64,000 nucleotides of DNA. Source: Oscillospiraceae bacterium. Its GTDB lineage: Bacteria > Bacillota > Clostridia > Oscillospirales > Oscillospiraceae. A program made the position numbers and the translations under genes. A model generated the notes under the pieces. That model had not been told where the DNA came from. It worked only from the letters and a program-made list of their open reading frames with translations, and searched no databases. Below are positions 1 through 64,000 of the stretch, piece after piece; within the stretch, counting starts at the first letter, position 1; every line of letters starts with the position of its first letter. The stretch lies in assembly GCA_017458065.1 (NCBI GenBank), contig JAFTGD010000026.1, positions 1 to 64,000 on the forward strand. Direction: 5' to 3'.

Positions 1-57
1 TTTCACAGTGAACCGATCAATCGCTGAGAGCACGTGCTCTTTCATATACAGCTTCAT
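1..57 (-). CDS. Partial gene start, possibly a LURP-one/YxjI-like protein
   Basis: Only the first 19 codons are in the window. They read MKLYMKEHVLSAIDRFTVK, and the gene continues past the left edge. A purine-rich ribosome site (GAGGGGGAG) lies just upstream of the ATG at 57. The opening (MKLY, then FTV about 13 residues on) resembles the start of LURP-one/Tubby-C-like proteins of Firmicutes, but 19 residues cannot settle this. It lies on the same strand and just downstream of the small membrane protein, so the two may be co-transcribed as host genes flanking the prophage. Confidence 0.4.
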   Translation of the reverse strand, partial: MKLYMKEHVLSAIDRFTVK

Positions 58-99
58 TATTCTGCTCCCCCTCTCGTAATGTTGATCTGTTCCGATTCT

Positions 100-300
100 T
101 CAGGACATTGCCTGTTTCTTCGCTCTCCTTACATAACCGACATAGCTGCCAACGACCGTAGCAACGGACATTGTGATAGTGGACGGTGCGGCAAACGCCT
201 GCACAAAAGTCATGTCCTTCGTGAAGCTCAGCAGCAGTGCGAGCAGAATCCAGCCGACGATTCCCTGACCGAGTGATTTGACGAGAATGTTCTTATCCAT
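100..300 (-). CDS. Small membrane protein (66 aa), unknown function
   Basis: The ATG at 300 is preceded by an excellent ribosome site (AGGAGG, about 7 nt spacing), so I prefer it to a longer reading that starts upstream. The protein opens MDKNILVKSLGQG. It has one clear hydrophobic helix (residues about 10-27, VGWILLALLLS), a second, weaker small-residue helix (about 42-58) and a basic tail (RRAKK), which is the usual positive-inside arrangement. I recognise no family. It sits between the recombinase terminator and the partial gene at the left edge, so it is probably host DNA just outside the prophage, but it could be the last prophage gene. Confidence 0.7.
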   Translation of the reverse strand: MDKNILVKSLGQGIVGWILLALLLSFTKDMTFVQAFAAPSTITMSVATVVGSYVGYVRRAKKQAMS

Positions 301-344
301 GATGATTTCCTCCTGTGTTCGTGTTGTTTTTCTTTTATGGCCTG

Positions 345-353
345 AGTATAGCA
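345..353 (-). promoter_or_regulatory. Extended -10 promoter for the small membrane protein
   Basis: On the minus strand a TATACT box is preceded by TGC, an extended -10, about 45 nt upstream of the ATG at 300. No good -35 box is visible. It lies between the terminator of the recombinase operon and the small gene, which is where a new promoter is expected. Confidence 0.4.
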
Positions 354-379
354 CAGGTATCATCACAGAAATGGCACAC

Positions 380-411
380 AAAAAATCCGGGAGAGCACGA
401 AACTCCCCCGG
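380..411 (-). terminator. Rho-independent terminator after the recombinase cluster
   Basis: On the minus strand a stem CCGGGGGAG / CTCTCCCGG with a 7-nt loop is followed by ATTTTTTG. It lies 18 nt past the stop of the recombinase gene and ends the prophage's left-most operon. Confidence 0.8.
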
Positions 412-428
412 TCGCTTTCTTCCCTTAT

Positions 429-2093
429 TCACACTCTCACTGTAATCCCCGCCTTAAACCGGACCTCAAACCCCGCATTCAGCACCGTCACCTTGTCTAC
501 GTACCGGATAACCAGGTCGTTGTCAAACCGCGTGATCACATCCCCGTCCATCAGGCCATCAGGCAGCTGATGGGCAGTCCTTCGAAAGAAATCTTCATAC
601 CGTTTGCACTCCGGCGGCCACTCCCGTTCCTTCCGCTCTTTCCCGGCCATCTGATCCAGCAGCTCCAGCAGGAACCGGATCTGCAGCTCCTGTCCGGCGA
701 ATTCGGCCCGTTCCAGAACCAGCCCTTTTCTCTCATTCTGGCACCGTTCAATCTCGGCTTTCAGGAACTTGATCTCATCCTCATCTCCGTCCGCGTCGGC
801 CTGCACCTTCCGCTCTTCCAGCAGCGTCTCCATCTCCAGCGACTGCTCCATCAGCGCGTCAATGCGCTTCAGCTCTCCGGTCTTCATCTCAGCCTGCATG
901 CGGATCAGCTCTTCCCGGTACTCCGGCAGAAGGTTGAAGGCTTCAACGATGGCGTTCTGCGCTTCTTCCTCCGTGACGACCCGGCAGCCGCACCGGCTTC
1001 TTTGGCTTCCCCGTGTGGAGATCGCCTCACCGGTCTGGTACCGGCACCGCCATTCCACCAGTTCGCCGCGCTGGACGCGCTTAAGAGGACGGTGGCAATT
1101 CGGGCACATCAGCCGCCGATTCAGCGCCCTCGTCGAGCCGAAACGGATCTTGGTGGGATCGTTCTTCAGCGCCCCTCTTCTCATCAGCTCGCCCTGCGTC
1201 TGGAAGTACAGCTCCTTCGGCACGATGGGCGGATGATGGTCTTCCACGTAGTACTGCGGGAGTTCCCCTTTGTTCTTAACGGTCTTGTGAGTAATGAAAT
1301 CCGGCACGTAGTACTTCTGGAGCAGCATATCGCCGCAGTACTTCTCATTTTCCAAAATGCTGCTGATGCTTGAAGCGTAGTACTGGCCTTCGCCGCTGGG
1401 CGTTTTCACACCTTCATCGTTCAGGTGATTCGCGATCATGGCGGGGCTGTAGCCTTCCAGAAACTCCCTGTAGATTCGGCGCACCACCTCAGCCTGCTCC
1501 GGGTTTATGACGTACTCCCCGTGTTTTTCTCCAAGCTCAAGGCCTAAGAATTTGGAAGTGTTCAGGCGTCCGACGCCGTTCTGCATCTGGTACCAGATCC
1601 CCATGCGGGTGTTCTGGGAAATGGACTGGCTCTCCTGCTGCGCGAGGCTGGACATGATGGTCAGGAGAAGCTCGCCGGTTGTTTCCAGGGTGTTGATTTT
1701 CTCCTTCTCGAAAATCACGGGGATTTTGAGTTCCTTCAGCTTTCGGATGTACAGAAGGCTTTCGAGGGTGTTTCTGGCCCAGCGGCTGATCGATTTGACG
1801 ATGATCTGGTCGATGCGCCCTTTCTCGCAATCCTCGATCATCCGCTGGAATTCCGGTCTCTTCTTCGCCTGCGTCCCGCTGATTGCGTCGTCAGCGTACA
1901 TCCCAGCGAACTCCCATTCAGGATTGCCTTTGATGAACTTGGTGTAGTAATCGATCTGCGCCTCGTAGGAATCCTCCTGCGCCGGATCGTCTGTGCTTAC
2001 CCTTGCGTATGCCGCGACACGCAGTTTGTCACGCTGCTGCTGGGGCTCCGGATGGGATGTGGATCTTGTCGCTTTGATCACTTTTACCGCCAT
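429..2093 (-). CDS. Large serine recombinase (554 aa)
   Basis: This is a site-specific DNA recombinase of the large serine family, the type that integrates and excises phages and conjugative elements. The resolvase catalytic domain begins near residue 24 with YARVST, and the nucleophile is Ser33. Conserved active-site stretches follow (SISRWARNT, later SSLAQQESQSIS). The recombinase domain spans about 185-300, a zinc ribbon about 330-375 (CPNC, then a CGC cluster), and a charged coiled coil about 400-470. I chose the ATG at 2093 because AAGGAG lies 8 nt upstream. It is the last gene of a three-gene recombinase cluster with 2158-2559 and 2556-4172. Which of the two full-length enzymes integrates the prophage cannot be read from the sequence. 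Confidence 0.95.
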   Translation of the reverse strand: MAVKVIKATRSTSHPEPQQQRDKLRVAAYARVSTDDPAQEDSYEAQIDYYTKFIKGNPEWEFAGMYADDAISGTQAKKRPEFQRMIEDCEKGRIDQIIVKSISRWARNTLESLLYIRKLKELKIPVIFEKEKINTLETTGELLLTIMSSLAQQESQSISQNTRMGIWYQMQNGVGRLNTSKFLGLELGEKHGEYVINPEQAEVVRRIYREFLEGYSPAMIANHLNDEGVKTPSGEGQYYASSISSILENEKYCGDMLLQKYYVPDFITHKTVKNKGELPQYYVEDHHPPIVPKELYFQTQGELMRRGALKNDPTKIRFGSTRALNRRLMCPNCHRPLKRVQRGELVEWRCRYQTGEAISTRGSQRSRCGCRVVTEEEAQNAIVEAFNLLPEYREELIRMQAEMKTGELKRIDALMEQSLEMETLLEERKVQADADGDEDEIKFLKAEIERCQNERKGLVLERAEFAGQELQIRFLLELLDQMAGKERKEREWPPECKRYEDFFRRTAHQLPDGLMDGDVITRFDNDLVIRYVDKVTVLNAGFEVRFKAGITVRV

Positions 2094-2157
2094 GATCGTT
2101 TCTCCTTTTCTACCCGTCATGCGGGTGTGGTTTTCTACCCACGTTTCTGTGGGTGTT

Positions 2158-2559
2158 TTATTTTTTCGGCTGTATGCATTCGTACAGCCGGGATGCGCTT
2201 AAGTCCGGCGTTGCACCGGCGAAGGTGAAAGCGGTTCGTACCGGAACGACCCGGTACCTTGCCTCTCTCTCTCTGCTGTAGTTCTGGCCCCGTACTTCCG
2301 CTCTGGCCTTGGCCTTTTTCATCACATCGGGCTGGATGAGGCGCGGGTAAAAGTCTGTGCCGAGGTAGGTTTCGTTTGTGAGCATGTTCCGGCAGGTGGT
2401 CGGTGAGTGGTCGATTCCCGCAGCCTTTGCCGCCGCCCGGATGGAACAGCCGTCAAGGTAAAATGCGAAGAACCGCCGGAGCTTTTCGCTCTCCTCCGGA
2501 TGCGGGATCGCCGCGCCGTTTTCGATTTTGTACCCGTAGGGGATCATCGGTCTCTTCAT
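2158..2559 (-). CDS. Short recombinase-domain protein without catalytic domain (133 aa)
   Basis: The protein starts MKRPMIPYGYKIENG and runs into a region typical of the central 'recombinase' DNA-binding domain of large serine recombinases: PYGY, then a stretch on branching and accumulated residues, then NMLTNETYLGTDFYP. It has no N-terminal resolvase domain, no catalytic serine and no zinc ribbon. The ATG at 2559 overlaps the stop of the upstream recombinase as ATGA and has GGAGGAG upstream, so translation is coupled and the gene looks intact. It may be an accessory DNA-binding partner or directionality factor for the flanking recombinases. That role is inference. Confidence 0.75.
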   Translation of the reverse strand: MKRPMIPYGYKIENGAAIPHPEESEKLRRFFAFYLDGCSIRAAAKAAGIDHSPTTCRNMLTNETYLGTDFYPRLIQPDVMKKAKARAEVRGQNYSREREARYRVVPVRTAFTFAGATPDLSASRLYECIQPKK

Positions 2560-4172
2560 GCAGCGATCTCCTCCATGCTCTCCTTCAGCTCTAATCCGCA
2601 CGTAAAACGGAAGACCACACTCTCTCCCGGCGTGACCGCCACACTTTCCACCAGTTCCGCAAACGCGTCTTCCGGGAAAGCCCCGCCCTTCCAATGCGTC
2701 ACAAATTCCTTCAGCCGCTCGGCCTTGACCGTCCCGGTCGCGCAGGTGGCGAGCATCACTTTTTCCCGTCTCAGCGCGTCATTCTGCTTCAGGAGCTCCA
2801 TCTTCCTGGCATGCTCCTCCGGCGTGAAGTGGTTCACCAAAGCAATGGCTGTAAGCACGTCTGCCTGCAGCTGGTTATTTTCCAGTTCTTCATCAATCTC
2901 CCTCAGCCGTTCCACCGTCCGCGTTTCCTCGTCCAGGCTGTCGATGAACACATCCAGAACCCTTCTCTTCGGGCTCAGCGTCTGGCTGTAGGCCAGCTTG
3001 TTCAGGCAGGTGATGAAGGCGTTCTTCACATTCTCTTCAGGCTCAGCGCCGCAGCCGGAACACTCGTAAACGTGGTAACCCTTCCGGCTGGCCCGCTTCA
3101 TGGTGCGTCCGCAGTGTCCACAGATCAGCTTCCCGGACAGGGCGTGCTGTTTTCTGGGTTTCCCCGTCCGTTCTCTCTGCTTCACATTCCGTTCCGCCAG
3201 CTCGAAGGTCTCCCGGCTGATGATCGCCTCGTGATGGTTTTCATGGTAGAACTGATCCAGTTCACCCTTGTTGCGCTGGAACTTGAAGTTGTCATCCACG
3301 TAGTGTTTCTGGTACAGGACGTCACCCATGTACGCGGGGTTTTTGCAGATGTCTGAAACTGTGGAGAGCAGCCAGGGCGTGCCCCTCGGGCCGGGAATGC
3401 TCCGGGCGTTAAGCTCATCAGCGATGGCGGCAAAGCCGTAGCCGGACAGGACCATGCTGAAGATGTCCCTCACCACAGCCGCCTGCTCTTCATCAATGAC
3501 CAGGCTTCCGTTTTCTTTACGATACCCATAAGGCGCGATGGAATGTTTGAAGGTTCCGGTTTCAAACCGTTTCCGAATCGCCCACTTCCCGTTGGCGGAT
3601 ATAGAATGGCTCTCACTCTCGGCCATGCAGCTGAGAAGTGAGAGCATGAATTCGGACTCCATCGTCCCCGTGTCAATGTTTTCTTTTTCAAACCGGATGG
3701 TCACACCCAGAGCCGTCAGTCCCCGGACCATCGCGATGCAGTCTGAAGTGTTCCGGGAGAACCGGGAGATTGACTTCGTCAGGATCAGGTTGATCTTCCC
3801 GGCCCGGCAGTCCGCCAGCATCCGTTGCAGCTCAGGACGGCTTTCCGTCTTTGTGGCGCTCAGGCCTTGCTCGAAGTAGATGCCAGCGAGAATCCAATCC
3901 GGGTTTTCTCTGATGCAGCGTTCGTAGTGCCTGCGCTGCGCGTAGATGGAACCTTCCTGCGCCTCGTCCATTGTGGACACCCGGCAGTACGCCGCGACCT
4001 TCAGTTTCTCCTTGGTTTGCGTTTTCGTCGCAGCGATTTTCCGGATCTTCGGAGGCGCGGGCTTCTCAACCGCACGAGGGGTTGACGGAGGCTTGACGGG
4101 CTGCACGGTCATCCCGCGCACGAAGCCGAGATCAAGCCGGTTTTTAGCGTTAACCTGGGTAACTGTAGGCAT
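2556..4172 (-). CDS. Large serine recombinase (538 aa)
   Basis: A second full-length large serine recombinase. After a basic N-terminal extension of about 50 residues comes the resolvase domain, with nucleophile Ser66 in AYCRVST and the SISRFSRNTSD and MAESESHSIS stretches. A recombinase domain with PYGYRKENG follows near residue 210. The zinc ribbon is CGHCGRTMKR ... YECSGCG, then a long helical coiled coil. I start at the ATG at 4172 because AAGGAGG lies about 9 nt upstream. It is the first gene of the recombinase operon, and its stop overlaps the start of the short recombinase-domain protein. It is clearly divergent from the recombinase at 429-2093, so this is not a recent duplication. Confidence 0.95.
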   Translation of the reverse strand: MPTVTQVNAKNRLDLGFVRGMTVQPVKPPSTPRAVEKPAPPKIRKIAATKTQTKEKLKVAAYCRVSTMDEAQEGSIYAQRRHYERCIRENPDWILAGIYFEQGLSATKTESRPELQRMLADCRAGKINLILTKSISRFSRNTSDCIAMVRGLTALGVTIRFEKENIDTGTMESEFMLSLLSCMAESESHSISANGKWAIRKRFETGTFKHSIAPYGYRKENGSLVIDEEQAAVVRDIFSMVLSGYGFAAIADELNARSIPGPRGTPWLLSTVSDICKNPAYMGDVLYQKHYVDDNFKFQRNKGELDQFYHENHHEAIISRETFELAERNVKQRERTGKPRKQHALSGKLICGHCGRTMKRASRKGYHVYECSGCGAEPEENVKNAFITCLNKLAYSQTLSPKRRVLDVFIDSLDEETRTVERLREIDEELENNQLQADVLTAIALVNHFTPEEHARKMELLKQNDALRREKVMLATCATGTVKAERLKEFVTHWKGGAFPEDAFAELVESVAVTPGESVVFRFTCGLELKESMEEIAA

Positions 4173-4249
4173 TCGCAGCCCCTCCTTTCTGTCCCATGTT
4201 CGCTCTTTCACCTAAACTAATCAAGTTAATTCGACGCCGTGGAAGGTAG

Positions 4250-4316
4250 AAAAAGCGCCTTATTTCGGCGCGAATTCAGGTGGATAAGCACAAAAAAAAG
4301 CAGCCTCGTCAGGCTG
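4250..4316 (-). terminator. Two tandem terminators after the sigma-like gene
   Basis: On the minus strand the first hairpin, CAGCCT / AGGCTG (4301-4316), is followed by CTTTTTTTTG. The second, GCGCC / GGCGC (4255-4271), is followed by TTTTTC. A weaker GC stem (4334-4348) also lies just before them. They separate the sigma-like gene from the recombinase operon. Confidence 0.75.
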
Positions 4317-4355
4317 TCCCATATACGAGGAAAAGCCCCGTCCGGGCTGATCCTC

Positions 4356-4964
4356 TTACGCTGTGGCAGCCATCCGGGCCGCCTTCTGCGCATCGTATTT
4401 TGCCTTCTGGTAGGCTCTGGCCTTGGCCCTGCGCTCCTCAAGCTTCTCCGGATGCGCCGCGTAGTATTCTTTCTGATAGGCCTTCATCTTCGTAGCCTTA
4501 TCCTCTTTGGTCTGCTTGGGTTTCGGCTCTTTCGGAGGCTGGCTGGCCTTCTTCTTTTCGTACCAGGCTTTGCACTGGGCGCGGTGCTTTTCGCGGTAGT
4601 TCTTCGCATAGTCGCTTTCGACCAGAATGCTGGTGACGTTTCCCCGGCAATCCTCATGCTCGCCGATGCAGACCAGATTCTTCAGGGTGTAATCCCGGTA
4701 GATGTTCGCCAGTCGGTTTTTGATCGCGCTGGTGTAGTAGGTGCTGAACTTTCCGGTCTTGAAGGTCCCTTTGACGATGATCTCCCATGCGAGGATGTTG
4801 CCTTCCTGCACCAGGTCGTCCATGTCGTAGGTGCTCATCTTGTCCCGGTACATCTCCGCCTCATGCAGGATGATCGGGCGCAGGTTGCGGAAAAGCTGCT
4901 CCAGCGCGTCTTCGCTGCCGTCTTCGATGCGGGTGATCAGTTCCTCGTTCGTGTACTTTTTCAT
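4356..4964 (-). CDS. Sigma-70 region 2-like protein with basic tail (202 aa)
   Basis: Residues about 5-95 resemble sigma-70 region 2: an N-terminal EELITRIEDGSEDALEQLF helix, then DMDDLVQEGNILAWE and FSTYYTSAIKNRLANIYRD, the core-binding and -10 recognition surface. There is no region 4. The last 90 residues are a Lys/Ala/Arg-rich helix with repeated AYQK-type units, which probably bind nucleic acid non-specifically. The ATG at 4964 has AGGAGG 8 nt upstream. The gene stands alone between terminators, next to the lysis genes, and is preceded by a leader element found twice more in the prophage. It could direct phage or recombinase transcription, but this is inferred from the domain only. Confidence 0.75.
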   Translation of the reverse strand: MKKYTNEELITRIEDGSEDALEQLFRNLRPIILHEAEMYRDKMSTYDMDDLVQEGNILAWEIIVKGTFKTGKFSTYYTSAIKNRLANIYRDYTLKNLVCIGEHEDCRGNVTSILVESDYAKNYREKHRAQCKAWYEKKKASQPPKEPKPKQTKEDKATKMKAYQKEYYAAHPEKLEERRAKARAYQKAKYDAQKAARMAATA

Positions 4965-5000
4965 GTTGAAAACCTCCTGTTTCGGCTCGGTTGGCCTTTT

Positions 5001-5068
5001 CTTGTGTACATATATGCCTCTGAAAGCAGGAATTATCAACATAATTCTGAGGCATAAACTGCACAAAG
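5001..5068 (-). promoter_or_regulatory. Repeated leader element, copy A
   Basis: On the minus strand the element starts CTTTGTG, continues TTTATG-CCT, forms a hairpin (GAATTAT / ATAATTC inside GCCTC / GAGGC) and ends near AGAGGCATATATGTACAC, 37 nt before the sigma-like gene. Copies with the same order of parts precede the genes at 29812 and 31165. It may be a promoter, an operator or an RNA control element. Confidence 0.55.
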
Positions 5069-5098
5069 ATTTGAGGAAGAAACAGGTGGAAATAGACA

Positions 5099-5121
5099 AC
5101 AAAAAAGCCCCTGATGGGGCT
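5099..5121 (-). terminator. Terminator of the toxin-like transcript
   Basis: On the minus strand AGCCCC / GGGGCT with a 4-nt loop is followed by TTTTTTG. It would end the transcript that starts near 5419. Confidence 0.8.
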
Positions 5122-5130
5122 CACAGTATC

Positions 5131-5158
5131 TTGACAAAAAGTCAAAAATCCGTATAAT
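5131..5158 (+). promoter_or_regulatory. Consensus promoter for an antisense RNA
   Basis: TTGACA (5131-5136) and TATAAT (5153-5158) are both exact consensus boxes with 16-nt spacing. It points right, against the surrounding operons, into a 100-nt stretch that ends in a terminator. Confidence 0.8.
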
Positions 5159-5164
5159 GGGAAA

Positions 5165-5268
5165 TGAAGAGCAAGACTTTACGGCTGCTCCTCAGGTTTC
5201 GATTAGTCCATTAAGCGATTGAAAGATCGCAAAACTTCCGTCACTTGCCAGAGTGGCGGTTGTTTTTT
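5165..5268 (+). ncRNA. Candidate antisense RNA (about 100 nt)
   Basis: The start is inferred from the consensus promoter at 5131-5158. The end is a hairpin CCGTCAC / GTGGCGG (5238-5259) followed by TTGTTTTTT. No ORF with a ribosome site lies in it. Its 3' 28 nt overlap the end of the 36-codon minus-strand ORF at 5241-5351, and its full length is complementary to that gene's 3' untranslated region. This is the layout of type I antitoxin RNAs such as those of BsrG/SR4 or TxpA/RatA. Confidence 0.6.
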
Positions 5269-5351
5269 GCGCTGCGATCCTTCTTGTGGGTTTCCGCGAT
5301 GATGATAGTCACCGTAAACTTCCTCACGTGAAAGGTAATTCGCACGTCCAT
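5241..5351 (-). CDS. Tiny peptide (36 aa), candidate type I toxin
   Basis: The peptide opens MDVRITFHVRKFTVTIII, a short beta-rich hydrophobic stretch, and ends in a very basic tail (KKDRSAKNNRHSGK). A strong ribosome site (GAAAGGAGGG) directly precedes the ATG at 5351. The gene has its own near-consensus promoter (5426-5454), its own terminator (5099-5121) and an antisense RNA converging on its 3' end. This combination suggests a type I toxin. Against this, the peptide is less clearly a single transmembrane helix than known Firmicutes type I toxins, so toxicity is inference. It lies directly downstream of the endolysin. Confidence 0.6.
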   Translation of the reverse strand: MDVRITFHVRKFTVTIIIAETHKKDRSAKNNRHSGK

Positions 5352-5425
5352 CCCTCCTTTCGGAGAGTAGGAACAGCCGCCAAGCCTGTAATTGCTCTTC
5401 ATTCCGGCCCTTTCGGGTTGGCGCT

Positions 5426-5454
5426 ATTCTACATGATCAAACGGGTTCTGTCAA
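5426..5454 (-). promoter_or_regulatory. Near-consensus promoter of the 36-aa peptide gene
   Basis: On the minus strand TTGACA (5449-5454) and TAGAAT (5426-5431) are 17 nt apart. The -35 box overlaps the stop codon of the endolysin gene. Transcription would start near 5419, giving a leader of about 68 nt before the peptide ATG. Confidence 0.75.
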
Positions 5455-6266
5455 GTTGTCAGAAGCGCCGTCCAGGTGTCCGCGCCGATCTCGCCGTCGG
5501 CCTTCAGTTTCTTCAGACTCTGAAACGCTTTTACAGCCTTCTCGGTCGTCGGGCCGAACTCGCCATCGGGGTTTTCCCGGCCAGCAATGACGCGCCCGCC
5601 GCATGCGTACCCGTGACGGATCAGCAATGCCTGCGCGTTCTTCACCGTATTGCTGACAGCACCGTTCTTCAGAACCGGCAGCTTGACGACTGCGGTCTGC
5701 GATGCCGGTGCTGTCGGCGTAAGAGGAGGTTCCTCCGCGACAGTCGCGGTGTCCACCTCGCCGTACAGCGGATGGCCATATCCGGCGATCCGGGAACTGC
5801 CCTTGTCATAGGTAAGCTTCTGCACCCGGTCAGAGCTGTTGCCCTCGACCACTTCGATGCTGTTTCCCGTCACAGCCACAACGATTCCCGTGTGTCCGAT
5901 CTGGCCGTTGACGTTGAAGAACACCTGATCGCCGGGCTGTGGATTGTGGTCATAGCGTCCCTGCATCATATAGTACTGCGCGGAATAGATGCAGGCCGCG
6001 CCGAGGTCGCCGGTCTGACACTGGATGCGCTGGCCTTCCTGTGCGCCGTATGCTTTGAAGAAGCACCAGTCCACAAAGACGTCGCACCAGGCATATCCGT
6101 TCTTATTGCCGTTATAGTATCCGGCGGCGGCAAGGTCTCTGGCATACTTCGTCCAGTTCCCTCCGCCCGCGTTGGCCTGAGGATCATCGAGAGAGGCGTT
6201 GGACGCCTTCTCCCGATAACCCACCTCTGCCAGCGCGATCTTTACAATATCACTCGCTCTGCTCAT
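5451..6266 (-). CDS. Endolysin: CHAP amidase/peptidase plus peptidoglycan-binding domain (271 aa)
   Basis: This is the phage lysis enzyme that cuts host peptidoglycan. Residues about 5-165 form a CHAP (NlpC/P60-like) domain: the catalytic Cys is in YAWCDVFVDWC and the catalytic His in GQIGHTGIVV. A Thr/Pro/Ala linker (about 170-190) leads to a peptidoglycan_binding_1 domain (about 195-270) with NAQALLIRHGY and DGEFGPTTEKAVKAFQ. There is no signal peptide, as expected when a holin releases it. The ATG at 6266 has GAGGAGG upstream and overlaps the end of the holin gene by 17 nt. Confidence 0.93.
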   Translation of the reverse strand: MSRASDIVKIALAEVGYREKASNASLDDPQANAGGGNWTKYARDLAAAGYYNGNKNGYAWCDVFVDWCFFKAYGAQEGQRIQCQTGDLGAACIYSAQYYMMQGRYDHNPQPGDQVFFNVNGQIGHTGIVVAVTGNSIEVVEGNSSDRVQKLTYDKGSSRIAGYGHPLYGEVDTATVAEEPPLTPTAPASQTAVVKLPVLKNGAVSNTVKNAQALLIRHGYACGGRVIAGRENPDGEFGPTTEKAVKAFQSLKKLKADGEIGADTWTALLTT

Positions 6267-6696
6267 CGTTGTATTCCTCCTCAGTGTGTCCGCTTTTCCC
6301 CGCCCGGTTGTGGAGATTCTGAAGCACTTCATTCAGCGCGTCAGGGATCGGCAGGCCAAGATGTGCCGCGTTCTCCGTGATGGACAGTCCCTCATTCGCG
6401 AGGAAGAAGAAAATGACGGCGGACCGGAGCACCGCCGCCTCGCCGAGGATGAACGTGTCGAGCACATGCCCGACGCCGACCAGCAGGAAGATCAGGACCT
6501 TCTTGCAGATGCCCCGGAAGCCGACGGCGGAGCTGAGCGTCTTGTCATTGAACGCGCACATCACGCCGGTGATGTAGTCGATGACCACAAAGACGATCAG
6601 CGCGTAGATCAGGCCGTCCCAGCCGCCGAGGAAGTATCCGAGCCATCCACCGACCGCCGCAAACGCAGCCTGTACCACATTCCAGAATTCTTTCAT
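6250..6696 (-). CDS. Phage holin, toxin-secretion/lysis type (148 aa)
   Basis: This small membrane protein opens pores in the membrane so that the endolysin reaches the wall. It has about three hydrophobic helices (residues 12-25, 29-48 including IYALIVFVVIDYITG, and 65-102) and a charged C-terminus. The pattern VIDYITGVMCAF ... SAVGFRGICKKV is typical of the phage_holin_4 family. It overlaps the endolysin start, forming the usual holin-lysin pair downstream of the tail genes. Confidence 0.9.
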   Translation of the reverse strand: MKEFWNVVQAAFAAVGGWLGYFLGGWDGLIYALIVFVVIDYITGVMCAFNDKTLSSAVGFRGICKKVLIFLLVGVGHVLDTFILGEAAVLRSAVIFFFLANEGLSITENAAHLGLPIPDALNEVLQNLHNRAGKSGHTEEEYNDEQSE

Positions 6697-6763
6697 AATG
6701 ATTTACCTCCATGTTCATAAGATTCGGGAGCCGGTGTTTTGCCGACTCCCGTTGTGTAAGATA

Positions 6764-9700
6764 TCAGGTGCAGAACCCCAGCATCAGGCAGCAGCTGCCA
6801 TTGACCGACTGGCCAATTTCATTCTGCAGCTGACCGTTGCCGGGCGCAAAGGCGTTGTCCCAGCTGTAATCCGCGTCTCCCTTGAGCATATCCCTCAGGA
6901 ACGCCGAGGACTGGACGCCCTTCCGGTAGAAGTACCGTTTTGGATCCTGCCTTACCACCGTGTTGTCGAAGAAGTCGCTGTACTTCGGCCCCATTGAAAG
7001 GACGAAGTCCGTATACGATGCGGGTGCGTTCAGCTCCGTCTTGGACGGCACCCACAGCTTGTCCTGCGTTACAACGAAGCCTTCCTCCTCGGTCGGCGTT
7101 TTGGTAGTCGCGGAATACTTGGTGACCAGCTTCAAATTGTTCCGCACAACTTCCGGCAGCCTTGGCAGGAAGTACCGACTGAGGTAGATTCGGAGATAGC
7201 TCTCAGCCCATGAATACACCTGCTCCTGTGCGCTGTTGAGAACGGCGAGGTTCTCCAGCTCGACGGTAATATCATCATCCGTAAAGAACCGGATCATGCC
7301 GTAGTTGTTGCTATTGCCGGATTTGTTCAGGGTAAAGCAGCCTGTCAGCCGGATGCTCTCTCCCGCGCTAAGGGAATAAGTGAAGTCCCTGGACTCTCCG
7401 TCTGTATCGATGATGACGTAAATCGGGATATCATTCTCAAAGAGCATCATCGATCCATCTGAGGTTGGTCTGCCGTACATGCGGACCGTAAACTCAGCGT
7501 CCTCATTCGCCGTGATGGTGAACTGCCCTCGGGCCTGTCTGGTCGAGCTGGTGAAGGTCGTCCTGTAATAGGTGCCGTCATCATCCGTTCTCTCTACAAA
7601 GTTCTCCTTGACCTTGTTGTTCTGTGTGCGCAGACTTGGCAGAATGATCGATGTTGTGCGGGAGGACGGCGCGGTCACAGCAAGCCAGGTGATCGGAGCA
7701 TAGCCGCTGCCATCCGCGAGGACGTCTTTATCGAAAGCGACGATCCGCATGGGCACGATACCATCATTGCCGAGATCCAGCAGCTTGATATCGCCGATCT
7801 GGTATTTCGTCTTATACGTTCCATCCAGCTCCGCCGCAAAGATCTCCTCCCACGAATCGGTAATGTTCGCCTCGGCCCATGTGGCATAGGTTGTCACATC
7901 CGCCTGCACGTTGTACACGACCGGGTTCCATGTGGTCAGGTACTTCATGGGATCGTCCGCGTTTACAGGCCAGCCTGGATACTCTGCTGTTTTGCTCCAC
8001 ACAGTCAGCGCCCTTGCCAATTCCGTACTGCCGTCCATGAACGTGACATAGTAGGACCGGGTCGCGCTTGTGTACGTTGCCGTCACCGTCTTGTCCGCTG
8101 TAATACCCGTGAAGGTTGTGTTCCACTTGCTGAATGTATACTCATTCGCCGCGGTGGAAGGCCTCAGCGGTGTGGCAATGCGTCCCGACGTGATCGGGTC
8201 AACCGCGTCAGAGCCGTCCTGCACATACTGGATATCCAGCACGCTGCTGTCATAGTTGACGAAGGTCACGGTATGGATCACATCGGTATGGTAGGTTGCT
8301 GTAGCGGTCACATGCGCCGTGGCCTTACGCGGGAAGGTGTAGCTGCCCCATTTCCAGAAGAAGTAGTTGACGCCTTCCTCCGGCTCTCTGGCAGGCTCAG
8401 GAATTCGCCCATCCGTGATCGGGTCGGTAACGGTGTCGTTGGCATGATAGATCTCTTCCAGAAGCACAGTGCCGTCCCAGTCTTTGAAGATATAACGGTA
8501 ATAAACTACCGACGTATACTGTGCGGTGAAGTCCTTGTTTGCCGATACCGTGCCGAAGGTAAATCCGTCAGTCCCCGCATTGCTCCATTTGCTGAAGACG
8601 TACTCGTAGTTCGTGTCGCGATCCCTGACCGGTGTCTCAATCAGCCCGGCCTGCACGGGGTTCGGAATCTGCGCGTTTTTCTGCAGGTAGATGGTGAGCA
8701 GAACAGAGTTGTCGTAGTTCAGGAAGCGGATTGTATAGCTCTGCACTTCGCTGAATGCAGCCGTCAGGGTGCGGTCATTGGTAACGTTGATGAGTCCGCC
8801 GCCCGTCCAGCCTAGGAAGGAGTACACATAGTTTGCGTTGCCAGGCCGCGTCGGGATCGGGATTTCTCCGGTTTGCACCGGGTCCGGACAGGTCTGTCCT
8901 TCCGGGATAAGCTTTGTGAGCAGCACCGTATCATCCCAGTTTTTAAAGGTGATCTGGTATGCATAGGTTTCGGTGAAAACGGTGTGGAGATCAAGATCAC
9001 TCTGCACATTGGTGAGAGCACCATCCCAGCCACTATAGGTATAGCCCTGCCGTCCGACAGAAGCTTTCTCCGGCGTTGGGATTGTCCCGGCGGCAACAGG
9101 ATCTGTAGCATTGCTGCCTGCAGCCACCTGCTCGGTATGCAGAAGCGTGTCTCCGTCATAGAATCGAACTCGGTATGTCCAGTTATCCGCCTCAAAACGG
9201 ATGTTGCTGTATCGTGACTGAAGGGTGCGCATCTGATCGGTGGAAAGGCTCGGCACATGGATTGTGCCGGAAACCTGGGCCTGGTCGTAGACATGATAGC
9301 TCCACTCGCCATTGCTGTTCCGATCCCTGGTCACGCCCTTCATGGTGTCAAGGAGATCGTAGAAATCCTCAACCTCCGCAAGGCTGTTGAAGCTTATATC
9401 CAGCCCCTGAATATTGACCTGGGAGTTTGCACGGATGGCGTTCAGAACAGTGACAGGATTAATCACATCATTGCTCATATTCGCCAGCATGAGCTGGGAG
9501 ATATTGGCATAGGACGGAAGCACAAAATCTGTCAGCTTTTTCAGATTCAGCAAGGTCAGTGTGGTAATCGACGCAGGCAGATGCAGCGTTTCAATCGCTC
9601 CGCCATCCGTCAGCTCCACACCCGTGATCGCTGTGTTCTCAAAATACGCCTCCGTCAGCCGGGGCGAGTTTTCCAGATCGATGGATATTCTCAGCTGCGG

Positions 9701-10603
9701 GCAGTTCCGGCAGTCGATGGACTCCAGAAGGCCGCAGTTGCGAACGTCCAGCGTGACAAAGTTGGCGTTGGAATAGCCCGGCGAACTGTCGCCGATCTTG
9801 AGCCGCTTCAGCCTTGTGGCCTTGGAGAAATCACATTCATTCGGATAGAACACCGAAAGGTCTCCAACATCCGTGATCAGGTCAGCGGAATAAATCCATG
9901 TCTCCATTTCAGTGACCGTCGTGGGCATGACATAGACAAACTCCGCCGGGACATTCGCCGAAGTCCTCTCCATCGCGGGCGTCGTGCCGCCGCCGAAACT
10001 GACGCCGACATACAGGTCGACCGCAGGCGTAATGCTCAGCGTTCCGCTGTTGAACAGACGGATGTTGATGACGTTAGCGGAAGCATCCCCGGTGTTGTAC
10101 TTGCTGTCCAGATATCTAAAACGGTTCCACAGCCACCATTTCCTCTGCTCAGCCTTGCTGCCCTGGAGCATCGTCAAATACCGCGCCGTCCGGATCAGCT
10201 CGCCGGTGCTCTCGTCCACAGTGACGGGGTCTACCAGCGGGATGATATATTTAATCCAGGCGTCCTCATTGAAAACAGCCTCGGGCCACTTCTTCTGATG
10301 ATCCTCGAACAGCTGCTTGATGACGCGGTATGACCAGATGCCGCCAGCACGGAGATTCCGGTACATCTGCGTCAGCTCTCCTCGGAAAGCGTCCCGCACA
10401 TTGCACCACAAAACGGAATCCTGCGCGTTGTATACGGGCGCGTTTGAACCGCCGCTGTCTCCGCCGCTGATGACGCTGGATACCGTGTCGATGTCCTCAA
10501 GCGACGGCCCAAACATCAGGACGCCGGAGTTGTTCGTCGCAAGACCGGTGTCCATGTCATACGGCTCGAAAACCACTTTGTTTTTCATTGCCCTCTCGGA
10601 CAT
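6764..10603 (-). CDS. Receptor-binding/tail fibre protein: CotH tail part, leucine-rich repeats, InlB repeats, C-lectin-like end (1279 aa)
   Basis: The N-terminus (about 1-120) looks like the second half of a CotH-like domain (FEPYDMDTGLATNNSG), whose first half ends the upstream gene. Residues about 245-430 form an irregular leucine-rich repeat array (LDVRNCGLLESIDCRNCP). Six InlB B-repeat-like units of about 70 residues follow (about 465-900, with ITFKNWDDTVLL, IRFLNYDNSVLL, YIFKDWDGTVLL). The C-terminus (about 905-1279) resembles a DUF6273/C-type-lectin-like module (GDIKLLDLGNDGIVPMRIVAF). Placed just before the lysis genes, it is the likely host-recognition protein. It lies in frame behind the upstream gene, separated from it by one TAA and four codons. 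Confidence 0.8.
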   Translation of the reverse strand: MSERAMKNKVVFEPYDMDTGLATNNSGVLMFGPSLEDIDTVSSVISGGDSGGSNAPVYNAQDSVLWCNVRDAFRGELTQMYRNLRAGGIWSYRVIKQLFEDHQKKWPEAVFNEDAWIKYIIPLVDPVTVDESTGELIRTARYLTMLQGSKAEQRKWWLWNRFRYLDSKYNTGDASANVINIRLFNSGTLSITPAVDLYVGVSFGGGTTPAMERTSANVPAEFVYVMPTTVTEMETWIYSADLITDVGDLSVFYPNECDFSKATRLKRLKIGDSSPGYSNANFVTLDVRNCGLLESIDCRNCPQLRISIDLENSPRLTEAYFENTAITGVELTDGGAIETLHLPASITTLTLLNLKKLTDFVLPSYANISQLMLANMSNDVINPVTVLNAIRANSQVNIQGLDISFNSLAEVEDFYDLLDTMKGVTRDRNSNGEWSYHVYDQAQVSGTIHVPSLSTDQMRTLQSRYSNIRFEADNWTYRVRFYDGDTLLHTEQVAAGSNATDPVAAGTIPTPEKASVGRQGYTYSGWDGALTNVQSDLDLHTVFTETYAYQITFKNWDDTVLLTKLIPEGQTCPDPVQTGEIPIPTRPGNANYVYSFLGWTGGGLINVTNDRTLTAAFSEVQSYTIRFLNYDNSVLLTIYLQKNAQIPNPVQAGLIETPVRDRDTNYEYVFSKWSNAGTDGFTFGTVSANKDFTAQYTSVVYYRYIFKDWDGTVLLEEIYHANDTVTDPITDGRIPEPAREPEEGVNYFFWKWGSYTFPRKATAHVTATATYHTDVIHTVTFVNYDSSVLDIQYVQDGSDAVDPITSGRIATPLRPSTAANEYTFSKWNTTFTGITADKTVTATYTSATRSYYVTFMDGSTELARALTVWSKTAEYPGWPVNADDPMKYLTTWNPVVYNVQADVTTYATWAEANITDSWEEIFAAELDGTYKTKYQIGDIKLLDLGNDGIVPMRIVAFDKDVLADGSGYAPITWLAVTAPSSRTTSIILPSLRTQNNKVKENFVERTDDDGTYYRTTFTSSTRQARGQFTITANEDAEFTVRMYGRPTSDGSMMLFENDIPIYVIIDTDGESRDFTYSLSAGESIRLTGCFTLNKSGNSNNYGMIRFFTDDDITVELENLAVLNSAQEQVYSWAESYLRIYLSRYFLPRLPEVVRNNLKLVTKYSATTKTPTEEEGFVVTQDKLWVPSKTELNAPASYTDFVLSMGPKYSDFFDNTVVRQDPKRYFYRKGVQSSAFLRDMLKGDADYSWDNAFAPGNGQLQNEIGQSVNGSCCLMLGFCT

Positions 10604-10615
10604 ATCGTTTCCCCC

Positions 10616-13600
10616 TTACTCTTCATTCTCTATCGCGCTCCCGTCAAAGCCTACGAACATGTTCTTGGCGCGGGAGTCGATCATCAGGAACAGCTCGGTG
10701 TACAGGTAGTAATAGCAGGCGCTTTCGATTTCCATATAATCAGGAGCTTCGGCGCGGAACTTCGTAAGCCTGTATGCCTTCGTATCTTTCGTGAAGGTGA
10801 TGTCGTAGACGGTGCTTCCGTCCACCTTGCTTTCCACTATGGTATAGCTGTCGTCGTCCTTATACTCATTGATCGTGGTCGTGGTGGTAACGCGGTATGT
10901 GACCGGGGCCGGAAGATCCTCATTTGTAGCGGTCTCTCTCCAAGTGCTCTTCACCCAGCCGATAAATTCCTTCAGCTGCGAATAATCCCGCCACTCATCG
11001 CTCGGGAACCTGGCCTCAAAATCGTCATACCACGTCGGGTAGTATTTCTGGTTCAGGTTGTCCCAGGATTCCGAAGTGAAGTCATCGTCCTGGAATTTGA
11101 CGTTGGCGCTGTTGTTGCGTTCCCATTCCCATGACTCCATGTTCCCGGAATAGCCGTAAGGTGTCGGCGCTCTCTTCGGCAGATTGAAATTGTACTTTCC
11201 GAGGAAGCTTGTCGTCTGATCACCCGGGTTATACCAGAACAGCACAATGGGAATTCCCTCGATGCCATAACGCACTTTCGGGTTCTCCTGCATGGCCGGA
11301 GTCCGGTACGGGCAGGAATCGTTATAGAACATGGTCAGCACCGTGTTGTTTGCCGATTCGCTGGACGCGACGTCCGCCTTCAGCACAAAGCGGTTAAACG
11401 GAATGGATCCGGAGCGAAGGGCATATGTGTCTACAGTTGCTCCCGCAGAAGTCACAAAACCTTCTTTGAACTGGAGATCGTAATTCTTCCGGTAATAGAT
11501 AGCCGAAGACGTGCCCTGCACATTGATCTGGCAGCCCGTGAAAGTGAAGGATTTCTCTGCGTCTCCCGGAACAGTGAACGATCCTGAGCAGGTTTTCTTA
11601 TCGCCCTTGTACTGCGGAAGCTCTGCGCACTCCACGATCATATAGGGCAGGTCGGGCGGAAGATCCGCTATCGTGATCTCGCCCGCTTCGTTATACACAT
11701 TGTTATGGCTGTAGCGCTCCAGCATCAGCTCTCCGATCTGTGTGTCGGCGATCCAGTTGTCCAGCACCTGCATCCGGTTCAGGCTGTTGTCATAAACACG
11801 GATCGTGTAGATGTCAATGCCGCAGGAATTCGAGCCGATGGTGATTCCCGCAGGCTCGAGCTGTGAGAAGCGTTCTCCGCTGGCATACTGGATTGCGCGG
11901 GACATAACGCCGTTGATGTAAACCAGGACAAGCCTGTTCTCATTCTGCTTCTCCACAACGATGGAAAGCCGGATATGCTCATTGTCTTTATAAGGTGTGC
12001 TGATGGAATTCTGCGCTCCGGCGAAGGAGACCATCTGCGGCGTGATCGTAAGACCGACAGGGTCGCCGGAACTTACGCAGGACAGCAGTGTCGCTGAATA
12101 GTCCGAAACTTCTCTTGTTGCAAACTCTATCTCTATGGTTTTGCCCGATGCTTTGAAGTCGTTTTCAAAGATGCGGTAAGGGATTGTAACGCGGGCATCG
12201 TCCACCAGCCGGAGCACATTGATGCCGTCGCTGTCCGTCTGCCAGCCATCAAGAACCCAGTTGAAGTTGCTGAAAGAAGCAGATATGCCTTCATAGCTCC
12301 ATACCGCTTTCGTCTCTTCCTGATTGCTGCGCCCTTGGGCGTTCAGATACAGAACGAGGTCTTCCGTTTCCGCCTCCAGATCGATGTCCATCTCATTGAC
12401 GGTCAAGGTGAATATCTTTGACACGCCGCCCGCTTCGATGCGGAAGACTGTTGTTCCGGCCCTGTCAGCGCGGAAGGTATAGCTTGTTTCAGACCGGTCA
12501 ACGGTCGGCGAAGAAACCAGCGCATCATTCAGATAAAGTTTGACAGCTGTGTGATCCAAATTCGGTGTATAAACGCGGTACGGAATGATGACGGACGTGT
12601 ACTGATTGACTTCGGTTGTATTGAAAGACGATGTGATGATGGTCGTATTGTTGAGCTGCTCAAGGGAAATAAATTCGTAGTACAGCTCATTGGATTTAAC
12701 TGTCTCCCCATTCACCGTTGCCTCGAAATATATCCTCAGAGAGTGAGCACCATGGGCCTGCGCCTGAATGGTGTAGGTCACCTGCCTGCCGGATACCGTT
12801 GTGCGCTGTGTTCCGATCTCGTTGCCGTCCAGAATGAAATGTGTTGTCTTTTCGACAGATGCACCCACAGGGGTATACGGGAACGAGACGGCTCCGGTAA
12901 ACGGTGCGCTGGCATCGAAGGTGCTGGACAGCGTCAGAACAACTTTGGTGATGGAGAAATTGATCGTCCGGGAGTTGCCGTAGATGTCGGTAATCCTGAC
13001 TTTGCAGGTGTTCGCGCCCTGGCCGCAGTACGGTTCAAGATTGATCACTACGTTGCCCTGCTGAACGCTGGTCGAAAGCACGACAACATTGTTCACGAGA
13101 AGCTGAAGCGCACCGTTTCCGGTTGGCATGTCATCCTCGACGGAAGACCAGTTGACCGTCACATTGCATTCTGTGTCCGGCGCGATTGTTCTTGACATCC
13201 AGCCCGTGATATTGGTAACCTTGATAACGGCGTTGTTGCCCGTGGAACCGCCCCCGCCGCCACCGGAGCCGTTGCTGGAGAAAGGTCCGAGAGGGCCGAC
13301 AACGACTTCATTGTTTGCCGTCAGATAAAGATAGCCGTTCTCCTCGAAAGCGCCGTCCACCTTAGTCCCCGCAACATTCAGAACGTTCTCCATGGTATCG
13401 TTTACCTGATCCAGCTTGCCGCTGGTCTCAACTGCCTCATTGCTTGCTTCTTCAGCTACCTCCAGCGCACGTTTGGCAAGGTAGTCCGAATCATAGGTGA
13501 TGCGGAGAAGCTCCTGCGTCTTATTCTCAACGCTCTGGAGTGTCTCATTCACGCTCTCTTCTGTTTCTTCAGCCAGCTCCTCCATGGACCGGAGCGACTC

Positions 13601-14164
13601 GGCAGCGGCATCCTCGGATTCCTGTGCGGCGGCAGCGGCATCTGTCGCTTCTTTGGTCTTCTGGGTTACAGTTGCTTTGGCATCGTCCATGGTCGCGGCA
13701 GCTGCCAGCAGTTCATCCGTCCGGTCGATCACGGTGATCAGCTGCTTGATCTCCGATCCGGATTTCAGAGTATCCTTATCCAGCGCGGCACGTTTAACCA
13801 TGAGGAAGAATGTGGCGGTGCAGAGCTGCTGGAAATCGGCGGAGGCTTCCTCCGCTTCTGACGCAGGCGTTCCAGTGTAGATGACAAGCTCGCAATGCAC
13901 CCTGCCTGCGGCTGCGCACATCTGTTCCGTGATAACCACCGCGACGGTATTCCCGCTGATCTCACAGTCATAAGAGAACCCGTTACCATCGGGCTTAGTT
14001 CCCCGGACTTCAGCATGCACACCTGCAGGTAAAACAAGGACGCCGTTGCGGGAGATCAGGTTGAAGTAGATCGTCCTCGCGTCGGCGTCATACTGGGAAG
14101 CATCGATTGTCAGCGGGATTCCGCCCGGGCTGACATCAATGTCGTAGTAAGTTGAAAACAGCAT
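10616..14164 (-). CDS. Upper baseplate protein: BppU-like N-terminus, coiled coil, Ig and LamG-like domains, first half of CotH-like domain (1182 aa)
   Basis: Residues 1-110 match the BppU/DUF2479 type that docks to the tail tip (SPGGIPLTIDASQYDADARTIYF). An alanine/glutamate-rich coiled coil follows (about 150-270), then a glycine hinge (SGGGGGGS). Several Ig-like beta domains span about 310-590, a concanavalin/LamG-like domain 600-800, and a CotH-like region 870-1182 (QGTSSAIYYRKNYDLQF, FVLKADVASSESANNTV). The protein stops at ELFLMIDSRAKNMFVGFDG, where CotH-like proteins usually continue. The continuation is at the start of the next gene. The ATG overlaps the upstream stop as TAATG. It is structural, at the tail tip. 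Confidence 0.78.
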   Translation of the reverse strand: MLFSTYYDIDVSPGGIPLTIDASQYDADARTIYFNLISRNGVLVLPAGVHAEVRGTKPDGNGFSYDCEISGNTVAVVITEQMCAAAGRVHCELVIYTGTPASEAEEASADFQQLCTATFFLMVKRAALDKDTLKSGSEIKQLITVIDRTDELLAAAATMDDAKATVTQKTKEATDAAAAAQESEDAAAESLRSMEELAEETEESVNETLQSVENKTQELLRITYDSDYLAKRALEVAEEASNEAVETSGKLDQVNDTMENVLNVAGTKVDGAFEENGYLYLTANNEVVVGPLGPFSSNGSGGGGGGSTGNNAVIKVTNITGWMSRTIAPDTECNVTVNWSSVEDDMPTGNGALQLLVNNVVVLSTSVQQGNVVINLEPYCGQGANTCKVRITDIYGNSRTINFSITKVVLTLSSTFDASAPFTGAVSFPYTPVGASVEKTTHFILDGNEIGTQRTTVSGRQVTYTIQAQAHGAHSLRIYFEATVNGETVKSNELYYEFISLEQLNNTTIITSSFNTTEVNQYTSVIIPYRVYTPNLDHTAVKLYLNDALVSSPTVDRSETSYTFRADRAGTTVFRIEAGGVSKIFTLTVNEMDIDLEAETEDLVLYLNAQGRSNQEETKAVWSYEGISASFSNFNWVLDGWQTDSDGINVLRLVDDARVTIPYRIFENDFKASGKTIEIEFATREVSDYSATLLSCVSSGDPVGLTITPQMVSFAGAQNSISTPYKDNEHIRLSIVVEKQNENRLVLVYINGVMSRAIQYASGERFSQLEPAGITIGSNSCGIDIYTIRVYDNSLNRMQVLDNWIADTQIGELMLERYSHNNVYNEAGEITIADLPPDLPYMIVECAELPQYKGDKKTCSGSFTVPGDAEKSFTFTGCQINVQGTSSAIYYRKNYDLQFKEGFVTSAGATVDTYALRSGSIPFNRFVLKADVASSESANNTVLTMFYNDSCPYRTPAMQENPKVRYGIEGIPIVLFWYNPGDQTTSFLGKYNFNLPKRAPTPYGYSGNMESWEWERNNSANVKFQDDDFTSESWDNLNQKYYPTWYDDFEARFPSDEWRDYSQLKEFIGWVKSTWRETATNEDLPAPVTYRVTTTTTINEYKDDDSYTIVESKVDGSTVYDITFTKDTKAYRLTKFRAEAPDYMEIESACYYYLYTELFLMIDSRAKNMFVGFDGSAIENEE

Positions 14165-14520
14165 TACTCTTTCACCATCCAGTCCAAAGCGTACATCTGA
14201 TCCGACGTAAGGCCGCCGGAGCAGAATGTTTCTTCATCAATCGTCTGCGGTGTGAACTCGAAGGAAATGCTGTCGTATTCGCTGATCAGATCCATGAATT
14301 TCTGGATGTTCTCAGGATTCTCGATCACATATGCATCACCCTTCCGCGTTCCGGCCTCCTGGATGAATTTGTCCCGGAGAGAGATATACTCGGAAATCTC
14401 GCCCCGCAGAATACGGATGTTTTTGGCGATCACAAAGCCGAGCCGCCCTTTTTCCCGCAGGCGCACCAGCAGATTCAATGCCTCATAGGCCTCGTTATTT
14501 GTCATCTTCACTGTTTTCAT
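14164..14520 (-). CDS. Small phage protein, DUF1617-like (118 aa)
   Basis: It opens MKTVKMTNNEAYEALNLLVRLREKGRLGF, then has a helical segment with RILRGEISEYISLRDKFI. This layout resembles the DUF1617 family found among phage tail genes. Function is unknown. It sits between the tail-tip genes Tal and BppU, overlaps its upstream neighbour by 26 nt and overlaps the next ATG by 1 nt, so it is part of the tail operon and probably translationally coupled. Confidence 0.65.
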   Translation of the reverse strand: MKTVKMTNNEAYEALNLLVRLREKGRLGFVIAKNIRILRGEISEYISLRDKFIQEAGTRKGDAYVIENPENIQKFMDLISEYDSISFEFTPQTIDEETFCSGGLTSDQMYALDWMVKE

Positions 14521-14974
14521 CCCCCATTTCTACCAGTGATTTCAGATTTTGGAATGCTGCCCGGACTCTGTCTTTATACGATGTGCTGGCCGGGGCAGCA
14601 CTCGTAAGAGCTGCTGTCTTCGCAGTGGAATTCAGAGCCGCTTTTTGTAAGACAGGAGTCTCTTCCTCTCCGCTTTCCTCCGGCAGAATCTCGAGCAGTG
14701 GCTCCATGATTCCGTTCAGGATATCAAAAATAGCCTGAGTCCGTTCGTTTACATAGGCAGGCTGAATGAACCGCAGGGTTTCCTGTTTTGCTTCACCCAG
14801 CCGCTTGACTTCTTCCGGCTTCACTTCGCTTCTCGTGCTGTCGGAATAGAATGCGTAGAACCGGATGCCACCGTCATACTTCTTCTGCAGCGTCTCAGGA
14901 TTAAAATCGAGGATCGCAGAGAACAAATCATGAATTGGGTCGTACTCCCGATACGCTACGATTGTTTTATTCAT
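14495..14974 (-). CDS. Phage protein of unknown function in the tail operon (159 aa)
   Basis: I do not recognise this family. The first 70 residues contain several aromatic residues (YREYDPIHDLFSAILDF, YAFYSDSTRSEV). The C-terminal half is acidic and alanine-rich and looks mostly helical or disordered. It overlaps both neighbours (4 nt with Tal and 26 nt with the DUF1617-like gene), which fixes it in the tail operon. Confidence 0.7.
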   Translation of the reverse strand: MNKTIVAYREYDPIHDLFSAILDFNPETLQKKYDGGIRFYAFYSDSTRSEVKPEEVKRLGEAKQETLRFIQPAYVNERTQAIFDILNGIMEPLLEILPEESGEEETPVLQKAALNSTAKTAALTSAAPASTSYKDRVRAAFQNLKSLVEMGDENSEDDK

Positions 14975-17205
14975 GTTGGATACACCTCATACCAGTCGAC
15001 GCAGACGCCGTGAATAAACGTCAGCGAAAATCTTCCAGAGCCCCAGCTCATGCTGCCGATACCATAGTCGTTTCCCGTCGCGCTAAGATTGGTTACGATA
15101 CTCTGACCGAATGTGTTTGTGATTCCGACATTATAAGAATAGCTGTTGTACCAGTTTTCGCGGACAGCCAGATATGGAGTGACAATCAGGAACATATCTG
15201 TGCTTTCCAAAACCATGGCATCTTTGTACTGAACGGGACCGTTCTTGTACCGGTAGTCCACATGGGTGGCCAGCGTAATTTGGCCATACTGGCGGTTATT
15301 CAGGTAGCCCGTGATTTTGCCGTCAGCCATCTCCAGAGAAGCGCCGTTTGAATCACCGCAGGTGAAACTTCCGGTCGCCGAAATGTTCGATGCCGTCAGA
15401 ACACCGGTATCAAGGTTCCAGCTGTTTTTATTCTTCGAATCCTTTAGGATTCCGGCTGTAATGATATTTGCAGAAAGTGTTCCTGTCTTGATATATGTGG
15501 CGTTCAGATACAGCTTCCCGTTCTCCAGGTAAATGCCCTGTGTCTCACCGTCATTGGTGAGCTTATTGAACACAGCCTGTTGGGTTAGCTCCTCGTCATA
15601 AGCGTCAACCGCATCTTCCGCAGCATCATCCGCAATGCCCTGCATGTATTGCGACAGCGTTTGTACCGTCACAGACTGCCCGTCCGTGGTACTGACTGAA
15701 ACCGTCGAGGCAAGCCGGAACTCTCCGGTGTCCATGTTCCAGTAGTTGTTGCCGGTTTTATCCTTCAGTAGTCCTGTTGTGATCAGAGATGCGTTCAGCA
15801 CACCAGTATCGATCAGACTAGCGTTAAGAGAGCCTGTCGTGATGAAGTCAGCCACGAAATTGCCGTCCAGCGTCCATGCTGTTTCAAACGGACCGTTATA
15901 GCCATTGTGGGAGAAGCCGATACCGTTCTTGTTGATCCGTAGGACCTCAACCGCAGTTTCAACAGTCTCAGTGTCCAGAATCAGGATCTCTTCCGGCTGT
16001 CCCAGCGCGTTGGTGCTCAGAATCACATGCCCGCCATGTCCGCCGGTGATTAGGTTAGTGGCTTTCTTAATGGCCTGCTGCATGGCGGAAGTCGTGGGCA
16101 GTTCCTTTGTCGCGGTTTCGGAAATAGCTTTGATGGAATCGGACAGATGCGTCCGGGCTTCCCCGATGGTCATCTTGTCATAACGCTCCAGCAGAACGTT
16201 GTATGTGACAGACACGATCTTCCCGGTCGATTCGATGCCAAGTCCAGTGTGGTAAACAGATACCGTATCGCAGAGCCGGAGCCGCTGAAGAGGAGCGACA
16301 TTCTTATACTCGGCGGTCTGCCAGAGAGCGACGAAGGAAATATCGATTGATTCCGGTATCCTGCTCTGCGCGTTATTTCTCACATATGCCTCGGCCTTCG
16401 CCCTCAGCTGCTCCACTGTCGGCTGCTGCTCAAAGCCGGATGAAAGATCCACAGGAATGATGAGCTTGTATGCGTAATTGGACGCCGCCGGGGAATAAAT
16501 AACGGGATTCTCCAGCATGACCACAACGGGCTCATCCGCGTCATCGGTGCCAGACCAGTACGGGACAATACCCGTCCACAGATCGCTGAGATCGGTGGTC
16601 TTCTTGATGTCCGTCAGGTTCTTTCCATAACGGATCGTGACGCCTGTATCCGCGCCCCGGGCTGCATGGAACTTCACCGTCCATCTGTCCCACTCATATT
16701 CCCCTGGGCCATAAACATCCAGAATGGAACCGGACGTGCCGCCGAGAAGGGATCGGAAAGCGGATGGGACTGTAACTTTGAAGTTTGCCTCCAGATTCCT
16801 GTCCGTCCACATAGTAAAGGGATTATCGCCCTGGCTGTGCTGTTTGATCTCTTGCAGCGCAGCAGCGCAGGAATTCGCTGCGCAAGGGAGAACAACTACC
16901 TTGGAGAGCTGGTAGCTGATATGCCTCGCATATACCGTCACAATGCCCTTCATTGGACGGGATATTTTATAGATTCGGAAGGGCTGTGTGTCGGAAGTGT
17001 CATCATGGCGGGCAAGGATAATACGATCCTCAGCCAGCTCTTTATAATGGATTCCACTTACCGGATACTCCATCTCCAGTTCATACTGGCCGTTGCGCTC
17101 TTCCAGCACAGTGCAGGAAACTGCATCCGACAGCCGTCCTATGCCGTTGGAGACAAACTCGGTCTCTGCGGCCTCATACAGAACAGGTTTCACAGGCACC
17201 ACCAC
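14971..17205 (-). CDS. Tail-associated protein Tal, prophage endopeptidase-tail type (744 aa)
   Basis: This is the hub of the siphovirus tail tip that closes the tail tube. The N-terminal ~350 residues match the Tal/phage minor structural protein pattern: ERNGQYELEMEYPV, PFRIYKISRPMKGIVTVYARHISYQL, later LRLCDTVSVYHTGLGIESTGKIVSVTYNVLLERYD. The second half carries repeated beta-helix-like units (ITTGLLKD-, NTGVLTASN-type lines, each about 45 residues) that probably form a trimeric stalk. It overlaps the distal tail gene by 16 nt. Confidence 0.88.
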   Translation of the reverse strand: MVVPVKPVLYEAAETEFVSNGIGRLSDAVSCTVLEERNGQYELEMEYPVSGIHYKELAEDRIILARHDDTSDTQPFRIYKISRPMKGIVTVYARHISYQLSKVVVLPCAANSCAAALQEIKQHSQGDNPFTMWTDRNLEANFKVTVPSAFRSLLGGTSGSILDVYGPGEYEWDRWTVKFHAARGADTGVTIRYGKNLTDIKKTTDLSDLWTGIVPYWSGTDDADEPVVVMLENPVIYSPAASNYAYKLIIPVDLSSGFEQQPTVEQLRAKAEAYVRNNAQSRIPESIDISFVALWQTAEYKNVAPLQRLRLCDTVSVYHTGLGIESTGKIVSVTYNVLLERYDKMTIGEARTHLSDSIKAISETATKELPTTSAMQQAIKKATNLITGGHGGHVILSTNALGQPEEILILDTETVETAVEVLRINKNGIGFSHNGYNGPFETAWTLDGNFVADFITTGSLNASLIDTGVLNASLITTGLLKDKTGNNYWNMDTGEFRLASTVSVSTTDGQSVTVQTLSQYMQGIADDAAEDAVDAYDEELTQQAVFNKLTNDGETQGIYLENGKLYLNATYIKTGTLSANIITAGILKDSKNKNSWNLDTGVLTASNISATGSFTCGDSNGASLEMADGKITGYLNNRQYGQITLATHVDYRYKNGPVQYKDAMVLESTDMFLIVTPYLAVRENWYNSYSYNVGITNTFGQSIVTNLSATGNDYGIGSMSWGSGRFSLTFIHGVCVDWYEVYPT

Positions 17206-17894
17206 CTTGGCGTGATTTCAAGCTTCGTGATTCCGGTTCCCAGCACCACCACATTCTCTCCGGGCTTCAAGACCGGGAAATCTCCGACCGTCAGGACAAG
17301 CGTTCCGTTTCGGTTCTCCGCGCCATGGCAGGCATCCTGTAGGTCACAGTCGACATCGCAAAACTCATTGTTCTCCGTCAGCCGGAAACTGTTCTGCCCG
17401 ATGGTCACTTCCCCCGCGCCATATACGCGGATGAGGGGCTTTGAGGAAAACAGCGTGGGGTTATAGATGCTTCCGTTTTCTGTGAAAACAACAGCTCTCT
17501 CCCCCTGCTTCAGGAACTTCTGCGGCTTGCAGTTGAAGGTCAGATCGAATGTGCCGCTCTGATTCAAAGCGCCCAGCTGCGGATTCACGTCAGAAGCGAA
17601 TACCCCCATGCGGAAATGCTCCGGATGATAGCTGTCTTCCAGGCGGTGATAGCCCGGGTCTGACAGCAGAAAGTTCATCAGCCCTGAATATTTGAGAGGG
17701 AACCCTCTCTTTACACCGACATGGTATGTGATCTCCACATTGCTGAAGCGGTTGTTGCTTATGAGCAAATCACCGTTCCGGCCCGGGATAGATTTAAACT
17801 CCAGATCCGGAACGGCGGACTTCCAGACATCCTCGCCGGAGAGGACGAGTCCAAGGTCTCTGCTGTTTTTTCCGTTATAGATAAAGCGATGCAT
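17190..17894 (-). CDS. Distal tail protein Dit (234 aa)
   Basis: It forms the ring joining the tail tube to the tip. The pattern YNGKNSRDLGLVLSG ... SIPGRNGDLLISNNRFSNVEITYHV is typical of the siphovirus tail component/Dit family, as is the mid-region FDLTFNCKPQKFLKQGE. I chose the ATG at 17894 because GAGGAGGAG lies directly upstream. A longer in-frame reading overlaps the tape measure end and has no ribosome site. It lies between tape measure and Tal, the normal position. Confidence 0.9.
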   Translation of the reverse strand: MHRFIYNGKNSRDLGLVLSGEDVWKSAVPDLEFKSIPGRNGDLLISNNRFSNVEITYHVGVKRGFPLKYSGLMNFLLSDPGYHRLEDSYHPEHFRMGVFASDVNPQLGALNQSGTFDLTFNCKPQKFLKQGERAVVFTENGSIYNPTLFSSKPLIRVYGAGEVTIGQNSFRLTENNEFCDVDCDLQDACHGAENRNGTLVLTVGDFPVLKPGENVVVLGTGITKLEITPRWWCL

Positions 17895-17907
17895 GGCTCT
17901 CCTCCTC

Positions 17908-20900
17908 TCATGCCCACGCCGCCGTCTTTCTGGCGACTCCGAAATTAATGCGTTCTTCAATCTCATCTGCGAGGTCTTTGATGTTCTGGCCTTCCGCGCC
18001 GTACACATTTATCGTCACACCGCCGTAGTTGATGTTGGCAGCGGTATTGACGGCGGATACCGCTTTCTGTATCATCTGCATCAGGGACTGCGTGCCGACC
18101 ACAGCCTCAGGCCCCGCTTCTCCCGCGCCCAGCAGCCTGTTCCCCTGCATACCGAAGATCGTCGGATTGTTCAGGATCATGCCGCCCTCCATGGCCTTCT
18201 TATACCAGGACACAGAGAAATGCGGGATCGACGGCGGATTCAGGCTGAAAGATCCGGAAATGCTGAAATGCGGAAGAGCGATGTGCGGCAGGGACCATGT
18301 GAAATTGAAGAAGCTCTTCATGCGGTCGATGGCGTTTCGAACCGCATCCCTTGCCGCTTCAATTTTGGTGGTAATTCCAGATTTGATGTTCTCCCAGATC
18401 GTATCAGCCTTTGAGCTGATGCTGTCGAACACAGAGGAAATCTTGCTCTTCATCAGATCAGCCTTGGACGTCGCAGTTGACCGGATGCTCTCCCAGACGT
18501 TTTGCGTGGTAGACCGGATATTTCCCATCACAGTGCTTGTTCCGGACCGCAGGTTCTCCCACTTGTCCGAAACGCCGGTACGAATTCTTTCCACCAGCCC
18601 TGTGACGGTTTCCTTTGCATTATCCCATCCGGTGCTGAGCGTGTCTTTCACATTGCTCATCGCCCCGGATACGGTCTCCCTGATCGAAGCCCACTTTGTG
18701 GTAAAGAAGTCTGAGATTCCGGTCCATGTTGTTTCGAAGAAAGTCTTCACGCCAGTCCAGGCTGTCTCCCAGTCAAGACCGAACAGGCCAAGGAATCCGT
18801 CTGCTGCAGTCTTGATAAGCGTCGTGATAAACTCAAAATGTGATTTAATCGCATTCCATGCCCCAGAGAAGATTTCTCCAAGTCCAGTGTTCATACGTTC
18901 CCAGTCTCCGGTAAAGAGTCCGGCGAAAACATCGAAAACGCCCTTTATCGCCGTTAGAATTCCATCAAACACATCTTTGACCGGAGCGAAAACGGTCTCC
19001 AGTATGGGAGTCATGGTTTCCCATGTTGCCGTCCATTTTTCCTTCACGGACTCGCCGAAGGAATGGAACTTATTCTTGAGACTATCGACCTTCGCGCCGA
19101 TCTTCTCTTTCAGGCCAGAGATGTTCTCATGCATCTTTTCCCATGCATCAGACACTCTTTCCTTCATCCTGTCGACCGCGCCGCCGACCTTTTCCTTCAT
19201 GGCGTTCCATTTCTCGGATACCCATGCAGCCACCTTTGTAGCCGTCTCCTTGATCTTGTCCCAGTTTTTATAGAGAAGGATTCCAACCGCAATGACTGCG
19301 GCGATGGCAAGCGTCCACGGATTCATGAGTCCCATGACGATTCTAATCCCCCCGACCAGTTTCGGCACAAAGGTAAGAATCGAGCCAAGCCCCTTCATGA
19401 GCTTTCCGCCCACAACAAGAGCCGGGCCAACTGCCGCAGCTATACCCAGTATTCGGACGATCAGGTCTTTCGTGCCATTGTCCAGCGACATAAACTTGTC
19501 CACAGCCGCCTGAACCTTCTCGATCACAGGTGTCAGGTACTGAGCAGCCAGCTTGCCGAGGGTATACATCAGGACGTCGAGGGAAGATTTCAGTTTCTCG
19601 ATGGAGCCGCCGAAACCGCCCATCATGGCTTCCGCCATCTCGTCCGTTGTGCCTTTTGCATGCCCGAGACTGTCTGCCAGTTCCTCTACCTTTTCCGGCG
19701 CGGTATTGATCAGGGCGAGCCAGCTGCTCATGTTGTTCTTTCCAAAGATGGCGCTGGCTGCCGCGATCTGCTCCTTCTCCGAGAGCGTGGCGAAACTGTC
19801 ATGCAGGAGCTTCTGCACCTCGACGGAATCCTTCATGGTGCCGTCCGCGTTGAACACACTGATCCCCAGCTTGTCCAGCATCTCAGCGCCTTCTTTGGCG
19901 GGTTTGGCTAAACGGGCCATGCCTGTCTTCAGAGAGTTTGCGGCGGTACTTGCGTCCACACCGTTATTGGCCATGACGCCCATATACAGAGCCGCATCCT
20001 CTACGGAGTAGCCCGCAGCATGGAAGATAGGAGCCGCTACACTCATGGCGTCGGACAGGCTGTTCACATCCAGGGCTGAGTTGTTGCACGCAGCCGCAAA
20101 CACATCCGCGTATCGGGCCGCCTGATCAAAACCGTCCTGGAAACCGTTGATCGTAGCGACAAGTCCTGCGGAAACAGTGTCCAGGTTGCCACCTTCTCCA
20201 GCTGCCAGATTCATTGCCGGTGCGAGAGCCTGCGCTGCCTGCTCCGCATTAAGACCGGCGCGGGCGAAGTTCAGGACCGCGTTCGCAGCATCGGACATAC
20301 CATAGGTGGAGTTTGCTGCCGCCTTTGACATCGCCTGATCGAGCATCTCCGCCTCCTCAGCGGTGTTGCCCATGGTCTGGTTTGCCAGCGTCATGGTCTT
20401 GTCCACTTCGGCGAAGTTCTTCACCGCGACGGTACCGGCGGCGACGATCGGCGCGGTGACCTTCATGGTCAGGTCTTTTCCGGCCTGTTCCATTTTGCCG
20501 CCGAGTTCTTTCATCTTCTCGCCAACCACAGCGATCTGCTGCGCGGCGACAGAGCCGAAGTTTTTATACTCCTTCGTCAGGGATTTCAGCTTCTGCTCGG
20601 TCTCGACAATCTCCCGTTCCAAGGCGTCATACTTGTCCTGCCCGAGGGTGCCGTTCTCCAGCTGCTCCTTCGCCTGCTGCTGGGCCTGCTTCAGAGCGTC
20701 CAGCTTCTCTTTTGTCTCGTGGACAGCATCCTTCAAAAGGCGCTGTTTCTGGGCGAGAAGCTCCGTGTTGGATGGATCAAGCTTCAGAAGCCGGGAGACA
20801 TCCTTCAGCTGGGACTGGGTTTCCCGGATATTGGTATTTACTTGTTTCAGGGCTTTTTCCAGTCCTGTGGTGTCGCCGCCGATCTCGACGGTTATGCCCT

Positions 20901-20916
20901 TAATTCTGGATGCCAC
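17908..20916 (-). CDS. Tape measure protein, TP901 type (1002 aa)
   Basis: It sets tail length and fills the tail tube. A coiled coil (about 10-120) precedes the TP901 core (about 130-470) with FAEVDKTMTLANQTMGNTAEEAEML and ANNGVDASTAANSLKTGMARL. A hydrophobic segment follows (about 490-560, NPWTLAIAAVIAVGILLY), then a long array of tryptophan-containing helical repeats (about 570-870, with TTWTGISDFFTTKWASI-type units). About 1000 residues would correspond to a tail of roughly 150 nm by the usual 1.5 angstrom per residue rule, which is an estimate. Confidence 0.95.
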   Translation of the reverse strand: MASRIKGITVEIGGDTTGLEKALKQVNTNIRETQSQLKDVSRLLKLDPSNTELLAQKQRLLKDAVHETKEKLDALKQAQQQAKEQLENGTLGQDKYDALEREIVETEQKLKSLTKEYKNFGSVAAQQIAVVGEKMKELGGKMEQAGKDLTMKVTAPIVAAGTVAVKNFAEVDKTMTLANQTMGNTAEEAEMLDQAMSKAAANSTYGMSDAANAVLNFARAGLNAEQAAQALAPAMNLAAGEGGNLDTVSAGLVATINGFQDGFDQAARYADVFAAACNNSALDVNSLSDAMSVAAPIFHAAGYSVEDAALYMGVMANNGVDASTAANSLKTGMARLAKPAKEGAEMLDKLGISVFNADGTMKDSVEVQKLLHDSFATLSEKEQIAAASAIFGKNNMSSWLALINTAPEKVEELADSLGHAKGTTDEMAEAMMGGFGGSIEKLKSSLDVLMYTLGKLAAQYLTPVIEKVQAAVDKFMSLDNGTKDLIVRILGIAAAVGPALVVGGKLMKGLGSILTFVPKLVGGIRIVMGLMNPWTLAIAAVIAVGILLYKNWDKIKETATKVAAWVSEKWNAMKEKVGGAVDRMKERVSDAWEKMHENISGLKEKIGAKVDSLKNKFHSFGESVKEKWTATWETMTPILETVFAPVKDVFDGILTAIKGVFDVFAGLFTGDWERMNTGLGEIFSGAWNAIKSHFEFITTLIKTAADGFLGLFGLDWETAWTGVKTFFETTWTGISDFFTTKWASIRETVSGAMSNVKDTLSTGWDNAKETVTGLVERIRTGVSDKWENLRSGTSTVMGNIRSTTQNVWESIRSTATSKADLMKSKISSVFDSISSKADTIWENIKSGITTKIEAARDAVRNAIDRMKSFFNFTWSLPHIALPHFSISGSFSLNPPSIPHFSVSWYKKAMEGGMILNNPTIFGMQGNRLLGAGEAGPEAVVGTQSLMQMIQKAVSAVNTAANINYGGVTINVYGAEGQNIKDLADEIEERINFGVARKTAAWA

Positions 20917-20939
20917 GTTTCCTCACCTCTCTTGCCTGG

Positions 20940-21122
20940 TCAGAAATTGTCAAAATCGCTCTGCTGAGCCATCCGCACAGACCCTCTCTCACTGTTCTCT
21001 TCCACGCTGTCATTGCCCTTTTCTACCATCAGATCAATAACCATTCCGATTGTCAGAAGGTCAAGGTCCCGGATGGAGATGCCAAGTTCAACACAGCGCA
21101 GAAGGAACAGCGCCGTTGTCAT
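20940..21122 (-). CDS. Tail assembly chaperone extension, read by -1 frameshift
   Basis: This 60-codon frame (MTTALFLLRCVELGISIRDLDLLTIGM...) matches the T part of G/GT-type tail chaperones, including the DFDNF ending. It lies in the -1 frame relative to the upstream chaperone and is open back to a slippery A AAA AAC at 21143-21149. It is therefore most likely the C-terminus of a fusion that helps load the tape measure, not a separate protein. Its ATG overlaps the upstream stop (ATGA), so some independent initiation cannot be excluded. Confidence 0.8.
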   Translation of the reverse strand: MTTALFLLRCVELGISIRDLDLLTIGMVIDLMVEKGNDSVEENSERGSVRMAQQSDFDNF

Positions 21123-21493
21123 TTCGCGGTTACTCGATTGAAGTTTTTTTTAGACTCAACGTCCGTGATCATGTTCGTGCCCCACAGTTCCAGAATCTCA
21201 GGCAGCACCTCATAGATGCTGAACATCTCGAACTGATCCAGCCACTCGTCAATGGTCGGCGGGATGGACGGGTCCGCATGCAACGCCATGATGTACGCCA
21301 CATTCTCGAAGATCTCCAAATCCTCAATCTGCATCTCGTCCCCCTCGTCCGTCTTACGGCTATAGGCTTTCTCCAGCTTTGCCAGGTCCCGGAAGATATC
21401 CCGCTTGAACTTGATGCGGTACAGTCTGGGGACGGAAGCGGAAGACCGGAACTTCACATCCCGGTCTCCGATCTTTACAGTTTTCTCAAGCAT
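21119..21493 (-). CDS. Tail assembly chaperone G (124 aa)
   Basis: The short form of the siphovirus tail chaperone coats the tape measure during tail assembly. The protein opens MLEKTVKIGDRDVKFRSSASVPRLY and has the YRIKFKRDIFRDLAKLEKAY and VAYIMALHADPSIPPTIDEWLDQFE regions typical of the Firmicutes family. Near its end lies the slippery heptamer A AAA AAC in the correct frame, which yields the longer GT form. It sits between tail tube and tape measure as expected. Confidence 0.88.
   Translation of the reverse strand: MLEKTVKIGDRDVKFRSSASVPRLYRIKFKRDIFRDLAKLEKAYSRKTDEGDEMQIEDLEIFENVAYIMALHADPSIPPTIDEWLDQFEMFSIYEVLPEILELWGTNMITDVESKKNFNRVTAK
21143..21149 (-). other. Slippery heptamer for -1 ribosomal frameshifting
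   Basis: On the minus strand A AAA AAC is phased as X XXY YYZ (codons AAA AAC in the zero frame) inside a run of eight A residues. A -1 slip continues CTT CAA TCG ... GAA ATG into the frame of the chaperone extension with no stop in between. Confidence 0.8.
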
Positions 21494-21495
21494 GA

Positions 21496-22083
21496 TCAGT
21501 CACCGTTGCCTTCCGCCGCGGGGACATAGACCGCATCGTACCAGCCGTCATAGATCGCGGCGGTCGTGGTATCGCCGGTGCGGCTCTTGACCAGGCCGTC
21601 CTCCCTCGGATCAGCGGTAAGACTCAGCGTTTCCGTCACAGGCTCGATGCTCTCTTCCTTGGTCTGGGAAGAAATCGTCGGGCGTGCTGCGGTGCAGTTA
21701 TAGAGCACATGGCGGATTGCGTTCTGATCGCCGTCAAACTCGAACAGCAGAGCGAAATAGACGGACTCCGTATTGTCCGAACGCTCGATCAGAACACCGT
21801 TGCTGTCCCTGGTCTCCTGCAGAACATCCGTGCGGAACCACTCGGGAATCAGGGCAAGCTCCAGATCGCCGGAGTAGCCGTTGTTGGCGCTGGTGCGGAA
21901 ATACACAATGCCGTCGGCATAGAACGGAGAGCTGTCGCCTTCCGCGTCAAGGGAAAGGGACACAGCGCCCGGGATCGCCCTGGGAACCGCATACGTGAAC
22001 GTGCCATCATCGCCCTTCGTGAGGATGGCGGCGTGTACATTTTTAAGGTTGTACTTCACCTTGTTTTTCTTGTTATTCGGCAA
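21496..22083 (-). CDS. Major tail (tube) protein (195 aa)
   Basis: It forms the siphovirus tail tube. The core reads [21 protein letters not shown], then [18 protein letters not shown] and [17 protein letters not shown], the pattern of Firmicutes phage major tail proteins. I chose a TTG start at 22083 because GGGGGT lies 7 nt upstream. An in-frame ATG at 22122 has no ribosome site and would run inside the upstream gene. The end of the gene lies 2 nt before the tail chaperone ATG. Confidence 0.88.
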
Positions 22084-22411
22084 GTAGATTACCCCCAATC
22101 TCAAATGTATAGAGGACTTCATAGAGGCGTTCGCTCTCTATCCAGACCTCGGTTTTATCGTAGAAAATGCCATGCGCATCGAGAATATCCTCAACACGCG
22201 CTTCCAGCTCCGGGTTTTTCAGATCGGTGTACATCTCTACATCGACCTGAGCGATCAGATAATACGCTTTCCCATCAGCGGAGAAATGGTTTGTCGCCGG
22301 ATACCGGAAACAGATAAAGGGAGGATCAGGTGATTCCCCCTCCGCGTAGTGGTCATAAGCGACCGGGATTTCGGCCCCGGCCAGCATGGCCATCAGTTCA
22401 TTGTGTGTCAT
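22073..22411 (-). CDS. Tail terminator-like / head-tail joining protein (112 aa)
   Basis: The opening [37 protein letters not shown] is typical of small proteins encoded between the HK97 gp10-like gene and the tail tube gene, which act as tail terminator or completion proteins. The role rests on position and this pattern. It overlaps the upstream gene by 1 nt and the tail tube start by 11 nt. Confidence 0.78.
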
Positions 22412-22791
22412 TATCCCTTCTCCAATGCTTTCATAATGTCGGAGACCAGCTGCTCTTCAGCGGCTTCCTCCGCGGGCGCGATATGGGGATAGGCCTTCAC
22501 CCGTCCGCCGACGCGTTTGGCATGGCCATGCTCCAGCAGATGGGCGATCCTGTACCGGGTCGGAGAATACACCGTCACCTGCAGGGAAGAAGAATCTTCC
22601 TTCGTGGTCTTGCTCCTCCAGCTGCTGGCATACTTGCCGGTGCCGGGCGCGTTGTTCCGGATTTCCTTTTTCGTGGTGTCTCCGGCCTTTTTCACAGCGG
22701 TTTTCATCTCATCAGCGGCAAGATCGGCATACTCCCGCAGCAGGCCGTTGATTTCCTCGGCCATGCGGTCGATACTGACTTTTGCGCTCAT
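22411..22791 (-). CDS. HK97 gp10-like head-tail component (126 aa)
   Basis: The helical N-terminus (AEEINGLLREYADLAADEMKTAVKKAGDTT) leads to a conserved core, NAPGTGKYASSWRSKTTKE and TRYRIAHLLEHGHAKR, characteristic of the HK97-gp10/tail completion family. I start at the ATG at 22791, 2 nt after the stop of the upstream gene, instead of a longer in-frame reading inside that gene. Part of the connector operon. Confidence 0.9.
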   Translation of the reverse strand: MSAKVSIDRMAEEINGLLREYADLAADEMKTAVKKAGDTTKKEIRNNAPGTGKYASSWRSKTTKEDSSSLQVTVYSPTRYRIAHLLEHGHAKRVGGRVKAYPHIAPAEEAAEEQLVSDIMKALEKG

Positions 22792-22793
22792 TA

Positions 22794-23141
22794 TCACCGC
22801 CTCACCTTTCTGCACCGATACTTGACGCATTTTCGCTGGAAGTTCATGTGATCCACAGCAAGAATGTCATAGTAGTCCCCGCAAAACAGGATGCGGTATT
22901 CGGTATTATTCACGGTTGCGGTCTTCTGGCACCAGCGCACAGTAAAGGCTACATCTGAGATATCTACGGTCTGTCCCGCGATGACCTGCTGCGCTCCGTT
23001 TTGTGCGGAAGATGCGGCCCCGGTCACTGACGCATGGCAGGCAAAGTAATCAGTCCAGTCCGGCTTGTGATTCCCATACCTGTCCACGACTGTTTCGGTC
23101 TTCTGGATCAGGATACTTTCATTCAGTCGTGCAATATTCAT
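22794..23141 (-). CDS. Head closure / head-tail joining protein, SPP1 gp16-like (115 aa)
   Basis: It starts MNIARLNESILIQKTETVVDRYGNHKPDWTDYFACHASV and has RILFCGDYYDILAVDHMN near the end. This is the usual beta-barrel pattern of phage head-tail adaptors of the gp16/PF05521 type. It lies 1 nt from the gp6-like connector gene. Confidence 0.88.
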   Translation of the reverse strand: MNIARLNESILIQKTETVVDRYGNHKPDWTDYFACHASVTGAASSAQNGAQQVIAGQTVDISDVAFTVRWCQKTATVNNTEYRILFCGDYYDILAVDHMNFQRKCVKYRCRKVRR

Positions 23142-23142
23142 G

Positions 23143-23421
23143 TCAGAATACCGCCTTCCTGCTTCCCTCCATCAGCGCGCGCAGTGAGAAGGTTAGCGCC
23201 TTGTGGTCCGCTTCTTCCCGGTGCTCATACAGATATGCGGTCGCGTAAAGCACCGCGATCTTCGCTTCCCTGCATTGTTCACGGAATTCCTGCACGGAAT
23301 CGAACCTTCCCACATCCATACAGAGCTGCACAGCGTTTTTAAGAATGCGCCGTATGATGACATCATCCTCATCATGATCGACCCGGAGATAAGTTTTTGC
23401 TGTCTTCAGTGTCACAATCAT
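23143..23421 (-). CDS. Head-tail connector, HK97 gp6-like (92 aa)
   Basis: The helical protein MIVTLKTAKTYLRVDHDEDDVIIRRILKNAVQLCMDV matches the gp6/gp15-like connector family (PF05135), including LKTAKTYLRVDHDEDD and the AVLYATAYLYEHREE helix. I chose the ATG at 23421, which has TTGGAGG a few bases upstream. A slightly longer reading needs a TTG start without a ribosome site. Confidence 0.9.
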   Translation of the reverse strand: MIVTLKTAKTYLRVDHDEDDVIIRRILKNAVQLCMDVGRFDSVQEFREQCREAKIAVLYATAYLYEHREEADHKALTFSLRALMEGSRKAVF

Positions 23422-23474
23422 GGTTGCCTCCAATCGCAGGAGGAGCCGCCATTGCTGACGGCCCCATTTCTGTC

Positions 23475-24644
23475 TTACTCGCCGATCTTCAGAATCTGGA
23501 CAGCCTCCGGCAGCAGCAGGCAGCCATCGACACGCTCCTTGGCAACGTAGCCGATCATGCCGTTGCCGGCAAACAGCTCACGCAGCTGGGTGATCGAACG
23601 GGTGCCGCGATCTCCGATGTTATAGTAGCTGTAGTCACCGAAGGAGATGATATTCTCCGGAGCATAAGCGGAAGTATGCACGCTGTAACCAAGCAGCCGA
23701 TCCGGCTCGCCGGCCTGGTAGCTGGGCTGCCACATAAACTGGCCGTTCTTGTCCTTCAGCTTCCGCAGAACAGCGATGGTCTTATCATTGATGATAAAGC
23801 TGGCATTCTTGCGGTACGGACGCTTCAGAGCGTAGACCAGATTGATCATGTCGTCTTCCTTCAGCGTGGCGACAGTGTCCATAACCTGACCGCCCTTTGT
23901 GGGATGATACAGGCCGGTGGGCTTGCCTTCGCCGTCGCCGTTGAGGAAGGCGTCCTCCTCAGCATTGCTGATTGCCTTGCCGAACTGTGTGATCATATAG
24001 CCCTCCAGATTGTACGCGTTGTCATAGAGAAGCTCTTCCGTGATTTTGATAGCGACATGAAGCTTATGGGCATCCATAGTCTTCTGATCGAACGCCGCTT
24101 CTCCGAACGTAAGCGCGCCGCCTTCTTCGACCCACAGTGCAGCGGGCTTATTGGTGGCGATATTGACCTTGTGTTCGCCGGAAGTGACGATCACGGTGCC
24201 GAGACCGCGCATAATGTTTTCCTCAGTAAGGACATCAATCAGCCTGCGGTCCCACTCTGCGGGGACCAGATAGCCGCCGTCCTCTGCGACACCTTCCTGC
24301 AGAACGTTGCTGACAATGCGGAAATTAGAGCGGACTCCTTCCAGCATTGCCTTCCTGTAGGCGTCAGACGCGCGTCCGGTTTTCTCCTCTCCCATGCTCT
24401 GGCGGGAGGGGCGCAGAATGATCGGCGTATCAACGGGCTGCGACAGTTCAGCGTCCAGAGCTTCCATCCGCTGAAGCCGTTCAATCGCGACACCGTAGTC
24501 TCTGACCTTCTGCTCCATTTCCGCATAGGTCCTGGCATCTTCATCGGACAGGAAGCCGTCCTGGTCGCTATGGCTGTCGACAAACGCTCTCGCGCTGTCC
24601 CATGCCTGGTTTCTTTTTTCCATCATCTCAAGGACTTTACTCAT
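23475..24644 (-). CDS. Major capsid protein, HK97 fold (389 aa)
   Basis: It forms the icosahedral head. The N-terminal ~100 residues are a charged coiled coil, the scaffold-like delta domain (MSKVLEMMEKRNQAWDSARAFVDSH). The rest is the HK97 fold: GGYLVPAEWDRRLIDVLTEENIMR (N-arm and E-loop area), ITEELLYDNAYNLEGYMITQFGKA, and GDYSYYNIGDRGTRSITQLRE near the end. The upstream ClpP-like protease probably removes the delta domain. The length is normal for the family. Confidence 0.95.
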   Translation of the reverse strand: MSKVLEMMEKRNQAWDSARAFVDSHSDQDGFLSDEDARTYAEMEQKVRDYGVAIERLQRMEALDAELSQPVDTPIILRPSRQSMGEEKTGRASDAYRKAMLEGVRSNFRIVSNVLQEGVAEDGGYLVPAEWDRRLIDVLTEENIMRGLGTVIVTSGEHKVNIATNKPAALWVEEGGALTFGEAAFDQKTMDAHKLHVAIKITEELLYDNAYNLEGYMITQFGKAISNAEEDAFLNGDGEGKPTGLYHPTKGGQVMDTVATLKEDDMINLVYALKRPYRKNASFIINDKTIAVLRKLKDKNGQFMWQPSYQAGEPDRLLGYSVHTSAYAPENIISFGDYSYYNIGDRGTRSITQLRELFAGNGMIGYVAKERVDGCLLLPEAVQILKIGE

Positions 24645-24649
24645 TGGTT

Positions 24650-25393
24650 TTACCTCCAGTTTTTTAATAAATTAAGCCGTTCCCTGAGGGAATCGGCCAG
24701 AATACGATTGTCTTCAGCCATGGGCTGAATCGTGCATTTTGCCGTGATTTTCTCACGGAGAGAGTTCACAATTTTGGCTTCCGAATAGGCCATGGCTACA
24801 GTAGCTTCGTCATCGGGCCCATATGAGGATTCACGTTCCAGAATCCCGTCCGCAAAGCCAAGCTCTACAGCCTTTTTCGCGTTCATCCAAGTCTCCGCAT
24901 CCATAAGCTTTGAGATTTTGTCACGGGGCAGACTGGTCTTGATCTCATAGGCGTTGATAATTGACTCCTTGACCTCGTTCAGCATGGAGATGGTTTTCTT
25001 CATCTCGTCCGCATCCCCAAACGCGACAGTCGCGGGGTTGTGCACCATGATCATCCCAACCGGACTGATCAGGACTTTGTCCCCCGCGGACGCGATTACG
25101 GAAGCTGCCGATGCTGCGATGCCATCTATAATGACGGTGACTCCGCCTCTGTAGTCCATCAGCATGTTGTAGATCTGCGCCGCTGCGATGCAATCTCCGC
25201 CGGGGCTGTTGATCCACACCGTGATCGGGCCGTCTCCGGACATTAGTTCGTCTTTGAACATCGCTGGTGTAACATCGTCATCAAACCAGCTTTCTTCCGC
25301 TATTGTTCCGTTGAGCACCAGAATCCTTTCCGTTACCGGATCCTGATTCTGATCCGTCACTGCCGGTTTCTTCCAGTTCCAGAACTTCTTCAT
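24650..25393 (-). CDS. ClpP-like head maturation protease (247 aa)
   Basis: A serine protease of the ClpP/S14 fold used by phages to process the capsid during head assembly. Residues about 65-80 hold the oxyanion strand (VWINSPGGDCIAAAQIYN). The catalytic Ser is in DGIAASAASVIASAG and the catalytic His in MIMVHNPATVAFG. I chose the ATG at 25393, which has AAGGAGG upstream. It overlaps the portal gene end by 113 nt in another frame, which is common in this operon type. Confidence 0.93.
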   Translation of the reverse strand: MKKFWNWKKPAVTDQNQDPVTERILVLNGTIAEESWFDDDVTPAMFKDELMSGDGPITVWINSPGGDCIAAAQIYNMLMDYRGGVTVIIDGIAASAASVIASAGDKVLISPVGMIMVHNPATVAFGDADEMKKTISMLNEVKESIINAYEIKTSLPRDKISKLMDAETWMNAKKAVELGFADGILERESSYGPDDEATVAMAYSEAKIVNSLREKITAKCTIQPMAEDNRILADSLRERLNLLKNWR

Positions 25394-26639
25394 CAGATTT
25401 TTCCTCCTTCCCTTCGTTGTATGCGGTGCCCGCGTCAATGAGGGGCACCATATTTCCATTGACCAGATACAGGTCCCCGCCTTCCTCCGCGGGGATCAAG
25501 TCAAGATTCTCAAGGGCGCGGATATCGTTCGCCGACATCCAGCCGTTGTTTCGCGCAATGGCGTAACCGTCCATGCGGGACTTATAGTCTCCGCGCAGAA
25601 GACCGTCGACATTGAACTTCACGGTGTACTGCTTCTTCTCTTCCTGCGTCAGCAGCGTCCGCCGGATCGCCTGTTCCCAGCGGCAGACCCATGGATCCAG
25701 CGTGTACTTCACAAACTCCAGCGACTGCTGCTCAATGTTGTTGAAGCTGCTCTTTTCCAGGTCTCCGATCATATGCGGAGGGATGCGGAAGATCCTCGCG
25801 ATCTCATCTACTTGGAACTTGCGCGTTTCCAGGAACTGGGCCTGCTCCGGAGAGATGCTGATCGGGGTATACTTCATACCTTCCTCTAAAACGGCGATTT
25901 TGTTGGCGTTCTGGGAACCTCCATAGGTTTCATGCCAGCTTGCCCTGAGCTTGTCCGGGTTTTTCAATGTTCCGGGATGTTCGAGGACGCCCGCAGGCTG
26001 AGCGCCGTTGGCAAAGAACTTGCTGCCATACTCCTCGGCGGAAATGGCAAGGCCAATCGCGTTCTTTGTCATGGCGATCGGCGACTTGCCGACCAGCCCG
26101 TCATAGCCCAGACCGAAAATATGAAGCACACTCGACGGCTCCAGAATCACTCTTTCATCTTTATTGATCGGAGCGTCATCGGGAGACACACGGTACTCGT
26201 AATAAAGACGTCCGTGTTCATCCCGGTCGACGGTCATACGGTCTGGCATGAGCGGATACAACGCAACGACCTCACCCTTTCCGTTTCGGATGACCTGTGC
26301 GTATGCGTTACCCCACAGGAGCAGATGCGTCATCATCACCTCTCGGAACGTAAAGGAACTCATCTCTGGATTTGGCTCATCATGCAGCAGAAAGTACAGC
26401 GGATGATCCGTCGCTTTTTCAGAGCGGTTGTCGCTTACGCGATAGACATGGATCGGCAGGCTGGCGATTGCTTCCGCGATAATGCGGACGCAGCAGTAGA
26501 CCGCCGTGATCTGCATGGCGGAGCGTTCGTTGACACGCTTACCGCTTGCTGAGGTGCCAAAGAAGAAGCTGTATGCCGATCCCGGCGTACTGTTTTTGGG
26601 AGTGTCCCTTGAGCGGAACAGACCAGAAAGTTTACTCAT
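25281..26639 (-). CDS. Portal protein, HK97 type (452 aa)
   Basis: It forms the dodecameric portal through which DNA enters the head. Characteristic stretches are ITAVYCCVRIIAEAIASLPIHVY, LLLWGNAYAQVIRNGKGEV, KSPIAMTKNAIGLAISAEEYGSKFFANGA, and FRIPPHMIGDLEKSSFNNIEQQSLEFV. The C-terminus is acidic and Gly/Ser-rich (residues about 410-452), probably disordered, and is encoded in the region overlapping the protease gene. The length is normal. Confidence 0.95.
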   Translation of the reverse strand: MSKLSGLFRSRDTPKNSTPGSAYSFFFGTSASGKRVNERSAMQITAVYCCVRIIAEAIASLPIHVYRVSDNRSEKATDHPLYFLLHDEPNPEMSSFTFREVMMTHLLLWGNAYAQVIRNGKGEVVALYPLMPDRMTVDRDEHGRLYYEYRVSPDDAPINKDERVILEPSSVLHIFGLGYDGLVGKSPIAMTKNAIGLAISAEEYGSKFFANGAQPAGVLEHPGTLKNPDKLRASWHETYGGSQNANKIAVLEEGMKYTPISISPEQAQFLETRKFQVDEIARIFRIPPHMIGDLEKSSFNNIEQQSLEFVKYTLDPWVCRWEQAIRRTLLTQEEKKQYTVKFNVDGLLRGDYKSRMDGYAIARNNGWMSANDIRALENLDLIPAEEGGDLYLVNGNMVPLIDAGTAYNEGKEEKSDEEVLELEETGSDGSESGSGNGKDSGAQRNNSGRKLV

Positions 26640-26647
26640 GTTGCCTC

Positions 26648-29278
26648 CTATTCAAAAACAAGCAGACCGCGTGCATCATATACGCTGTCGCTTGTGTCGT
26701 TACCGCATCGGATCGCCCGGGCAAGCCCCATGATCAGCGCGACCGCGCCGTCGATCTTCTCGGTGCTTTTTTCCTTATCCGGCTTAATATTTCCGGCGGG
26801 ATCCATGCGGATATAAATGTTGTCCATCATCCAGCGCAGAACCGGCTGTCCGCCATGGGCGATCTTCTGCTCCAGCGTCAGGCGCATAAGGTCTTTTGTC
26901 GGATTGGACATGGAAGAGAAGCCCTGCCCGAAATCGACCATGGTGAAGCCCTCGTCCTCCAGGCGCTGCACCAGCGCCGAGGCATTCCAGCGGTCATAGG
27001 CTATTTCCCGAATGTTGTATTTCAGGCCGAGATTCTCAATAAACTGCTCGATATAGCCATAATGAACGACATTGCCCTCCGTGGTCATGATATGACCCTG
27101 TCTTTCCCATACGTCATAAGGCACATGATCTCGGCGGACCCGCAGATCCAGCGTCTCTTCCGGAAGCCAGAAGAAAGGGAGTATCTGATACCTGTCTTCA
27201 TCATCGGTCGGTGGAAACACCAGAACGAGCGCCGTGATGTCCGTCGTGGATGAGAGATCAAGCCCGGCGTAGCAGACGCGGCCTTCCAGGTCTTCCGGAT
27301 TGACCGGAAACGCGCAGGCGTCCCATTTATGCATTGGCATCCAGCGGACTGCCTGCTTCACCCATTGGTTCAGACGCAGCTGGCGGAAGGCATTTTCCTC
27401 ACCGGGATTCTGCTTCGCCGATTCGCACGCAGCCGCCACCTTGTCGATCCCAACCGTGATACCGAGGGACGGATTCGCTTTTGCCCACACTTTTGGGTCC
27501 GTCCAGTCTTCTGACTCGTCCGCGCCGTAAATGACAGAATAGAAGGTCGGATCGATCTTCCTCCCGGCCTGGATATCCAGCGCCTTCTGATGCACCTCAT
27601 AACAGATGCTGTTGGTGTCATTGCCGGCGGTCGTAATCAGGAAGTAGAGCGGTTGCATGCGAGCATCGCCGGAGCCTTGCAGCATGACATCAAACAGCTT
27701 CCTGGTCGGCTGCGTATGGAGCTCGTCAAAGATGACGCCGTGTGTATTGAAGCCATGCTTGTTCGCCACATCGGCGGAGAGCACCTGATAGAAGCTGTTG
27801 GTCGGCAGATAGATCAGTTTCTTCTGGGAGTCCAGAATCTTCACGCGTTTTGACAGTGCCGGAGAAAACCGGATCATGTCCTCTGCCACATCAAAGACGA
27901 TCTTCGCCTGATTTCGGTCTGCCGCGCAGCCATATACCTCAGCGCGTTCCTCTCCGTCGGCACAGAGCAGATACAGCGCGACCGCCGCGGCCAGTTCCGA
28001 ATTGTGCGTCGGTACCATGGACCTGCCTGCCAAATAGCAGTGGCTCCCGCTGTCGACCTGAATACATTGCATCGGCACCTTTTCTGTCAGTGGCTCAATG
28101 GACTGCAGGTAATGAAAGCAGGATCGCGTTTGCTTTTTCCTGCTCTTGTTATGCAGGGTTTTTCGAGCCAGCCTTGCGGTCGGCTGATCATCGAAGGTTG
28201 TAAACCGGATTGTATACAGGGTTTCCCCGGTTGGAATCCCATAGCGGGTAGATGCGGACAGTGTCATGGTGTTTTTGATACCGAGACTCCACAGCAGTTC
28301 CCGGACAGACTCCGCAAGCTGGCGGATTGTGCTGACATAGATGCTCTGGGACCGCACCGCCGAAATGCAGCCATCCGAATCCATCAGGCCCTGGAGCAAA
28401 GCCCATCTCTGCTGTTCAGACGCTCTTAGGTATTCCGGGAGAATTACCTTCTCGCGAAAGCTCTTCACAAGAATGGGTTTCAGTTCCTTATAGACCAGAA
28501 TGTAACTGCCTCCGCATGCCTGCGGATAGCATTTGTGCAACCGATACGGAACGTATGATTTCAGCCAGGGAACATCCTCATCCCGCACCGTCAGCTCCGG
28601 CTTTGTGGAGTTCCCGTTTCCGAGCCAGTAGCCGTAGGTGTACGGATCCAGCGGAAGCTCAGCAAATTCTGTCTGGAGCGGCTTTGCGACAGGAATCCGA
28701 ACTACAGACCGGGTGCGGTCTTTCACACGGTTCTTTATCTTCTGTTTCTCTGTCGCTGCGTATATCTCTTCCGTTGACATGATCTTATGCTGCGGGCTTC
28801 TCACGATATTGTCCACGTCCCACAGGTGTCTGGCTCCGGCAACGATGGAACTGCCGTCCCGGAAGGTCAGCCGGTATGCCTGTTCGGTGTCGTCGACTTC
28901 GGACTTGGCAACAACATGACAGGGACTGCCGTTTTCGTCGAACACGGTATCTCCAACCTTGAGATCACCCATGGAAGTGAAACCGTCCGGTGTCGGGATC
29001 GGAGTATCAAGCGCCAGCTGTTTCCCCATTTTTTTCGGAATCTCGACATAACAGGTGTTAAACTGGCGGTATCCGTTTGGTTTCAAAACGCCAAACACAT
29101 CCCGGATAATTCTCTCCTGCCAGTCGATCAGCTCGAATTTTTTCCCTGCCCAGGTTCCCTTCGTATGGCACAGCTGTTCAATAAAGGCCACCGCGAAGTC
29201 AGCGGCAGCCTTGTCGTAATGGGAGTCCTCCGCCATAAAGCGGGTAGGCACGTAATTCTTCAGTTTTCGCATTGCCAA
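26648..29278 (-). CDS. Terminase large subunit with intein (876 aa precursor, about 536 aa spliced)
   Basis: This is the ATP-driven DNA packaging motor and nuclease. The N-extein ends IPKKMGK and the C-extein begins SELAAAVALYLLC. Rejoined, they give a terminase Walker A (KKMGKSE), which the 340-residue intein splits. Walker B is VIFDELHTQP, with the coupling motif LITTAGND. The C-terminal nuclease has the acidic cluster CYAGLDLSSTTD and ... KSTEKIDGAVALIMGLARA. I start at a TTG (29278), 9 nt after AAGGAGG. The ATG at 29272 is the alternative. It lies directly upstream of portal and far from its small subunit, with the methylation genes in between. Confidence 0.93.
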   Translation of the reverse strand: MAMRKLKNYVPTRFMAEDSHYDKAAADFAVAFIEQLCHTKGTWAGKKFELIDWQERIIRDVFGVLKPNGYRQFNTCYVEIPKKMGKQLALDTPIPTPDGFTSMGDLKVGDTVFDENGSPCHVVAKSEVDDTEQAYRLTFRDGSSIVAGARHLWDVDNIVRSPQHKIMSTEEIYAATEKQKIKNRVKDRTRSVVRIPVAKPLQTEFAELPLDPYTYGYWLGNGNSTKPELTVRDEDVPWLKSYVPYRLHKCYPQACGGSYILVYKELKPILVKSFREKVILPEYLRASEQQRWALLQGLMDSDGCISAVRSQSIYVSTIRQLAESVRELLWSLGIKNTMTLSASTRYGIPTGETLYTIRFTTFDDQPTARLARKTLHNKSRKKQTRSCFHYLQSIEPLTEKVPMQCIQVDSGSHCYLAGRSMVPTHNSELAAAVALYLLCADGEERAEVYGCAADRNQAKIVFDVAEDMIRFSPALSKRVKILDSQKKLIYLPTNSFYQVLSADVANKHGFNTHGVIFDELHTQPTRKLFDVMLQGSGDARMQPLYFLITTAGNDTNSICYEVHQKALDIQAGRKIDPTFYSVIYGADESEDWTDPKVWAKANPSLGITVGIDKVAAACESAKQNPGEENAFRQLRLNQWVKQAVRWMPMHKWDACAFPVNPEDLEGRVCYAGLDLSSTTDITALVLVFPPTDDEDRYQILPFFWLPEETLDLRVRRDHVPYDVWERQGHIMTTEGNVVHYGYIEQFIENLGLKYNIREIAYDRWNASALVQRLEDEGFTMVDFGQGFSSMSNPTKDLMRLTLEQKIAHGGQPVLRWMMDNIYIRMDPAGNIKPDKEKSTEKIDGAVALIMGLARAIRCGNDTSDSVYDARGLLVFE
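28001..29020 (-). other. Intein in the terminase Walker A, class 3-like (340 aa)
   Basis: The intein begins QLALDTPIPTPDGFTSMGDLKVGD and ends SMVPTHN before Ser of the C-extein. The usual Cys1 or Ser1 is a Gln. The three class 3 marker residues are present: Trp67 (HLW), Cys319 (VPMQCIQVD, block F position 4) and Thr338 (PTHN). A LAGLIDADG-type homing endonuclease is embedded (about 125-290) with motifs TYGYWLGNGN and LLQGLMDSDG. The first has Asn where the catalytic acid is expected, so nuclease activity may be lost. Confidence 0.88.
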
Positions 29279-29384
29279 TGGCTTCAGCCTCCTTTCGGGC
29301 ATAAGAAATGCAGGCCTTTCGGTCTGCTCCACTACGAGGCACAGCCCCGCAGGGCTGGCTCTCGGCTATTCTCTTGTTTCCGGC

Positions 29385-29591
29385 TTAACCCTTGCCGGTG
29401 TGGCTCTCTACTGTCTTCGCTCTTTCAAGCGCCTGGTTCAGGAGTCCGTTGATCTCCTTCATCAGTTCCATGTCGTCCGGCTCGGCTCCGACCGGGTCGT
29501 GCCGGATGGTCTCCAGCAGGCTCATGAGTTCCGCCGCTTTGTATGCGGCATCGTCGGTCAGGGTGTAGACTCTTTCTTCCGTCCGGTTCAT
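29385..29591 (-). CDS. Small phage protein, unknown (68 aa)
   Basis: An acidic, mainly helical protein (EERVYTLTDDAAYKAAELMSLLETI) with no family I recognise. It starts 2 nt after the stop of the gene at 29594-29812, so the two are an operon. Both lie between the large terminase and the DUF4314-like genes, a place where Firmicutes phages carry small accessory genes. Confidence 0.65.
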   Translation of the reverse strand: MNRTEERVYTLTDDAAYKAAELMSLLETIRHDPVGAEPDDMELMKEINGLLNQALERAKTVESHTGKG

Positions 29592-29593
29592 GT

Positions 29594-29812
29594 TCAGGCC
29601 TCCTCGTTCTTCGCAAAGCGGAGGATGTTGTTCAGCTCGCCCCGGATGTAGTCGAGCTCTGCGGCGTCGGCGTAGTTGATGCTGTCCGGGTCCTTGCCGA
29701 AATGATCCTCGGCGAGGTCGGTGAGCTCCTGCAGCGTCTCAAGGATCTGGCTCTGGTAGCTCATGAACATTCTCAGGGCCGCTTCGTGTCTGTCGTTGGC
29801 GGTTTTCTTCAT
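29594..29812 (-). CDS. Small phage protein, unknown (72 aa)
   Basis: A helical, acidic protein (HEAALRMFMSYQSQILETLQELTDLAEDHFG). The ATG at 29812 has AGGAGG about 9 nt upstream and is preceded by the repeated leader element (copy B). First gene of a short operon with 29385-29591. No known family is visible. Confidence 0.68.
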   Translation of the reverse strand: MKKTANDRHEAALRMFMSYQSQILETLQELTDLAEDHFGKDPDSINYADAAELDYIRGELNNILRFAKNEEA

Positions 29813-29840
29813 TTTCGGTTCCTCCTGTGTGGTTGTTTTC

Positions 29841-29929
29841 CCTTTCGGTGGTTACATATTCGCTCTAAAACCGCTAAAAAGCAAGCTATTTAGCAGTCAT
29901 AAAGTACACAAAGATGATCGCCGAAAACT
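29841..29929 (-). promoter_or_regulatory. Repeated leader element, copy B
   Basis: On the minus strand: AGTTTTCGG, then CTTTGTG, TTTATGACT, a hairpin GCTAAA / TTTAGC, and AGAGCGAATATG followed by AC...GAAAGGG. It ends 29 nt before the ATG at 29812. Matches copy C at both ends and copy A in the centre. The remaining 29930-29983 stretch shows nothing further. Confidence 0.6.
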
Positions 29930-29983
29930 GTGTAGATTGTACGACCAAAAGAGTCTCCCGGCTCTGATGGTCACCCTTCCGGA

Positions 29984-30160
29984 TTAGGTTTCTCCGGTCA
30001 GGATGAAGTGAACATACTCGGCGCGACTGTCTTCCAGGTAGTCGACAAGCTCATAAAGATCCATGTCAAAGGCGATGCGCTGCACCATACGGATGTCGAA
30101 CATGTTCGTCAGGCCTGTGTCCCGGACGGTGAGGATCTGATCGCGGATCGTATCAGTCAT
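29984..30160 (-). CDS. Small phage protein, DUF5049-like (58 aa)
   Basis: The frame reads MTDTIRDQILTVRDTGLTNMF, then DIRMVQRIAFDMDLYELVDYLED and ends EYVHFILTGET. This pattern (IRDQIL..RDTG.TNMFD...VQ.IA) fits the short DUF5049 phage family. Its start overlaps the end of the DUF4314 gene by 8 nt, so it is the last gene of that operon. Function unknown. Confidence 0.72.
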   Translation of the reverse strand: MTDTIRDQILTVRDTGLTNMFDIRMVQRIAFDMDLYELVDYLEDSRAEYVHFILTGET

Positions 30161-30386
30161 CCGGCGTCACCGCCTTCCGCACCTGATCGACCTGCCAGAT
30201 CACGTTCAAGCCGCTGCCGTTGTCCCAGCGCATGATCAGGCTTCCGGTGTCGTCCACACCGAGGACGGTTCCGAGGGTGCCTGGAGGCGGGGCCTGCACA
30301 TCGTCCATACGGAGAAGTTCCAAACGGGTGCCTGCGGGGTAGGTCTCCCGCAGGCGTTTGAGCTGTTCCGGTCTGATCAGGTTCAT
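30153..30386 (-). CDS. DUF4314 protein (77 aa)
   Basis: The sequence GTRLELLRMDDVQAPPPGTLGTVLGVDDTGSLIMRWDNGSGL is a clear match to the small beta-barrel DUF4314 family of phages and mobile elements. Function is unknown. A role in binding nucleic acid or protein partners is only a guess from the fold. It overlaps both neighbours by a few bases (operon). Confidence 0.88.
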   Translation of the reverse strand: MNLIRPEQLKRLRETYPAGTRLELLRMDDVQAPPPGTLGTVLGVDDTGSLIMRWDNGSGLNVIWQVDQVRKAVTPDD

Positions 30387-31165
30387 GCCTCCGCGACCTC
30401 CCCGGTCTCAGCTTTGACTTCAGCCCGCTTGGCTTTCTGCTTTGCGGAGAACTCGTCCGCCGCCGCTCTGGTCGGGAATGCCGCCGAGCCGCTGAGGTTC
30501 TTCATCAGGGTGTTCCGTACCTGCTTGTACTCGCTGCCGATGAAGCCGAGGCTCAGGAGGAAGACCCTGAAGGCGAATTTCTCGCTCTCGACCTCGCGCT
30601 CCTTGGCGTTCACGCGGATGCTCTCCTTTGCCTTGGCGCAAAGGGCCGCGATGAATGCCATGTAAGCCTGCGTCTCTTCCGGACTGGGAAGGCGTCCCCA
30701 CCAGGGGAATTCGACCTTGTCGTCGCCCAGGTGGATCGTGAGGCAGGCTGCTCCGACGCTCTTTTTGATCAGGCTGGCCTTACTGTCCACCAGCTTCGTC
30801 AGCCGGTCAAGGCTGTCCGGGTTGAAGCCGTCCAGCGGCATGCTGATCGTCAGGCCGTCCATCTCCTCGCGGGTCAGGTCTTCGCCTGTATAAGGCTCGG
30901 TCTCCGGCTCTTCGGTGAAGCTGATCTCTTCCTCAGCGTCGAATCCGGCCTCGGCAAGGGCGTCGGCCAGACGCCTGATCGTCTCGTTGCCGGTGTTTTC
31001 GTCCCACTCCAGCGCGCCCTCTTTGGTTACCTTCACACCGTTGATGATGTAGGCGCATTCGGGCATCCGGGTGTAGGCAGGTCTGGCGTCGAGCTCTTTG
31101 CTGATGATGGCGACCATGCGCTGGCGGTCGCTTCCGGTGACGTTGTAATTGATCTGGTTTTTCAT
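30383..31165 (-). CDS. Conserved phage protein of unknown function (260 aa)
   Basis: The N-terminus (NYNVTGSDRQRMVAIISKELDARPAY) and an internal stretch (LDSLTISMPLDGF-like; LVDSKASLIKKSVGAACLTIHLGDDKVEFPWWGR) are common in Firmicutes prophages, where such genes are often named 'virulence-related' without evidence. The C-terminus is Lys/Ala/Glu-rich (KQKAKRAEVKAETGE). I assign no function. The gene is preceded by the leader element copy C and begins the operon that runs into the DUF4314 and DUF5049-like genes. Confidence 0.75.
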   Translation of the reverse strand: MKNQINYNVTGSDRQRMVAIISKELDARPAYTRMPECAYIINGVKVTKEGALEWDENTGNETIRRLADALAEAGFDAEEEISFTEEPETEPYTGEDLTREEMDGLTISMPLDGFNPDSLDRLTKLVDSKASLIKKSVGAACLTIHLGDDKVEFPWWGRLPSPEETQAYMAFIAALCAKAKESIRVNAKEREVESEKFAFRVFLLSLGFIGSEYKQVRNTLMKNLSGSAAFPTRAAADEFSAKQKAKRAEVKAETGEVAEA

Positions 31166-31206
31166 GGTGAATCCTCCGAAAATGTAGTGTCTGCCGGGCT
31201 TTTCTT

Positions 31207-31285
31207 CCCTTCAGCGTGTCCATATTCGCTCTGTTTCAGACATTTATCAAGTCATCTGAACCACCAAAGACGAGGCCCGAAAACT
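31207..31285 (-). promoter_or_regulatory. Repeated leader element, copy C
   Basis: On the minus strand: AGTTTTCGGGC, TCTTTGGTG, a stretch with CAGA...TCTG able to pair, then AGAGCGAATATGGACAC and GAAGGG. It ends 42 nt before the ATG at 31165. The 12-nt AGAGCGAATATG is identical to copy B. Confidence 0.6.
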
Positions 31286-31290
31286 GTCGA

Positions 31291-33042
31291 TTACTGACAA
31301 TCCTTACTGGCCGCCCACAGGATGCCGGACAGCACGAAATATACGATATTGACCGTCAGGGAGTTGCCCCAGAGCTTGTACTCAGCGGCGTCGGTGCAGG
31401 GGCTTGCCAGCCATTTGCGTACCTGCTTCTCGGTTTTGAGCTTTTTGCCCGGCGAAGATACCTGCGTCCACTCATCCCAGACCTGTTTCCAGAACGAGAC
31501 TTCCTCATCGGTCGGATCAGGGACAGTGAGATCAAAGCACCACCAGTCCGGGAACCCCTGCAGCCTCGCGCATTCGACCGGAGTCAGGCGGCGTACTATA
31601 TAATCTATGCCGTCCGGCTCGTTCACGATCTGTGGGTCTTTGAAGTCCCTCGCCATCAGCGGCTGCGCCGTTTCCTCAGATACCGTCATGTAGTTGCCGA
31701 CGGTCGCGGCATAGATCGGCTCCGGGGATACAACGCAGATTCCACCTTGCGCGCAGGACGGTTCTCCGCCTTTCTGGTCAAGGGTTCTGCTGGTCTTCGC
31801 CTCATAGAATCCCGCGTGAGGATTGTCTGATAGCATGCCGTATGACGATTTGCTCGACACACCGAAAGCCCGGACGGCGACCGCGCCGGGTCCCTGGGCG
31901 TTCATGGTAGGCGCGACTTCCTCGTTGATGGCAAAGTTGAAGTTTCCCGCCGCGCCGGCGTTGAAGGCTTCTCTTCCGATGCCGTAGCTCACAGGCTCCG
32001 CCACCAGAGGGACGTTGTTCCCTCCAGTCCCGGCTCGCCGGCAAATCGTCTGGCAGACTCCATCTTCACTGATTTTCAGCCTGGAGTCGGTCGGATTGTG
32101 CTCGACCGCAAGCGCGGCGGGGACGGTTCCGGCCCGGAGCGTCGGAGACTTTTCTTCTTCATACCCGATGCTTCTTGCCTTGGCACTGTGTTCGGTACAG
32201 AAGCCCGCGGACTGCAGCACAGCCGGATGATGTCCGTGATCCTGAGCGACCAGGGTACCGGTCTGTTCTTCCGTGATGGAGAGGCCGCTGCTGCCCTGAG
32301 GATTCACGCAGATCCGGCCTTCGCCTGTCTCTCCAGTGCTCTCCTCAGAACATCGGGCAGCTCTTTGCCACGCTCGGATGCCCTGCGCAGAATACCCTGA
32401 CAGGCCTTCGGACTTAAACAGTACTTCGCCGGCGCTCTCACCATCAAAATCCGCGACAAGGTAGATTCTTGCGCGACGCTGGGGGACGCCCCAGTATTGT
32501 GAGTCAAAAGTTCGATAAGCCACGCTCCATCCCGTTCCCAGATACACGTCCGCTTTTGGCCATCCGCGGCCTTGAGGCGGAGGCACCTGTACCCATTCTT
32601 CTTTAACTCCGATAACTGCTTCGAGGACAGCCCGGAAATCGTCTCCGCTATTGGAGGAGAAAGCGCCCGGGACATTCTCCCAGACACAGTATCTTGGATA
32701 TGCTCCATTGGTAGCATCCCTCATTTCCTTTATGATACGAATTGCCTGAAAGAACAGGCTCGACCGTTCGCCGTCATGAAGCCCGGCGCGCTTGCCCGCG
32801 ACCGAGAGGTCCTGGCACGGACTGCCGAAAGTGATGATATCCACGGGCTCCAGTTCCGCGCCGGAGAGCCGGGATACATCCCCATAGTGTTTCACCGACG
32901 GCAGACGCTTGTGCGTGACCAGGATCGGGAACGGTTCAATCTCGGAACTCCAGACCGGAGTGATTCCCGCGAGGATGCCGCCCAGAGGGAAACCGCCCGC
33001 GCCGTCAAAGAGACTGCCGAGCGTCATCGCTTCATTCGGCAT
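31291..33042 (-). CDS. C5-cytosine DNA methyltransferase (583 aa)
   Basis: It adds a methyl group from SAM to cytosine C5. Motif I is GSLFDGAGGF and motif IV, with the catalytic Cys, is TFGSPCQDLSVAGKR. Motif VI is ENVPGAF and motif VIII QRRARIYLVADF. Motifs IX and X come after a long target region (about residues 215-480): TPVECARLQGFPDWW and GNSLTVNIVYFVLSGI. The unusually long target region suggests several recognition modules. The start overlaps the upstream methyltransferase by 11 nt. It probably protects phage DNA, because no matching nuclease lies beside it. Confidence 0.93.
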   Translation of the reverse strand: MPNEAMTLGSLFDGAGGFPLGGILAGITPVWSSEIEPFPILVTHKRLPSVKHYGDVSRLSGAELEPVDIITFGSPCQDLSVAGKRAGLHDGERSSLFFQAIRIIKEMRDATNGAYPRYCVWENVPGAFSSNSGDDFRAVLEAVIGVKEEWVQVPPPQGRGWPKADVYLGTGWSVAYRTFDSQYWGVPQRRARIYLVADFDGESAGEVLFKSEGLSGYSAQGIRAWQRAARCSEESTGETGEGRICVNPQGSSGLSITEEQTGTLVAQDHGHHPAVLQSAGFCTEHSAKARSIGYEEEKSPTLRAGTVPAALAVEHNPTDSRLKISEDGVCQTICRRAGTGGNNVPLVAEPVSYGIGREAFNAGAAGNFNFAINEEVAPTMNAQGPGAVAVRAFGVSSKSSYGMLSDNPHAGFYEAKTSRTLDQKGGEPSCAQGGICVVSPEPIYAATVGNYMTVSEETAQPLMARDFKDPQIVNEPDGIDYIVRRLTPVECARLQGFPDWWCFDLTVPDPTDEEVSFWKQVWDEWTQVSSPGKKLKTEKQVRKWLASPCTDAAEYKLWGNSLTVNIVYFVLSGILWAASKDCQ

Positions 33043-34285
33043 CCTTCAACACCTCTTCCAGCGCCAGTTTTCTTCCGTCCCGGACACAGCAGATGTCTTC
33101 AGATTTGTTCTGTTCCTGGCACCAGGTCTGGTACCGGCGTACAATCACATCGACAAACTTCGGATCCAGCTCAATGCCCCGGCAAATGCGGTCGGTCTCA
33201 CAGCATGCGATCAGGGTGCTGCCGCTGCCCAGAAATGGATCCAGAACAATTGCGTTCGTCATGGTGCTGTTCCGCATGGGATAGCACAGCAGCGGGATCG
33301 GCTTCATTGTCGGATGCTCTTTGGAGGAATGCGGCTTGTCAAAGGACCAGACCGTTGTTTGCTTCCTGTCAGAGTACCACTGGTGCTTCTTCTTCCATCC
33401 GAATAGACATGGCTCATGCGCCCATTGATACGGGCTCCGGCCCAGAGCGAACTTCCCGTTCTTTGACCAGATGCAGCAGCCGGAAAGATGAAATCCGGCT
33501 TCCTTAAAGGCGAGCCGGAAATTGAGACCTTCGGTATCCGCATGGAACACATAAATGCTGCCGTCATCGGCAAGCACCCTGAACATGCATTTGTAAGCGG
33601 CAAGCAGGAAATCATGGAACTCCTGATCGCCCATGTTATCGTTCATGATCTTCCCGGCGGTTTCCTCTACGTTCACATTGTACGGAGGATCGGTAAGCAC
33701 AAGGTTGGCCTGCTGTCCGTCCATGAGCCGGGTATATACCTCTTCCTTCGTGCCGTCGCCGCAGATCACACGGTGTTTTCCCAGGAGCCAGAGATCGCCG
33801 GGCTTTGAGAAGACCGGCTTCTGCATTTCGGCGTCAACGTCGAAGCTGTCTTCTTTTCCTTCCCCTGTGTCGAACAGATCGCTCAGTTCAGCAGGGTCGA
33901 GACCTGTCAAAGAGGGATCGAACCCCATCTCCTGCAGCGCCTCCACTTCGACAGCCAGCAGATCTTCATCCCATCCGGCATCCAGCGCGGTACGGTTGAC
34001 GGCGATGATATACGCTTTTTTCTCCGCCTCGCTCATACCCTTCAGCATGACATACGGAAGCTCCGTCATTCCCTCGGCCTTAGCGGCCTCCACGCGTCCG
34101 TGCCCGGAGAGGATGGTGAAATTCTCGTCCACCTCCACGGGATCACCGTAGCCAATGCCGCGATAGATGGAACGCAGTTTATTGATCTGTTCCTTGCTGT
34201 GGGTGCGGGAATTGTTGGCATAAGGGATGAACTTGCCAATCGGAGCTTTGGGATAGTCTTCTGCGAAAATACGCACATCGCTCAT
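33032..34285 (-). CDS. ParB-like domain fused to an N6/N4 DNA methyltransferase (417 aa)
   Basis: Residues about 10-110 are a ParB/sulfiredoxin-like domain (IPYANNSRTHSKEQINKL, ILSGHGRVEAAKAEGM). The rest is a DNA methyltransferase of the beta group order, with catalytic DPPYNV (motif IV) near residue 185 and the SAM-binding motif I DPFLGSGST near 365. It modifies adenine N6 or cytosine N4. This fusion is widespread in Firmicutes phages. The ATG at 34285 overlaps the SAM synthetase stop by one base, so the enzyme and its cofactor source are translated together. Confidence 0.93.
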   Translation of the reverse strand: MSDVRIFAEDYPKAPIGKFIPYANNSRTHSKEQINKLRSIYRGIGYGDPVEVDENFTILSGHGRVEAAKAEGMTELPYVMLKGMSEAEKKAYIIAVNRTALDAGWDEDLLAVEVEALQEMGFDPSLTGLDPAELSDLFDTGEGKEDSFDVDAEMQKPVFSKPGDLWLLGKHRVICGDGTKEEVYTRLMDGQQANLVLTDPPYNVNVEETAGKIMNDNMGDQEFHDFLLAAYKCMFRVLADDGSIYVFHADTEGLNFRLAFKEAGFHLSGCCIWSKNGKFALGRSPYQWAHEPCLFGWKKKHQWYSDRKQTTVWSFDKPHSSKEHPTMKPIPLLCYPMRNSTMTNAIVLDPFLGSGSTLIACCETDRICRGIELDPKFVDVIVRRYQTWCQEQNKSEDICCVRDGRKLALEEVLKDAE

Positions 34286-35067
34286 CAGACCAGCCCCCAT
34301 TCGGCGAACCTCTCAAAGCCGCCAACACTGCGGATGTATTCCCGGGCGGTTTCTACGATCTCGGTGTACGGAACACCTCCAACGGTCTCATCGCCAATGG
34401 CGCAGCTGTATTCCACAGGGTGTTCTGTCTTCTGGGCCTTCAGCCATGCGTAGATATTTACGCTGACATCTGCCTTGGAGAGATCCTTCCCATGCAGCCC
34501 GCCTCCGGTGACACTGTCGGCCATGTCGCTGCCGAGCTTGCGGTTGGTTGCTCCCGCATCGACATCCGAGCCGCCAGTCCAGTCACCGATAGGATTTACT
34601 TCCGCTCCGGGGAACATGTTCTCCAAGTCCCCGCTCTTCGCGTTGCTCTGGCATATGATCAGTCTGGAACCGTCCAGAATGTATTTTCCATCATAATGAT
34701 ACTTATCATAAATCAGGTGAGCGATCCCACTGAGGCGTTTCTGTTCAAAGGTCACAGGTGTTCCCTTGAAGATGCCGTTATCTCCGCAGCGTACCGTCGC
34801 CTCCTGGTTCTTTGCCAGGTGGCTGTCCTGCGGAACCTCATGATATGCCGTTGCGAGGTTTCCGGCGATCCGGCGTACAGCGGCGGTCACATCCGGCACC
34901 GCCAGGTGCACAGAGGTCTCCGCAATGATATTACAGAATCCGTGACCGAGCAGAACTTCCACTGCGATCTTCGGATTCTCTTCCTTAGCATAAGCCATGT
35001 CCACCAGCGCGCCGGCAATGCGATCTGCCAGCTTGTCCGGGTGCATGGGATTCACTTTCTCGTACAT
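34285..35067 (-). CDS. Phage-type S-adenosylmethionine synthetase (260 aa)
   Basis: It makes SAM from ATP and methionine. Visible family motifs are MHPDKLADRIAGALVD (ATP/metal site), GHGFCNIIAETSVH, RCGDNGIFKG (the GDQG-like loop) and the phosphate-binding region GGSDVDAGATNRKLGSDMADSVTGGG...GKD (Lys/Asp kept). At 260 residues it is much shorter than cellular MetK (about 390), as in other phage copies, so the C-terminal domain is reduced. It directly precedes two SAM-using methyltransferases with overlapping starts, which suggests a local supply of cofactor. Activity is inferred. Confidence 0.85.
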   Translation of the reverse strand: MYEKVNPMHPDKLADRIAGALVDMAYAKEENPKIAVEVLLGHGFCNIIAETSVHLAVPDVTAAVRRIAGNLATAYHEVPQDSHLAKNQEATVRCGDNGIFKGTPVTFEQKRLSGIAHLIYDKYHYDGKYILDGSRLIICQSNAKSGDLENMFPGAEVNPIGDWTGGSDVDAGATNRKLGSDMADSVTGGGLHGKDLSKADVSVNIYAWLKAQKTEHPVEYSCAIGDETVGGVPYTEIVETAREYIRSVGGFERFAEWGLV

Positions 35068-35069
35068 AG

Positions 35070-35621
35070 CTATCTCCCTTCTCTGGCTCTGAGGAGCCGT
35101 TCCATCAGGTCGGTCTGCGGCGCGGGATCGGAATAATCCGTGCTGCAGTTGTCCTTAACCACCTGGAAGATCTCATTCCAAAGCCGCACCGACTGATTCA
35201 TATAGTTAATGCCCATGTTGATAAACGGCGACGGGATGGGCTTCCCAGTCGTCGGGTGCTTGGAGAGAAAGCCGACTTTGCTTGTCATCTCCTCACACTG
35301 AATCCAGCGCGCGGAGCACATGGCATAGCGTTCCAGGAGCATCGGCGAGACCTTTGCGGCGCAGCCGATGTTCTTCAGCCACTCCCAGGTCTCCTCATAA
35401 ATCTCCTTCGCCTGCAGTGGATTTCCGTCCCTCTGTTCAGCGGACAGAAACTCATGCGGCTTCGGCATTTCCACACCTTCCATTTCCGGGATGTCCAGCA
35501 CCGTCAGGGGCCGACCGCCCGGGTTACCGGCAGCAGCTTTCTCCGCTACAGGCTTGGGCTTTCTGCCCGCGCCCTGTCTGGCACCGCCGCGACCTCCGGT
35601 ATTGTTCGATTTTGTAGGCAC
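35070..35621 (-). CDS. Terminase small subunit, P27 family (183 aa)
   Basis: It recognises the phage packaging site and loads the large subunit. A low-complexity basic start (GGRGGARQGAGRKPKP) precedes the helical P27-type core: PHEFLSAEQR ... AKEIYEETWEWLKNIGCAAKVSPMLLERYAMCSARWIQCEE, then IPSPFINMGINYMNQSVRLWNEIFQVV. It lies between the HNH gene and the SAM synthetase, 2 nt from the latter. Confidence 0.9.
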   Translation of the reverse strand: MPTKSNNTGGRGGARQGAGRKPKPVAEKAAAGNPGGRPLTVLDIPEMEGVEMPKPHEFLSAEQRDGNPLQAKEIYEETWEWLKNIGCAAKVSPMLLERYAMCSARWIQCEEMTSKVGFLSKHPTTGKPIPSPFINMGINYMNQSVRLWNEIFQVVKDNCSTDYSDPAPQTDLMERLLRAREGR

Positions 35622-35759
35622 GTTCTCACCTTCCTTCCTCTCTGGGTTAATTACCCTTTTGATTTCGCCTTTTTCGCACGCGAGACCCTGCGCCGGTCCC
35701 GTAAGAAGGCCCGTTAGAGATCAGACCTCCCCCTGGGATCGGGTTACCGAAGTTACCTG
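35622..35759 (-). other. Gap between HNH and small terminase, candidate cos region
   Basis: This 138-nt gap lies between the HNH endonuclease and the small terminase. In HK97-type cos phages the cos site usually lies here. The stretch has GC-rich blocks (CTCCCCCTGGGATCGGG) and no ORF with a ribosome site. The cos assignment is positional inference. No symmetric nick site can be proven from the sequence. Confidence 0.3.
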
Positions 35760-36122
35760 TTACTCATGCGTATGCCGGTCACCCAGTTCCAGGTGGATCC
35801 GGTTGTGACAGGACTGGCAGAGGCTCATCAGGTTCTCCGGGTCATGGGTGCCGCCTTTGCTGATCGGAACGATGTGATGCACCTCGTCCATCAGTGTCAT
35901 GCGGCCTTCCTCCAGGCAGCGTTCGCAGTAGGGGTGCGCTGTCGCGTAGCGGTCACGGATGCGCTGCCACTCACGGCCATACTTCTTATGATGGTCCGGC
36001 GCGCGTCTGCACTTGTCATACCGTTTGGCCATGAGCCTTGCGTGCTCCTCGCAGTACTGCTTGTCAGTCAGCCTGGGGCAGCCCGGATAAGCGCAGCCAT
36101 GCTGTGGTCTGTGCGGCAACAA
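35760..36122 (-). CDS. HNH endonuclease, packaging-associated (120 aa)
   Basis: A small nuclease that works with terminase in cos-type phages to cleave concatemers. The HNH core is EVHHIVPISKGGTHDPENLMSLCQSCHNRIH, with zinc-binding CERC and CQSCH pairs. The N-terminus has extra Cys/His (CAYPGCPRLTDKQYCEEH). Its position just ahead of the small terminase is typical. Confidence 0.93.
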   Translation of the reverse strand: MLPHRPQHGCAYPGCPRLTDKQYCEEHARLMAKRYDKCRRAPDHHKKYGREWQRIRDRYATAHPYCERCLEEGRMTLMDEVHHIVPISKGGTHDPENLMSLCQSCHNRIHLELGDRHTHE

Positions 36123-36144
36123 AACTCACCTCGCTTTTGGGTAT

Positions 36145-36184
36145 AAAGAAAGCCCCACCGGATCCTTGTTGACCCTGTGAGGCT
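36145..36184 (-). terminator. Hairpin ahead of the HNH gene, possible attenuator
   Basis: On the minus strand AGCCTCAC / GTGGGGCT (one mismatch, a long loop) is followed by TTCTTTAT. It lies between the candidate promoter at 36211 and the HNH start, so it may be a leader attenuator and not the end of the previous unit. Confidence 0.4.
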
Positions 36185-36210
36185 GTTCTGTTATACTCTT
36201 TTCTATTGTA

Positions 36211-36219
36211 AGTATAGCA
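36211..36219 (-). promoter_or_regulatory. Candidate late promoter (extended -10)
   Basis: On the minus strand TATACT is preceded by TGC, with no consensus -35 box. It lies about 90 nt upstream of the HNH start, after the sigma-like regulator. This is where activator-dependent late transcription of the packaging and structural genes would start. Confidence 0.4.
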
Positions 36220-36269
36220 TATTATTGACCGCTCATGTGTGCGCAAATGTGCTCATTCCCGGCGACTTT

Positions 36270-36695
36270 TCAGATGCGGATGGCGTTGTCCGGCAACACC
36301 ACATGGGCGATTGCTCTGTCGTGCCACCTGCGGATGGTGCTTTCATCCGCGTTCATCTCCGCGCCGATTGCCGCCCAGGTCATGTTATTGATGTAGCGGT
36401 TCTTGAGAACCAGCTGTTCCTCCACATCCGAAACGGTGGAAATGACGGTGTGCACCTCGTGCATGAGGTCGGCATAAGTATCGATCTCGCGGTTGACCTT
36501 CTCCTGCAGCTCCATGATCTTCCAGATCGTCCGCTCAAAGCTCGCCTCGCCGTTCGGAGAGGTCTGAACCTTGTCCCCAAACCGGGGCGCTGTGATGGTC
36601 AGTACCATCTGCTGCAGCTCTTCCAGTTCCATCATATTGCTGTTGATTCTTTCGTTAAGGCGATACGCCTGTTTCAGATACTCTTTCGCTGTCAT
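36270..36695 (-). CDS. Sigma region 4-like late gene regulator, ArpU/DUF1492-like (141 aa)
   Basis: The N-terminal half is a long helical coil (KQAYRLNERINSNMMELEELQQMVL). The C-terminal half carries a sigma region 4-like helix-turn-helix: NNMTWAAIGAEMNADESTIRRWHDRAIAHV. This layout fits the phage regulators that turn on late genes in Firmicutes phages. Its place between the replication genes and the packaging genes supports this. Target promoters cannot be shown. Confidence 0.85.
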   Translation of the reverse strand: MTAKEYLKQAYRLNERINSNMMELEELQQMVLTITAPRFGDKVQTSPNGEASFERTIWKIMELQEKVNREIDTYADLMHEVHTVISTVSDVEEQLVLKNRYINNMTWAAIGAEMNADESTIRRWHDRAIAHVVLPDNAIRI

Positions 36696-36793
36696 GGCAC
36701 AGCCTCCTGTTTTCAGATTACGGGACGTTGGCCCGCTTTATATGTCAATGAGTCATTGCTCTTTGTATTCTTTGTTATCATTGCAGGGCGCTC

Positions 36794-37087
36794 TCAGCCG
36801 TTTCCGGCCCGATAGCCTTCAATGAGAGCACGCACCTCCGCCGCGGAGCGAACCACAGCCGCTGTCCCGCCGGCTTCGAGGATTTTACGGATAGTCACAG
36901 TTTGCAGTGTTGTCGGTTTTCCTTTATCGGTCTTTACTTCAAATCCGAAGAAGTGACCGTTGATGCAGGCGATAATATCCGGGATGCCTGCGGTTCCGTA
37001 CTGGCCGCCATGCTCCTTCCAGAAGAAGCAGTTGGGTACGGTTTTCAGATACGCTCTAATCTTCGCGATGATGTCTTTCTCAAGCAT
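36794..37087 (-). CDS. VRR-NUC nuclease (97 aa)
   Basis: A PD-(D/E)XK-type nuclease of the VRR-NUC family, common among phage replication genes. The core is HGGQYGTAGIPDIIACINGHFFGFEVKTDKGK, with the catalytic Asp, Glu and Lys (PD, EVK). I chose the ATG at 37087, 7 nt after AAGGAG. The ATG at 37093 is too close to that site. A role in recombination or branched DNA processing is known for the family and inferred here. Confidence 0.9.
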   Translation of the reverse strand: MLEKDIIAKIRAYLKTVPNCFFWKEHGGQYGTAGIPDIIACINGHFFGFEVKTDKGKPTTLQTVTIRKILEAGGTAAVVRSAAEVRALIEGYRAGNG

Positions 37088-37221
37088 CTTCATGCTCCTT
37101 TTCTTTTCACATCGGCAGCGGTAACTCGGTAACGTCATCATACAGGGCTTCGTGTATTTTTATGTTTTTACGCGCACGCACACGCACGTAAAGAAAAACT
37201 CGTTTTCCGTGTACCCCTCTA

Positions 37222-37252
37222 TTATTTAAGTTACTTGTCTTATTTAAGTTAC
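37222..37252. repeat. Two 13-bp direct repeats upstream of the VRR-NUC gene
   Basis: TTATTTAAGTTAC occurs at 37222-37234 and 37240-37252 (18-bp period). They lie in the AT-rich 37142-37276 gap between the primase-helicase end and the nuclease. The gap also holds alternating GCAC steps (37170-37190). They could be iterons of a replication origin or operators. Confidence 0.45.
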
Positions 37253-37276
37253 AAGTTACCATCGTGAAACATATAA

Positions 37277-39829
37277 TCAGGTCAAAGGCACGGCTTCATC
37301 CGGCAGTTCGAACTCTGAAACCTCGCACCGTTCCTTCAGCAGCGCGTAGTCTATGGCAAAGCAGCGCGAGTTGACGCCATTGAACTTCCTCTGCATATTT
37401 CCCTGGATCAGGAGATCCGAATGCATCAGCTGCTTCCGAAACTGCGAATACGGAAGCACCTCTCCCATGACGGCATACTCCCGCCGGTATCTGGTGTACT
37501 GATCATAGATCTGCGCCAGGCGGATATACATCGTGCCGCCGTCATCTGAGAACGCATAGTCTGTATTGGGTGTGAGCTTCATGCGGCTCATGACCTCAAA
37601 GGTCTGCTCCACAACAGATTTATTGTTATAGCCGCCGTCCAGCAGATATTCATTGGTGCTGTATTCCAGGTATTTGAGGCAGGCATCCAGATGGATAGGG
37701 AAAACATCATCCCAATGCAGACGGAATCCCGCGCACAGCTTTTCCAGGAGCTTCAGCCCCGCGTAGCAGCATGCGATGTTGCTGATCACTCTGCTTGGGA
37801 GACTGCTCTGAACCTTGCCGAGAGCTTCTTCGTACCATGCCGCCGCTTCCTTCGGCGTCGTGCTCAGCGCCGTTGTGAGCAACGTACGCCCCAGATCGCC
37901 CAGCAGCTCTTTATTCATACTGAGACGATTGAAGCAAAGCCTGTGCTCCGGCTGCTTCAGATCCTTTTTGGAGAACAGCAGCTCATTGGTACGTTCCCGG
38001 ATCGCCGCCTCGTCCGCTGATTCCTCACCCGCTAACACAAGCGGAGCCACCAGGTGGTAAATGATTGTGGTCTGGTCCGCTCTGCCGCGGACGCCGTCAT
38101 GCCCGTCATAGGTATCCCGCAGGTGGTTGTACAGGGCATTAAGCTTCTGCTTGTCCATCTTGGAAGGCTTAAACTCGTCCAGCGCCATGGGTACCATATT
38201 GGATGACGCGGACTCCTTCATCAGCGTGAACTGTGTTACCTGCGTCGACGCGGTCACCCGGTCCGTGGAGAAGATCGGCAGAATCACTCGCTCCAGCGTC
38301 GTGCTCTTTCCGCTTCCCGCCTCGCCGATCAGGAACAGGTGCGGATACTTGATTCCTTCCATTTTCAGGAGCGGCTTCAGGAAACAGCCTGACGACCATG
38401 CAAGGATTGTCACTGTTTTTGCCGCTTCATTGTATCCGAGCAGCCATGTTCCAAGGCTCTTCAGTCCCTCCGGCTTGAGCGGGTCTGTATGAAGGATCGC
38501 GGTCTGAATGCTCTGAAACTTCTCAAGCTGAACGATGCCGTCCACAGGCTCCGCCGCCGCGTCGATACTGCCGTCGCAGGAGACAAAGACATTTCTGCCT
38601 TCAAACTCGTAGATCCCCAGCGCCTTGACTCCGATTTTCACCGTCCAGTTCAGTGCGGCAATAAAGGTCTTGAACAGCTCCAGGTCACCTTCGCTGCCAA
38701 ACCAGCCGAGAGCGATGGTCTTGCTGGACAGCAGATTTTTGAACCGCTGCTGATTGGCAAGGTCGGTTGTCATAAAGGTCATGTTATATGTATCGCCCCG
38801 CGTGGTGACAAAGTCGCAGGTCATCTGCACATCGCCGTCCGCAACAATCATCTCACCCGGCTGCAGGATGAAATTGGTGATCGGGTACATGGAGTCACCC
38901 TTCGCTCGGAAATAGCGGCCTTCGTATTCAAAGACCGGACTGTCCGTGCGGGCTGAATAGACCGTGTCCGTCATTTCAATCGCACGCTCCAGCGTCTCCT
39001 CCCCGTATGTTGCGCCGTCGGCATGATGTCTCTTGTCCCATTTTTCCCGAAACAGGCCGGAGGCCCGGAACATACGATCCATCTGGTCTCTGTCTTTCCC
39101 GGACCAGAAGGCCAGCTTCATCACCAGCGCCATGTCCGCTTCCGACTGTGACGGATAGTGATCCTGCCACTTGCCCGCCATTAGGTCAGCGAACAGTTCA
39201 CCGTTGCCGGCCGAGGTCGCCTTTTCGATGATCTCCTCGTCGGTGAGCTTCTCACCTGCCTGCTTTGCTTTCTTCTTGCGGGTCTTCCGTTTGGACTTCT
39301 TAGCCACATAGGTCTCATGGATCCACTCCAGAACACCTGCTTCCGCCTCTGCCACATGGTCAGGGCTTTCCGTCAGAAGCTTTCCTGTCATAGTGAGGTA
39401 ACGATCCCGGTCGTACATTTCTACACCTGTGTCCGTATTCTTGGTGGCGCCTTCCGGCTTCTTTCCGAGAAACCACAGGTGGATACCATCCCCGGAAGGA
39501 GAGAATTCAGCATAGGTGGGCTGCCTTTCCAGAATCGCCTTTGCCGTCTCGCTGAATTCCCCGGTCTCCGGGTTATAGCAGTGATCCACATCGATTCCCA
39601 CCAGCCCAGTCTCAGGGGTAATCGCAAAGCCAAGCCCCGCGTATCCATACCGCTGGCACGCCTCGTTCGCGGTCTCAAAGTCGCACCAGGTATCCGGATT
39701 CGTAGAAGAACCGTTCCTGCCAGTACGTGCGTTGACCGGCGTTTTCTTCGGCTTCCCGCCGTCAGGATTCGGATCCAGCCGGAAGCAAAGCCAGTTGTTT
39801 CTTAATGTGAACTCAACAGGGAATGCCAT
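37277..39829 (-). CDS. Phage primase-polymerase/helicase (850 aa)
   Basis: The N-terminal ~300 residues are a PrimPol-like domain as in phage NrS-1-type polymerases: GLVGIDVDHCYNPETGEF holds the catalytic Asp pair, and YAEFSPSGDGIHLWF the downstream strand. A linker rich in Lys follows (about 180-200). The C-terminal half is an SF3/DUF927-like ATPase with Walker A GEAGSGKST near residue 500 and ALDEFKPSKMD as a Walker B-like acidic box. It should unwind and prime phage DNA. The length and domain order are usual for Firmicutes siphoviruses. Confidence 0.9.
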   Translation of the reverse strand: MAFPVEFTLRNNWLCFRLDPNPDGGKPKKTPVNARTGRNGSSTNPDTWCDFETANEACQRYGYAGLGFAITPETGLVGIDVDHCYNPETGEFSETAKAILERQPTYAEFSPSGDGIHLWFLGKKPEGATKNTDTGVEMYDRDRYLTMTGKLLTESPDHVAEAEAGVLEWIHETYVAKKSKRKTRKKKAKQAGEKLTDEEIIEKATSAGNGELFADLMAGKWQDHYPSQSEADMALVMKLAFWSGKDRDQMDRMFRASGLFREKWDKRHHADGATYGEETLERAIEMTDTVYSARTDSPVFEYEGRYFRAKGDSMYPITNFILQPGEMIVADGDVQMTCDFVTTRGDTYNMTFMTTDLANQQRFKNLLSSKTIALGWFGSEGDLELFKTFIAALNWTVKIGVKALGIYEFEGRNVFVSCDGSIDAAAEPVDGIVQLEKFQSIQTAILHTDPLKPEGLKSLGTWLLGYNEAAKTVTILAWSSGCFLKPLLKMEGIKYPHLFLIGEAGSGKSTTLERVILPIFSTDRVTASTQVTQFTLMKESASSNMVPMALDEFKPSKMDKQKLNALYNHLRDTYDGHDGVRGRADQTTIIYHLVAPLVLAGEESADEAAIRERTNELLFSKKDLKQPEHRLCFNRLSMNKELLGDLGRTLLTTALSTTPKEAAAWYEEALGKVQSSLPSRVISNIACCYAGLKLLEKLCAGFRLHWDDVFPIHLDACLKYLEYSTNEYLLDGGYNNKSVVEQTFEVMSRMKLTPNTDYAFSDDGGTMYIRLAQIYDQYTRYRREYAVMGEVLPYSQFRKQLMHSDLLIQGNMQRKFNGVNSRCFAIDYALLKERCEVSEFELPDEAVPLT

Positions 39830-40259
39830 CTACAATCTCCTCCATATTCGTCGTAAAATACCGTACCGGCTTCCCGAGGTTTTCCGCTTCGTGAATCTCC
39901 CCGATCATCCCGGGCGAGGGATCCCCAAACACCCAGACCTCATCACAGAACCCCAGAAGCACAAGGCCGAATGTCAGGCCCAGTTCGCGCTCCTTTGGAT
40001 TATCATCATCCAGAATCCGCGGGTACAGGAGGTGGCTGGCCAGCGGCATCTTTCCTCTCCTGATCGCGAAACGGCAGTAACGGATGGCGGCTGCAACGTT
40101 GGCGTCCACGTCTCCCTTATACGGAGACGCGATATACACTCGGGGCCGGTTCTTATCATGAAAACACTGCCTCCGCCGCAACCGGTACTCCGCCATCATC
40201 CGGCTGATCGCGGACCCCATGGTGGGATCCGCATAGCCTTCATGGTTCCTGTACATCAT
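39813..40259 (-). CDS. DUF4406/nucleoside deoxyribosyltransferase-like protein (148 aa)
   Basis: The central part VYIASPYKGDVDANVAAAIRYCRFAIRRGKMPLASHLLYPRILDD, then FGLVLLGFCDEVWVFGDPSPGMIGEI, has the Rossmann-like pattern of the DUF4406/deoxyribosyltransferase-like group. Such genes are common in phages, with unproven roles in nucleotide metabolism. It overlaps the primase gene by 17 nt and the upstream gene by 4 nt. Confidence 0.8.
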   Translation of the reverse strand: MMYRNHEGYADPTMGSAISRMMAEYRLRRRQCFHDKNRPRVYIASPYKGDVDANVAAAIRYCRFAIRRGKMPLASHLLYPRILDDDNPKERELGLTFGLVLLGFCDEVWVFGDPSPGMIGEIHEAENLGKPVRYFTTNMEEIVDGIPC

Positions 40260-41041
40260 TTCCCTTCGCTCTCCCTTCTCAGCGACTCCAGTTCCTTCTT
40301 CGCGGTTTCGCAGAGCCGGCGGGCCTTGTCCATCGCCGCATAGATCGCGTTTTCATATTCAGACGTTGTAATGCAGCCGTGACGGTTAATCCGGAGTTGC
40401 AGCAGCTTCTGCATCTCCTCCGGTGCCTTTGGAACCATGCCTTGAATGTGACTGTCCTGTCTTTTTGGCTTTCTGACCTTCGCCAGCGCCTCGTTCATGG
40501 ACGCGAGGAGCTCTTCACCATACTTGAGAAGCTTGACGCAGTCCTTCTCCCGGAATCTACGCTTCATGTCTCCCGGCATCTTCGCGAAATAGAATCTGGG
40601 ATACACTTTGACCTCAACGCCGTCTTCCTCGCCTTCTGTCCCCGGAAGCGTCCCAAGCTCATAATTGTCATATTTCTGTGGGACAGTCTCACTGTTTACC
40701 GCGTCCAGCGCGGGGAGGATCTCCTTCTTGTACCACTCCTCAAACAGGGCTTTTTTATCCCGGTCCGGGCAGTGCCTGACAAGCTCCTTCACGACCTTCG
40801 GCCCGACGACCGCCATTTTAAGGGTCGGATCGACGAAGATCTCATTCTCCGTATCTTCATCGTTTGCCAGCCCGCCGATCACCTCAAACAGCTTGTCTCT
40901 CATTTCCGGACTGCTCAGCTCCAGGACGCGCAGGACGTCCTTCATCAGCAGGGTGTTACAGCCGTTGCTTCTGATACCGATCATCTCGCCCAGCACATCG
41001 TGCTGAAAGTGGCTGATCCTGACTTCTTTTCCTTCGCTCAT
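40256..41041 (-). CDS. Phage regulator-like protein, first of a paralogous pair (261 aa)
   Basis: The N-terminal ~130 residues have the pattern LLMKDVLRVLELSSPEMRDKLFEVI ... DPTLKMAVVGPKVVKELVRHC ... LFEEWYKKEILPALD. This loosely resembles BRO-N/antirepressor proteins and matches the protein of 41147-41764 in the same order. The C-terminus is helical and charged. I chose the ATG at 41041, 7 nt after GGGGGA. DNA binding or antirepression is a guess from the resemblance. Confidence 0.65.
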   Translation of the reverse strand: MSEGKEVRISHFQHDVLGEMIGIRSNGCNTLLMKDVLRVLELSSPEMRDKLFEVIGGLANDEDTENEIFVDPTLKMAVVGPKVVKELVRHCPDRDKKALFEEWYKKEILPALDAVNSETVPQKYDNYELGTLPGTEGEEDGVEVKVYPRFYFAKMPGDMKRRFREKDCVKLLKYGEELLASMNEALAKVRKPKRQDSHIQGMVPKAPEEMQKLLQLRINRHGCITTSEYENAIYAAMDKARRLCETAKKELESLRRESEGK

Positions 41042-41146
41042 GTTCATATCCCCCTTTTTCATAGTGATTGTTATAACCGGCGGGGCTTTGTTCCGCCCCG
41101 CCAGCCGCTTGCTTACAAAATGCGACAACTATGCTCCGCTGGACGA

Positions 41147-41764
41147 TCAGAACGGACGATCCGCCCAGAAGGAAGGCATCGGAGATAAACGCTCCGGTCC
41201 GTAGTGAGAGATCTTCATAGGCCCTCTCTCCAAGTCTTTTTCGATTTTCTTCCTCAGCCGCATCACTTTCCTCTGCACAATCCGGGTATGCAGCTTTTCC
41301 GGGAACCGCCTCACCATGCACAGCATCGGCACCAGCTTCTCCGGTTCCGGCTTTGCCGGAAGAGAGGAGAAATGAACCATGTACTCTCCGTATTCTTCCT
41401 CGTCCGGATAGAAGTCATCGATACGATCCATTACCTCATCAATGGCCTCGGTGCACCAGTCGTGGAACTTAAACCGTCTCAGGGACTTGCTCATTTTCAC
41501 CAGCGGCCCGATAGCGGCGATGCTGATCATCAGGCTCTTCGTTTCCGGATCGCGGCGCAGCCCGGAGTCATGGCGCGTCTTGACCAGATGCTTCTGGATT
41601 TCAAACATCGCGCGGCTCTTCGCAATCGGCGAATCCAGTTCAAGAATATCGAGCACATCGTCCAGGAACAGATAGTTCTCCGCTCCGATCCGGCGCGCTA
41701 CGAACTTCTTATGCCAGTCACAGTGCGTAAAGGCGAATGATACGGTTCTTCTTTCGGTTTTCAT
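41147..41764 (-). CDS. Phage regulator-like protein, second of the pair (205 aa)
   Basis: It contains YLFLDDVLDILELDSPIAKSRAMFEIQKHLV, DPETKSLMISIAAIGPLVKMSKSL and KFHDWCTEAIDEVMDRI, which align with the neighbouring protein at 40256-41041. The C-terminal tail (RIVQRKVMRLRKKIEKDLERG) is basic. The ATG at 41764 has GGAGG 8 nt upstream. Function unknown, possibly a BRO-like regulator. The gap to the next gene (41042-41146) shows no ORF. Confidence 0.65.
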   Translation of the reverse strand: MKTERRTVSFAFTHCDWHKKFVARRIGAENYLFLDDVLDILELDSPIAKSRAMFEIQKHLVKTRHDSGLRRDPETKSLMISIAAIGPLVKMSKSLRRFKFHDWCTEAIDEVMDRIDDFYPDEEEYGEYMVHFSSLPAKPEPEKLVPMLCMVRRFPEKLHTRIVQRKVMRLRKKIEKDLERGPMKISHYGPERLSPMPSFWADRPF

Positions 41765-41812
41765 TTGTTTTACCTCCATAATATGATTTGATAGATTTGT
41801 TTTGAGAGGGAC

Positions 41813-43723
41813 TCAGTCCATCTCGCCATAACGGGTTCCAACGGAGACTTCCGCTACCAGCGGCATGAAGTTATCCAGAGGCGGAGGCGTCTCCATGCAG
41901 CGCTTCACAAGACTCTGCGCTTCCTCCACTTGGTTTTCCTGTACCAGGAACACAATGCTGTCATGTACGGTCAGGACCGGCCGTATCCAGGGTTTGTCCC
42001 CAAGCGCCCCAACCAGCTGTCCCATGGCGTATTTCAGGCAGTCCGCGCCAAGCCCCTGCACCGGGGTATTCATAGCCATGCGCTGAGCGGTTCTGCGTGT
42101 GGCGCGATCCCTTGAGCGAATGCCGGGGAGATAGCGCCGTCTGCCGAGAGCGGTCTCAATGAAACAGGTTTGCTCGGCTGACGCCTTCATCTGTTTCTGC
42201 CAGCGTTCCAGGCCGGGATACTTTCTGAGGATGCTTGCGATATACTCATCGCACTCTTCCGGGCTTACCATGATGCCCGCGTTCGTGAACAGGTTACGGG
42301 AGAGTCCCATTCCGCTGATCCCGTACATGATGCCGAACATGGTCATCTTAGCGACTGTGCGCCGGTGCTTATAATCCGGACGGCTCTTATCCTTCGCTTC
42401 TTCCAGCGAGATGTGGAAGATGGCCGCTGTCGTGATCGCATGGATGTCCTCGCCGCGCAGATAGGCTTCCAGAAGGACAGGTTCCCTGGCAAGATAGGCG
42501 CACAGTCTGATCTCCGCCTGGGAGTAGTCCGACTCCAGCAGCACCCAGCCTGACGGTGCTTTGATGAAGTTGCGGATGCCAACAGGATCCTGGCCTTTCT
42601 GCGGCATATTCTGGAGATTGGGATTTCTGCAGGCAAAGCGCCCGGTCTCTGTTGCAAGCTGCATCAGGTTGGGATGAATGCGGCTGGTTACCGGATTGAC
42701 CACCTCAAGGTAACCGTCCAGATAAGTGCTCCGGACCTTCTGCCATTTCCGGTATTCCAGAACCTTGTCAAAGAGCGGGGCGAGGTCAGGATTGTGCTCT
42801 TCGCAGTATTTCTTCAGGAGCAACATTGCCTCGTCATCCGCGGACGCCACACCCTTTTCGGTCTGCTTCAGAACAGGAAGGCCACGCGTTTCATAGAGAT
42901 ACAGCTTAAAGGCCGTCGTGCTGCAGTTGCTGCCGATCTCCGCTCCATCTGTCATTTCCAGAATCTCGTCATGCAGCCGGTTGATTTTCTCTTCCGCCTT
43001 CCGTTTCGACATCCGCATCGCGTCGATGTCCACCGGGACGCCGTTGTATTTCATCATGCCGACAAATACCGCCGTAGGTGATTCCAGCTTCTCTACGATC
43101 CAGCGATGCTGCGGGAGATAGCGATCAAACCAGCCATTGAACTTGTGATACAGCCGCAGAGCGAAATCCGAGTCCGCACAGCTATAGCGGATGGTCTCCG
43201 GGTCTGTTGTCAGCTTCTCGTCGAAATGCTGGCCTCCGGTTACAGTGGTAAAGGATGGTAGCGGTTCCTGGAACAGGTTCAGCGCCAAGGTTTTCAGGCC
43301 GGAGTCGCTCAGGGTGCGATACTCCATCGGAGCTTTCAAAGTCATCTGCGCCGCAGCGATCGTGTCATAGACCGGCTCCTGAATGACGATCCCATGCTTG
43401 TAACAGAACGTCGCCTCAAAGCTCATGTTATGCGCGATCTTCACGATGCCGGGATTGGTCATGAGCATGCGGAGCAGATTGAAGAACTCGTTTTCCGGCA
43501 TGTTGTTGCCGTCCTGATGTCCAACCGGGATCATGATGCCCGTCCCTTCCTCCACAGACAGGGACAGGGTACAGATATCGCTCCTTGCCGGATCCAGCGC
43601 CGCCCGGTTCTCATTTCGGAAACCCGGCAGCGGCGAGGTCTCAAAGTCGAAGGCGAGCACCTTGTGATTCGCGATATACTCCAGCACTTCCGCCTTCGTT
43701 GTTACGCATCGATAGTCTGTCAT
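41813..43723 (-). CDS. DNA polymerase I family A with 3'-5' exonuclease domain (636 aa)
   Basis: This is the phage replicative DNA polymerase. The exonuclease domain has the three acidic boxes AFDFETSP, AHNMSFEAT and YSCADSDFALRL. The polymerase domain shows motif A LLESDYSQAEIRLCAY, motif B RRTVAKMTMFGIMYGIS, and motif C LTVHDSIVF, where the usual HDE is HDS. The start is uncertain: neither the ATG at 43723 nor the one at 43744 has a strong ribosome site. It lies downstream of the 254-aa replication-associated gene. Confidence 0.93.
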   Translation of the reverse strand: MTDYRCVTTKAEVLEYIANHKVLAFDFETSPLPGFRNENRAALDPARSDICTLSLSVEEGTGIMIPVGHQDGNNMPENEFFNLLRMLMTNPGIVKIAHNMSFEATFCYKHGIVIQEPVYDTIAAAQMTLKAPMEYRTLSDSGLKTLALNLFQEPLPSFTTVTGGQHFDEKLTTDPETIRYSCADSDFALRLYHKFNGWFDRYLPQHRWIVEKLESPTAVFVGMMKYNGVPVDIDAMRMSKRKAEEKINRLHDEILEMTDGAEIGSNCSTTAFKLYLYETRGLPVLKQTEKGVASADDEAMLLLKKYCEEHNPDLAPLFDKVLEYRKWQKVRSTYLDGYLEVVNPVTSRIHPNLMQLATETGRFACRNPNLQNMPQKGQDPVGIRNFIKAPSGWVLLESDYSQAEIRLCAYLAREPVLLEAYLRGEDIHAITTAAIFHISLEEAKDKSRPDYKHRRTVAKMTMFGIMYGISGMGLSRNLFTNAGIMVSPEECDEYIASILRKYPGLERWQKQMKASAEQTCFIETALGRRRYLPGIRSRDRATRRTAQRMAMNTPVQGLGADCLKYAMGQLVGALGDKPWIRPVLTVHDSIVFLVQENQVEEAQSLVKRCMETPPPLDNFMPLVAEVSVGTRYGEMD

Positions 43724-43783
43724 AGCTGTCTCGCTTTCTGGCATCTCCGGGGAGTAGTGGTCTCCCCGGAGAACTATGCCGTA

Positions 43784-44548
43784 TCAGGTCAGAGGAGTGA
43801 CGTCGTTAGCAACCGGAGCACCCGCTTCAGAACCATCCTCGGTGATCTGGCCCATCTGCGTGACGGTCAACCCGGCGGCATACGCCTTAGCCTGTTCAAT
43901 GATCGGTGCAATCGCAGCCTGCTCTGATTTATCCAGCAGGCGCTCAAACATAAACACACACTGGCTGTAGGGGATTCCACTGGAGCTGGTCGTCTTCTTC
44001 AGTGTGATCTTAGTGACCACCTGGTTCAGCCGCAGCCCCTTACTGAGCAGCCGGGTCAAATACTCGGTGAACGCTTTCAGGCTGGCGGTTGGAATACAGA
44101 ACAGCAGCGGAAAGAGTTCTCCTTCAAGCAGGAAATACGCCATTCTCTTCTGTTTGCACGCCTTGGAGTTGCCTTGCCCAGACCCGAACACGTTCATAGG
44201 GCAAGTCTTGCACGCTTCACCCGTGCTGCCAGTCACGCCATTATATGATCCACAGTCAGGAGGATTGTTGCCTCCTGTGTAAGCCTCCGCGTAGAAGCTG
44301 TTCGCAGGATGGTTAAAAACGATAACTCCGCGCAGCTCACGGATGTATTCCAGTTCACCATTCTCTCCAGGAAGCTCAAAATCAAGGGATGCTGCTGAAG
44401 CTTTCTTGACCCTGGCGTAATGGAGAGTCAGTCCGGTAAGCTCCTCCGAAATATCCGACAACACAGCATTATTAGCAAGTGCGGCATAGCCGCTGGTCGG
44501 TACGAGAGTCTCACTCTTCTGAGCGTTCATTTCAGTTTTCTTTGCCAT
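43784..44548 (-). CDS. Conserved phage replication-region protein (254 aa)
   Basis: The central block has a Cys-rich pattern, PPDCGSYNGVTGSTGEACKTCPMN, followed by GSGQGNSKACKQKRMAYFLLEGELFPLLFCIP. This could be a zinc-bound loop. Similar proteins sit beside the polymerase gene in many Firmicutes phages, and a single-strand binding or recombination role is often supposed. I cannot confirm it. The ATG at 44548 has AAGGAG 8 nt upstream. Confidence 0.7.
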   Translation of the reverse strand: MAKKTEMNAQKSETLVPTSGYAALANNAVLSDISEELTGLTLHYARVKKASAASLDFELPGENGELEYIRELRGVIVFNHPANSFYAEAYTGGNNPPDCGSYNGVTGSTGEACKTCPMNVFGSGQGNSKACKQKRMAYFLLEGELFPLLFCIPTASLKAFTEYLTRLLSKGLRLNQVVTKITLKKTTSSSGIPYSQCVFMFERLLDKSEQAAIAPIIEQAKAYAAGLTVTQMGQITEDGSEAGAPVANDVTPLT

Positions 44549-44641
44549 GGGTTCTTTCTCCTTTTCAATATAGATTTTGTATAATGGCCAACCGGCCGGA
44601 ACACTGTCTCTCTGTGTCTTTGCATCGCTGTTCTCTGAATA

Positions 44642-45061
44642 TCAGGCCTTACGTATGCCGACAGAAGGCTTCTCGTATGTGCTGACCACCTCTGAAAGCC
44701 ACTCCGGCATGGCATCCTGATTCAGAGAGATCTGCTCCTTGACAAAGCTGTCCAGCGTCCTGGCATTGACGGTCTCAACCACCAGATCACCATAACCATG
44801 CTCCTTCAATGCGGAGTACAGAGCATCCTTTTGCCCGTTGAGTGGGCTGGCATGAACGACATTCTTCAAATAGAATGTGCTCCCGGCTCTGGAGAAGTTC
44901 GGCACCTCGGCCTCCAGCATCAGGCCGGAAAGCTCCTTTTCGATCTCCTCGATTTCGGCATTGATGCTTTTGATGTCTTCCTCCAGCTTTTTCTTCTTGT
45001 CCTTCCGAGACTTCAATGAATCCGCAAGCTTGAAAATGCGATCCTTTCTCACCTTACTCAC
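44642..45061 (-). CDS. Coiled-coil phage protein (139 aa)
   Basis: Residues about 1-50 are a highly charged coiled coil (KSRKDKKKKLEEDIKSINAEIEEIEKEL), then a small alpha/beta domain (AGSTFYLKNVVHASPLNGQKDALYSALKEHGYGDLV). It starts with GTG, next to GGAGGAG, and overlaps the helicase stop by 8 nt. Its layout recalls small host-nuclease inhibitors or recombination mediators of phages, but I cannot name a family. Confidence 0.6.
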   Translation of the reverse strand: MSKVRKDRIFKLADSLKSRKDKKKKLEEDIKSINAEIEEIEKELSGLMLEAEVPNFSRAGSTFYLKNVVHASPLNGQKDALYSALKEHGYGDLVVETVNARTLDSFVKEQISLNQDAMPEWLSEVVSTYEKPSVGIRKA

Positions 45062-46505
45062 CTCCTCCCGTGAATCCGCGCTGTCCCATCCTGATGTTGT
45101 CTACCAGCATTGCCGCGAGGTCTTTCTTCTCCCGTTGGCACTCAATGATCCGCTCGTCTATCGTTCTGATACACGCAAAGCGATAGTACTTGCAGGGCCT
45201 TGTCTGCCCAGGCCGATGGATTCGCGCCATGGCCTGCACAAAGTGCACCATACTGTAATCTTCAGAATAGAAGAGCATTGTATCCGCTGCCGTCAGCGTG
45301 ATCCCCTCGCCGGCTGCCTGGATCTGTCCAACAAACACCCTGCATTCGGGGTCCTCCTGGAACCGCCGAACCTGCTCTCCCCGGTCGCTGACGCCACCGC
45401 GCACGACGCTGTAACCAACATGCATCTCGGTCAGGAGATTCTCCAGATCCGCCGCCTCCGCGACGAAGTGCGCCATGATGACCAGTTTTCCGTCTCCGGC
45501 AAGCACGTTCTCGATCAGCTCCTTCGCCGCCGTCAGCTTGGCTGTGGAAACTGTCCGGATTGTGCCGTCATCGTCCGTTACATGCCCGCCGGTAATCTGG
45601 CTGAGCCGCAGTATCTTGGTCAGAACATTCGCTGCTGTAATCTCCGAATCCAGCAGTTCCGCATAGCACTCTTCCTCAATGCGGTCATAGAGCTTTCGGG
45701 CTTCCGGCTCCAGCTCGACCGGCTGGATGATCTCCATCACCTCCGGCAGATCAAGGCAGTCCTCTTTTCGGCACCGATACGCGATGGAATGCAGCTTCTC
45801 AGTAAACTCCTCCCGCATAATCTCCCGGAAGGTTGGGATATGCAGACCGTAACCGGTCATTCGGAAGTACTTATTCCGGAAGGCTAAGAAACTTGCTCCA
45901 AAGATTTCCGTATCCAGAAAACGATACTCTGACCAAAGGTCAATCTCATGATTCGTGACTGGCGTCCCTGTCAGGAGCATCTTGAATCGTGCCTTATCTC
46001 CGAGAGCATGCATCGCCTTGGATTGCGAGGTCCTGCCGTCTTTAAGCCTGTGCCCTTCGTCGGCAATAACCAGATCGGCATCGTACGCCAGCAGTTCTTT
46101 CTTCAGCCGCCACATGGTTTCGTAATTTGTGATTACGATCTGCAGCCCGCCTGCCGGAGCTTCCTTCAGCTGCTGGCGTTTCTTGTCCATCGGACCCTTC
46201 AGAATCGTGAGGCTGTATCGAAACCCCGCGAACTTCCGCAGTTCACCCTCCCAGACCGGGAGTATGGTCAGCGGCGCAATGATCAGGACTCTCTGACAGC
46301 GATCCGCTTCATACAGAGCGCCCATTGTCGCGATAGTTGTGAGCGTCTTGCCCGTACCCATCTCCATGAAGAGGCCCACACCGCAGCTGTTGGGTGGTGT
46401 TCCGGAGAGAATGCCGAACATCCCCATAGTGAACATGAACGCCTCGTTCTGATGCTCATAAAGGTCAGCCTTGACCGGGGCCAGTTTCTGTGCTTCTTTA
46501 TTAAT
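45054..46505 (-). CDS. SNF2-type DEAD-box helicase, probable ATT start (483 aa)
   Basis: A superfamily 2 helicase near the phage replication genes. Walker A is FMEMGTGKTLTT, Walker B VIADEGHRLKDG, motif III LLTGTPVTN and motif VI QAMARIHRPGQTR. The first ATG (46436) comes after the Q-motif-like YEHQNEAFM, which conserved helicases need. The frame stays open to an ATT at 46505 with GAGGTG 7 nt upstream, and a stop lies just before that. No ATG, GTG or TTG lies between, so the true start is probably the ATT (or CTG 46478). If so, about 23 residues precede the first ATG. Confidence 0.85.
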   Translation of the reverse strand: MNKEAQKLAPVKADLYEHQNEAFMFTMGMFGILSGTPPNSCGVGLFMEMGTGKTLTTIATMGALYEADRCQRVLIIAPLTILPVWEGELRKFAGFRYSLTILKGPMDKKRQQLKEAPAGGLQIVITNYETMWRLKKELLAYDADLVIADEGHRLKDGRTSQSKAMHALGDKARFKMLLTGTPVTNHEIDLWSEYRFLDTEIFGASFLAFRNKYFRMTGYGLHIPTFREIMREEFTEKLHSIAYRCRKEDCLDLPEVMEIIQPVELEPEARKLYDRIEEECYAELLDSEITAANVLTKILRLSQITGGHVTDDDGTIRTVSTAKLTAAKELIENVLAGDGKLVIMAHFVAEAADLENLLTEMHVGYSVVRGGVSDRGEQVRRFQEDPECRVFVGQIQAAGEGITLTAADTMLFYSEDYSMVHFVQAMARIHRPGQTRPCKYYRFACIRTIDERIIECQREKKDLAAMLVDNIRMGQRGFTGGGE

Positions 46506-46645
46506 CGCCTTTCACCTCTTCTCTCTTTAAATTCCTTTTCGTGATTGCCTCCTGGCACCTATTATTCTGCCACCGGATCGGCGAAATGTCGGGCAAGGAA
46601 ACTTGTCAGGATTCATGTTTGCCGACAAGAAAACTTGTCAGATTT

Positions 46646-47005
46646 TCATTTTTTGGTCGCCTTGATGCCCGCAAGGACCAGATTCATCGTGTCAAAGAAC
46701 TGCTGTCTCTGCCAGGGCTTCAGGCTATCCAGCTGATCCGCGATCTGGTTTAGCTCCGGATACCCGGTGTTCTCCCTGCTCAGTCGGGCAGGCAGAACTT
46801 CATTCGGAGAGACGCCGAGAGCGTCACAGGCGGAGATGAGCGCCCCGACCTTCATCTCGGACTGGCCGCGCTCAATGCTGCCCAGCGCGTTCCTGCTGAT
46901 TCCCAGGCACTCTGCGAAATCTTCCTGCGAATAGTTCTGCTCCTGACGTTTCGCCGCAATCACTGCGCCGACGTTTCTCGCTTCTCTAGAAACGGGATCG
47001 CTCAT
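46646..47005 (-). CDS. HTH XRE-family repressor-like protein (119 aa)
   Basis: Residues about 12-65 form a Cro/C1-type helix-turn-helix: AAKRQEQNYSQEDFAECLGISRNALGSIERGQSEM. The C-terminus (LNQIADQLDSLKPWQRQQFFDTMNLVLAGIK) is helical and may dimerise. The ATG at 47005 has GGAGGTG upstream. It is transcribed in the same direction as the early genes, unlike a classic divergent repressor-cro switch. Confidence 0.85.
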   Translation of the reverse strand: MSDPVSREARNVGAVIAAKRQEQNYSQEDFAECLGISRNALGSIERGQSEMKVGALISACDALGVSPNEVLPARLSRENTGYPELNQIADQLDSLKPWQRQQFFDTMNLVLAGIKATKK

Positions 47006-47049
47006 CTCTTTCACCTCCGTTCGTTTTGAATTCCGGACCGAAACTGCCC

Positions 47050-47128
47050 TGATAAAAAAATAGGCCGGATGGTGTGACTTGACAGGTGAGCTTGTGGGAC
47101 TCACTCTGGGTATCACACCATCCGGCCT
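47050..47128 (-). terminator. Long-stem terminator upstream of the repressor
   Basis: The 16-bp arms AGGCCGGATGGTGTGA (47062-47077) and TCACACCATCCGGCCT (47113-47128) are perfectly complementary. The loop contains a second small stem (GTGAG / CTCAC). On the minus strand the hairpin is followed by TTTTTTT, so it ends transcripts coming from the 47251-47418 gene. The size and inner stem could also make it a regulatory RNA. Confidence 0.75.
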
Positions 47129-47250
47129 TTACTCGATTTTACGGTACTGCTCGTATGGTATCGTCTATTGTGTTTTATGTGATCGCCGTGTCGGAAGTGC
47201 TCTGCCTCGTGCATGGCGGGAGAGCTACGTTCCAAGAGGCGCTGTCTGTG

Positions 47251-47418
47251 TTAAGCTGCCGCGTAGAACTTTGCCAGGAACTCTTCCAGGTGCATCACCT
47301 CATAATCATCATGCTTTCCGCGCTTGATGCGAAGTGCGCGGGTTCCGTCATTGAGGATCACGACCTGACAGATCAGAATGTTAAACCCCTCGGTGCGAAT
47401 CTCAGCTACGATACTCAT
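47251..47418 (-). CDS. Small protein (55 aa), unknown
   Basis: The protein MSIVAEIRTEGFNILICQVV is followed by ILNDGTRALRIKRGKHDDYEV, a mostly beta-type small domain with a basic centre. The ATG at 47418 has AAGGAGG 8 nt upstream. It is preceded by a promoter-leader-hairpin unit whose hairpin would end most transcripts before the gene, so expression may depend on attenuation. No family recognised. Confidence 0.6.
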   Translation of the reverse strand: MSIVAEIRTEGFNILICQVVILNDGTRALRIKRGKHDDYEVMHLEEFLAKFYAAA

Positions 47419-47457
47419 TCGACATGCCTCCTTTAAATGAATTATGCAGCGAAGAAA

Positions 47458-47668
47458 CAAAAACGGACGAGAGTTCTCATTCCCTCGTCCGGCGATTGTC
47501 TGAAGCAGAAGGCGGCACTATCCCCTTGGCTTCTTCCTCACGACCGGACAGACTGCGGGAATTGAGACGGCAGGTACCTTGGTTTGCCTTCGAATCATCA
47601 CAATATCAACTTCTCCTTCTTAAAAGATTTAGCGTGCGGAGTATAACGATTGGATGCTCATAAGTCAA
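47458..47668 (-). ncRNA. Promoter-leader-hairpin unit 1
   Basis: On the minus strand the promoter is TTGACT (47663-47668) and TATACT (47640-47645), spaced 17 nt. The leader ends in a stem CGGACGAG / CTCGTCCG (47464-47491) followed by TTTTTG. It carries a 26-codon micro-ORF (47518-47598) and the block CAGTCTGTCCGGTC ... AAGGGGATAGT, which recurs in unit 2. It probably acts as an attenuator for the gene at 47251-47418 or as a stand-alone small RNA. Confidence 0.55.
47518..47598 (-). CDS. Micro-ORF in leader unit 1 (26 aa)
   Basis: The frame reads MIRRQTKVPAVS, then IPAVCPVVRKKPRG and a stop. AAGGAG lies upstream, at a rather long spacing (a GTG directly before the ATG would be better placed). 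Unit 2 keeps the letters AVCPV in the matching position and frame. It may be a leader peptide, but the evidence is thin. Confidence 0.35.
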   Translation of the reverse strand: MIRRQTKVPAVSIPAVCPVVRKKPRG

Positions 47669-47762
47669 CTGGCGAATTTTACAAAGTCACACTCTGATTT
47701 TTATTCATTTTGCCAGATAAGGCTTGTGTCTGCCGCCAACGGCTCTGCATCCATATAAACAG

Positions 47763-47993
47763 AGTACGGGCCGGGAGATCTGTTAATTCCCAAGCCCGTA
47801 CTATATGACAGTTTATCTCAAAAGAGGCTACTATCCCCTTGATGAGACAGAGCACGGACCGGACAGACTGCGCCACACAATTACTTTGTGCTTGTTCTTG
47901 ATCAATGTGGCTCATCTCCATTCCGTACATTATTTGAGGCTCTTCCACCTCATTACCATAGGGGATTATAACGGTTCAAAGTGCGTTTGTAAA
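47763..47993 (-). ncRNA. Promoter-leader-hairpin unit 2
   Basis: On the minus strand the promoter is TTTACA (47988-47993) and TATAAT (47965-47970), spaced 17 nt. The leader shares the block GCAGTCTGTCCGGTC ... AAGGGGATAGT with unit 1 and ends in a 9-bp stem AGTACGGGC / GCCCGTACT (47763-47802). An 89-codon frame (47679-47948) crosses it, but lacks a good ribosome site and I do not call it. Confidence 0.5.
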
Positions 47994-48066
47994 CTGGTAG
48001 AATACCAGAAAAAACAGGCTTGAATTCACATATTCATTGGAGGAATGCATAAAAAAATTTTTGCTC

Positions 48067-48095
48067 TTGACTTCACAAATCCTTTGCTGTATTAT
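48067..48095 (+). promoter_or_regulatory. Strong promoter of a candidate small RNA
   Basis: TTGACT (48067-48072) and TATTAT (48090-48095) are spaced 17 nt in an AT-rich stretch. It points right towards a terminator at 48165-48194, with no ORF in between. Confidence 0.65.
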
Positions 48096-48101
48096 ACAAG
48101 A

Positions 48102-48194
48102 GCGTAAGCTATGATCGCCAGACAAGGTTTTTTGAAATTTTTTCTAAAATTCTTGCTTTTTCATCTCCATGGTACTTGACATGGAGGAATTTTT
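48102..48194 (+). ncRNA. Candidate small RNA (about 90 nt)
   Basis: Bounded by the promoter at 48067-48095 and by a terminator hairpin CTCCATG / CATGGAG (48165-48186) followed by GAATTTTT. The internal sequence is U-rich and shows no ORF with a ribosome site. It lies in the gap between the prophage end and the GIY-YIG gene. The function is unknown. Confidence 0.45.
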
Positions 48195-48200
48195 ATGCTC

Positions 48201-48238
48201 AAAGCGGCACCAGAAGTTGTTACGCTCCTGGTGCCGCT
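48201..48238 (-). terminator. Terminator of the GIY-YIG gene
   Basis: A perfect 11-bp stem AGCGGCACCAG / CTGGTGCCGCT is followed on the minus strand by TTTGAGCATAAAAA. It lies 28 nt past the gene's stop. The T-run is short. Confidence 0.55.
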
Positions 48239-48265
48239 CTCGTTGTATTCGATTTTCACATCTCC

Positions 48266-48937
48266 TCAGACGCCGAGCCGGTGCCTGATGTCATTCAGCC
48301 ATTCGCCTTTGTACTTGAAGTATCGAGGCCCGGCCACTCCGTTCCGCAAACCGGTGAACTGCTTTGCAAGCGCAGTCATTGACCACCTTTTCCCGCCATA
48401 CTCCACATGCCTGTCATCTGCGACAGTGCAAAGTTCACCTGAATGGATATTACCTTCGCAGCAGAATTCAATCTGTTCTCCGGGCTCAATATTGCAGGCC
48501 GAAAATGTGAAATGCGGTAACTGCTCCCGATGGGCTTCGCTGATCATCTGTGCCGTTTCTTCTTCTCTGCGTTCTGTATCGGTGGCTACCCATTTTTTCA
48601 GCCTGTGTGTTAGACCGTTGATTTCTGCGATTGCCTCCAGAATCGAAAAGGCATCCTCCGGGGACATAGCATAAAACTCCCGCACTCGCTTCTTTCCGTC
48701 AACTTCCTCCTGCGCCCTAAGCGTCGGATTCAGCTTATCCAGTATGGAGTGCAGCTTCTTATCCGAAAGCGCAGAGTCCACCTCATATGTCGCATAAATA
48801 CGGAAGGCATATGGAACCGCTGTACTGTTATTTAGCTCGTCTCGCCGCCGCTCGACATCGTTCGTATATCCGATTTTCACATATTCCGGGAATGACGGAT
48901 TCGTCAGGATATAGATAACACCTTTTTTGTCAGCCAT
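48266..48937 (-). CDS. GIY-YIG (T5orf172-type) protein with DUF4357-like C-terminus (223 aa)
   Basis: Residues 5-100 form a GIY-YIG/T5orf172 nuclease-like domain: GVIYILTNPSFPEYVKIGYTNDVERRRDELN, with Tyr and Arg kept, and a later Glu (REFYAM). A helical linker follows. The C-terminal ~70 residues (IHSGELCTVADDRHVEYGGKRWSMTALAKQFTG...GPRYFKYKGEWL) resemble the DUF4357/RAMA-type DNA-modification reader. A nuclease with a reader domain suggests a stand-alone defence gene or a restriction component. It borders a decayed restriction-modification gene. Confidence 0.85.
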   Translation of the reverse strand: MADKKGVIYILTNPSFPEYVKIGYTNDVERRRDELNNSTAVPYAFRIYATYEVDSALSDKKLHSILDKLNPTLRAQEEVDGKKRVREFYAMSPEDAFSILEAIAEINGLTHRLKKWVATDTERREEETAQMISEAHREQLPHFTFSACNIEPGEQIEFCCEGNIHSGELCTVADDRHVEYGGKRWSMTALAKQFTGLRNGVAGPRYFKYKGEWLNDIRHRLGV

Positions 48938-49001
48938 TACTGGTCACCAACCTTTTCCTGATACAGTTTCATCAGCCATGCAATGCAAGATTGTTTGATA
49001 A

Positions 49002-49352
49002 TTATTGGTTCTTACAAACCAGTTCAATATCATCTGATGTCAAGTCATAGATGGAGAAGATTAACTTGTCTATCTCTTCCATTCCTGAATTCAGTGATAC
49101 TTCGCCTGAGAGGATCTGGTTAACCAGCGCAGCAATCTCTATTTTCTGTTCGTTAGAAGCAGGCTTTATCGGCAAATTGTCGACCTCATATCCATTTACA
49201 TTGCTATTTGTACTTGATTTGGCAAAGAACCAGTTTATTAGAGAGGAATTCAAAACTGCCAGCAAATACTCAAATTCGTTATGCAATATGAGAAAAGCGG
49301 CGTCCCGTTTAAACCATCCGCTATCAAAGAATGGAAAAATATATGCAATCAG
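49002..49352 (-). pseudogene. 3' remnant of a type IIG (Eco57I/TaqI-like) restriction-modification gene
   Basis: The last ~115 codons read like the C-terminal specificity region of Eco57I/N6-methylase-type enzymes: AAFLILHNEFEYLLAVLNSSLINWFFAKSSTNSNVNGYEVDNLPI, ending EEIDKLIFSIYDLTSDDIELV. The rest of the enzyme (methylase, nuclease) is absent, and upstream of about 49350 the frame turns into unrelated hydrophobic sequence. It is therefore a truncated relic, probably left by deletion. The same-strand GIY-YIG gene follows 65 nt downstream. Confidence 0.7.
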
Positions 49353-49555
49353 AAAAAAGGTACGGAGAAACACTGCATTGAGCGGGCATATGATAAGCTT
49401 ATGGGTTCTGTAGTAACGCTGAAAACTGCTCAGGGGAAGCGAAACAAAATACAAAAGAAGCGTACTTGCAGGAGAACAAGGGAGAAAAGAGTAATCACCA
49501 TAAAGCTCGGCGAATTGTCCTTCAGGGAATTACAGGGGTCAACGAAAAGCAGCGT

Positions 49556-49789
49556 CTAAAAATGGCAGTAATTGACAAAGGAGTGTTCTGCGCGAACTCT
49601 GTCAATTACATGATGCCTCCGGAAGAGGACAAGAGATCCATATAGCCGTGTTAGTTTTTCCCACTCATTGCAAAAGGCCGGAATTTTGTCAAGTGTATTC
49701 AGATTCCTCGCACATGACTGTGATCGTTGAAGAAGTGCTCTGATATCATTTTTCTCGCTTGTAGAAGGTGATCTCTTAAAAAGGGCCAT
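49556..49789 (-). CDS. Small ORF or gene fragment (77 aa), unknown
   Basis: The ATG at 49789 has GAGGAGG 9 nt upstream, so it was probably once a real start. The first 50 residues (MALFKRSPSTSEKNDIRALLQRS ... EWEKLTRLYG) look like an N-terminal domain, while the end is basic and unstructured. It may be the 5' stub of a longer gene cut by the deletion that also truncated the restriction gene. The stretch 49353-49555 holds no gene I can support. Confidence 0.4.
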   Translation of the reverse strand: MALFKRSPSTSEKNDIRALLQRSQSCARNLNTLDKIPAFCNEWEKLTRLYGSLVLFRRHHVIDRVRAEHSFVNYCHF

Positions 49790-50110
49790 TAGATTAATCC
49801 TCCTCAGTAGTAAATCATTGACCTGATAATTATCTTTATTGATCAGCTTATATGTTCTTTATGTATTTGCAACTTGGGTATCTGCTGCAACCGTAAAACC
49901 AACTGCTTGCCGCACCAAGAGCTGATCACTGTGCTCTGATAGGATATTTTATCACATCATACTGCCTCCGTCTATAAGCATTCCGCCACACTCTCATCAC
50001 GCCAAACCCCCTATTCTCCTTACCTTCCCCCGATGCTCATTACCTCTTTCCGACACAAATCACGCACAAAAGAGGCTTGGAGCGCTTGGAAATAGGGAAT
50101 AGGGAGAGAA
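49790..50110. other. Intergenic stretch left of the pilin switch
   Basis: This 320-nt stretch is AT-rich and shows no ORF with a ribosome site. It contains no LPxTG-gene promoter or ribosome site reading into the left pilin. The bases just before the repeat at 50111 show no similarity to the sequence before the same repeat in the right pilin. Confidence 0.5.
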
Positions 50111-50133
50111 GGCTCTGGTAATGAGCATGGGAA
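50111..50133 (+). repeat. Inverted repeat, left arm of the proposed pilin inversion
   Basis: The 23 bp begin GGCTCTGGTAATGAGC and end ATGGGAA. They are identical, in the opposite orientation, to 54041-54063. Both copies encode the same part of the pilin signal peptide (ALVMSMG) in the same frame. Confidence 0.85.
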
Positions 50134-51602
50134 TCAGCGCTTTTGCTGAAACGAGCACCCCCAGCATTACGGTTGTACCAAACAACACAGCAGCCGACAC
50201 AGAGAGTCTGGCTATAAATTACACCTACTACCAGATTCTTGAAGCTTCTATTGACACAGATCCCGTTGTTGATCAGGCCACAGGTGCCGCAACCACAGCA
50301 GGTACTGTTGCCTACTACGTAACCACTGAGGATCGTGCCACTCAGCTGACCAATACCAACCTTTTCAATGTCACAAAGGTTGATGGACAGAATAAGTGGT
50401 ATGTGGAACTGAAGAGCACCGCTACAACAGCCCAGCAGATCATTGATGCATTTGAAGCAAACACGTTCGATCTGACCAAATTCCCTACTGGGACATTTGA
50501 TAAAACGGCAGCTGAAGCGCAGGCCGAGTCTGGAACACTTGCCGCTGGTTACTATTACATCACATCCTCTCTCGGCACGAAGGCTGCTGTTGAGACCTTG
50601 ACTGCGGTGACCATTAACGAGAAGAATACCTATCCTAGCAATACCAAGACAGATGATAAGGAGTATGCCGCTATTGATGACACTGTGACTTATACAGTTA
50701 CCGTGACAATTCCTGAGTCCGTTGCTTCCAAGCCCATCACCATCGTTGATACCATCACAGATGGCCTAACCCTGAACACTGCTGTTACAGTCACCGGTGC
50801 TGTGGAAGATCCTGCTTACACTTCTGCTACCTTTGTTGCGGGTACGCACACCGCTGGCACCGCTGGTACTCCTGCAGTTGAAGACGATCCTGAGACACCA
50901 GAGGATGAGAGTGCCGCAGCCGTTCCTGCCACCCAGGGTACCACAGTTTATACTCTCGAAATCCCTGCCGCCACTGTACTTGCCAACAAGGGCAAGACAC
51001 TGACCTTCACCTACACTGCTAAGGTCAATGAGAATGCCGTTGTTCTTGAGAAAGAGCACAACAAGGCCCACATCACCTACGACAACTTCACTACTGTTGA
51101 CGTTGATACCGATGTGACCACTCTGGCTTTCGATGTCCAGAAGGTTGACGGCACCGACAAGACTACTGTCCTTGCAGGCGCAGAATTCAAACTGTATGAT
51201 GCTGCAACTGAAGGAAACGAGATTCCTGTAGTTTTGAAAGAAGCTGCTTCTGATGCCAATGGACAGGTTTCCACTTACCGTGTTGCAAAAGATGGCGAGA
51301 CTGGCGTTGTCATGACAGGTGGAACCTTCCGTATTGAAGGTCTTGACAATAAGACCTACTACCTCGAAGAGACAAAGGCTCCGACAGGCTATAACAAACT
51401 CGAAACCCGCATTGAAGCTGCTGCTTCGACCTCAACTGCCCCTGCTACTAACATTGACTACAAAGTTGAAAACAATAAGGGAGCAACCCTCCCCTCCACT
51501 GGTGGCATTGGTACCACAATCTTCTACGTAGTCGGTAGCATCCTCGTAGTCGCCGCAGGCGTCCTGCTCATCACCAAGAAGCGTATGAGCAGAGAGGGAT
51601 AA
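50121..51602 (+). CDS. Silent pilin cassette: LPxTG isopeptide-forming pilin lacking promoter and signal start (493 aa)
   Basis: This is a cell-wall-anchored fimbrial subunit. Domains in order: a remnant signal peptide (MSMGISAFAE), an N-terminal fimbrial domain with YPSNTK at about 170, a middle isopeptide domain, and a SpaA-like domain (about 340-450; lysine in FDVQKVD, E-box YYLEETKAPTGYN). The end is LPSTGG, a hydrophobic helix and the charged tail KKRMSREG. The start codon lies inside what is a signal peptide in the partner gene, and there is no ribosome site or N-terminal MKK region. As it stands the gene should not yield a secreted pilin. Inversion at 50111/54041 would add 17 residues (MKKLTKLLGIVLIMALV) in frame. 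Confidence 0.85.
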   Translation: MSMGISAFAETSTPSITVVPNNTAADTESLAINYTYYQILEASIDTDPVVDQATGAATTAGTVAYYVTTEDRATQLTNTNLFNVTKVDGQNKWYVELKSTATTAQQIIDAFEANTFDLTKFPTGTFDKTAAEAQAESGTLAAGYYYITSSLGTKAAVETLTAVTINEKNTYPSNTKTDDKEYAAIDDTVTYTVTVTIPESVASKPITIVDTITDGLTLNTAVTVTGAVEDPAYTSATFVAGTHTAGTAGTPAVEDDPETPEDESAAAVPATQGTTVYTLEIPAATVLANKGKTLTFTYTAKVNENAVVLEKEHNKAHITYDNFTTVDVDTDVTTLAFDVQKVDGTDKTTVLAGAEFKLYDAATEGNEIPVVLKEAASDANGQVSTYRVAKDGETGVVMTGGTFRIEGLDNKTYYLEETKAPTGYNKLETRIEAAASTSTAPATNIDYKVENNKGATLPSTGGIGTTIFYVVGSILVVAAGVLLITKKRMSREG

Positions 51603-51631
51603 TCTCTACAGCATAACAACTTAACACAGCG

Positions 51632-51665
51632 AACTGGCTCCTTAATTGGGGCCAGTTTTATTTTA
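51632..51665 (+). terminator. Terminator of the left pilin gene
   Basis: A 10-bp stem AACTGGCTCC / GGGGCCAGTT (51632-51657) with a 6-nt loop is followed by TTATTTT. It lies 30 nt after the stop. So the silent cassette keeps a complete 3' end. Confidence 0.85.
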
Positions 51666-51755
51666 CCCACACCGGTGTGGTTATTATTTGAGAGTGGACG
51701 AGACTCCCGGCAACTTGCAGCAAGTTTCATCCAGTTGCAGCGACTCTCATCCACT

Positions 51756-51933
51756 TTCAAAACTACTTGGCATTACTACCTTCTGTGCTCCGGTCATGAG
51801 CGTGAAAAATGGATTTTCTCCGAAAAGTTCAGTGGATGATGTGGAATGGCGAGTTTCCAGTACTTTTCAGGATTTTTCACAAAACTCCTCAGCATCACTA
51901 CCTTCTACACTCCGGTTTTGAGTGTGAAAAATG
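51756..51933. repeat. Two diverged direct repeats of about 57 bp
   Basis: Copies at 51756-51811 and 51876-51933 share TTCA..AAACTNCTNNGCAT, ACTACCTTCT, CTCCGGT and GAG-GTGAAAAATG, with roughly 80% identity by eye and 120-bp spacing. They lie between the two pilin genes and show no ORF. Possibly remnants of duplicated 3' flanks or recombination sites. Confidence 0.5.
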
Positions 51934-51955
51934 CAGGCCCTTTGTTTGGACCTGC
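51925..51955 (-). terminator. Terminator of the interrupted small gene
   Basis: On the minus strand GCAGGTCC / GGGCCTGC (one G-U pair) is followed by ATTTTTC. It lies just past the stop at 51961. Confidence 0.65.
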
Positions 51956-51960
51956 ACAAT

Positions 51961-52257
51961 TCATTCATTCCATAATCTACTGATGTAACTATCCAGCTCA
52001 TTTACAAAGGAATCAATTTGTTGTTCTTCAGAATAATCTCTGCGGAATACATCCTCCCACCTGAGCAGAAAATTCTCCAGTTCAAGAGGATCGGCTTTTT
52101 TTCACAACGGGGCGAGGGCTAAGAGCGCTGCGTCAAATGGCTGTGATTCAAAATGGTCCGCATCAATAAAGCCGCCCATGCCTCCACGATCATGTAAACC
52201 ATAGACTCTGCAAACGATTCCTTCCAAAACAATAGCGTCATTATGACTGACTCTCAT
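51961..52257 (-). pseudogene. Small gene interrupted by an in-frame TGA (98 codons)
   Basis: The ATG at 52257 has AAGGAGG upstream. The frame reads MRVSHNDAIVLEGIVCRVYG ... ALLALAPL, meets TGA at 52102-52104, and continues in the same frame KKADPLELENFLLRWEDV ... YISRLWNE to a proper stop and terminator. The second half is well formed, so a single nonsense change is likely. A run of seven A residues directly after the TGA makes a sequencing or slippage explanation possible too. Family unknown. It lies inside the invertible segment. Confidence 0.6.
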
Positions 52258-52273
52258 GTAATCCTCCTTCTGT

Positions 52274-52305
52274 AGAAAAGAGAGCCAGCACGTAGCCAGC
52301 TCTCT
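52274..52305 (-). terminator. Terminator of the right pilin gene
   Basis: On the minus strand AGAGAGC / GCTCTCT (52279-52305) is followed by TTTTCTAC, 23 nt after the pilin stop. Confidence 0.7.
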
Positions 52306-52327
52306 AAGAATCTATTATGCTATTCGA

Positions 52328-54103
52328 TTATCCTTCGCGGGACATTCTCTTCTTGGTGATCAGGAGCACGCCAGCCGCAACGACCAGAATGGAGCCAACC
52401 ACATAGAAGATCGTGGTGCCGATGCCACCGGTGCTGGGAAGGACAGTGCCGGAGTTATTCTCAACCTTGTTGACCTGTTTGGCAGCAAGTTCAAGAGTAT
52501 GGTCAGCATCCGCGCTGGCATTTCCTGCGGTAATTCCAGAAGCCTCTGCGACCGTTACCTTGATGGTATTAACACTGGTTTTTTCTGCCTTGGTCGGAGT
52601 AAGAGAAACAGTACCACTGAGCAGGTTATAACCAGCTTCTGTTGCCGTTTCAGTGAGAGTATAGGTCTCATCCGGATCAAGACCATAGATAAGAATGATA
52701 CCGTTATGCTGCTTATCGGAAGTGACAGAGTTAGATTTTGATGCAGCATCAACTACATACACACCTTTGGTGCCGGAAGTTGCCTCAGAGACATTAACAG
52801 CATTACCCTTGCTATCGGTAAGGGCAAAGGTTGCCTCGAGATAAGCAATGGTCTTACCAGTTTTTGCTGACAGAGTATTTGCTTCTTCATCCAGATCAGC
52901 TGTTGCGCCGTCATACTTGATGATTGCTGCCGCGCCGATGTCAAACTCAACTGTATCCTCCTGATGATAGTTGCCGTAATCAATTTCTACATCATTTTTG
53001 CGATCGGTAGATACTAGGGCATCACTTGTGACTGTAGCTGCGAAAGTGAATGTAACGGTCTTTCCTTTCGTTGCTGCAGTCGGATGGATTGTTGCAGTCC
53101 AGCCAGTAGCAGTTTCACTACCAATTACATAATCCCGTTTACCGTCATCAGTAGCTGTAGCAGCAACATCTGCAGTAAGAGTCGGTGTAATGGTCAGAGC
53201 AGAGCCCGTTACCTCGCCCTCATCATCTTTCGGAATATTAAGTTCAAGACCCGTGCTCAGTGTATCTTTTACTACGATATCCTCAGTAGCATCCGCAGGA
53301 ACCTTAACCTCAACCTGATAGTAAACCGTGTCGCCAACTTTTACACCAAGAGCGTCATTAGAATAAGTTCCTGCAGTGTCGCCCTGCTTCTTGTCGACTG
53401 TCGGATAACTATTCTTTTCATTGATTGTAATGTCGGTAGTAGCAGCAACAAGGTTCTGACCTTCAGAGCTTCCGATCAGATAATAACCAGCAGGAACAGT
53501 AGCAGTCCACTTTGTGCTTGGAGTAGCAGGATTATCGCCTGAAGCAGCGGTTCCGTTGCCAGTTAAACTACCAGTGGCTTCCCAAACCTGATGGTCGAAA
53601 AGCCATTTAGCAGCTGCCTGTGCAGTGGCTGCATCAGTATTGGAATTAATCCACTTTACTGAATAATTTGTGGTTCCAGCAATCGGGGTCAGATCAAACC
53701 AGATGTTTCCAGTATCTGTCTCGTCATCTTCATCTGGTTCGGTCCTATTCCATGTGCTTGTGGTAGCATCCCAACTACCAAGCTTTGCAGCAACAGCGGA
53801 GCTAGCTGTATAGGCAAATGCTGTGGCAGCACCAGTTCCTGTGCTATCGTTGATAGTACCCGCAGTCCCGTCTGAATTGTACCCACCACCGGTAGCAGTA
53901 TGAGTGCCATTCATCGTTGCCGTGAATACACGATACCATGTAAACTCGCGATCACCTTCAGCCCCTGCACCGTAGGTGCTGTCACGGTTAACTGTAATGT
54001 TTACGGTTGGGGTCTCTTCGTCCGCCGCAAACGCTGCGGTTCCCATGCTCATTACCAGAGCCATAATGAGCACGATGCCTAGAAGTTTCGTGAGTTTCTT
54101 CAT
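52328..54103 (-). CDS. Expressed LPxTG isopeptide-forming pilin (591 aa)
   Basis: This is a fimbrial subunit exported by Sec and fixed to the wall or polymerised by a sortase. It has a complete signal peptide (MKKLTKLLGIVLIMALVMSMGTAAFA). An N-terminal domain follows with YPTVDKK (about 245), then isopeptide domains and a SpaA-like domain with E-box YTLTETATEAGYN. The end is LPSTGG, a hydrophobic helix and KKRMSREG. The ATG has GAAGGAG about 6 nt upstream. The C-terminal 35 residues are identical to the left pilin, but the DNA differs at about a quarter of positions. No sortase gene lies in the window. Confidence 0.93.
   Translation of the reverse strand: MKKLTKLLGIVLIMALVMSMGTAAFAADEETPTVNITVNRDSTYGAGAEGDREFTWYRVFTATMNGTHTATGGGYNSDGTAGTINDSTGTGAATAFAYTASSAVAAKLGSWDATTSTWNRTEPDEDDETDTGNIWFDLTPIAGTTNYSVKWINSNTDAATAQAAAKWLFDHQVWEATGSLTGNGTAASGDNPATPSTKWTATVPAGYYLIGSSEGQNLVAATTDITINEKNSYPTVDKKQGDTAGTYSNDALGVKVGDTVYYQVEVKVPADATEDIVVKDTLSTGLELNIPKDDEGEVTGSALTITPTLTADVAATATDDGKRDYVIGSETATGWTATIHPTAATKGKTVTFTFAATVTSDALVSTDRKNDVEIDYGNYHQEDTVEFDIGAAAIIKYDGATADLDEEANTLSAKTGKTIAYLEATFALTDSKGNAVNVSEATSGTKGVYVVDAASKSNSVTSDKQHNGIILIYGLDPDETYTLTETATEAGYNLLSGTVSLTPTKAEKTSVNTIKVTVAEASGITAGNASADADHTLELAAKQVNKVENNSGTVLPSTGGIGTTIFYVVGSILVVAAGVLLITKKRMSREG
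54041..54063 (-). repeat. Inverted repeat, right arm of the proposed pilin inversion
   Basis: Reads GGCTCTGGTAATGAGC...ATGGGAA on the minus strand, identical to 50111-50133. It lies in codons 14-22 of the expressed pilin. Promoter, ribosome site and the first 14 codons stay outside the 3.9-kb segment. Confidence 0.85.
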
Positions 54104-54267
54104 GTTCTTCTCCTTCTTCTTCGCCCTCTCGGGTCTTAATATGATTGTAGATTTTCCGCAGCCTTGGTTATTTTGCTCTCCTTAGCAGCGGAAGGAATAA
54201 TCTCCCACCCGGGAGGGAAATACGGTGTTGGTGCCGGGGTCTGATCTGTCGATCGGTTTATGTGCTG

Positions 54268-54297
54268 AGTATAGCAGAGCAAGAATCAATAAAACAA
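54268..54297 (-). promoter_or_regulatory. Promoter of the pilin locus
   Basis: On the minus strand TTGTTT (54292-54297) and TATACT (54268-54273) are spaced 18 nt. The transcript would carry a leader of about 155 nt to the pilin ATG. The leader contains a CTCCCGGGTGGGAG hairpin (near 54205), which may be a control element. The 54300-54700 stretch to the right holds no gene I can support, only AT-rich sequence and a GAGGCG / CGCCTC hairpin (54362-54383). Confidence 0.55.
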
Positions 54298-54716
54298 TCA
54301 ATAATCCGAACAAAACGCGGTATGATCAAAATTTTTTTGATGCTTTTTGATTTTCTGTTTTGAGGCGTAAAAAAAGCCGCCTCTCTCCGCTCATACATCG
54401 TGTATGTTAACATAAAAACCGTTATTCTGCAATAACAAAACGAAAACAATTCAGTTAATTTTTAAAATTATTTCTATGCAGTCCGACGCATCCTCTCGAT
54501 CTGTCTGGACAGAACCGAAGGATTCGTGTGTAACTATTCGTTTCCGATTTGTAATTTGCAGTATACTCCTGTTCTCAGCGTCTGTCAAGATTTTATACGG
54601 CGATTTTCACCATCAATTTTGCCTCACTGTCTTGGCTTTTTCCTTCTGGTATGGTAAACTCCCCTTTGTATCCTCGTTGCATTTCGATCAAAACAGAGCT
54701 GAAAGGAGCTATTACC

Positions 54717-55424
54717 GTGGCGGAAGCGTTTATCCGGTTTGACCGGGTCGGCAAGGTGTATCAGGCGGGAGAGGTCGCCGTGACGGCGCTGCACGATGTC
54801 AGCTTTGAGATCGGGCAGGGCGAGATCTGCGTCATCGTCGGGGAATCCGGCGCAGGCAAGACCACGCTGCTGAACATCCTCGGCGGGATGGACAGCCTCA
54901 CCGACGGCAGCATCACGGTGGCGGGCCGGGAGGTCTCGTCCTTCTCGAAGGCGGAGCTCACCAACTACCGCCGCCTGGACGTGGGCTTTGTCTTCCAGTT
55001 CTATAACCTGATCCCGAATCTGACCGCGCTGGAGAACGTGGAGATCGCGGCGAAGCTTTCGCGCCATGCGCTGGATGCCCGGCAGGTGCTGGCCCAGGTG
55101 GGTCTGCGCGACCGGTCCGGCAACTTCCCCGCCCAGCTCTCCGGCGGCGAGCAGCAGCGCGTCGCCATCGCCCGCGCCCTGGCCAAGAACCCGAAGCTGC
55201 TCCTCTGCGACGAGCCAACCGGCGCCCTGGACTACCACACCGGCAAGGCGATCCTGAAGCTGCTGCAGGACACCAGCCGCCAGAAGAACATGACCGTCAT
55301 TATCATCACCCACAACAAGGCCCTCTGTGACATGGCCGACCGGGTCATCCGCGTGAAGAGCGGCACCATCCAGTCCGTCACGCGCAACGAGCACGCGACG
55401 CCCGTGGAAGAGATCGAATGGTGA
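54717..55424 (+). CDS. ABC transporter ATPase, MacB/LolD type (235 aa)
   Basis: This is the ATP-binding subunit of an exporter paired with the FtsX-like permease that follows. Walker A is GESGAGKTT, the Q-loop QFYNLIPNL, the signature LSGGEQQR, Walker [12 protein letters not shown] and the H-loop IIITHN. I chose the GTG at 54717 because AAGGAG lies 8 nt upstream and family proteins start here. A longer reading from 54651 has no ribosome site. The permease starts 5 nt after the stop. GC content rises sharply from here on. Confidence 0.93.
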
Positions 55425-55428
55425 GCCG

Positions 55429-58400
55429 ATGAACGCCGAAACCCGCAAAATGCTGCTGCGCAGCATCCGCGCGACACTGGGGCGCTTCCTCGCGATCCTT
55501 GCGATCGTGGCGCTGGGCGTCGGCTTCTATGCCGGACTCAGAAGCTCCCAGCCGGACATGCTGCGCTCGGCCGAAGACTATCTGCACCGGCTGAGGATGT
55601 ACGACTTCCGCCTGATGAGCAGCCTCGGACTCCCGAAGGAAGACGCGGACGCTTTCCGCACTCTCCCGGGTGTCGCGGCCGCGGAGGGCGCCTGTTTTGC
55701 CGACGCCTACGCCCGCGCCGGGGAGGGCGTGGAAGAGGTCTGGCACTTCCAGACTCTGACAAAAGAGGTCGCCGTCCCGGACCTGATCGCCGGGCGCATG
55801 CCGGCGAGCGCCGGGGAATGCCTGGTAGACTCCCGCGCCTTCCGTGAGGAGAACATCGGGAAGCGCCTCACCCTCACCGGCTCCAACAGCGACGACACGC
55901 TGGAACATTTTGTTTATCAGGAATACGAGATCGTAGGGCTCGCCGGCAGCCCGCAGTATATCTCTCTGGACCGGGGCAGCAGCGAGCTGGGCTCCGGCAG
56001 GCCTGCCGGCTTTGTGCTGCTCCCCGCCGACGCCTTCACGGACGAGGTCTATCACGAGCTGCTGCTCTGGTGCGACCTGCCGGGGGAGATTTATTCGGAG
56101 GAATATACCGACGCGCTGCGGCATCTCCGCCCGGCGGTGGAGACGCTGCTGAACCGGCGCGGCGTCCTCCGCTCGGAGGCGCTCATCCTCGAAAACAGCG
56201 AGGAGCTGGACCGCGCCAGGGAAGAGCTGGACGACGGCTGGAGCGAATACCGCCTCGGCCTGCAGAAGAGCGCCCAGGAACTGGCCGAGGGCAAACAGAA
56301 GCTGGAGGCCGCCCAGATGCAGCTGGACATCGGGAAGACGGCGCTGGACGAGAGCGAGAAGCTCCTGCAGCAGCAGGATGCGGAGCTCGGCGTCAAGCAG
56401 ACGCAGCTCGACGAAAAAAACAGCGAACTGGACGCCATCATGAGCGAGCATCGCGCCGCGCTCTCCGCTCTCCTCAGCCTGGAGATTGAGGTCCAGACCG
56501 AACAGGCCGCAATCAATGCGGCCAGGGCCGCCGCACAGATCAAGATCCCCTCGGTTCCCTCCTCCGTGCTGCAGGATCTGCCGGACCTCTCCCAGTTCGG
56601 CATCGACCCCGGCGGCTTTTCCGATGCGCTGAGCGGCGTGAACGACGCCCTTGGCGCGATCCAGGGCGCGCTGGACGAGGCCGGGATGGACCCGGCGGAG
56701 CTCGACAGACGGGAAGCCGAGCTTAATCAGAAGAAAAAACAGCTGGAAAACCTGCAGAATGAATTCACCGCCCGGGCGGAGGAGATCAGCGCGCTGGATT
56801 CCGAGGTCTCCGCCATGCAGACGGAGATCAGCATGACCGCCTCCGTCCTCGCCGACAGCCGACAGGCGCTGCAGGCATCCCGGGAGGAGCTTGCAGCCGG
56901 TGAGGCGGAGCTGCAGGCCGGCTGGGCGGAATGCGACGCCGGGCAGGAGAAGGCCGATAAGGAGCTCGCCGAGGCGAGGCAGAAGCTGGAGGACGCCGAG
57001 GAGGAGTTTGCCAAAGGCAGGGCCGAGCTGGAGGACAAGCTGCAGCCGCAGCTCTACGCCCTGGATCGCACCGCCAATCCCGGCTATGTCACTTTCGAGA
57101 ACGACAGCGCCATCGTCGACGGCATCGCCGTGGTGTTCCCGGTGTTCTTTGTGCTGGTGGCGTCGCTGGTCTGCATCACCACCATGACGAGGATGGTGAC
57201 CGAGGAACGCACCCAGATCGGCACGCTTAAGGCCATGGGCTACGCTTCCCCCGTCATCATGGCAAAGTACCTGCTCTACGCCTCGGTATCGGCCCTGCTG
57301 GGCTGCGTGCTGGGCTTCTTCATCGGCTGCATCGGGCTGCCGTATATCGTGTGGTACGCGTACAACATCATGTACCAGTACGCCGGGCTGCGCTTCCGCT
57401 TCAGCGGCTGGATGTTCGCGGCCTGCCTGCTGGTCTCGGTGGCCGGCAGCCTCTTTGTCACCTGGCTTGCCTGCCGCTCGTCCCTCGCGGAGAAGCCGGC
57501 AGAGCTCATCCGGCCCAAAGCGCCCGCCGTCGGCAGGCGCGTCCTGCTGGAGCGCATCGGACCGCTCTGGCGGCGGCTCCCCTTCCTCAGCAAGGTCAGC
57601 ATCCGCAACGCCTTCCGCTACCCCAGCCGCGTGTTCATGATGCTGCTGGGCATCGGCGGCTGTACGGCGCTGCTGGTGGCGGGCTTCGGTACCAAGGACT
57701 CGCTCTCCGGCGTCGGCAGCTTCCAGTATGACGAGATCTCGCTCTACGACATCGTCGTCACGCTCGATACAGAGAAGGCCGGCGCACACCCGGAGGCCCT
57801 CTGGGCCGACTGGTCAGAGCATAGCGCCCTGACCCACAGGGAGGAGATCCGTCTCCTGAACGCCTCCGGCAGCGGCAAAGACACCGAGCTGATCCTCGCG
57901 GACGGAGAGGCGATCACGCCGCTGCTCTCCCTGCACACGAAGAACGGCACCGAGCTCTCCTGGCCCGCGCCCGGTGAGGTCGTCATCACCAAGAAGCTCT
58001 CAGACTCCCTCGGTCTGCAGGCCGGGGACAGCGCCGTGCTCCGGCTCGCGGGCGGGCGGGAGCGCAGCGTCACCGTTGCAGGCGTCTGCGAGTACTACGT
58101 CGGGCACGCGGTCTTCGCCGCCCCGGAGGGTTACGCCGACACGGAGAGGAACTATGCCCTGATCCGCGTCCGGGAGGGCGAGGACGCCGCGCTCCGGGCG
58201 GCGCGGCTGCGGAGCGCCGAGGGCGTCAGCTATGTAAGCCTCACCCAGACCGAGCGCGAGACGCTGGAGAGCTCCATGGCCAGCATCGACCTGCTGGTGC
58301 TGATGCTGGTGTTCTGCTCCGGCGCGCTGGCCTTCATTACCTTATATAATCTGACCAACATCAACATCATGGAACGTATCCGCGAGGTCGCCACCGTGAA

Positions 58401-58686
58401 AGTGCTGGGCTTCACGCCCCGCGAGACCGCGCAGTACATCCTCAACGAGAATCTGATGCTCTCCTTCCTCGGCGCGGCACTCGGTCTGCTGCTGGGGATC
58501 ATCCTGCACCGCTTTGTGATGGAGAGCATCAACCTGGACTATATGAGCTACGACGTGCGCATCGCCCCGATCAGCTATGGAATCAGTTTTGTGATCACGT
58601 TTGCCTTCGCCCTGCTGACCAACCTCTTCATGCAGGGGAAGCTGGAGAAGGTGAACATGGCGGAATCTCTGAAGTCTGTTGAATAA
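55429..58686 (+). CDS. FtsX-like ABC permease with large coiled-coil extracytoplasmic domain (1085 aa)
   Basis: This is the membrane subunit of a MacB-like exporter or mechanotransmission complex. It has a first membrane helix (about 15-35, FLAILAIVALGVGFYAG), then an extracytoplasmic region of about 520 residues. Most of that region (about 255-545) is long coiled coils (ELAEGKQKLEAAQMQLDIG, QALQASREELAAGEAELQ). Two FtsX units follow, with helices near 565-690 and, after a second soluble domain, near 955-1075 (GALAFITLYNLTNINIMERIREVATVKVLGF). The length fits the largest FtsX-type permeases of Firmicutes. A very long reverse-strand ORF over this region is a GC artefact. Confidence 0.9.
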   Translation: MNAETRKMLLRSIRATLGRFLAILAIVALGVGFYAGLRSSQPDMLRSAEDYLHRLRMYDFRLMSSLGLPKEDADAFRTLPGVAAAEGACFADAYARAGEGVEEVWHFQTLTKEVAVPDLIAGRMPASAGECLVDSRAFREENIGKRLTLTGSNSDDTLEHFVYQEYEIVGLAGSPQYISLDRGSSELGSGRPAGFVLLPADAFTDEVYHELLLWCDLPGEIYSEEYTDALRHLRPAVETLLNRRGVLRSEALILENSEELDRAREELDDGWSEYRLGLQKSAQELAEGKQKLEAAQMQLDIGKTALDESEKLLQQQDAELGVKQTQLDEKNSELDAIMSEHRAALSALLSLEIEVQTEQAAINAARAAAQIKIPSVPSSVLQDLPDLSQFGIDPGGFSDALSGVNDALGAIQGALDEAGMDPAELDRREAELNQKKKQLENLQNEFTARAEEISALDSEVSAMQTEISMTASVLADSRQALQASREELAAGEAELQAGWAECDAGQEKADKELAEARQKLEDAEEEFAKGRAELEDKLQPQLYALDRTANPGYVTFENDSAIVDGIAVVFPVFFVLVASLVCITTMTRMVTEERTQIGTLKAMGYASPVIMAKYLLYASVSALLGCVLGFFIGCIGLPYIVWYAYNIMYQYAGLRFRFSGWMFAACLLVSVAGSLFVTWLACRSSLAEKPAELIRPKAPAVGRRVLLERIGPLWRRLPFLSKVSIRNAFRYPSRVFMMLLGIGGCTALLVAGFGTKDSLSGVGSFQYDEISLYDIVVTLDTEKAGAHPEALWADWSEHSALTHREEIRLLNASGSGKDTELILADGEAITPLLSLHTKNGTELSWPAPGEVVITKKLSDSLGLQAGDSAVLRLAGGRERSVTVAGVCEYYVGHAVFAAPEGYADTERNYALIRVREGEDAALRAARLRSAEGVSYVSLTQTERETLESSMASIDLLVLMLVFCSGALAFITLYNLTNINIMERIREVATVKVLGFTPRETAQYILNENLMLSFLGAALGLLLGIILHRFVMESINLDYMSYDVRIAPISYGISFVITFAFALLTNLFMQGKLEKVNMAESLKSVE

Positions 58687-58863
58687 AGATATTGTACCTC
58701 ACCCCCGCCGGAGGCGGGGGATGAGATGCAAACCCGGAAAGCAACATGGCGGAGTCTTTGAAATCCGTTGAATAAGATAATGTACCTCATCCCCGCCGAA
58801 GGCGGGGGATGAGGTACAAACCCGGAAAGCAACATGGCAGAATCTCTGAAATCTGTTGAACAA
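58654..58863 (+). repeat. Three copies of the permease gene end separated by REP-like palindromes
   Basis: A 33-bp block encoding NMAESLKSVE plus stop occurs at 58654-58686 (the real gene end), 58743-58775 and 58831-58863, with an 88-89-bp period. Between copies lies a near-identical palindrome, CCTCAYCCCCGCC / GGCGGGGGATGAG (about 58697-58725 and 58786-58815), then CCCGGAAAGC. The last copy has lost its stop (TAA to CAA). The palindromes may work as terminators or mRNA stabilisers. Confidence 0.85.
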
Positions 58864-58877
58864 AGGAGCATACACCC

Positions 58878-59738
58878 ATGACCATTGACTGGAAACGAGA
58901 CGGCAGGCGCATCCTCGCCGTCGTGCTGGCAGGCGCGCTGATGGCGCTGAATATCAAGAGCTTTGTCCGCGCGGGCGACCTGTTCCCGGGCGGCGTGACC
59001 GGCCTCAGCGTGCTGATCCAGCGCCTTGCGGAGAAGTTCTGGGGCGTGCAGCTCCCCTACTCGCCGATTAACCTTCTGCTGAACGCCTTCCCGGTATATG
59101 TGGGCTTCCGCTTTGTGGGGAAGAAGTTCACCCTGCTCTCCCTGCTGAACATCATTGCGACCAGCGTCCTCACGGACCTGTTCCCGGGCTTTGTCATCAC
59201 AGAGGATCCCCTGCTGATCGCGGTCTTCGGCGGCATCCTGAGCGGCACGGCCGTCAGCATGTGTCTCCGGGCGGACGCCACCAGCGGCGGCACCGACTTC
59301 ATCGCCATCTATCTCTCCCAGAAGCGGGGCGTCGAGACCTGGAACCTGGTCCTCGGCTTCAACGTGATCATCCTCTGTATTGCGGGCTACTTCTTCGGCT
59401 GGGAGGAAGCGCTTTACTCCATCATCTTTCAGTTTGTGTCCACCCAGACGCTGCACGCCCTGTACCGCAGCTACCAGAAGCAGACCCTCTTCGTCGTCAC
59501 CAAAAAAGCCCAGGAGGTCTGCGACTCGATCCACGACGCCTGCCACCACGGCGCCACCATCTCCGTCGTGGAGGGCTCGCACAGCCACGAGCCCTACCGC
59601 ATGGTCTATTCCGTCATCTCCGGCGAGGACGTCAAACCGACGCTGCAGGCTGTGAAGGAGGCCGACCCCGAGGCCTTTGTCAACTCCATCCACTCCACCG
59701 AGGTCCGCGGCCACTTCTACATGAAGCCGAAGGACTGA
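58878..59738 (+). CDS. YitT/DUF161 family membrane protein with DUF2179 domain (286 aa)
   Basis: It has five to six membrane helices (about residues 12-175). Family stretches are FVRAGDLFPGGVTGLSVLIQ, GGILSGTAVSMCLRADATSGGTDFIAIYLS and GWEEALYSIIFQFVSTQTLHALY. The C-terminal DUF2179 domain (about 195-280) has KQTLFVVTKKAQEVCDSIH and VYSVISGEDVKPTLQAVKEADP. The substrate is not known for the family. The ATG is preceded by AAAGGAG. It lies downstream of the ABC exporter, after the repeat block. Confidence 0.92.
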   Translation: MTIDWKRDGRRILAVVLAGALMALNIKSFVRAGDLFPGGVTGLSVLIQRLAEKFWGVQLPYSPINLLLNAFPVYVGFRFVGKKFTLLSLLNIIATSVLTDLFPGFVITEDPLLIAVFGGILSGTAVSMCLRADATSGGTDFIAIYLSQKRGVETWNLVLGFNVIILCIAGYFFGWEEALYSIIFQFVSTQTLHALYRSYQKQTLFVVTKKAQEVCDSIHDACHHGATISVVEGSHSHEPYRMVYSVISGEDVKPTLQAVKEADPEAFVNSIHSTEVRGHFYMKPKD

Positions 59739-59764
59739 TACTGTTTTGTTCTCTGTAACGAGCG

Positions 59765-59790
59765 AACCCCTGCCGCCCGGCAGGGGTTCT
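59765..59790 (+). terminator. Convergent terminator between YitT-like gene and alr
   Basis: A 10-bp perfect stem AACCCCTGCC / GGCAGGGGTT with a 4-nt loop (59765-59788) is followed by CTTCTTATCC. It lies between convergent genes and could serve both. Confidence 0.75.
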
Positions 59791-59832
59791 TCTTATCCCG
59801 GCGTATGCCGGTATTCGGTTCTTTCCGGCCGC

Positions 59833-60963
59833 TCAGCCGTTCACATAGACGCGGGGGACGCGTTTGGTCACCGAGCAGAGCAGCTCGTAGGGGATAGTCT
59901 GGGCGGCGTAGGAGAGCTGATAGATGCTGTTCTCCGGGCCGAAGAGCTCGACCTCGCTCCCGACCTCGGCGGCGGGGATGTCCGTAAGATCGACCATGCA
60001 CATGTCCATGCAGATGGTCCCCAGCTGCGGCGCCGAGGCCCCCGCCACGCGGTAGCTGCAGCGGTTGGAGCTGAGGCGCGGCAGCCCGTCGGCGTAGCCC
60101 GCGGCCAGCACGCCCACCCGGCTGCGCCGCGCGGTCACAAAGCGCCTGCCGTAGCTGATGCAGGTCCCCGCCTCGTGGTACTTGATGGTGCTGACGGTCG
60201 TGACCAAGCGCATGGCCGGGCGCAGGCCCAGCCTGCCGCCGTCGCCGTAGCCGTAGAGCAGCAGCCCCGGCCGGACCATGTCCAGCGCCGTCTCGGGGTA
60301 GGCGACCACGGCGCCGCTGTTGGCGCAGTGGCGGATGGGGAAAGTGATCCCCGCTCTGGCCCGGACCTCGTCCAGCACCGCCGTGAAGAGGCGGAACTGT
60401 TCTTCGGTATAGCGGCGGCTCTCCTCATCCGGCTCGTCCGCCACGGCAAAGTGGGTATAGAAGCCCTCAAACTCCAGGTTCGGCAGCCGGCAGGAGCTGA
60501 TGATGTTCTCGACACCCTCCTCAAAGAGCGCCCCCTCACAGAGATAGCCAAGCCGGGACATGCCGGTGTCCAGCTTGATATGCAGCTTCAGGGTCTTCCC
60601 GAGCCGCGCGGCCTCCTCGGAATACTCCACCGCCTTGGCGAGGCAGGTGGCCGTCTGGGTCAGGCGGTTCTCGATCAGAACAGCGGTGTATTCCGCCGGC
60701 GTGTGGCCGAGGATCAGGATGGGCAGCTCGATCCCGCCCTGCCGCAGCTCCAGCGCCTCGTCCAGGCAGCTGACCGCCAGATACTCCGCACCCTCCTCCT
60801 GCAGCAGCTGCGCCACGCGCAGCGCGCCGTGGCCGTAGGCGTCGGCCTTGATGACCCCGAGGAAGCGGCAGCCCTCTTGGAGCCCTGCGCGGATGGCGCG
60901 GTAATTGTGGGAGAGCGCGGAGAGGTCGATCTCCGCCCAGGTCCTCTTTCTGTCGTCGTTCAT
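59833..60963 (-). CDS. alr: Alanine racemase (376 aa)
   Basis: A PLP enzyme that interconverts L- and D-alanine for peptidoglycan. The PLP lysine is in VIKADAYGHGA (about residue 39), and the catalytic Tyr of the second face in VLAAGYADGLPR. Other family stretches are HIKLDTGMSRLGY, RHCANSGAVVAYPETALDMVRPGLLLYGY and GTICMDMCMVDLTDI. The ATG at 60963 has AGAGGA 8 nt upstream. The length is normal. It is transcribed towards the YitT-like gene and away from the LysR gene. Another racemase substrate cannot be excluded, given the neighbouring PLP genes. Confidence 0.95.
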   Translation of the reverse strand: MNDDRKRTWAEIDLSALSHNYRAIRAGLQEGCRFLGVIKADAYGHGALRVAQLLQEEGAEYLAVSCLDEALELRQGGIELPILILGHTPAEYTAVLIENRLTQTATCLAKAVEYSEEAARLGKTLKLHIKLDTGMSRLGYLCEGALFEEGVENIISSCRLPNLEFEGFYTHFAVADEPDEESRRYTEEQFRLFTAVLDEVRARAGITFPIRHCANSGAVVAYPETALDMVRPGLLLYGYGDGGRLGLRPAMRLVTTVSTIKYHEAGTCISYGRRFVTARRSRVGVLAAGYADGLPRLSSNRCSYRVAGASAPQLGTICMDMCMVDLTDIPAAEVGSEVELFGPENSIYQLSYAAQTIPYELLCSVTKRVPRVYVNG

Positions 60964-61323
60964 ATCGTCAATCCTCTTTGTGTTCTATTAATACGTCTTA
61001 TTCTGTTCGGTTTTTACGTCTTCTCTGATGCGCTATCATACACCGGATGCGGTTTTTTATCAACTGTTTCCGCTTTTTCTTCTCTGCATGCAGCTCTCCG
61101 CTCCGCGGTTTCCTTGTTCCGATTTTGCATAGATTCACAGCAAATGGGTATTGTTCCGTTTTTACGACGCATATTGTTCGTAAAATATAAACAAACAATT
61201 TCGGTGTCTTATGATATAATATGCAAAATTATGCTGTAATATATTCATTTATCGGCAAAGGGGATCAAGTAACCCCACCTATCGGATTTCGCGTCGGTGT
61301 ATTCTCAGGAAGGGACTCATAGC
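60964..61323. other. Divergent intergenic region between alr and the LysR gene
   Basis: This 360-nt AT-rich stretch holds the likely promoters of both divergent genes. On the plus strand TATAAT (61215-61220) preceded by TGA forms an extended -10 about 100 nt before the LysR start, with no clear -35. No ORF with a ribosome site is seen. Confidence 0.5.
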
Positions 61324-62235
61324 GTGAAAATTGAACAGTTAGAACAGTTGATACAAATTGTGGAGAGCGGCAGCATGAACATCGCCGCCAGAAACATGTA
61401 TATCGCCAGGTCCTCCCTCTCCACCTCCATGAAGCATCTGGAGAACGAGCTGGGCGGGCAGATCTTCAACCGGCACTCCAACGGCGTGAGCCTGACGCCC
61501 TTCGGCGCTACGGTCTATAACCATGCCCGGGAGATCTGCAGCCGGGTGCAGTTTCTCCGGGGCGTCTCCTCGGAGGTCAGCAACCATTTGCATATCGCCA
61601 GCATGTACTGCACCATGGCAAACGACGCCTTTGCCCTGTTCCTGAGCCGGCATGCCGAGGAGGCGCTGGACGCCTCCATCGAGGAGGTCGCCGCGCACAG
61701 CGTGATTGAGCTGGTACGGGAGGGGGTCAGCGAAGTCGGCGTCCTGACCCTTTTCTCGGATACCGAATCCGTCTCCCTGCGCAAGCTGGAGTGCGAGAAC
61801 CTGGAATACCACGAGATCGCCCAGCGCCAGCTCGGCGCTATGGTCGGCCCGAAAAAACCTCTGTATCACAGCACCAGGGACAGCATCGAGCTGGAGGAAC
61901 TGAACAAGTATCCCCATCTGGAAAACTACGCCACTCCCACGGACCACGCCTGGGAGCACCGGGTCCTCTCCGAGCAGGGATACCGGGGCCGCTATGTGGT
62001 CAGCGATCTGGGTCTGGCCCTGCGCCTGGTCTCCGAGACCGGCGCCATCATGATCGACGCCCGGGACGACGAGATGTACCGCGATCTGTACGCCAAAAGC
62101 GACTACCGCTTCATTCCAATCCGGGACTATCCCAAATGTAAAACCGGATGGATCAAGCACAAGGCGCTGCCCCTCACGCCTCTGGCCGAAGAATATATCG
62201 CCATTTTAACAGAAAAAGCCGCTCTCGCAGACTGA
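61324..62235 (+). CDS. LysR-family transcriptional regulator (303 aa)
   Basis: Residues 1-60 carry the LysR winged helix-turn-helix (IEQLEQLIQIVESGSMNIAARNMYIARSSLSTSMKHLENELGGQIF). The effector domain (about 90-300) is more divergent than usual. I chose the GTG at 61324, which has GGAAGGG 9 nt upstream. The upstream gene (alr) is divergent and the downstream PLP aminotransferase is on the same strand, so either may be the target. The effector is unknown. Confidence 0.88.
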   Translation: MKIEQLEQLIQIVESGSMNIAARNMYIARSSLSTSMKHLENELGGQIFNRHSNGVSLTPFGATVYNHAREICSRVQFLRGVSSEVSNHLHIASMYCTMANDAFALFLSRHAEEALDASIEEVAAHSVIELVREGVSEVGVLTLFSDTESVSLRKLECENLEYHEIAQRQLGAMVGPKKPLYHSTRDSIELEELNKYPHLENYATPTDHAWEHRVLSEQGYRGRYVVSDLGLALRLVSETGAIMIDARDDEMYRDLYAKSDYRFIPIRDYPKCKTGWIKHKALPLTPLAEEYIAILTEKAALAD

Positions 62236-62257
62236 TCTGCCGGGCGCGGAAGCCGCA

Positions 62258-62290
62258 AGAATCGACCAAAAACCGGTCGATTCTTTTTTG
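62258..62290 (+). terminator. Terminator of the LysR gene
   Basis: A 10-bp stem AGAATCGACC / GGTCGATTCT (62258-62284) with a 7-nt A-rich loop is followed by TTTTTGTTTTTC. Confidence 0.9.
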
Positions 62291-62306
62291 TTTTTCGGCG
62301 TTTTTC

Positions 62307-62339
62307 ACAGGACTGTTCAAGTAATTTGAACAGTCCTGT
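62307..62339. promoter_or_regulatory. Perfect 14-bp palindrome upstream of the aminotransferase
   Basis: ACAGGACTGTTCAA and TTGAACAGTCCTGT are separated by 5 nt (GTAAT). It lies 17 nt past the LysR terminator and 170 nt before the aminotransferase ATG, with no following T-run. An operator, for LysR or another regulator, fits better than a second terminator. Confidence 0.5.
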
Positions 62340-62509
62340 TCCGCTTTTCAGATGTCGGTTTTCCCGACATATTTGGTGCGGAAAGGGGAATGACCGCGGC
62401 GTCTCTTTTTGTGCTATGTTGTGTTCATTATTTTTTCAATTTTTATTCATTTGTGCGGTTTTTCCCTGGCTGAACGGGGTCAAAACAACCGCACAAAGCG
62501 GAGGGAATT

Positions 62510-63850
62510 ATGGAAAACAAAAAGAGTCTGTCGGTAGTCGAACGCGACAAAGCGGTCATCGCCCCCTGTTCGCGCCTTGCTTACTTCCCCCTGGTCATCG
62601 ACAAGGCCAGCGGCGCGGTCATCACGGATGTCGACGGCAACGAGTACATCGACTTTCTTTCCAGCGCATCCTCTCTGAACATGGGCAGCACCAATCCGGT
62701 CGTGACGGACGCCATCAAGGCCCAGCTGGACCGTTTCTCCCAGTTTGCCGTGGCCTATACCTATAACGAGCGGACCGTGGAATATGCCGAGCGGCTGGTC
62801 TCCGTTTACCCCGGCGGCGTCAAGGCCAAGGTCGCCTTCGGCAACTGCGGCTCCGACGGCAACGACGCCGCGGTCAAGTTTGCCCGCGCTTATACCGGCC
62901 GGCAGAAGATCATCGTGTTCATCAACGGCTATCACGGCAACACCTACGGCTCCTCCACCATGACCACCTGCTCCACCAAAATGCACGAGAAGATGGGTCC
63001 CTTCCTGCCGGAGATTTACGCCTTCCCCTTCTTCGGCAGCGACGTGCCGGACGACGTCTGCGAAAGAGACTGCGTCGCCGCCATCGAGACGGCCTTCTCC
63101 ACCTGGATGCCCGCGAGCGAAGTGGCCGCTGTGGTCATCGAGCCGATCCAGGGCGACGCAGGCATCCTCCCGGCGCATCCGATCTTTATGAAGAAGCTCT
63201 ACGAGCTCTGCAAAAAGCACGGCATCCTCTTCATCAGCGAGGAGGTGCAGCAGGCCTTCTACCGCACGGGCAAGTTCTTCTCCATCGAGCACTATGACAT
63301 CGTCCCCGACGGCATCATCATGGGCAAGTCCATCGGCGGCGGTCTGACGCTGGGCGCTTTCATGGCCTGCGAGGAGATCATGGACTGTCTGCCCGCCCCG
63401 GCCCACCTGTTCACACTGGGCGGCAACGCAGCCGCCTGTGCCGCCGGCGTTGCCGCCTTTGACCTGTATCAGACGCCGGACTTCCAGCAGACGCTGCAGG
63501 AAAACATCAGGACTCTCTGGTCCGAGGCCGCAGCCCTGCAGGAAAAGAACCCCGACCTGGTCCACTTTGTCCGCGGCATCGGCATGTCGATGGGCATCGG
63601 CATCTGCAGGACCCTGCCCGACGGCACAAAAGCCGCAGACCCGGACGCTACCTTCAAGATCCTGTTCCGCTGCTATGAGAAGGGGCTGCTCGTTATCTCC
63701 CTCGGGGCAAACGTCCTTCGTATTCAGCCGCCTCTGGTGATCACCGCCGAACAGATGAAGAAGGCCTTTGCCATCATCAACGATGCCATGGCGGACTTCC
63801 GCGAGGGCAGGATCGACGACAGCGTTCTGTCCTTCCGGGCAGGATGGTGA
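62510..63850 (+). CDS. Class III PLP-dependent aminotransferase or racemase (446 aa)
   Basis: A fold type I class III PLP enzyme. Family stretches are ITDVDGNEYIDFLSSASSLNMGSTNP, NCGSDGNDAAVKFARAYTGRQKII, VIEPIQGDAGILPAHPIFM and the PLP lysine in IMGKSIGGGLTLGA. The position that holds the pyridine-binding Asp (usually ADEVQ) reads SEEVQQAF, with Glu in its place. Substrates in this family include 4-aminobutyrate and ornithine, and some members racemise branched amino acids. I cannot pick between them. It has GGAGGG before the ATG and is probably co-transcribed with the PLP gene at 63855. Confidence 0.88.
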   Translation: MENKKSLSVVERDKAVIAPCSRLAYFPLVIDKASGAVITDVDGNEYIDFLSSASSLNMGSTNPVVTDAIKAQLDRFSQFAVAYTYNERTVEYAERLVSVYPGGVKAKVAFGNCGSDGNDAAVKFARAYTGRQKIIVFINGYHGNTYGSSTMTTCSTKMHEKMGPFLPEIYAFPFFGSDVPDDVCERDCVAAIETAFSTWMPASEVAAVVIEPIQGDAGILPAHPIFMKKLYELCKKHGILFISEEVQQAFYRTGKFFSIEHYDIVPDGIIMGKSIGGGLTLGAFMACEEIMDCLPAPAHLFTLGGNAAACAAGVAAFDLYQTPDFQQTLQENIRTLWSEAAALQEKNPDLVHFVRGIGMSMGIGICRTLPDGTKAADPDATFKILFRCYEKGLLVISLGANVLRIQPPLVITAEQMKKAFAIINDAMADFREGRIDDSVLSFRAGW

Positions 63851-63854
63851 GGAG

Positions 63855-64000
63855 ATGGACTTTCCGTTTCGCCCGACCCTGACCGTCGCGGCAAAGAGCT
63901 ATGCCGTGGCGACACCCCCCGATCCGGAGAAGCTGCTGGACTGCACCATGGGCGTCAATCCCTACGGTTATCCCCCCGCCGCCGCGGTCTCGCTGCAGAA
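63855..64000 (+). CDS. Partial class I/II PLP enzyme (histidinol-phosphate aminotransferase/CobD-like)
   Basis: Only 48 codons are in the window. The start MDFPFRPTLTVAAKSYAV is followed by LLDCTMGVNPYGYPP, the substrate-loop pattern (D-C-x-G-x-NP-G) of class I/II enzymes such as histidinol-phosphate aminotransferase or threonine-phosphate decarboxylase. The ATG at 63855 follows the aminotransferase stop by 4 nt and has GGTGAGGAG upstream, so the two genes are one operon. Confidence 0.7.
   Translation, partial: MDFPFRPTLTVAAKSYAVATPPDPEKLLDCTMGVNPYGYPPAAAVSLQ

Follow-up and report, generated by a model that had tools for sequence, protein, structure and literature searches.

In a gut Oscillospiraceae bacterium, a sortase-type pilus appears to vary its main subunit through a cassette switch, in which an integrase would exchange entire LPXTG pilin bodies downstream of a single promoter and half of the signal peptide, a reading to which we assign a probability of about 0.82. 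The locus lies in a 64,000-nucleotide stretch of contig JAFTGD010000026.1 (hereafter, the window). One expression site (ON) would supply the leader, the ribosome site, the start codon and the first 14 signal-peptide codons, while start-less silent cassettes (OFF) would contribute what follows, namely the second part of the signal peptide, including the A-x-A cleavage motif, then the mature pilin and finally the LPSTG wall anchor. All cassettes start at the same 17-bp core, and a lambda/Tn1549-type tyrosine integrase encoded beside a silent cassette would recombine the expression-site core with a silent-cassette core. Where the two sites are inverted, the intervening DNA would be inverted, placing the old body behind a start-less OFF flank and the new body in frame with the fixed start. 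Because the upstream flanks would not move, the ON site would stay ON-type and the OFF site OFF-type, and the reaction could be repeated. The argument is drawn from sequence, namely the sites, the reading frames, the absent starts, the neighboring and co-occurring integrase, the bodies found ON and OFF in different species, and constraint. We infer that inversion probably takes place in living cells, that motifs on the OFF flanks may have a role in switching, and that a switch might affect adhesion or antigenicity.

The window contains two pilin genes that share an exact inverted repeat. As the initial annotation of this DNA had proposed, the 23-bp sequence GGCTCTGGTAATGAGCATGGGAA occurs without mismatch in both genes (Table 1); no further copy is present in the window when up to 3 mismatches are allowed, and 100 dinucleotide-preserving shuffles gave no match. 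That annotation was also correct that the right gene encodes a complete signal peptide, its product beginning with MKKLTKLLGIVLIM followed by ALVMSMG, and that the left gene has no start, with no in-frame ATG, GTG or TTG between an upstream TAG and the core. The two genes read the repeat in the same frame, and the suggested inversion would join the left pilin in frame to the fixed start. The left body is open throughout and has both an A-x-A cleavage motif and an LPSTG anchor. No recombinase is found among the ORFs of the segment, again as first described. Both genes score above cut-off for PF16569, PF17802, PF00746 and TIGR04226, with an isopeptide pilin domain and an LPXTG sorting signal in each (SpaH/EbpB-type LPXTG major pilin); under the subfamily model NF033902 the left body passes (104 vs 95) and the right fails (29.6). 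A promoter scan gave no excess of sites (9 vs 6.5 +/- 2.5 in shuffles), and Rfam at gathering scores returned nothing across 49500-54700. By its likeness to an extended -10 element, TGCTATACT may be the promoter.

Table 1. Features of the two pilin genes and their putative recombination sites (window coordinates).
Feature	Position	Strand	Remark
ON pilin gene, 591 aa, complete signal peptide, LPSTG anchor	52328..54103	-	
Fixed signal-peptide start, first 14 codons (MKKLTKLLGIVLIM)	54062..54103	-	
OFF (silent) LPXTG pilin body, 496 codons from core	50112..51602	+	start-less
In-frame TAG, three codons 5' of OFF core	50100..50102	+	
Putative OFF recombination core, 23-bp repeat	50111..50133	+	17-bp core at 50112-50128
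Putative ON recombination core, 23-bp repeat	54040..54062	-	
Extended ON site TGCTCATTA-N9-TAATGAGCA, 9-bp inverted arms	54046..54072	-	
OFF-flank motif TTCCGACACA, -64	50048..50057	+	1 mismatch to TTCCGTCACA
OFF-flank motif TTCCGCCACA, -131	49981..49990	+	1 mismatch
TGCTATACT, extended -10-like	54268..54276	-	also 5' of the G060 ON gene; judged by eye

Silent cassettes recur within the genome and in related species. The bacterium's own genome carries the 23-mer five times at up to 3 mismatches and the 17-bp core in six exact copies, one ON (window 54061) and five OFF. A single expression site is thereby accompanied by a set of alternative bodies, one of the five silent ones being truncated. 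In two genomes of the same genus (G060 and G061, with one genome per species covered), a single ON copy is paired with a single inverted OFF copy at distances of 10.4 and 12.2 kb; ON and OFF cores are likewise inverted on the bacterium's own contig C83, and its other silent cassettes (C40:590, C40:13047, C40:17125 and C39:393) lie on other contigs. G062 (RUG248) has an ON copy only, and neither an OFF copy at 0-2 mismatches nor the integrase was found in its fragmentary assembly. Across all 11 copies, an in-frame start is present 14 codons upstream in 4/4 ON copies and absent in 7/7 OFF copies, and the seven start-less copies, from three species, break at an identical base. The shufflon-like switch first envisaged is supported by the architecture shared with relatives and by intact silent bodies, but two bodies are too few for a genome with at least five silent ones. 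Glycosyltransferase genes lie behind some of the pilin bodies.

Silent bodies are open and under constraint (dS was saturated for ON/OFF pairs, and the short C39 pair gave none). Bodies of one kind occupy the ON position in one species and are silent in a different one, and the body closest to the silent body of the window occupies the expressed position in a relative. In a tree of 10/11 bodies (C39 left out), where long end branches were flagged for three OFF rows whose placement is unsure, ON and OFF states are scattered no more than with shuffled labels; slow exchange or cassette loss could also produce such scatter.

ON flanks and OFF flanks belong to distinct types, each conserved separately. 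ON sites have 9-bp inverted arms, the left of which is mostly missing from OFF copies (C40:590 is the nearest exception). At 50030-50044 there is an arm-like inverted copy (CCGATGCTCATTACC) of part of the repeat. A motif recurs in OFF flanks near -64, and frequently also near -130, but is absent from ON flanks; our guess is that these motifs have an accessory role. The initial annotation had ascribed the preservation of the repeat to selection or site-specific recombination, and consistent with this the core site is more conserved than the remaining shared coding sequence and is kept also where untranslated. Codon preference may account for part of this conservation, since the signal-peptide sequence of an unrelated protein in G001 comes within 2 mismatches of the 22-bp repeat. 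This match and another within an unrelated gene of G053, obtained at 2-3 mismatches in two relatives among 60 genomes, were rejected as pilin sites. The exact 17-bp core occurs at 17 loci in named genomes, five of which are pilin sites in three genomes (L054, L058, L060, L062 and L064); the remaining 12 are unrelated, L055, L061 and L063 being one common gene. Viral contigs contained no exact match to the 22-mer. Searches of the order and phylum, with a ceiling of four scored candidates in any genome, may for that reason miss copies. An ATG within the core could allow OFF copies to yield a product without a signal peptide.

The likely recombinase of the pilin sites is a tyrosine integrase. A gene of the lambda/Tn1549 type adjoins an OFF cassette in 3/3 genomes with OFF copies, and core and integrase are found in the same three genomes among ~100 of the genus. 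The bacterium's own integrase gene is outside the window, on contig C40, a different contig from that of the window. Its product scores above cut-off for PF00589, and R244, K267, H325, R328, H351 and Y362, the catalytic R-K-HxxR-H-Y residues of tyrosine recombinases, are invariant in 3/3 and 13/13 sequences; catalysis of the switch by this enzyme is our expectation. A structure model built with 10/12 viral relatives (L114 and L115 left out) has the predicted core-binding and catalytic fold of tyrosine recombinases, compared mainly over residues 101-356; an earlier model from three sequences (pLDDT 41.6) was not used. The modeled N-terminus has strands at 14-17, 26-29 and 42-44 and a helix at 47-58, the 12 Pfam families listed with E <=1 include none for an arm-binding domain, and the full-length alignment of the model to lambda Int spans 3-355 at an rmsd of 10.8. 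The protein is nearest to phage and Tn1549 integrases, with 42-43% identity over 99% of the recombinase to those of [Ruminococcus] gnavus phiRg and Blautia phage Montmirail (7/18 matching phage records). A scan near the genes of twelve phage-type relatives did not find the core, the best match having 4 mismatches and occurring at one place; the OFF motif matched 8 times in ~66 kb, a rate below that of C40 (10 in 30 kb).

A bolder proposal, which we offer tentatively and think rather doubtful, is that a domesticated phage integrase drives an open-ended pilin library. The ON site, simple, symmetric and within signal-peptide codons, would be attB-like, and the OFF site, in which a pair of direct accessory motifs lies ahead of the core, attP-like. 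With site identity wholly on the immobile side, the products would again be one ON and one OFF site, unlike in phage integration, and OFF x OFF recombination would be disfavored, making switching endless. Glycosyltransferase genes behind some bodies would travel with the pilin, and cassettes might move as circles, giving rise to five silent bodies and to body exchange between species.

Integrase-driven exchange must also be weighed against routes that need no dedicated recombinase. RecA-type gene conversion, in which silent donors are copied through short homologies as in Neisseria pilE/pilS, would equally present one expressed gene with several start-less copies and similar 3' DNA ends. The ON gene and OFF copy 17125 are identical at 99/105 bases of these ends, leaving room for some gene conversion; once the G062 row, one codon out of register, is dropped, identity across the 9 copies compared ranges from 77 to 99 of 105. 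Against this, the last 105 coding bases of the window pair, which encode the same 35 residues, are identical at 77 (27% differ, close to the quarter first reported), and 5' identity is confined to a tract of 17-23 bp, which is short for homologous recombination. Given also the separately conserved flanks and the co-occurrence of integrase and core, we consider gene conversion quite unlikely as the main process.

Another enzyme acting on the repeat, either host Xer or the prophage large serine recombinases (429-4211), is less probable still. Two large serine recombinases do lie in the window, 46 kb from the left repeat, and the genome encodes ten PF07508 proteins; however, none of the 3 such proteins of G060 or the 5 of G061 is near the pilin sites, where the tyrosine integrase is, leaving them weak candidates. 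There is similarly little chance that no switch operates and that paralogues share a signal peptide by descent and codon preference, the left start having been lost at a prophage or element break: the G001 signal peptide and the lone ON copy of G062 fit this account, but it sits poorly with a common breakpoint in three species, with constrained open silent bodies, with a core kept where untranslated and with an integrase adjoining the cassettes in three species.

Sortase-assembled pili are a main means of attachment of many Gram-positive bacteria. If integrase-driven exchange is correct, a commensal could replace its entire backbone pilin apart from the leader and 14 codons, with up to six bodies to choose from, the truncated one included. 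This reading names a candidate enzyme, an exact site and exact junctions, and would be a case of a phage-type integrase recruited by its host for gene switching, with sites arranged in a way that would keep the reaction reversible. The phiRg and Montmirail integrases, by comparison, sit among phage genes (in phiRg507T2_3, beside repressor and lysis genes) and not pilin cassettes.

We found no LPXTG-pilin precedent for body exchange in the full-text literature searched, in which the passages covered described sortase-pilus phase variation only by replication slippage. That case is Bifidobacterium breve, a gut commensal whose sortase-dependent pili vary ON/OFF by slippage, whereas here bodies would be exchanged (PMC9187656). 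Among Clostridia, the Clostridioides difficile RecV switches of cwpV and flagella similarly combine a tyrosine recombinase, inverted repeats and surface structures (PMC5903667); in the flagellar switch, inversion affects a segment upstream of the controlled genes, whereas here whole pilin bodies would swap. Multiple inversions move expression among surface-protein genes in Dichelobacter nodosus (omp1), Campylobacter fetus (surface layer) and Mycoplasma (vsa/vpma), although these are outer-membrane, S-layer or lipoproteins rather than LPXTG pilins. In C. difficile cwpV, as in the flagellar switch, the inverted segment is upstream of the gene. Moraxella bovis also varies pilin phase through pilin-gene inversion, but its pilins are type IV and Piv is of the IS110 kind, whereas the switch proposed here concerns LPXTG pilins, has more than two bodies and would use a tyrosine integrase. 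The R64 shufflon (pilV) and related shufflons have several alternative protein segments, one expressed join, short sites and an invertase, which in R64 is Rci, a tyrosine recombinase. The R64 sfx sites are described as asymmetric (PMC11852207). R64 swaps C-terminal segments, whereas here all of an LPXTG pilin beyond its first 14 signal-peptide codons would change, the cassettes are spread over several contigs, and the candidate enzyme is nearest to phage and Tn1549 integrases.

Copies of the repeat across its own genome form a set rather than a pair. The initial annotation described an exact, inverted 23-bp repeat in the window, and both copies, at 50111-50133 (+) and 54040-54062 (-), are exact. 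The right gene is complete (52328-54103 (-), a full LPXTG pilin of 591 residues), and the left gene lacks a start: TAG lies in frame three codons before the 17-bp core of the repeat, with no start codon between, and the frame continues from the core as a pilin body of 496 codons. Both window pilins have backbone and sorting-signal domains of pilins, scoring above the Pfam cut-offs. Searching the whole assembly (3.6 Mb, 83 contigs), we counted five 23-mer copies at ≤3 mismatches and six of the exact core, GCTCTGGTAATGAGCAT (see table). A pilin body (the rest of the signal peptide, mature pilin and LPSTG anchor) begins at all six, and only that at 54061 has a start codon (ON, the others being OFF). 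The C39 body stops at 94 codons and lacks an anchor, while the remaining four silent bodies reach the common LPSTG anchor.

Core copies, pilin-site genomes and recombinase ORFs (C83, C40 and C39 are contigs of the window genome; the window lies on C83)
Feature	Location	Strand	Remarks
Core copy	C83 50112	+	exact 17-bp match; OFF
Core copy	C83 54061	-	exact 17-bp match; ON
Core copy	C40 590	+	exact 17-bp match; OFF
Core copy	C40 13047	+	exact 17-bp match; OFF
Core copy	C40 17125	-	exact 17-bp match; OFF
Core copy	C39 393	-	exact 17-bp match; OFF
Pilin-site genome G060	JAFTFT010000029.1		RGIG3778, roe deer abomasum
Pilin-site genome G061	CADBWQ010000006.1		RUG14376
Pilin-site genome G062	ONEU01000141.1		RUG248
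Large serine recombinase	window 429-2120		within seeming prophage
Large serine recombinase	window 2556-4211		within seeming prophage
Short recombinase-like ORF	window 2158-2694		within seeming prophage

Several other features adjoin these copies. The C39 body is cut by the seeming hairpin end of a mobile element (L008, 1-390), which we take to be of IS200/IS605 type. Between the two convergent window genes lies a 54-bp imperfect direct repeat (51758-51933, 81%), whose first copy resembles the core, with 3 mismatches, at 51787. The ON-gene leader has a short hairpin with CCCTCCCGGGTGGGAG (54200-54221) that gave no match in Rfam; G060 has this hairpin too. On C40, a toxin/antitoxin-like pair (L006, 17288-17979) separates the OFF 17125 cassette from a lambda/Tn1549-type tyrosine integrase gene; against NCBIfam, the antitoxin-like protein fell below cut-offs and the other had no match.

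Among named genomes the exact core occurs at 17 loci, of which 5, spread over three genomes, are pilin sites. G060 and G061 each pair a single ON copy with a single inverted OFF copy, at distances of 12.2 and 10.4 kb, respectively; we take them to be G120 and G114 of the genus searches, whose coordinates and scores are identical. G062 has one ON copy, its others being merely 3-mismatch likenesses (a reversed control also gives one per strand), and neither an OFF copy nor the integrase was found in its assembly. The same ABC-transporter-type genes adjoin the ON gene in G060 and the window (83% and 65% identity), yet despite these shared neighbors the bodies at the ON start are only 34% identical; the neighbors of the G061 ON gene differ from the window's. 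Between the G060 ON and OFF genes lies the 3′ remnant of another pilin with the same C-terminus (L087, 6799-7476), perhaps a decayed cassette. Fragments with 78–80% identity to the integrase (G060:C19:14752-14931 and G061:C6:51128-51259) are perhaps remnants of additional copies. Three Clostridia genomes (L055, L061 and L063) share an unrelated gene with the exact core in its coding sequence (ALVMSIVGILAVMG...), so the core by itself is not diagnostic.

ON and OFF copies differ in the architecture of their flanks. In 4/4 genomes the ON site reads TGCTCATTA-N9-TAATGAGCA, and the ON genes begin MKK(L/F)TKLLGIVLI(M/I)|ALVMS; when such a peptide was recoded synonymously 20,000 times, 9-base arms appeared in 41 versions (spacers of 5–12 permitted). 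Several positions in codons 1–8 differ between species, mostly silently, in contrast to GGCATCGTGCTCATTAT-K-GCTCTGGTAATGAGCATGGGAA (K = G or T), which is invariant across ON genes. Four core codons with synonyms are invariant in 11/11 copies, compared with 5/30 such codons at the C-terminus (10 copies). Codon preference may contribute to this conservation, since an unrelated signal peptide in the genus matches the repeat with 2 mismatches. OFF copies have the right part of the ON site only, except C40:590, which has most of the left arm too. Their flanks carry TTCCGTCACA (≤1 mismatch) at −62 to −64 in 6/7 copies, which are not six independent cases because the motif was derived from the same flanks, some of them near-duplicates. 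It recurs at −131 in 3/7 and, with 2 mismatches, at −127 and −128 in two further copies; the C40:590 flank has a single copy, at −153. At ≤2 mismatches TTCCGTCACA is absent from 4/4 ON flanks, that of G062 being just 61 bases long.

With signal peptide and anchor removed, 43 of 55 pairs among 11 bodies matched (E 1e-3), mostly at 25–44% identity. The window silent body is nearest to the G061 expressed body (39% over 437) and the G060 silent body to the G062 expressed body (44% over 480), while the window expressed body is nearest to C40:590, a silent body of its own genome (39% over 482), and matches the truncated C39 body at 68% over 72 residues. By these comparisons, kinds of body that are ON in one species are OFF in another. 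A tree built from the 10 complete bodies requires 4 state changes to place its four ON rows, against an average of 3.3 for shuffled labels, so ON and OFF do not group by body lineage; three ON/OFF pairs are sisters, two with strong support (99/99 and 97/97) and a third with 94/98. Three ON/OFF pairs show dN of 0.42–0.49 against dS of 1.7–4.0, a ratio that is only rough because dS is saturated, and the six complete silent bodies (496–583 codons each) are stop-free. Silent bodies are evidently maintained, unlike pseudogenes of such divergence. The 3′ ends of the ON and OFF 17125 genes are identical at 99/105 bases, so site-specific recombination may be accompanied by some homologous exchange.

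Inversion of the segment by the integrase is, from sequence, the most likely mechanism. The integrase would bring two cores together, one ON and one OFF, and exchange strands within their common part, and between inverted sites this would invert the intervening segment. Leader, ribosome site and first 14 codons would stay in place and the downstream body would be replaced, in frame because the frame set by the core is open in 11/11 bodies. The OFF flank would stay too. The sequence that sets ON and OFF sites apart is upstream of the core and would keep its place, so a reversible outcome, with an ON site and an OFF site re-formed, would follow from the anatomy. Our guess, from the lambda-type fold, is that the integrase binds to the OFF motifs. 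Behind the C40:590 body lie membrane-protein and glycosyltransferase genes (L006, C40:2765-6416), with homologs of 42–80% identity behind both G061 bodies (L088, 6397-13003), so inversion there would move modification genes as well; none was seen at the window pilin pair.

Elsewhere in the window, a prophage seems to extend from 429 to about 47 kb (429-47000), with terminase, portal, capsid, tail and endolysin-like ORFs identified by eye. Its 894-aa terminase-like ORF (26648-29332) seems, by eye from translation only, to contain an intein-like insert.

Among the matches listed in full-text searches, mostly outside the subscription literature, none described bodies of LPXTG pilins exchanged by inversion, which is weak evidence of novelty. 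By analogy, the whole system would work like a shufflon or multiple-inversion system, and in the parts of the literature seen, R64 pilV, Moraxella pilin inversion, Dichelobacter omp1, the Campylobacter fetus surface-layer system and the mycoplasma vsa/vpma systems are among the closest in plan.
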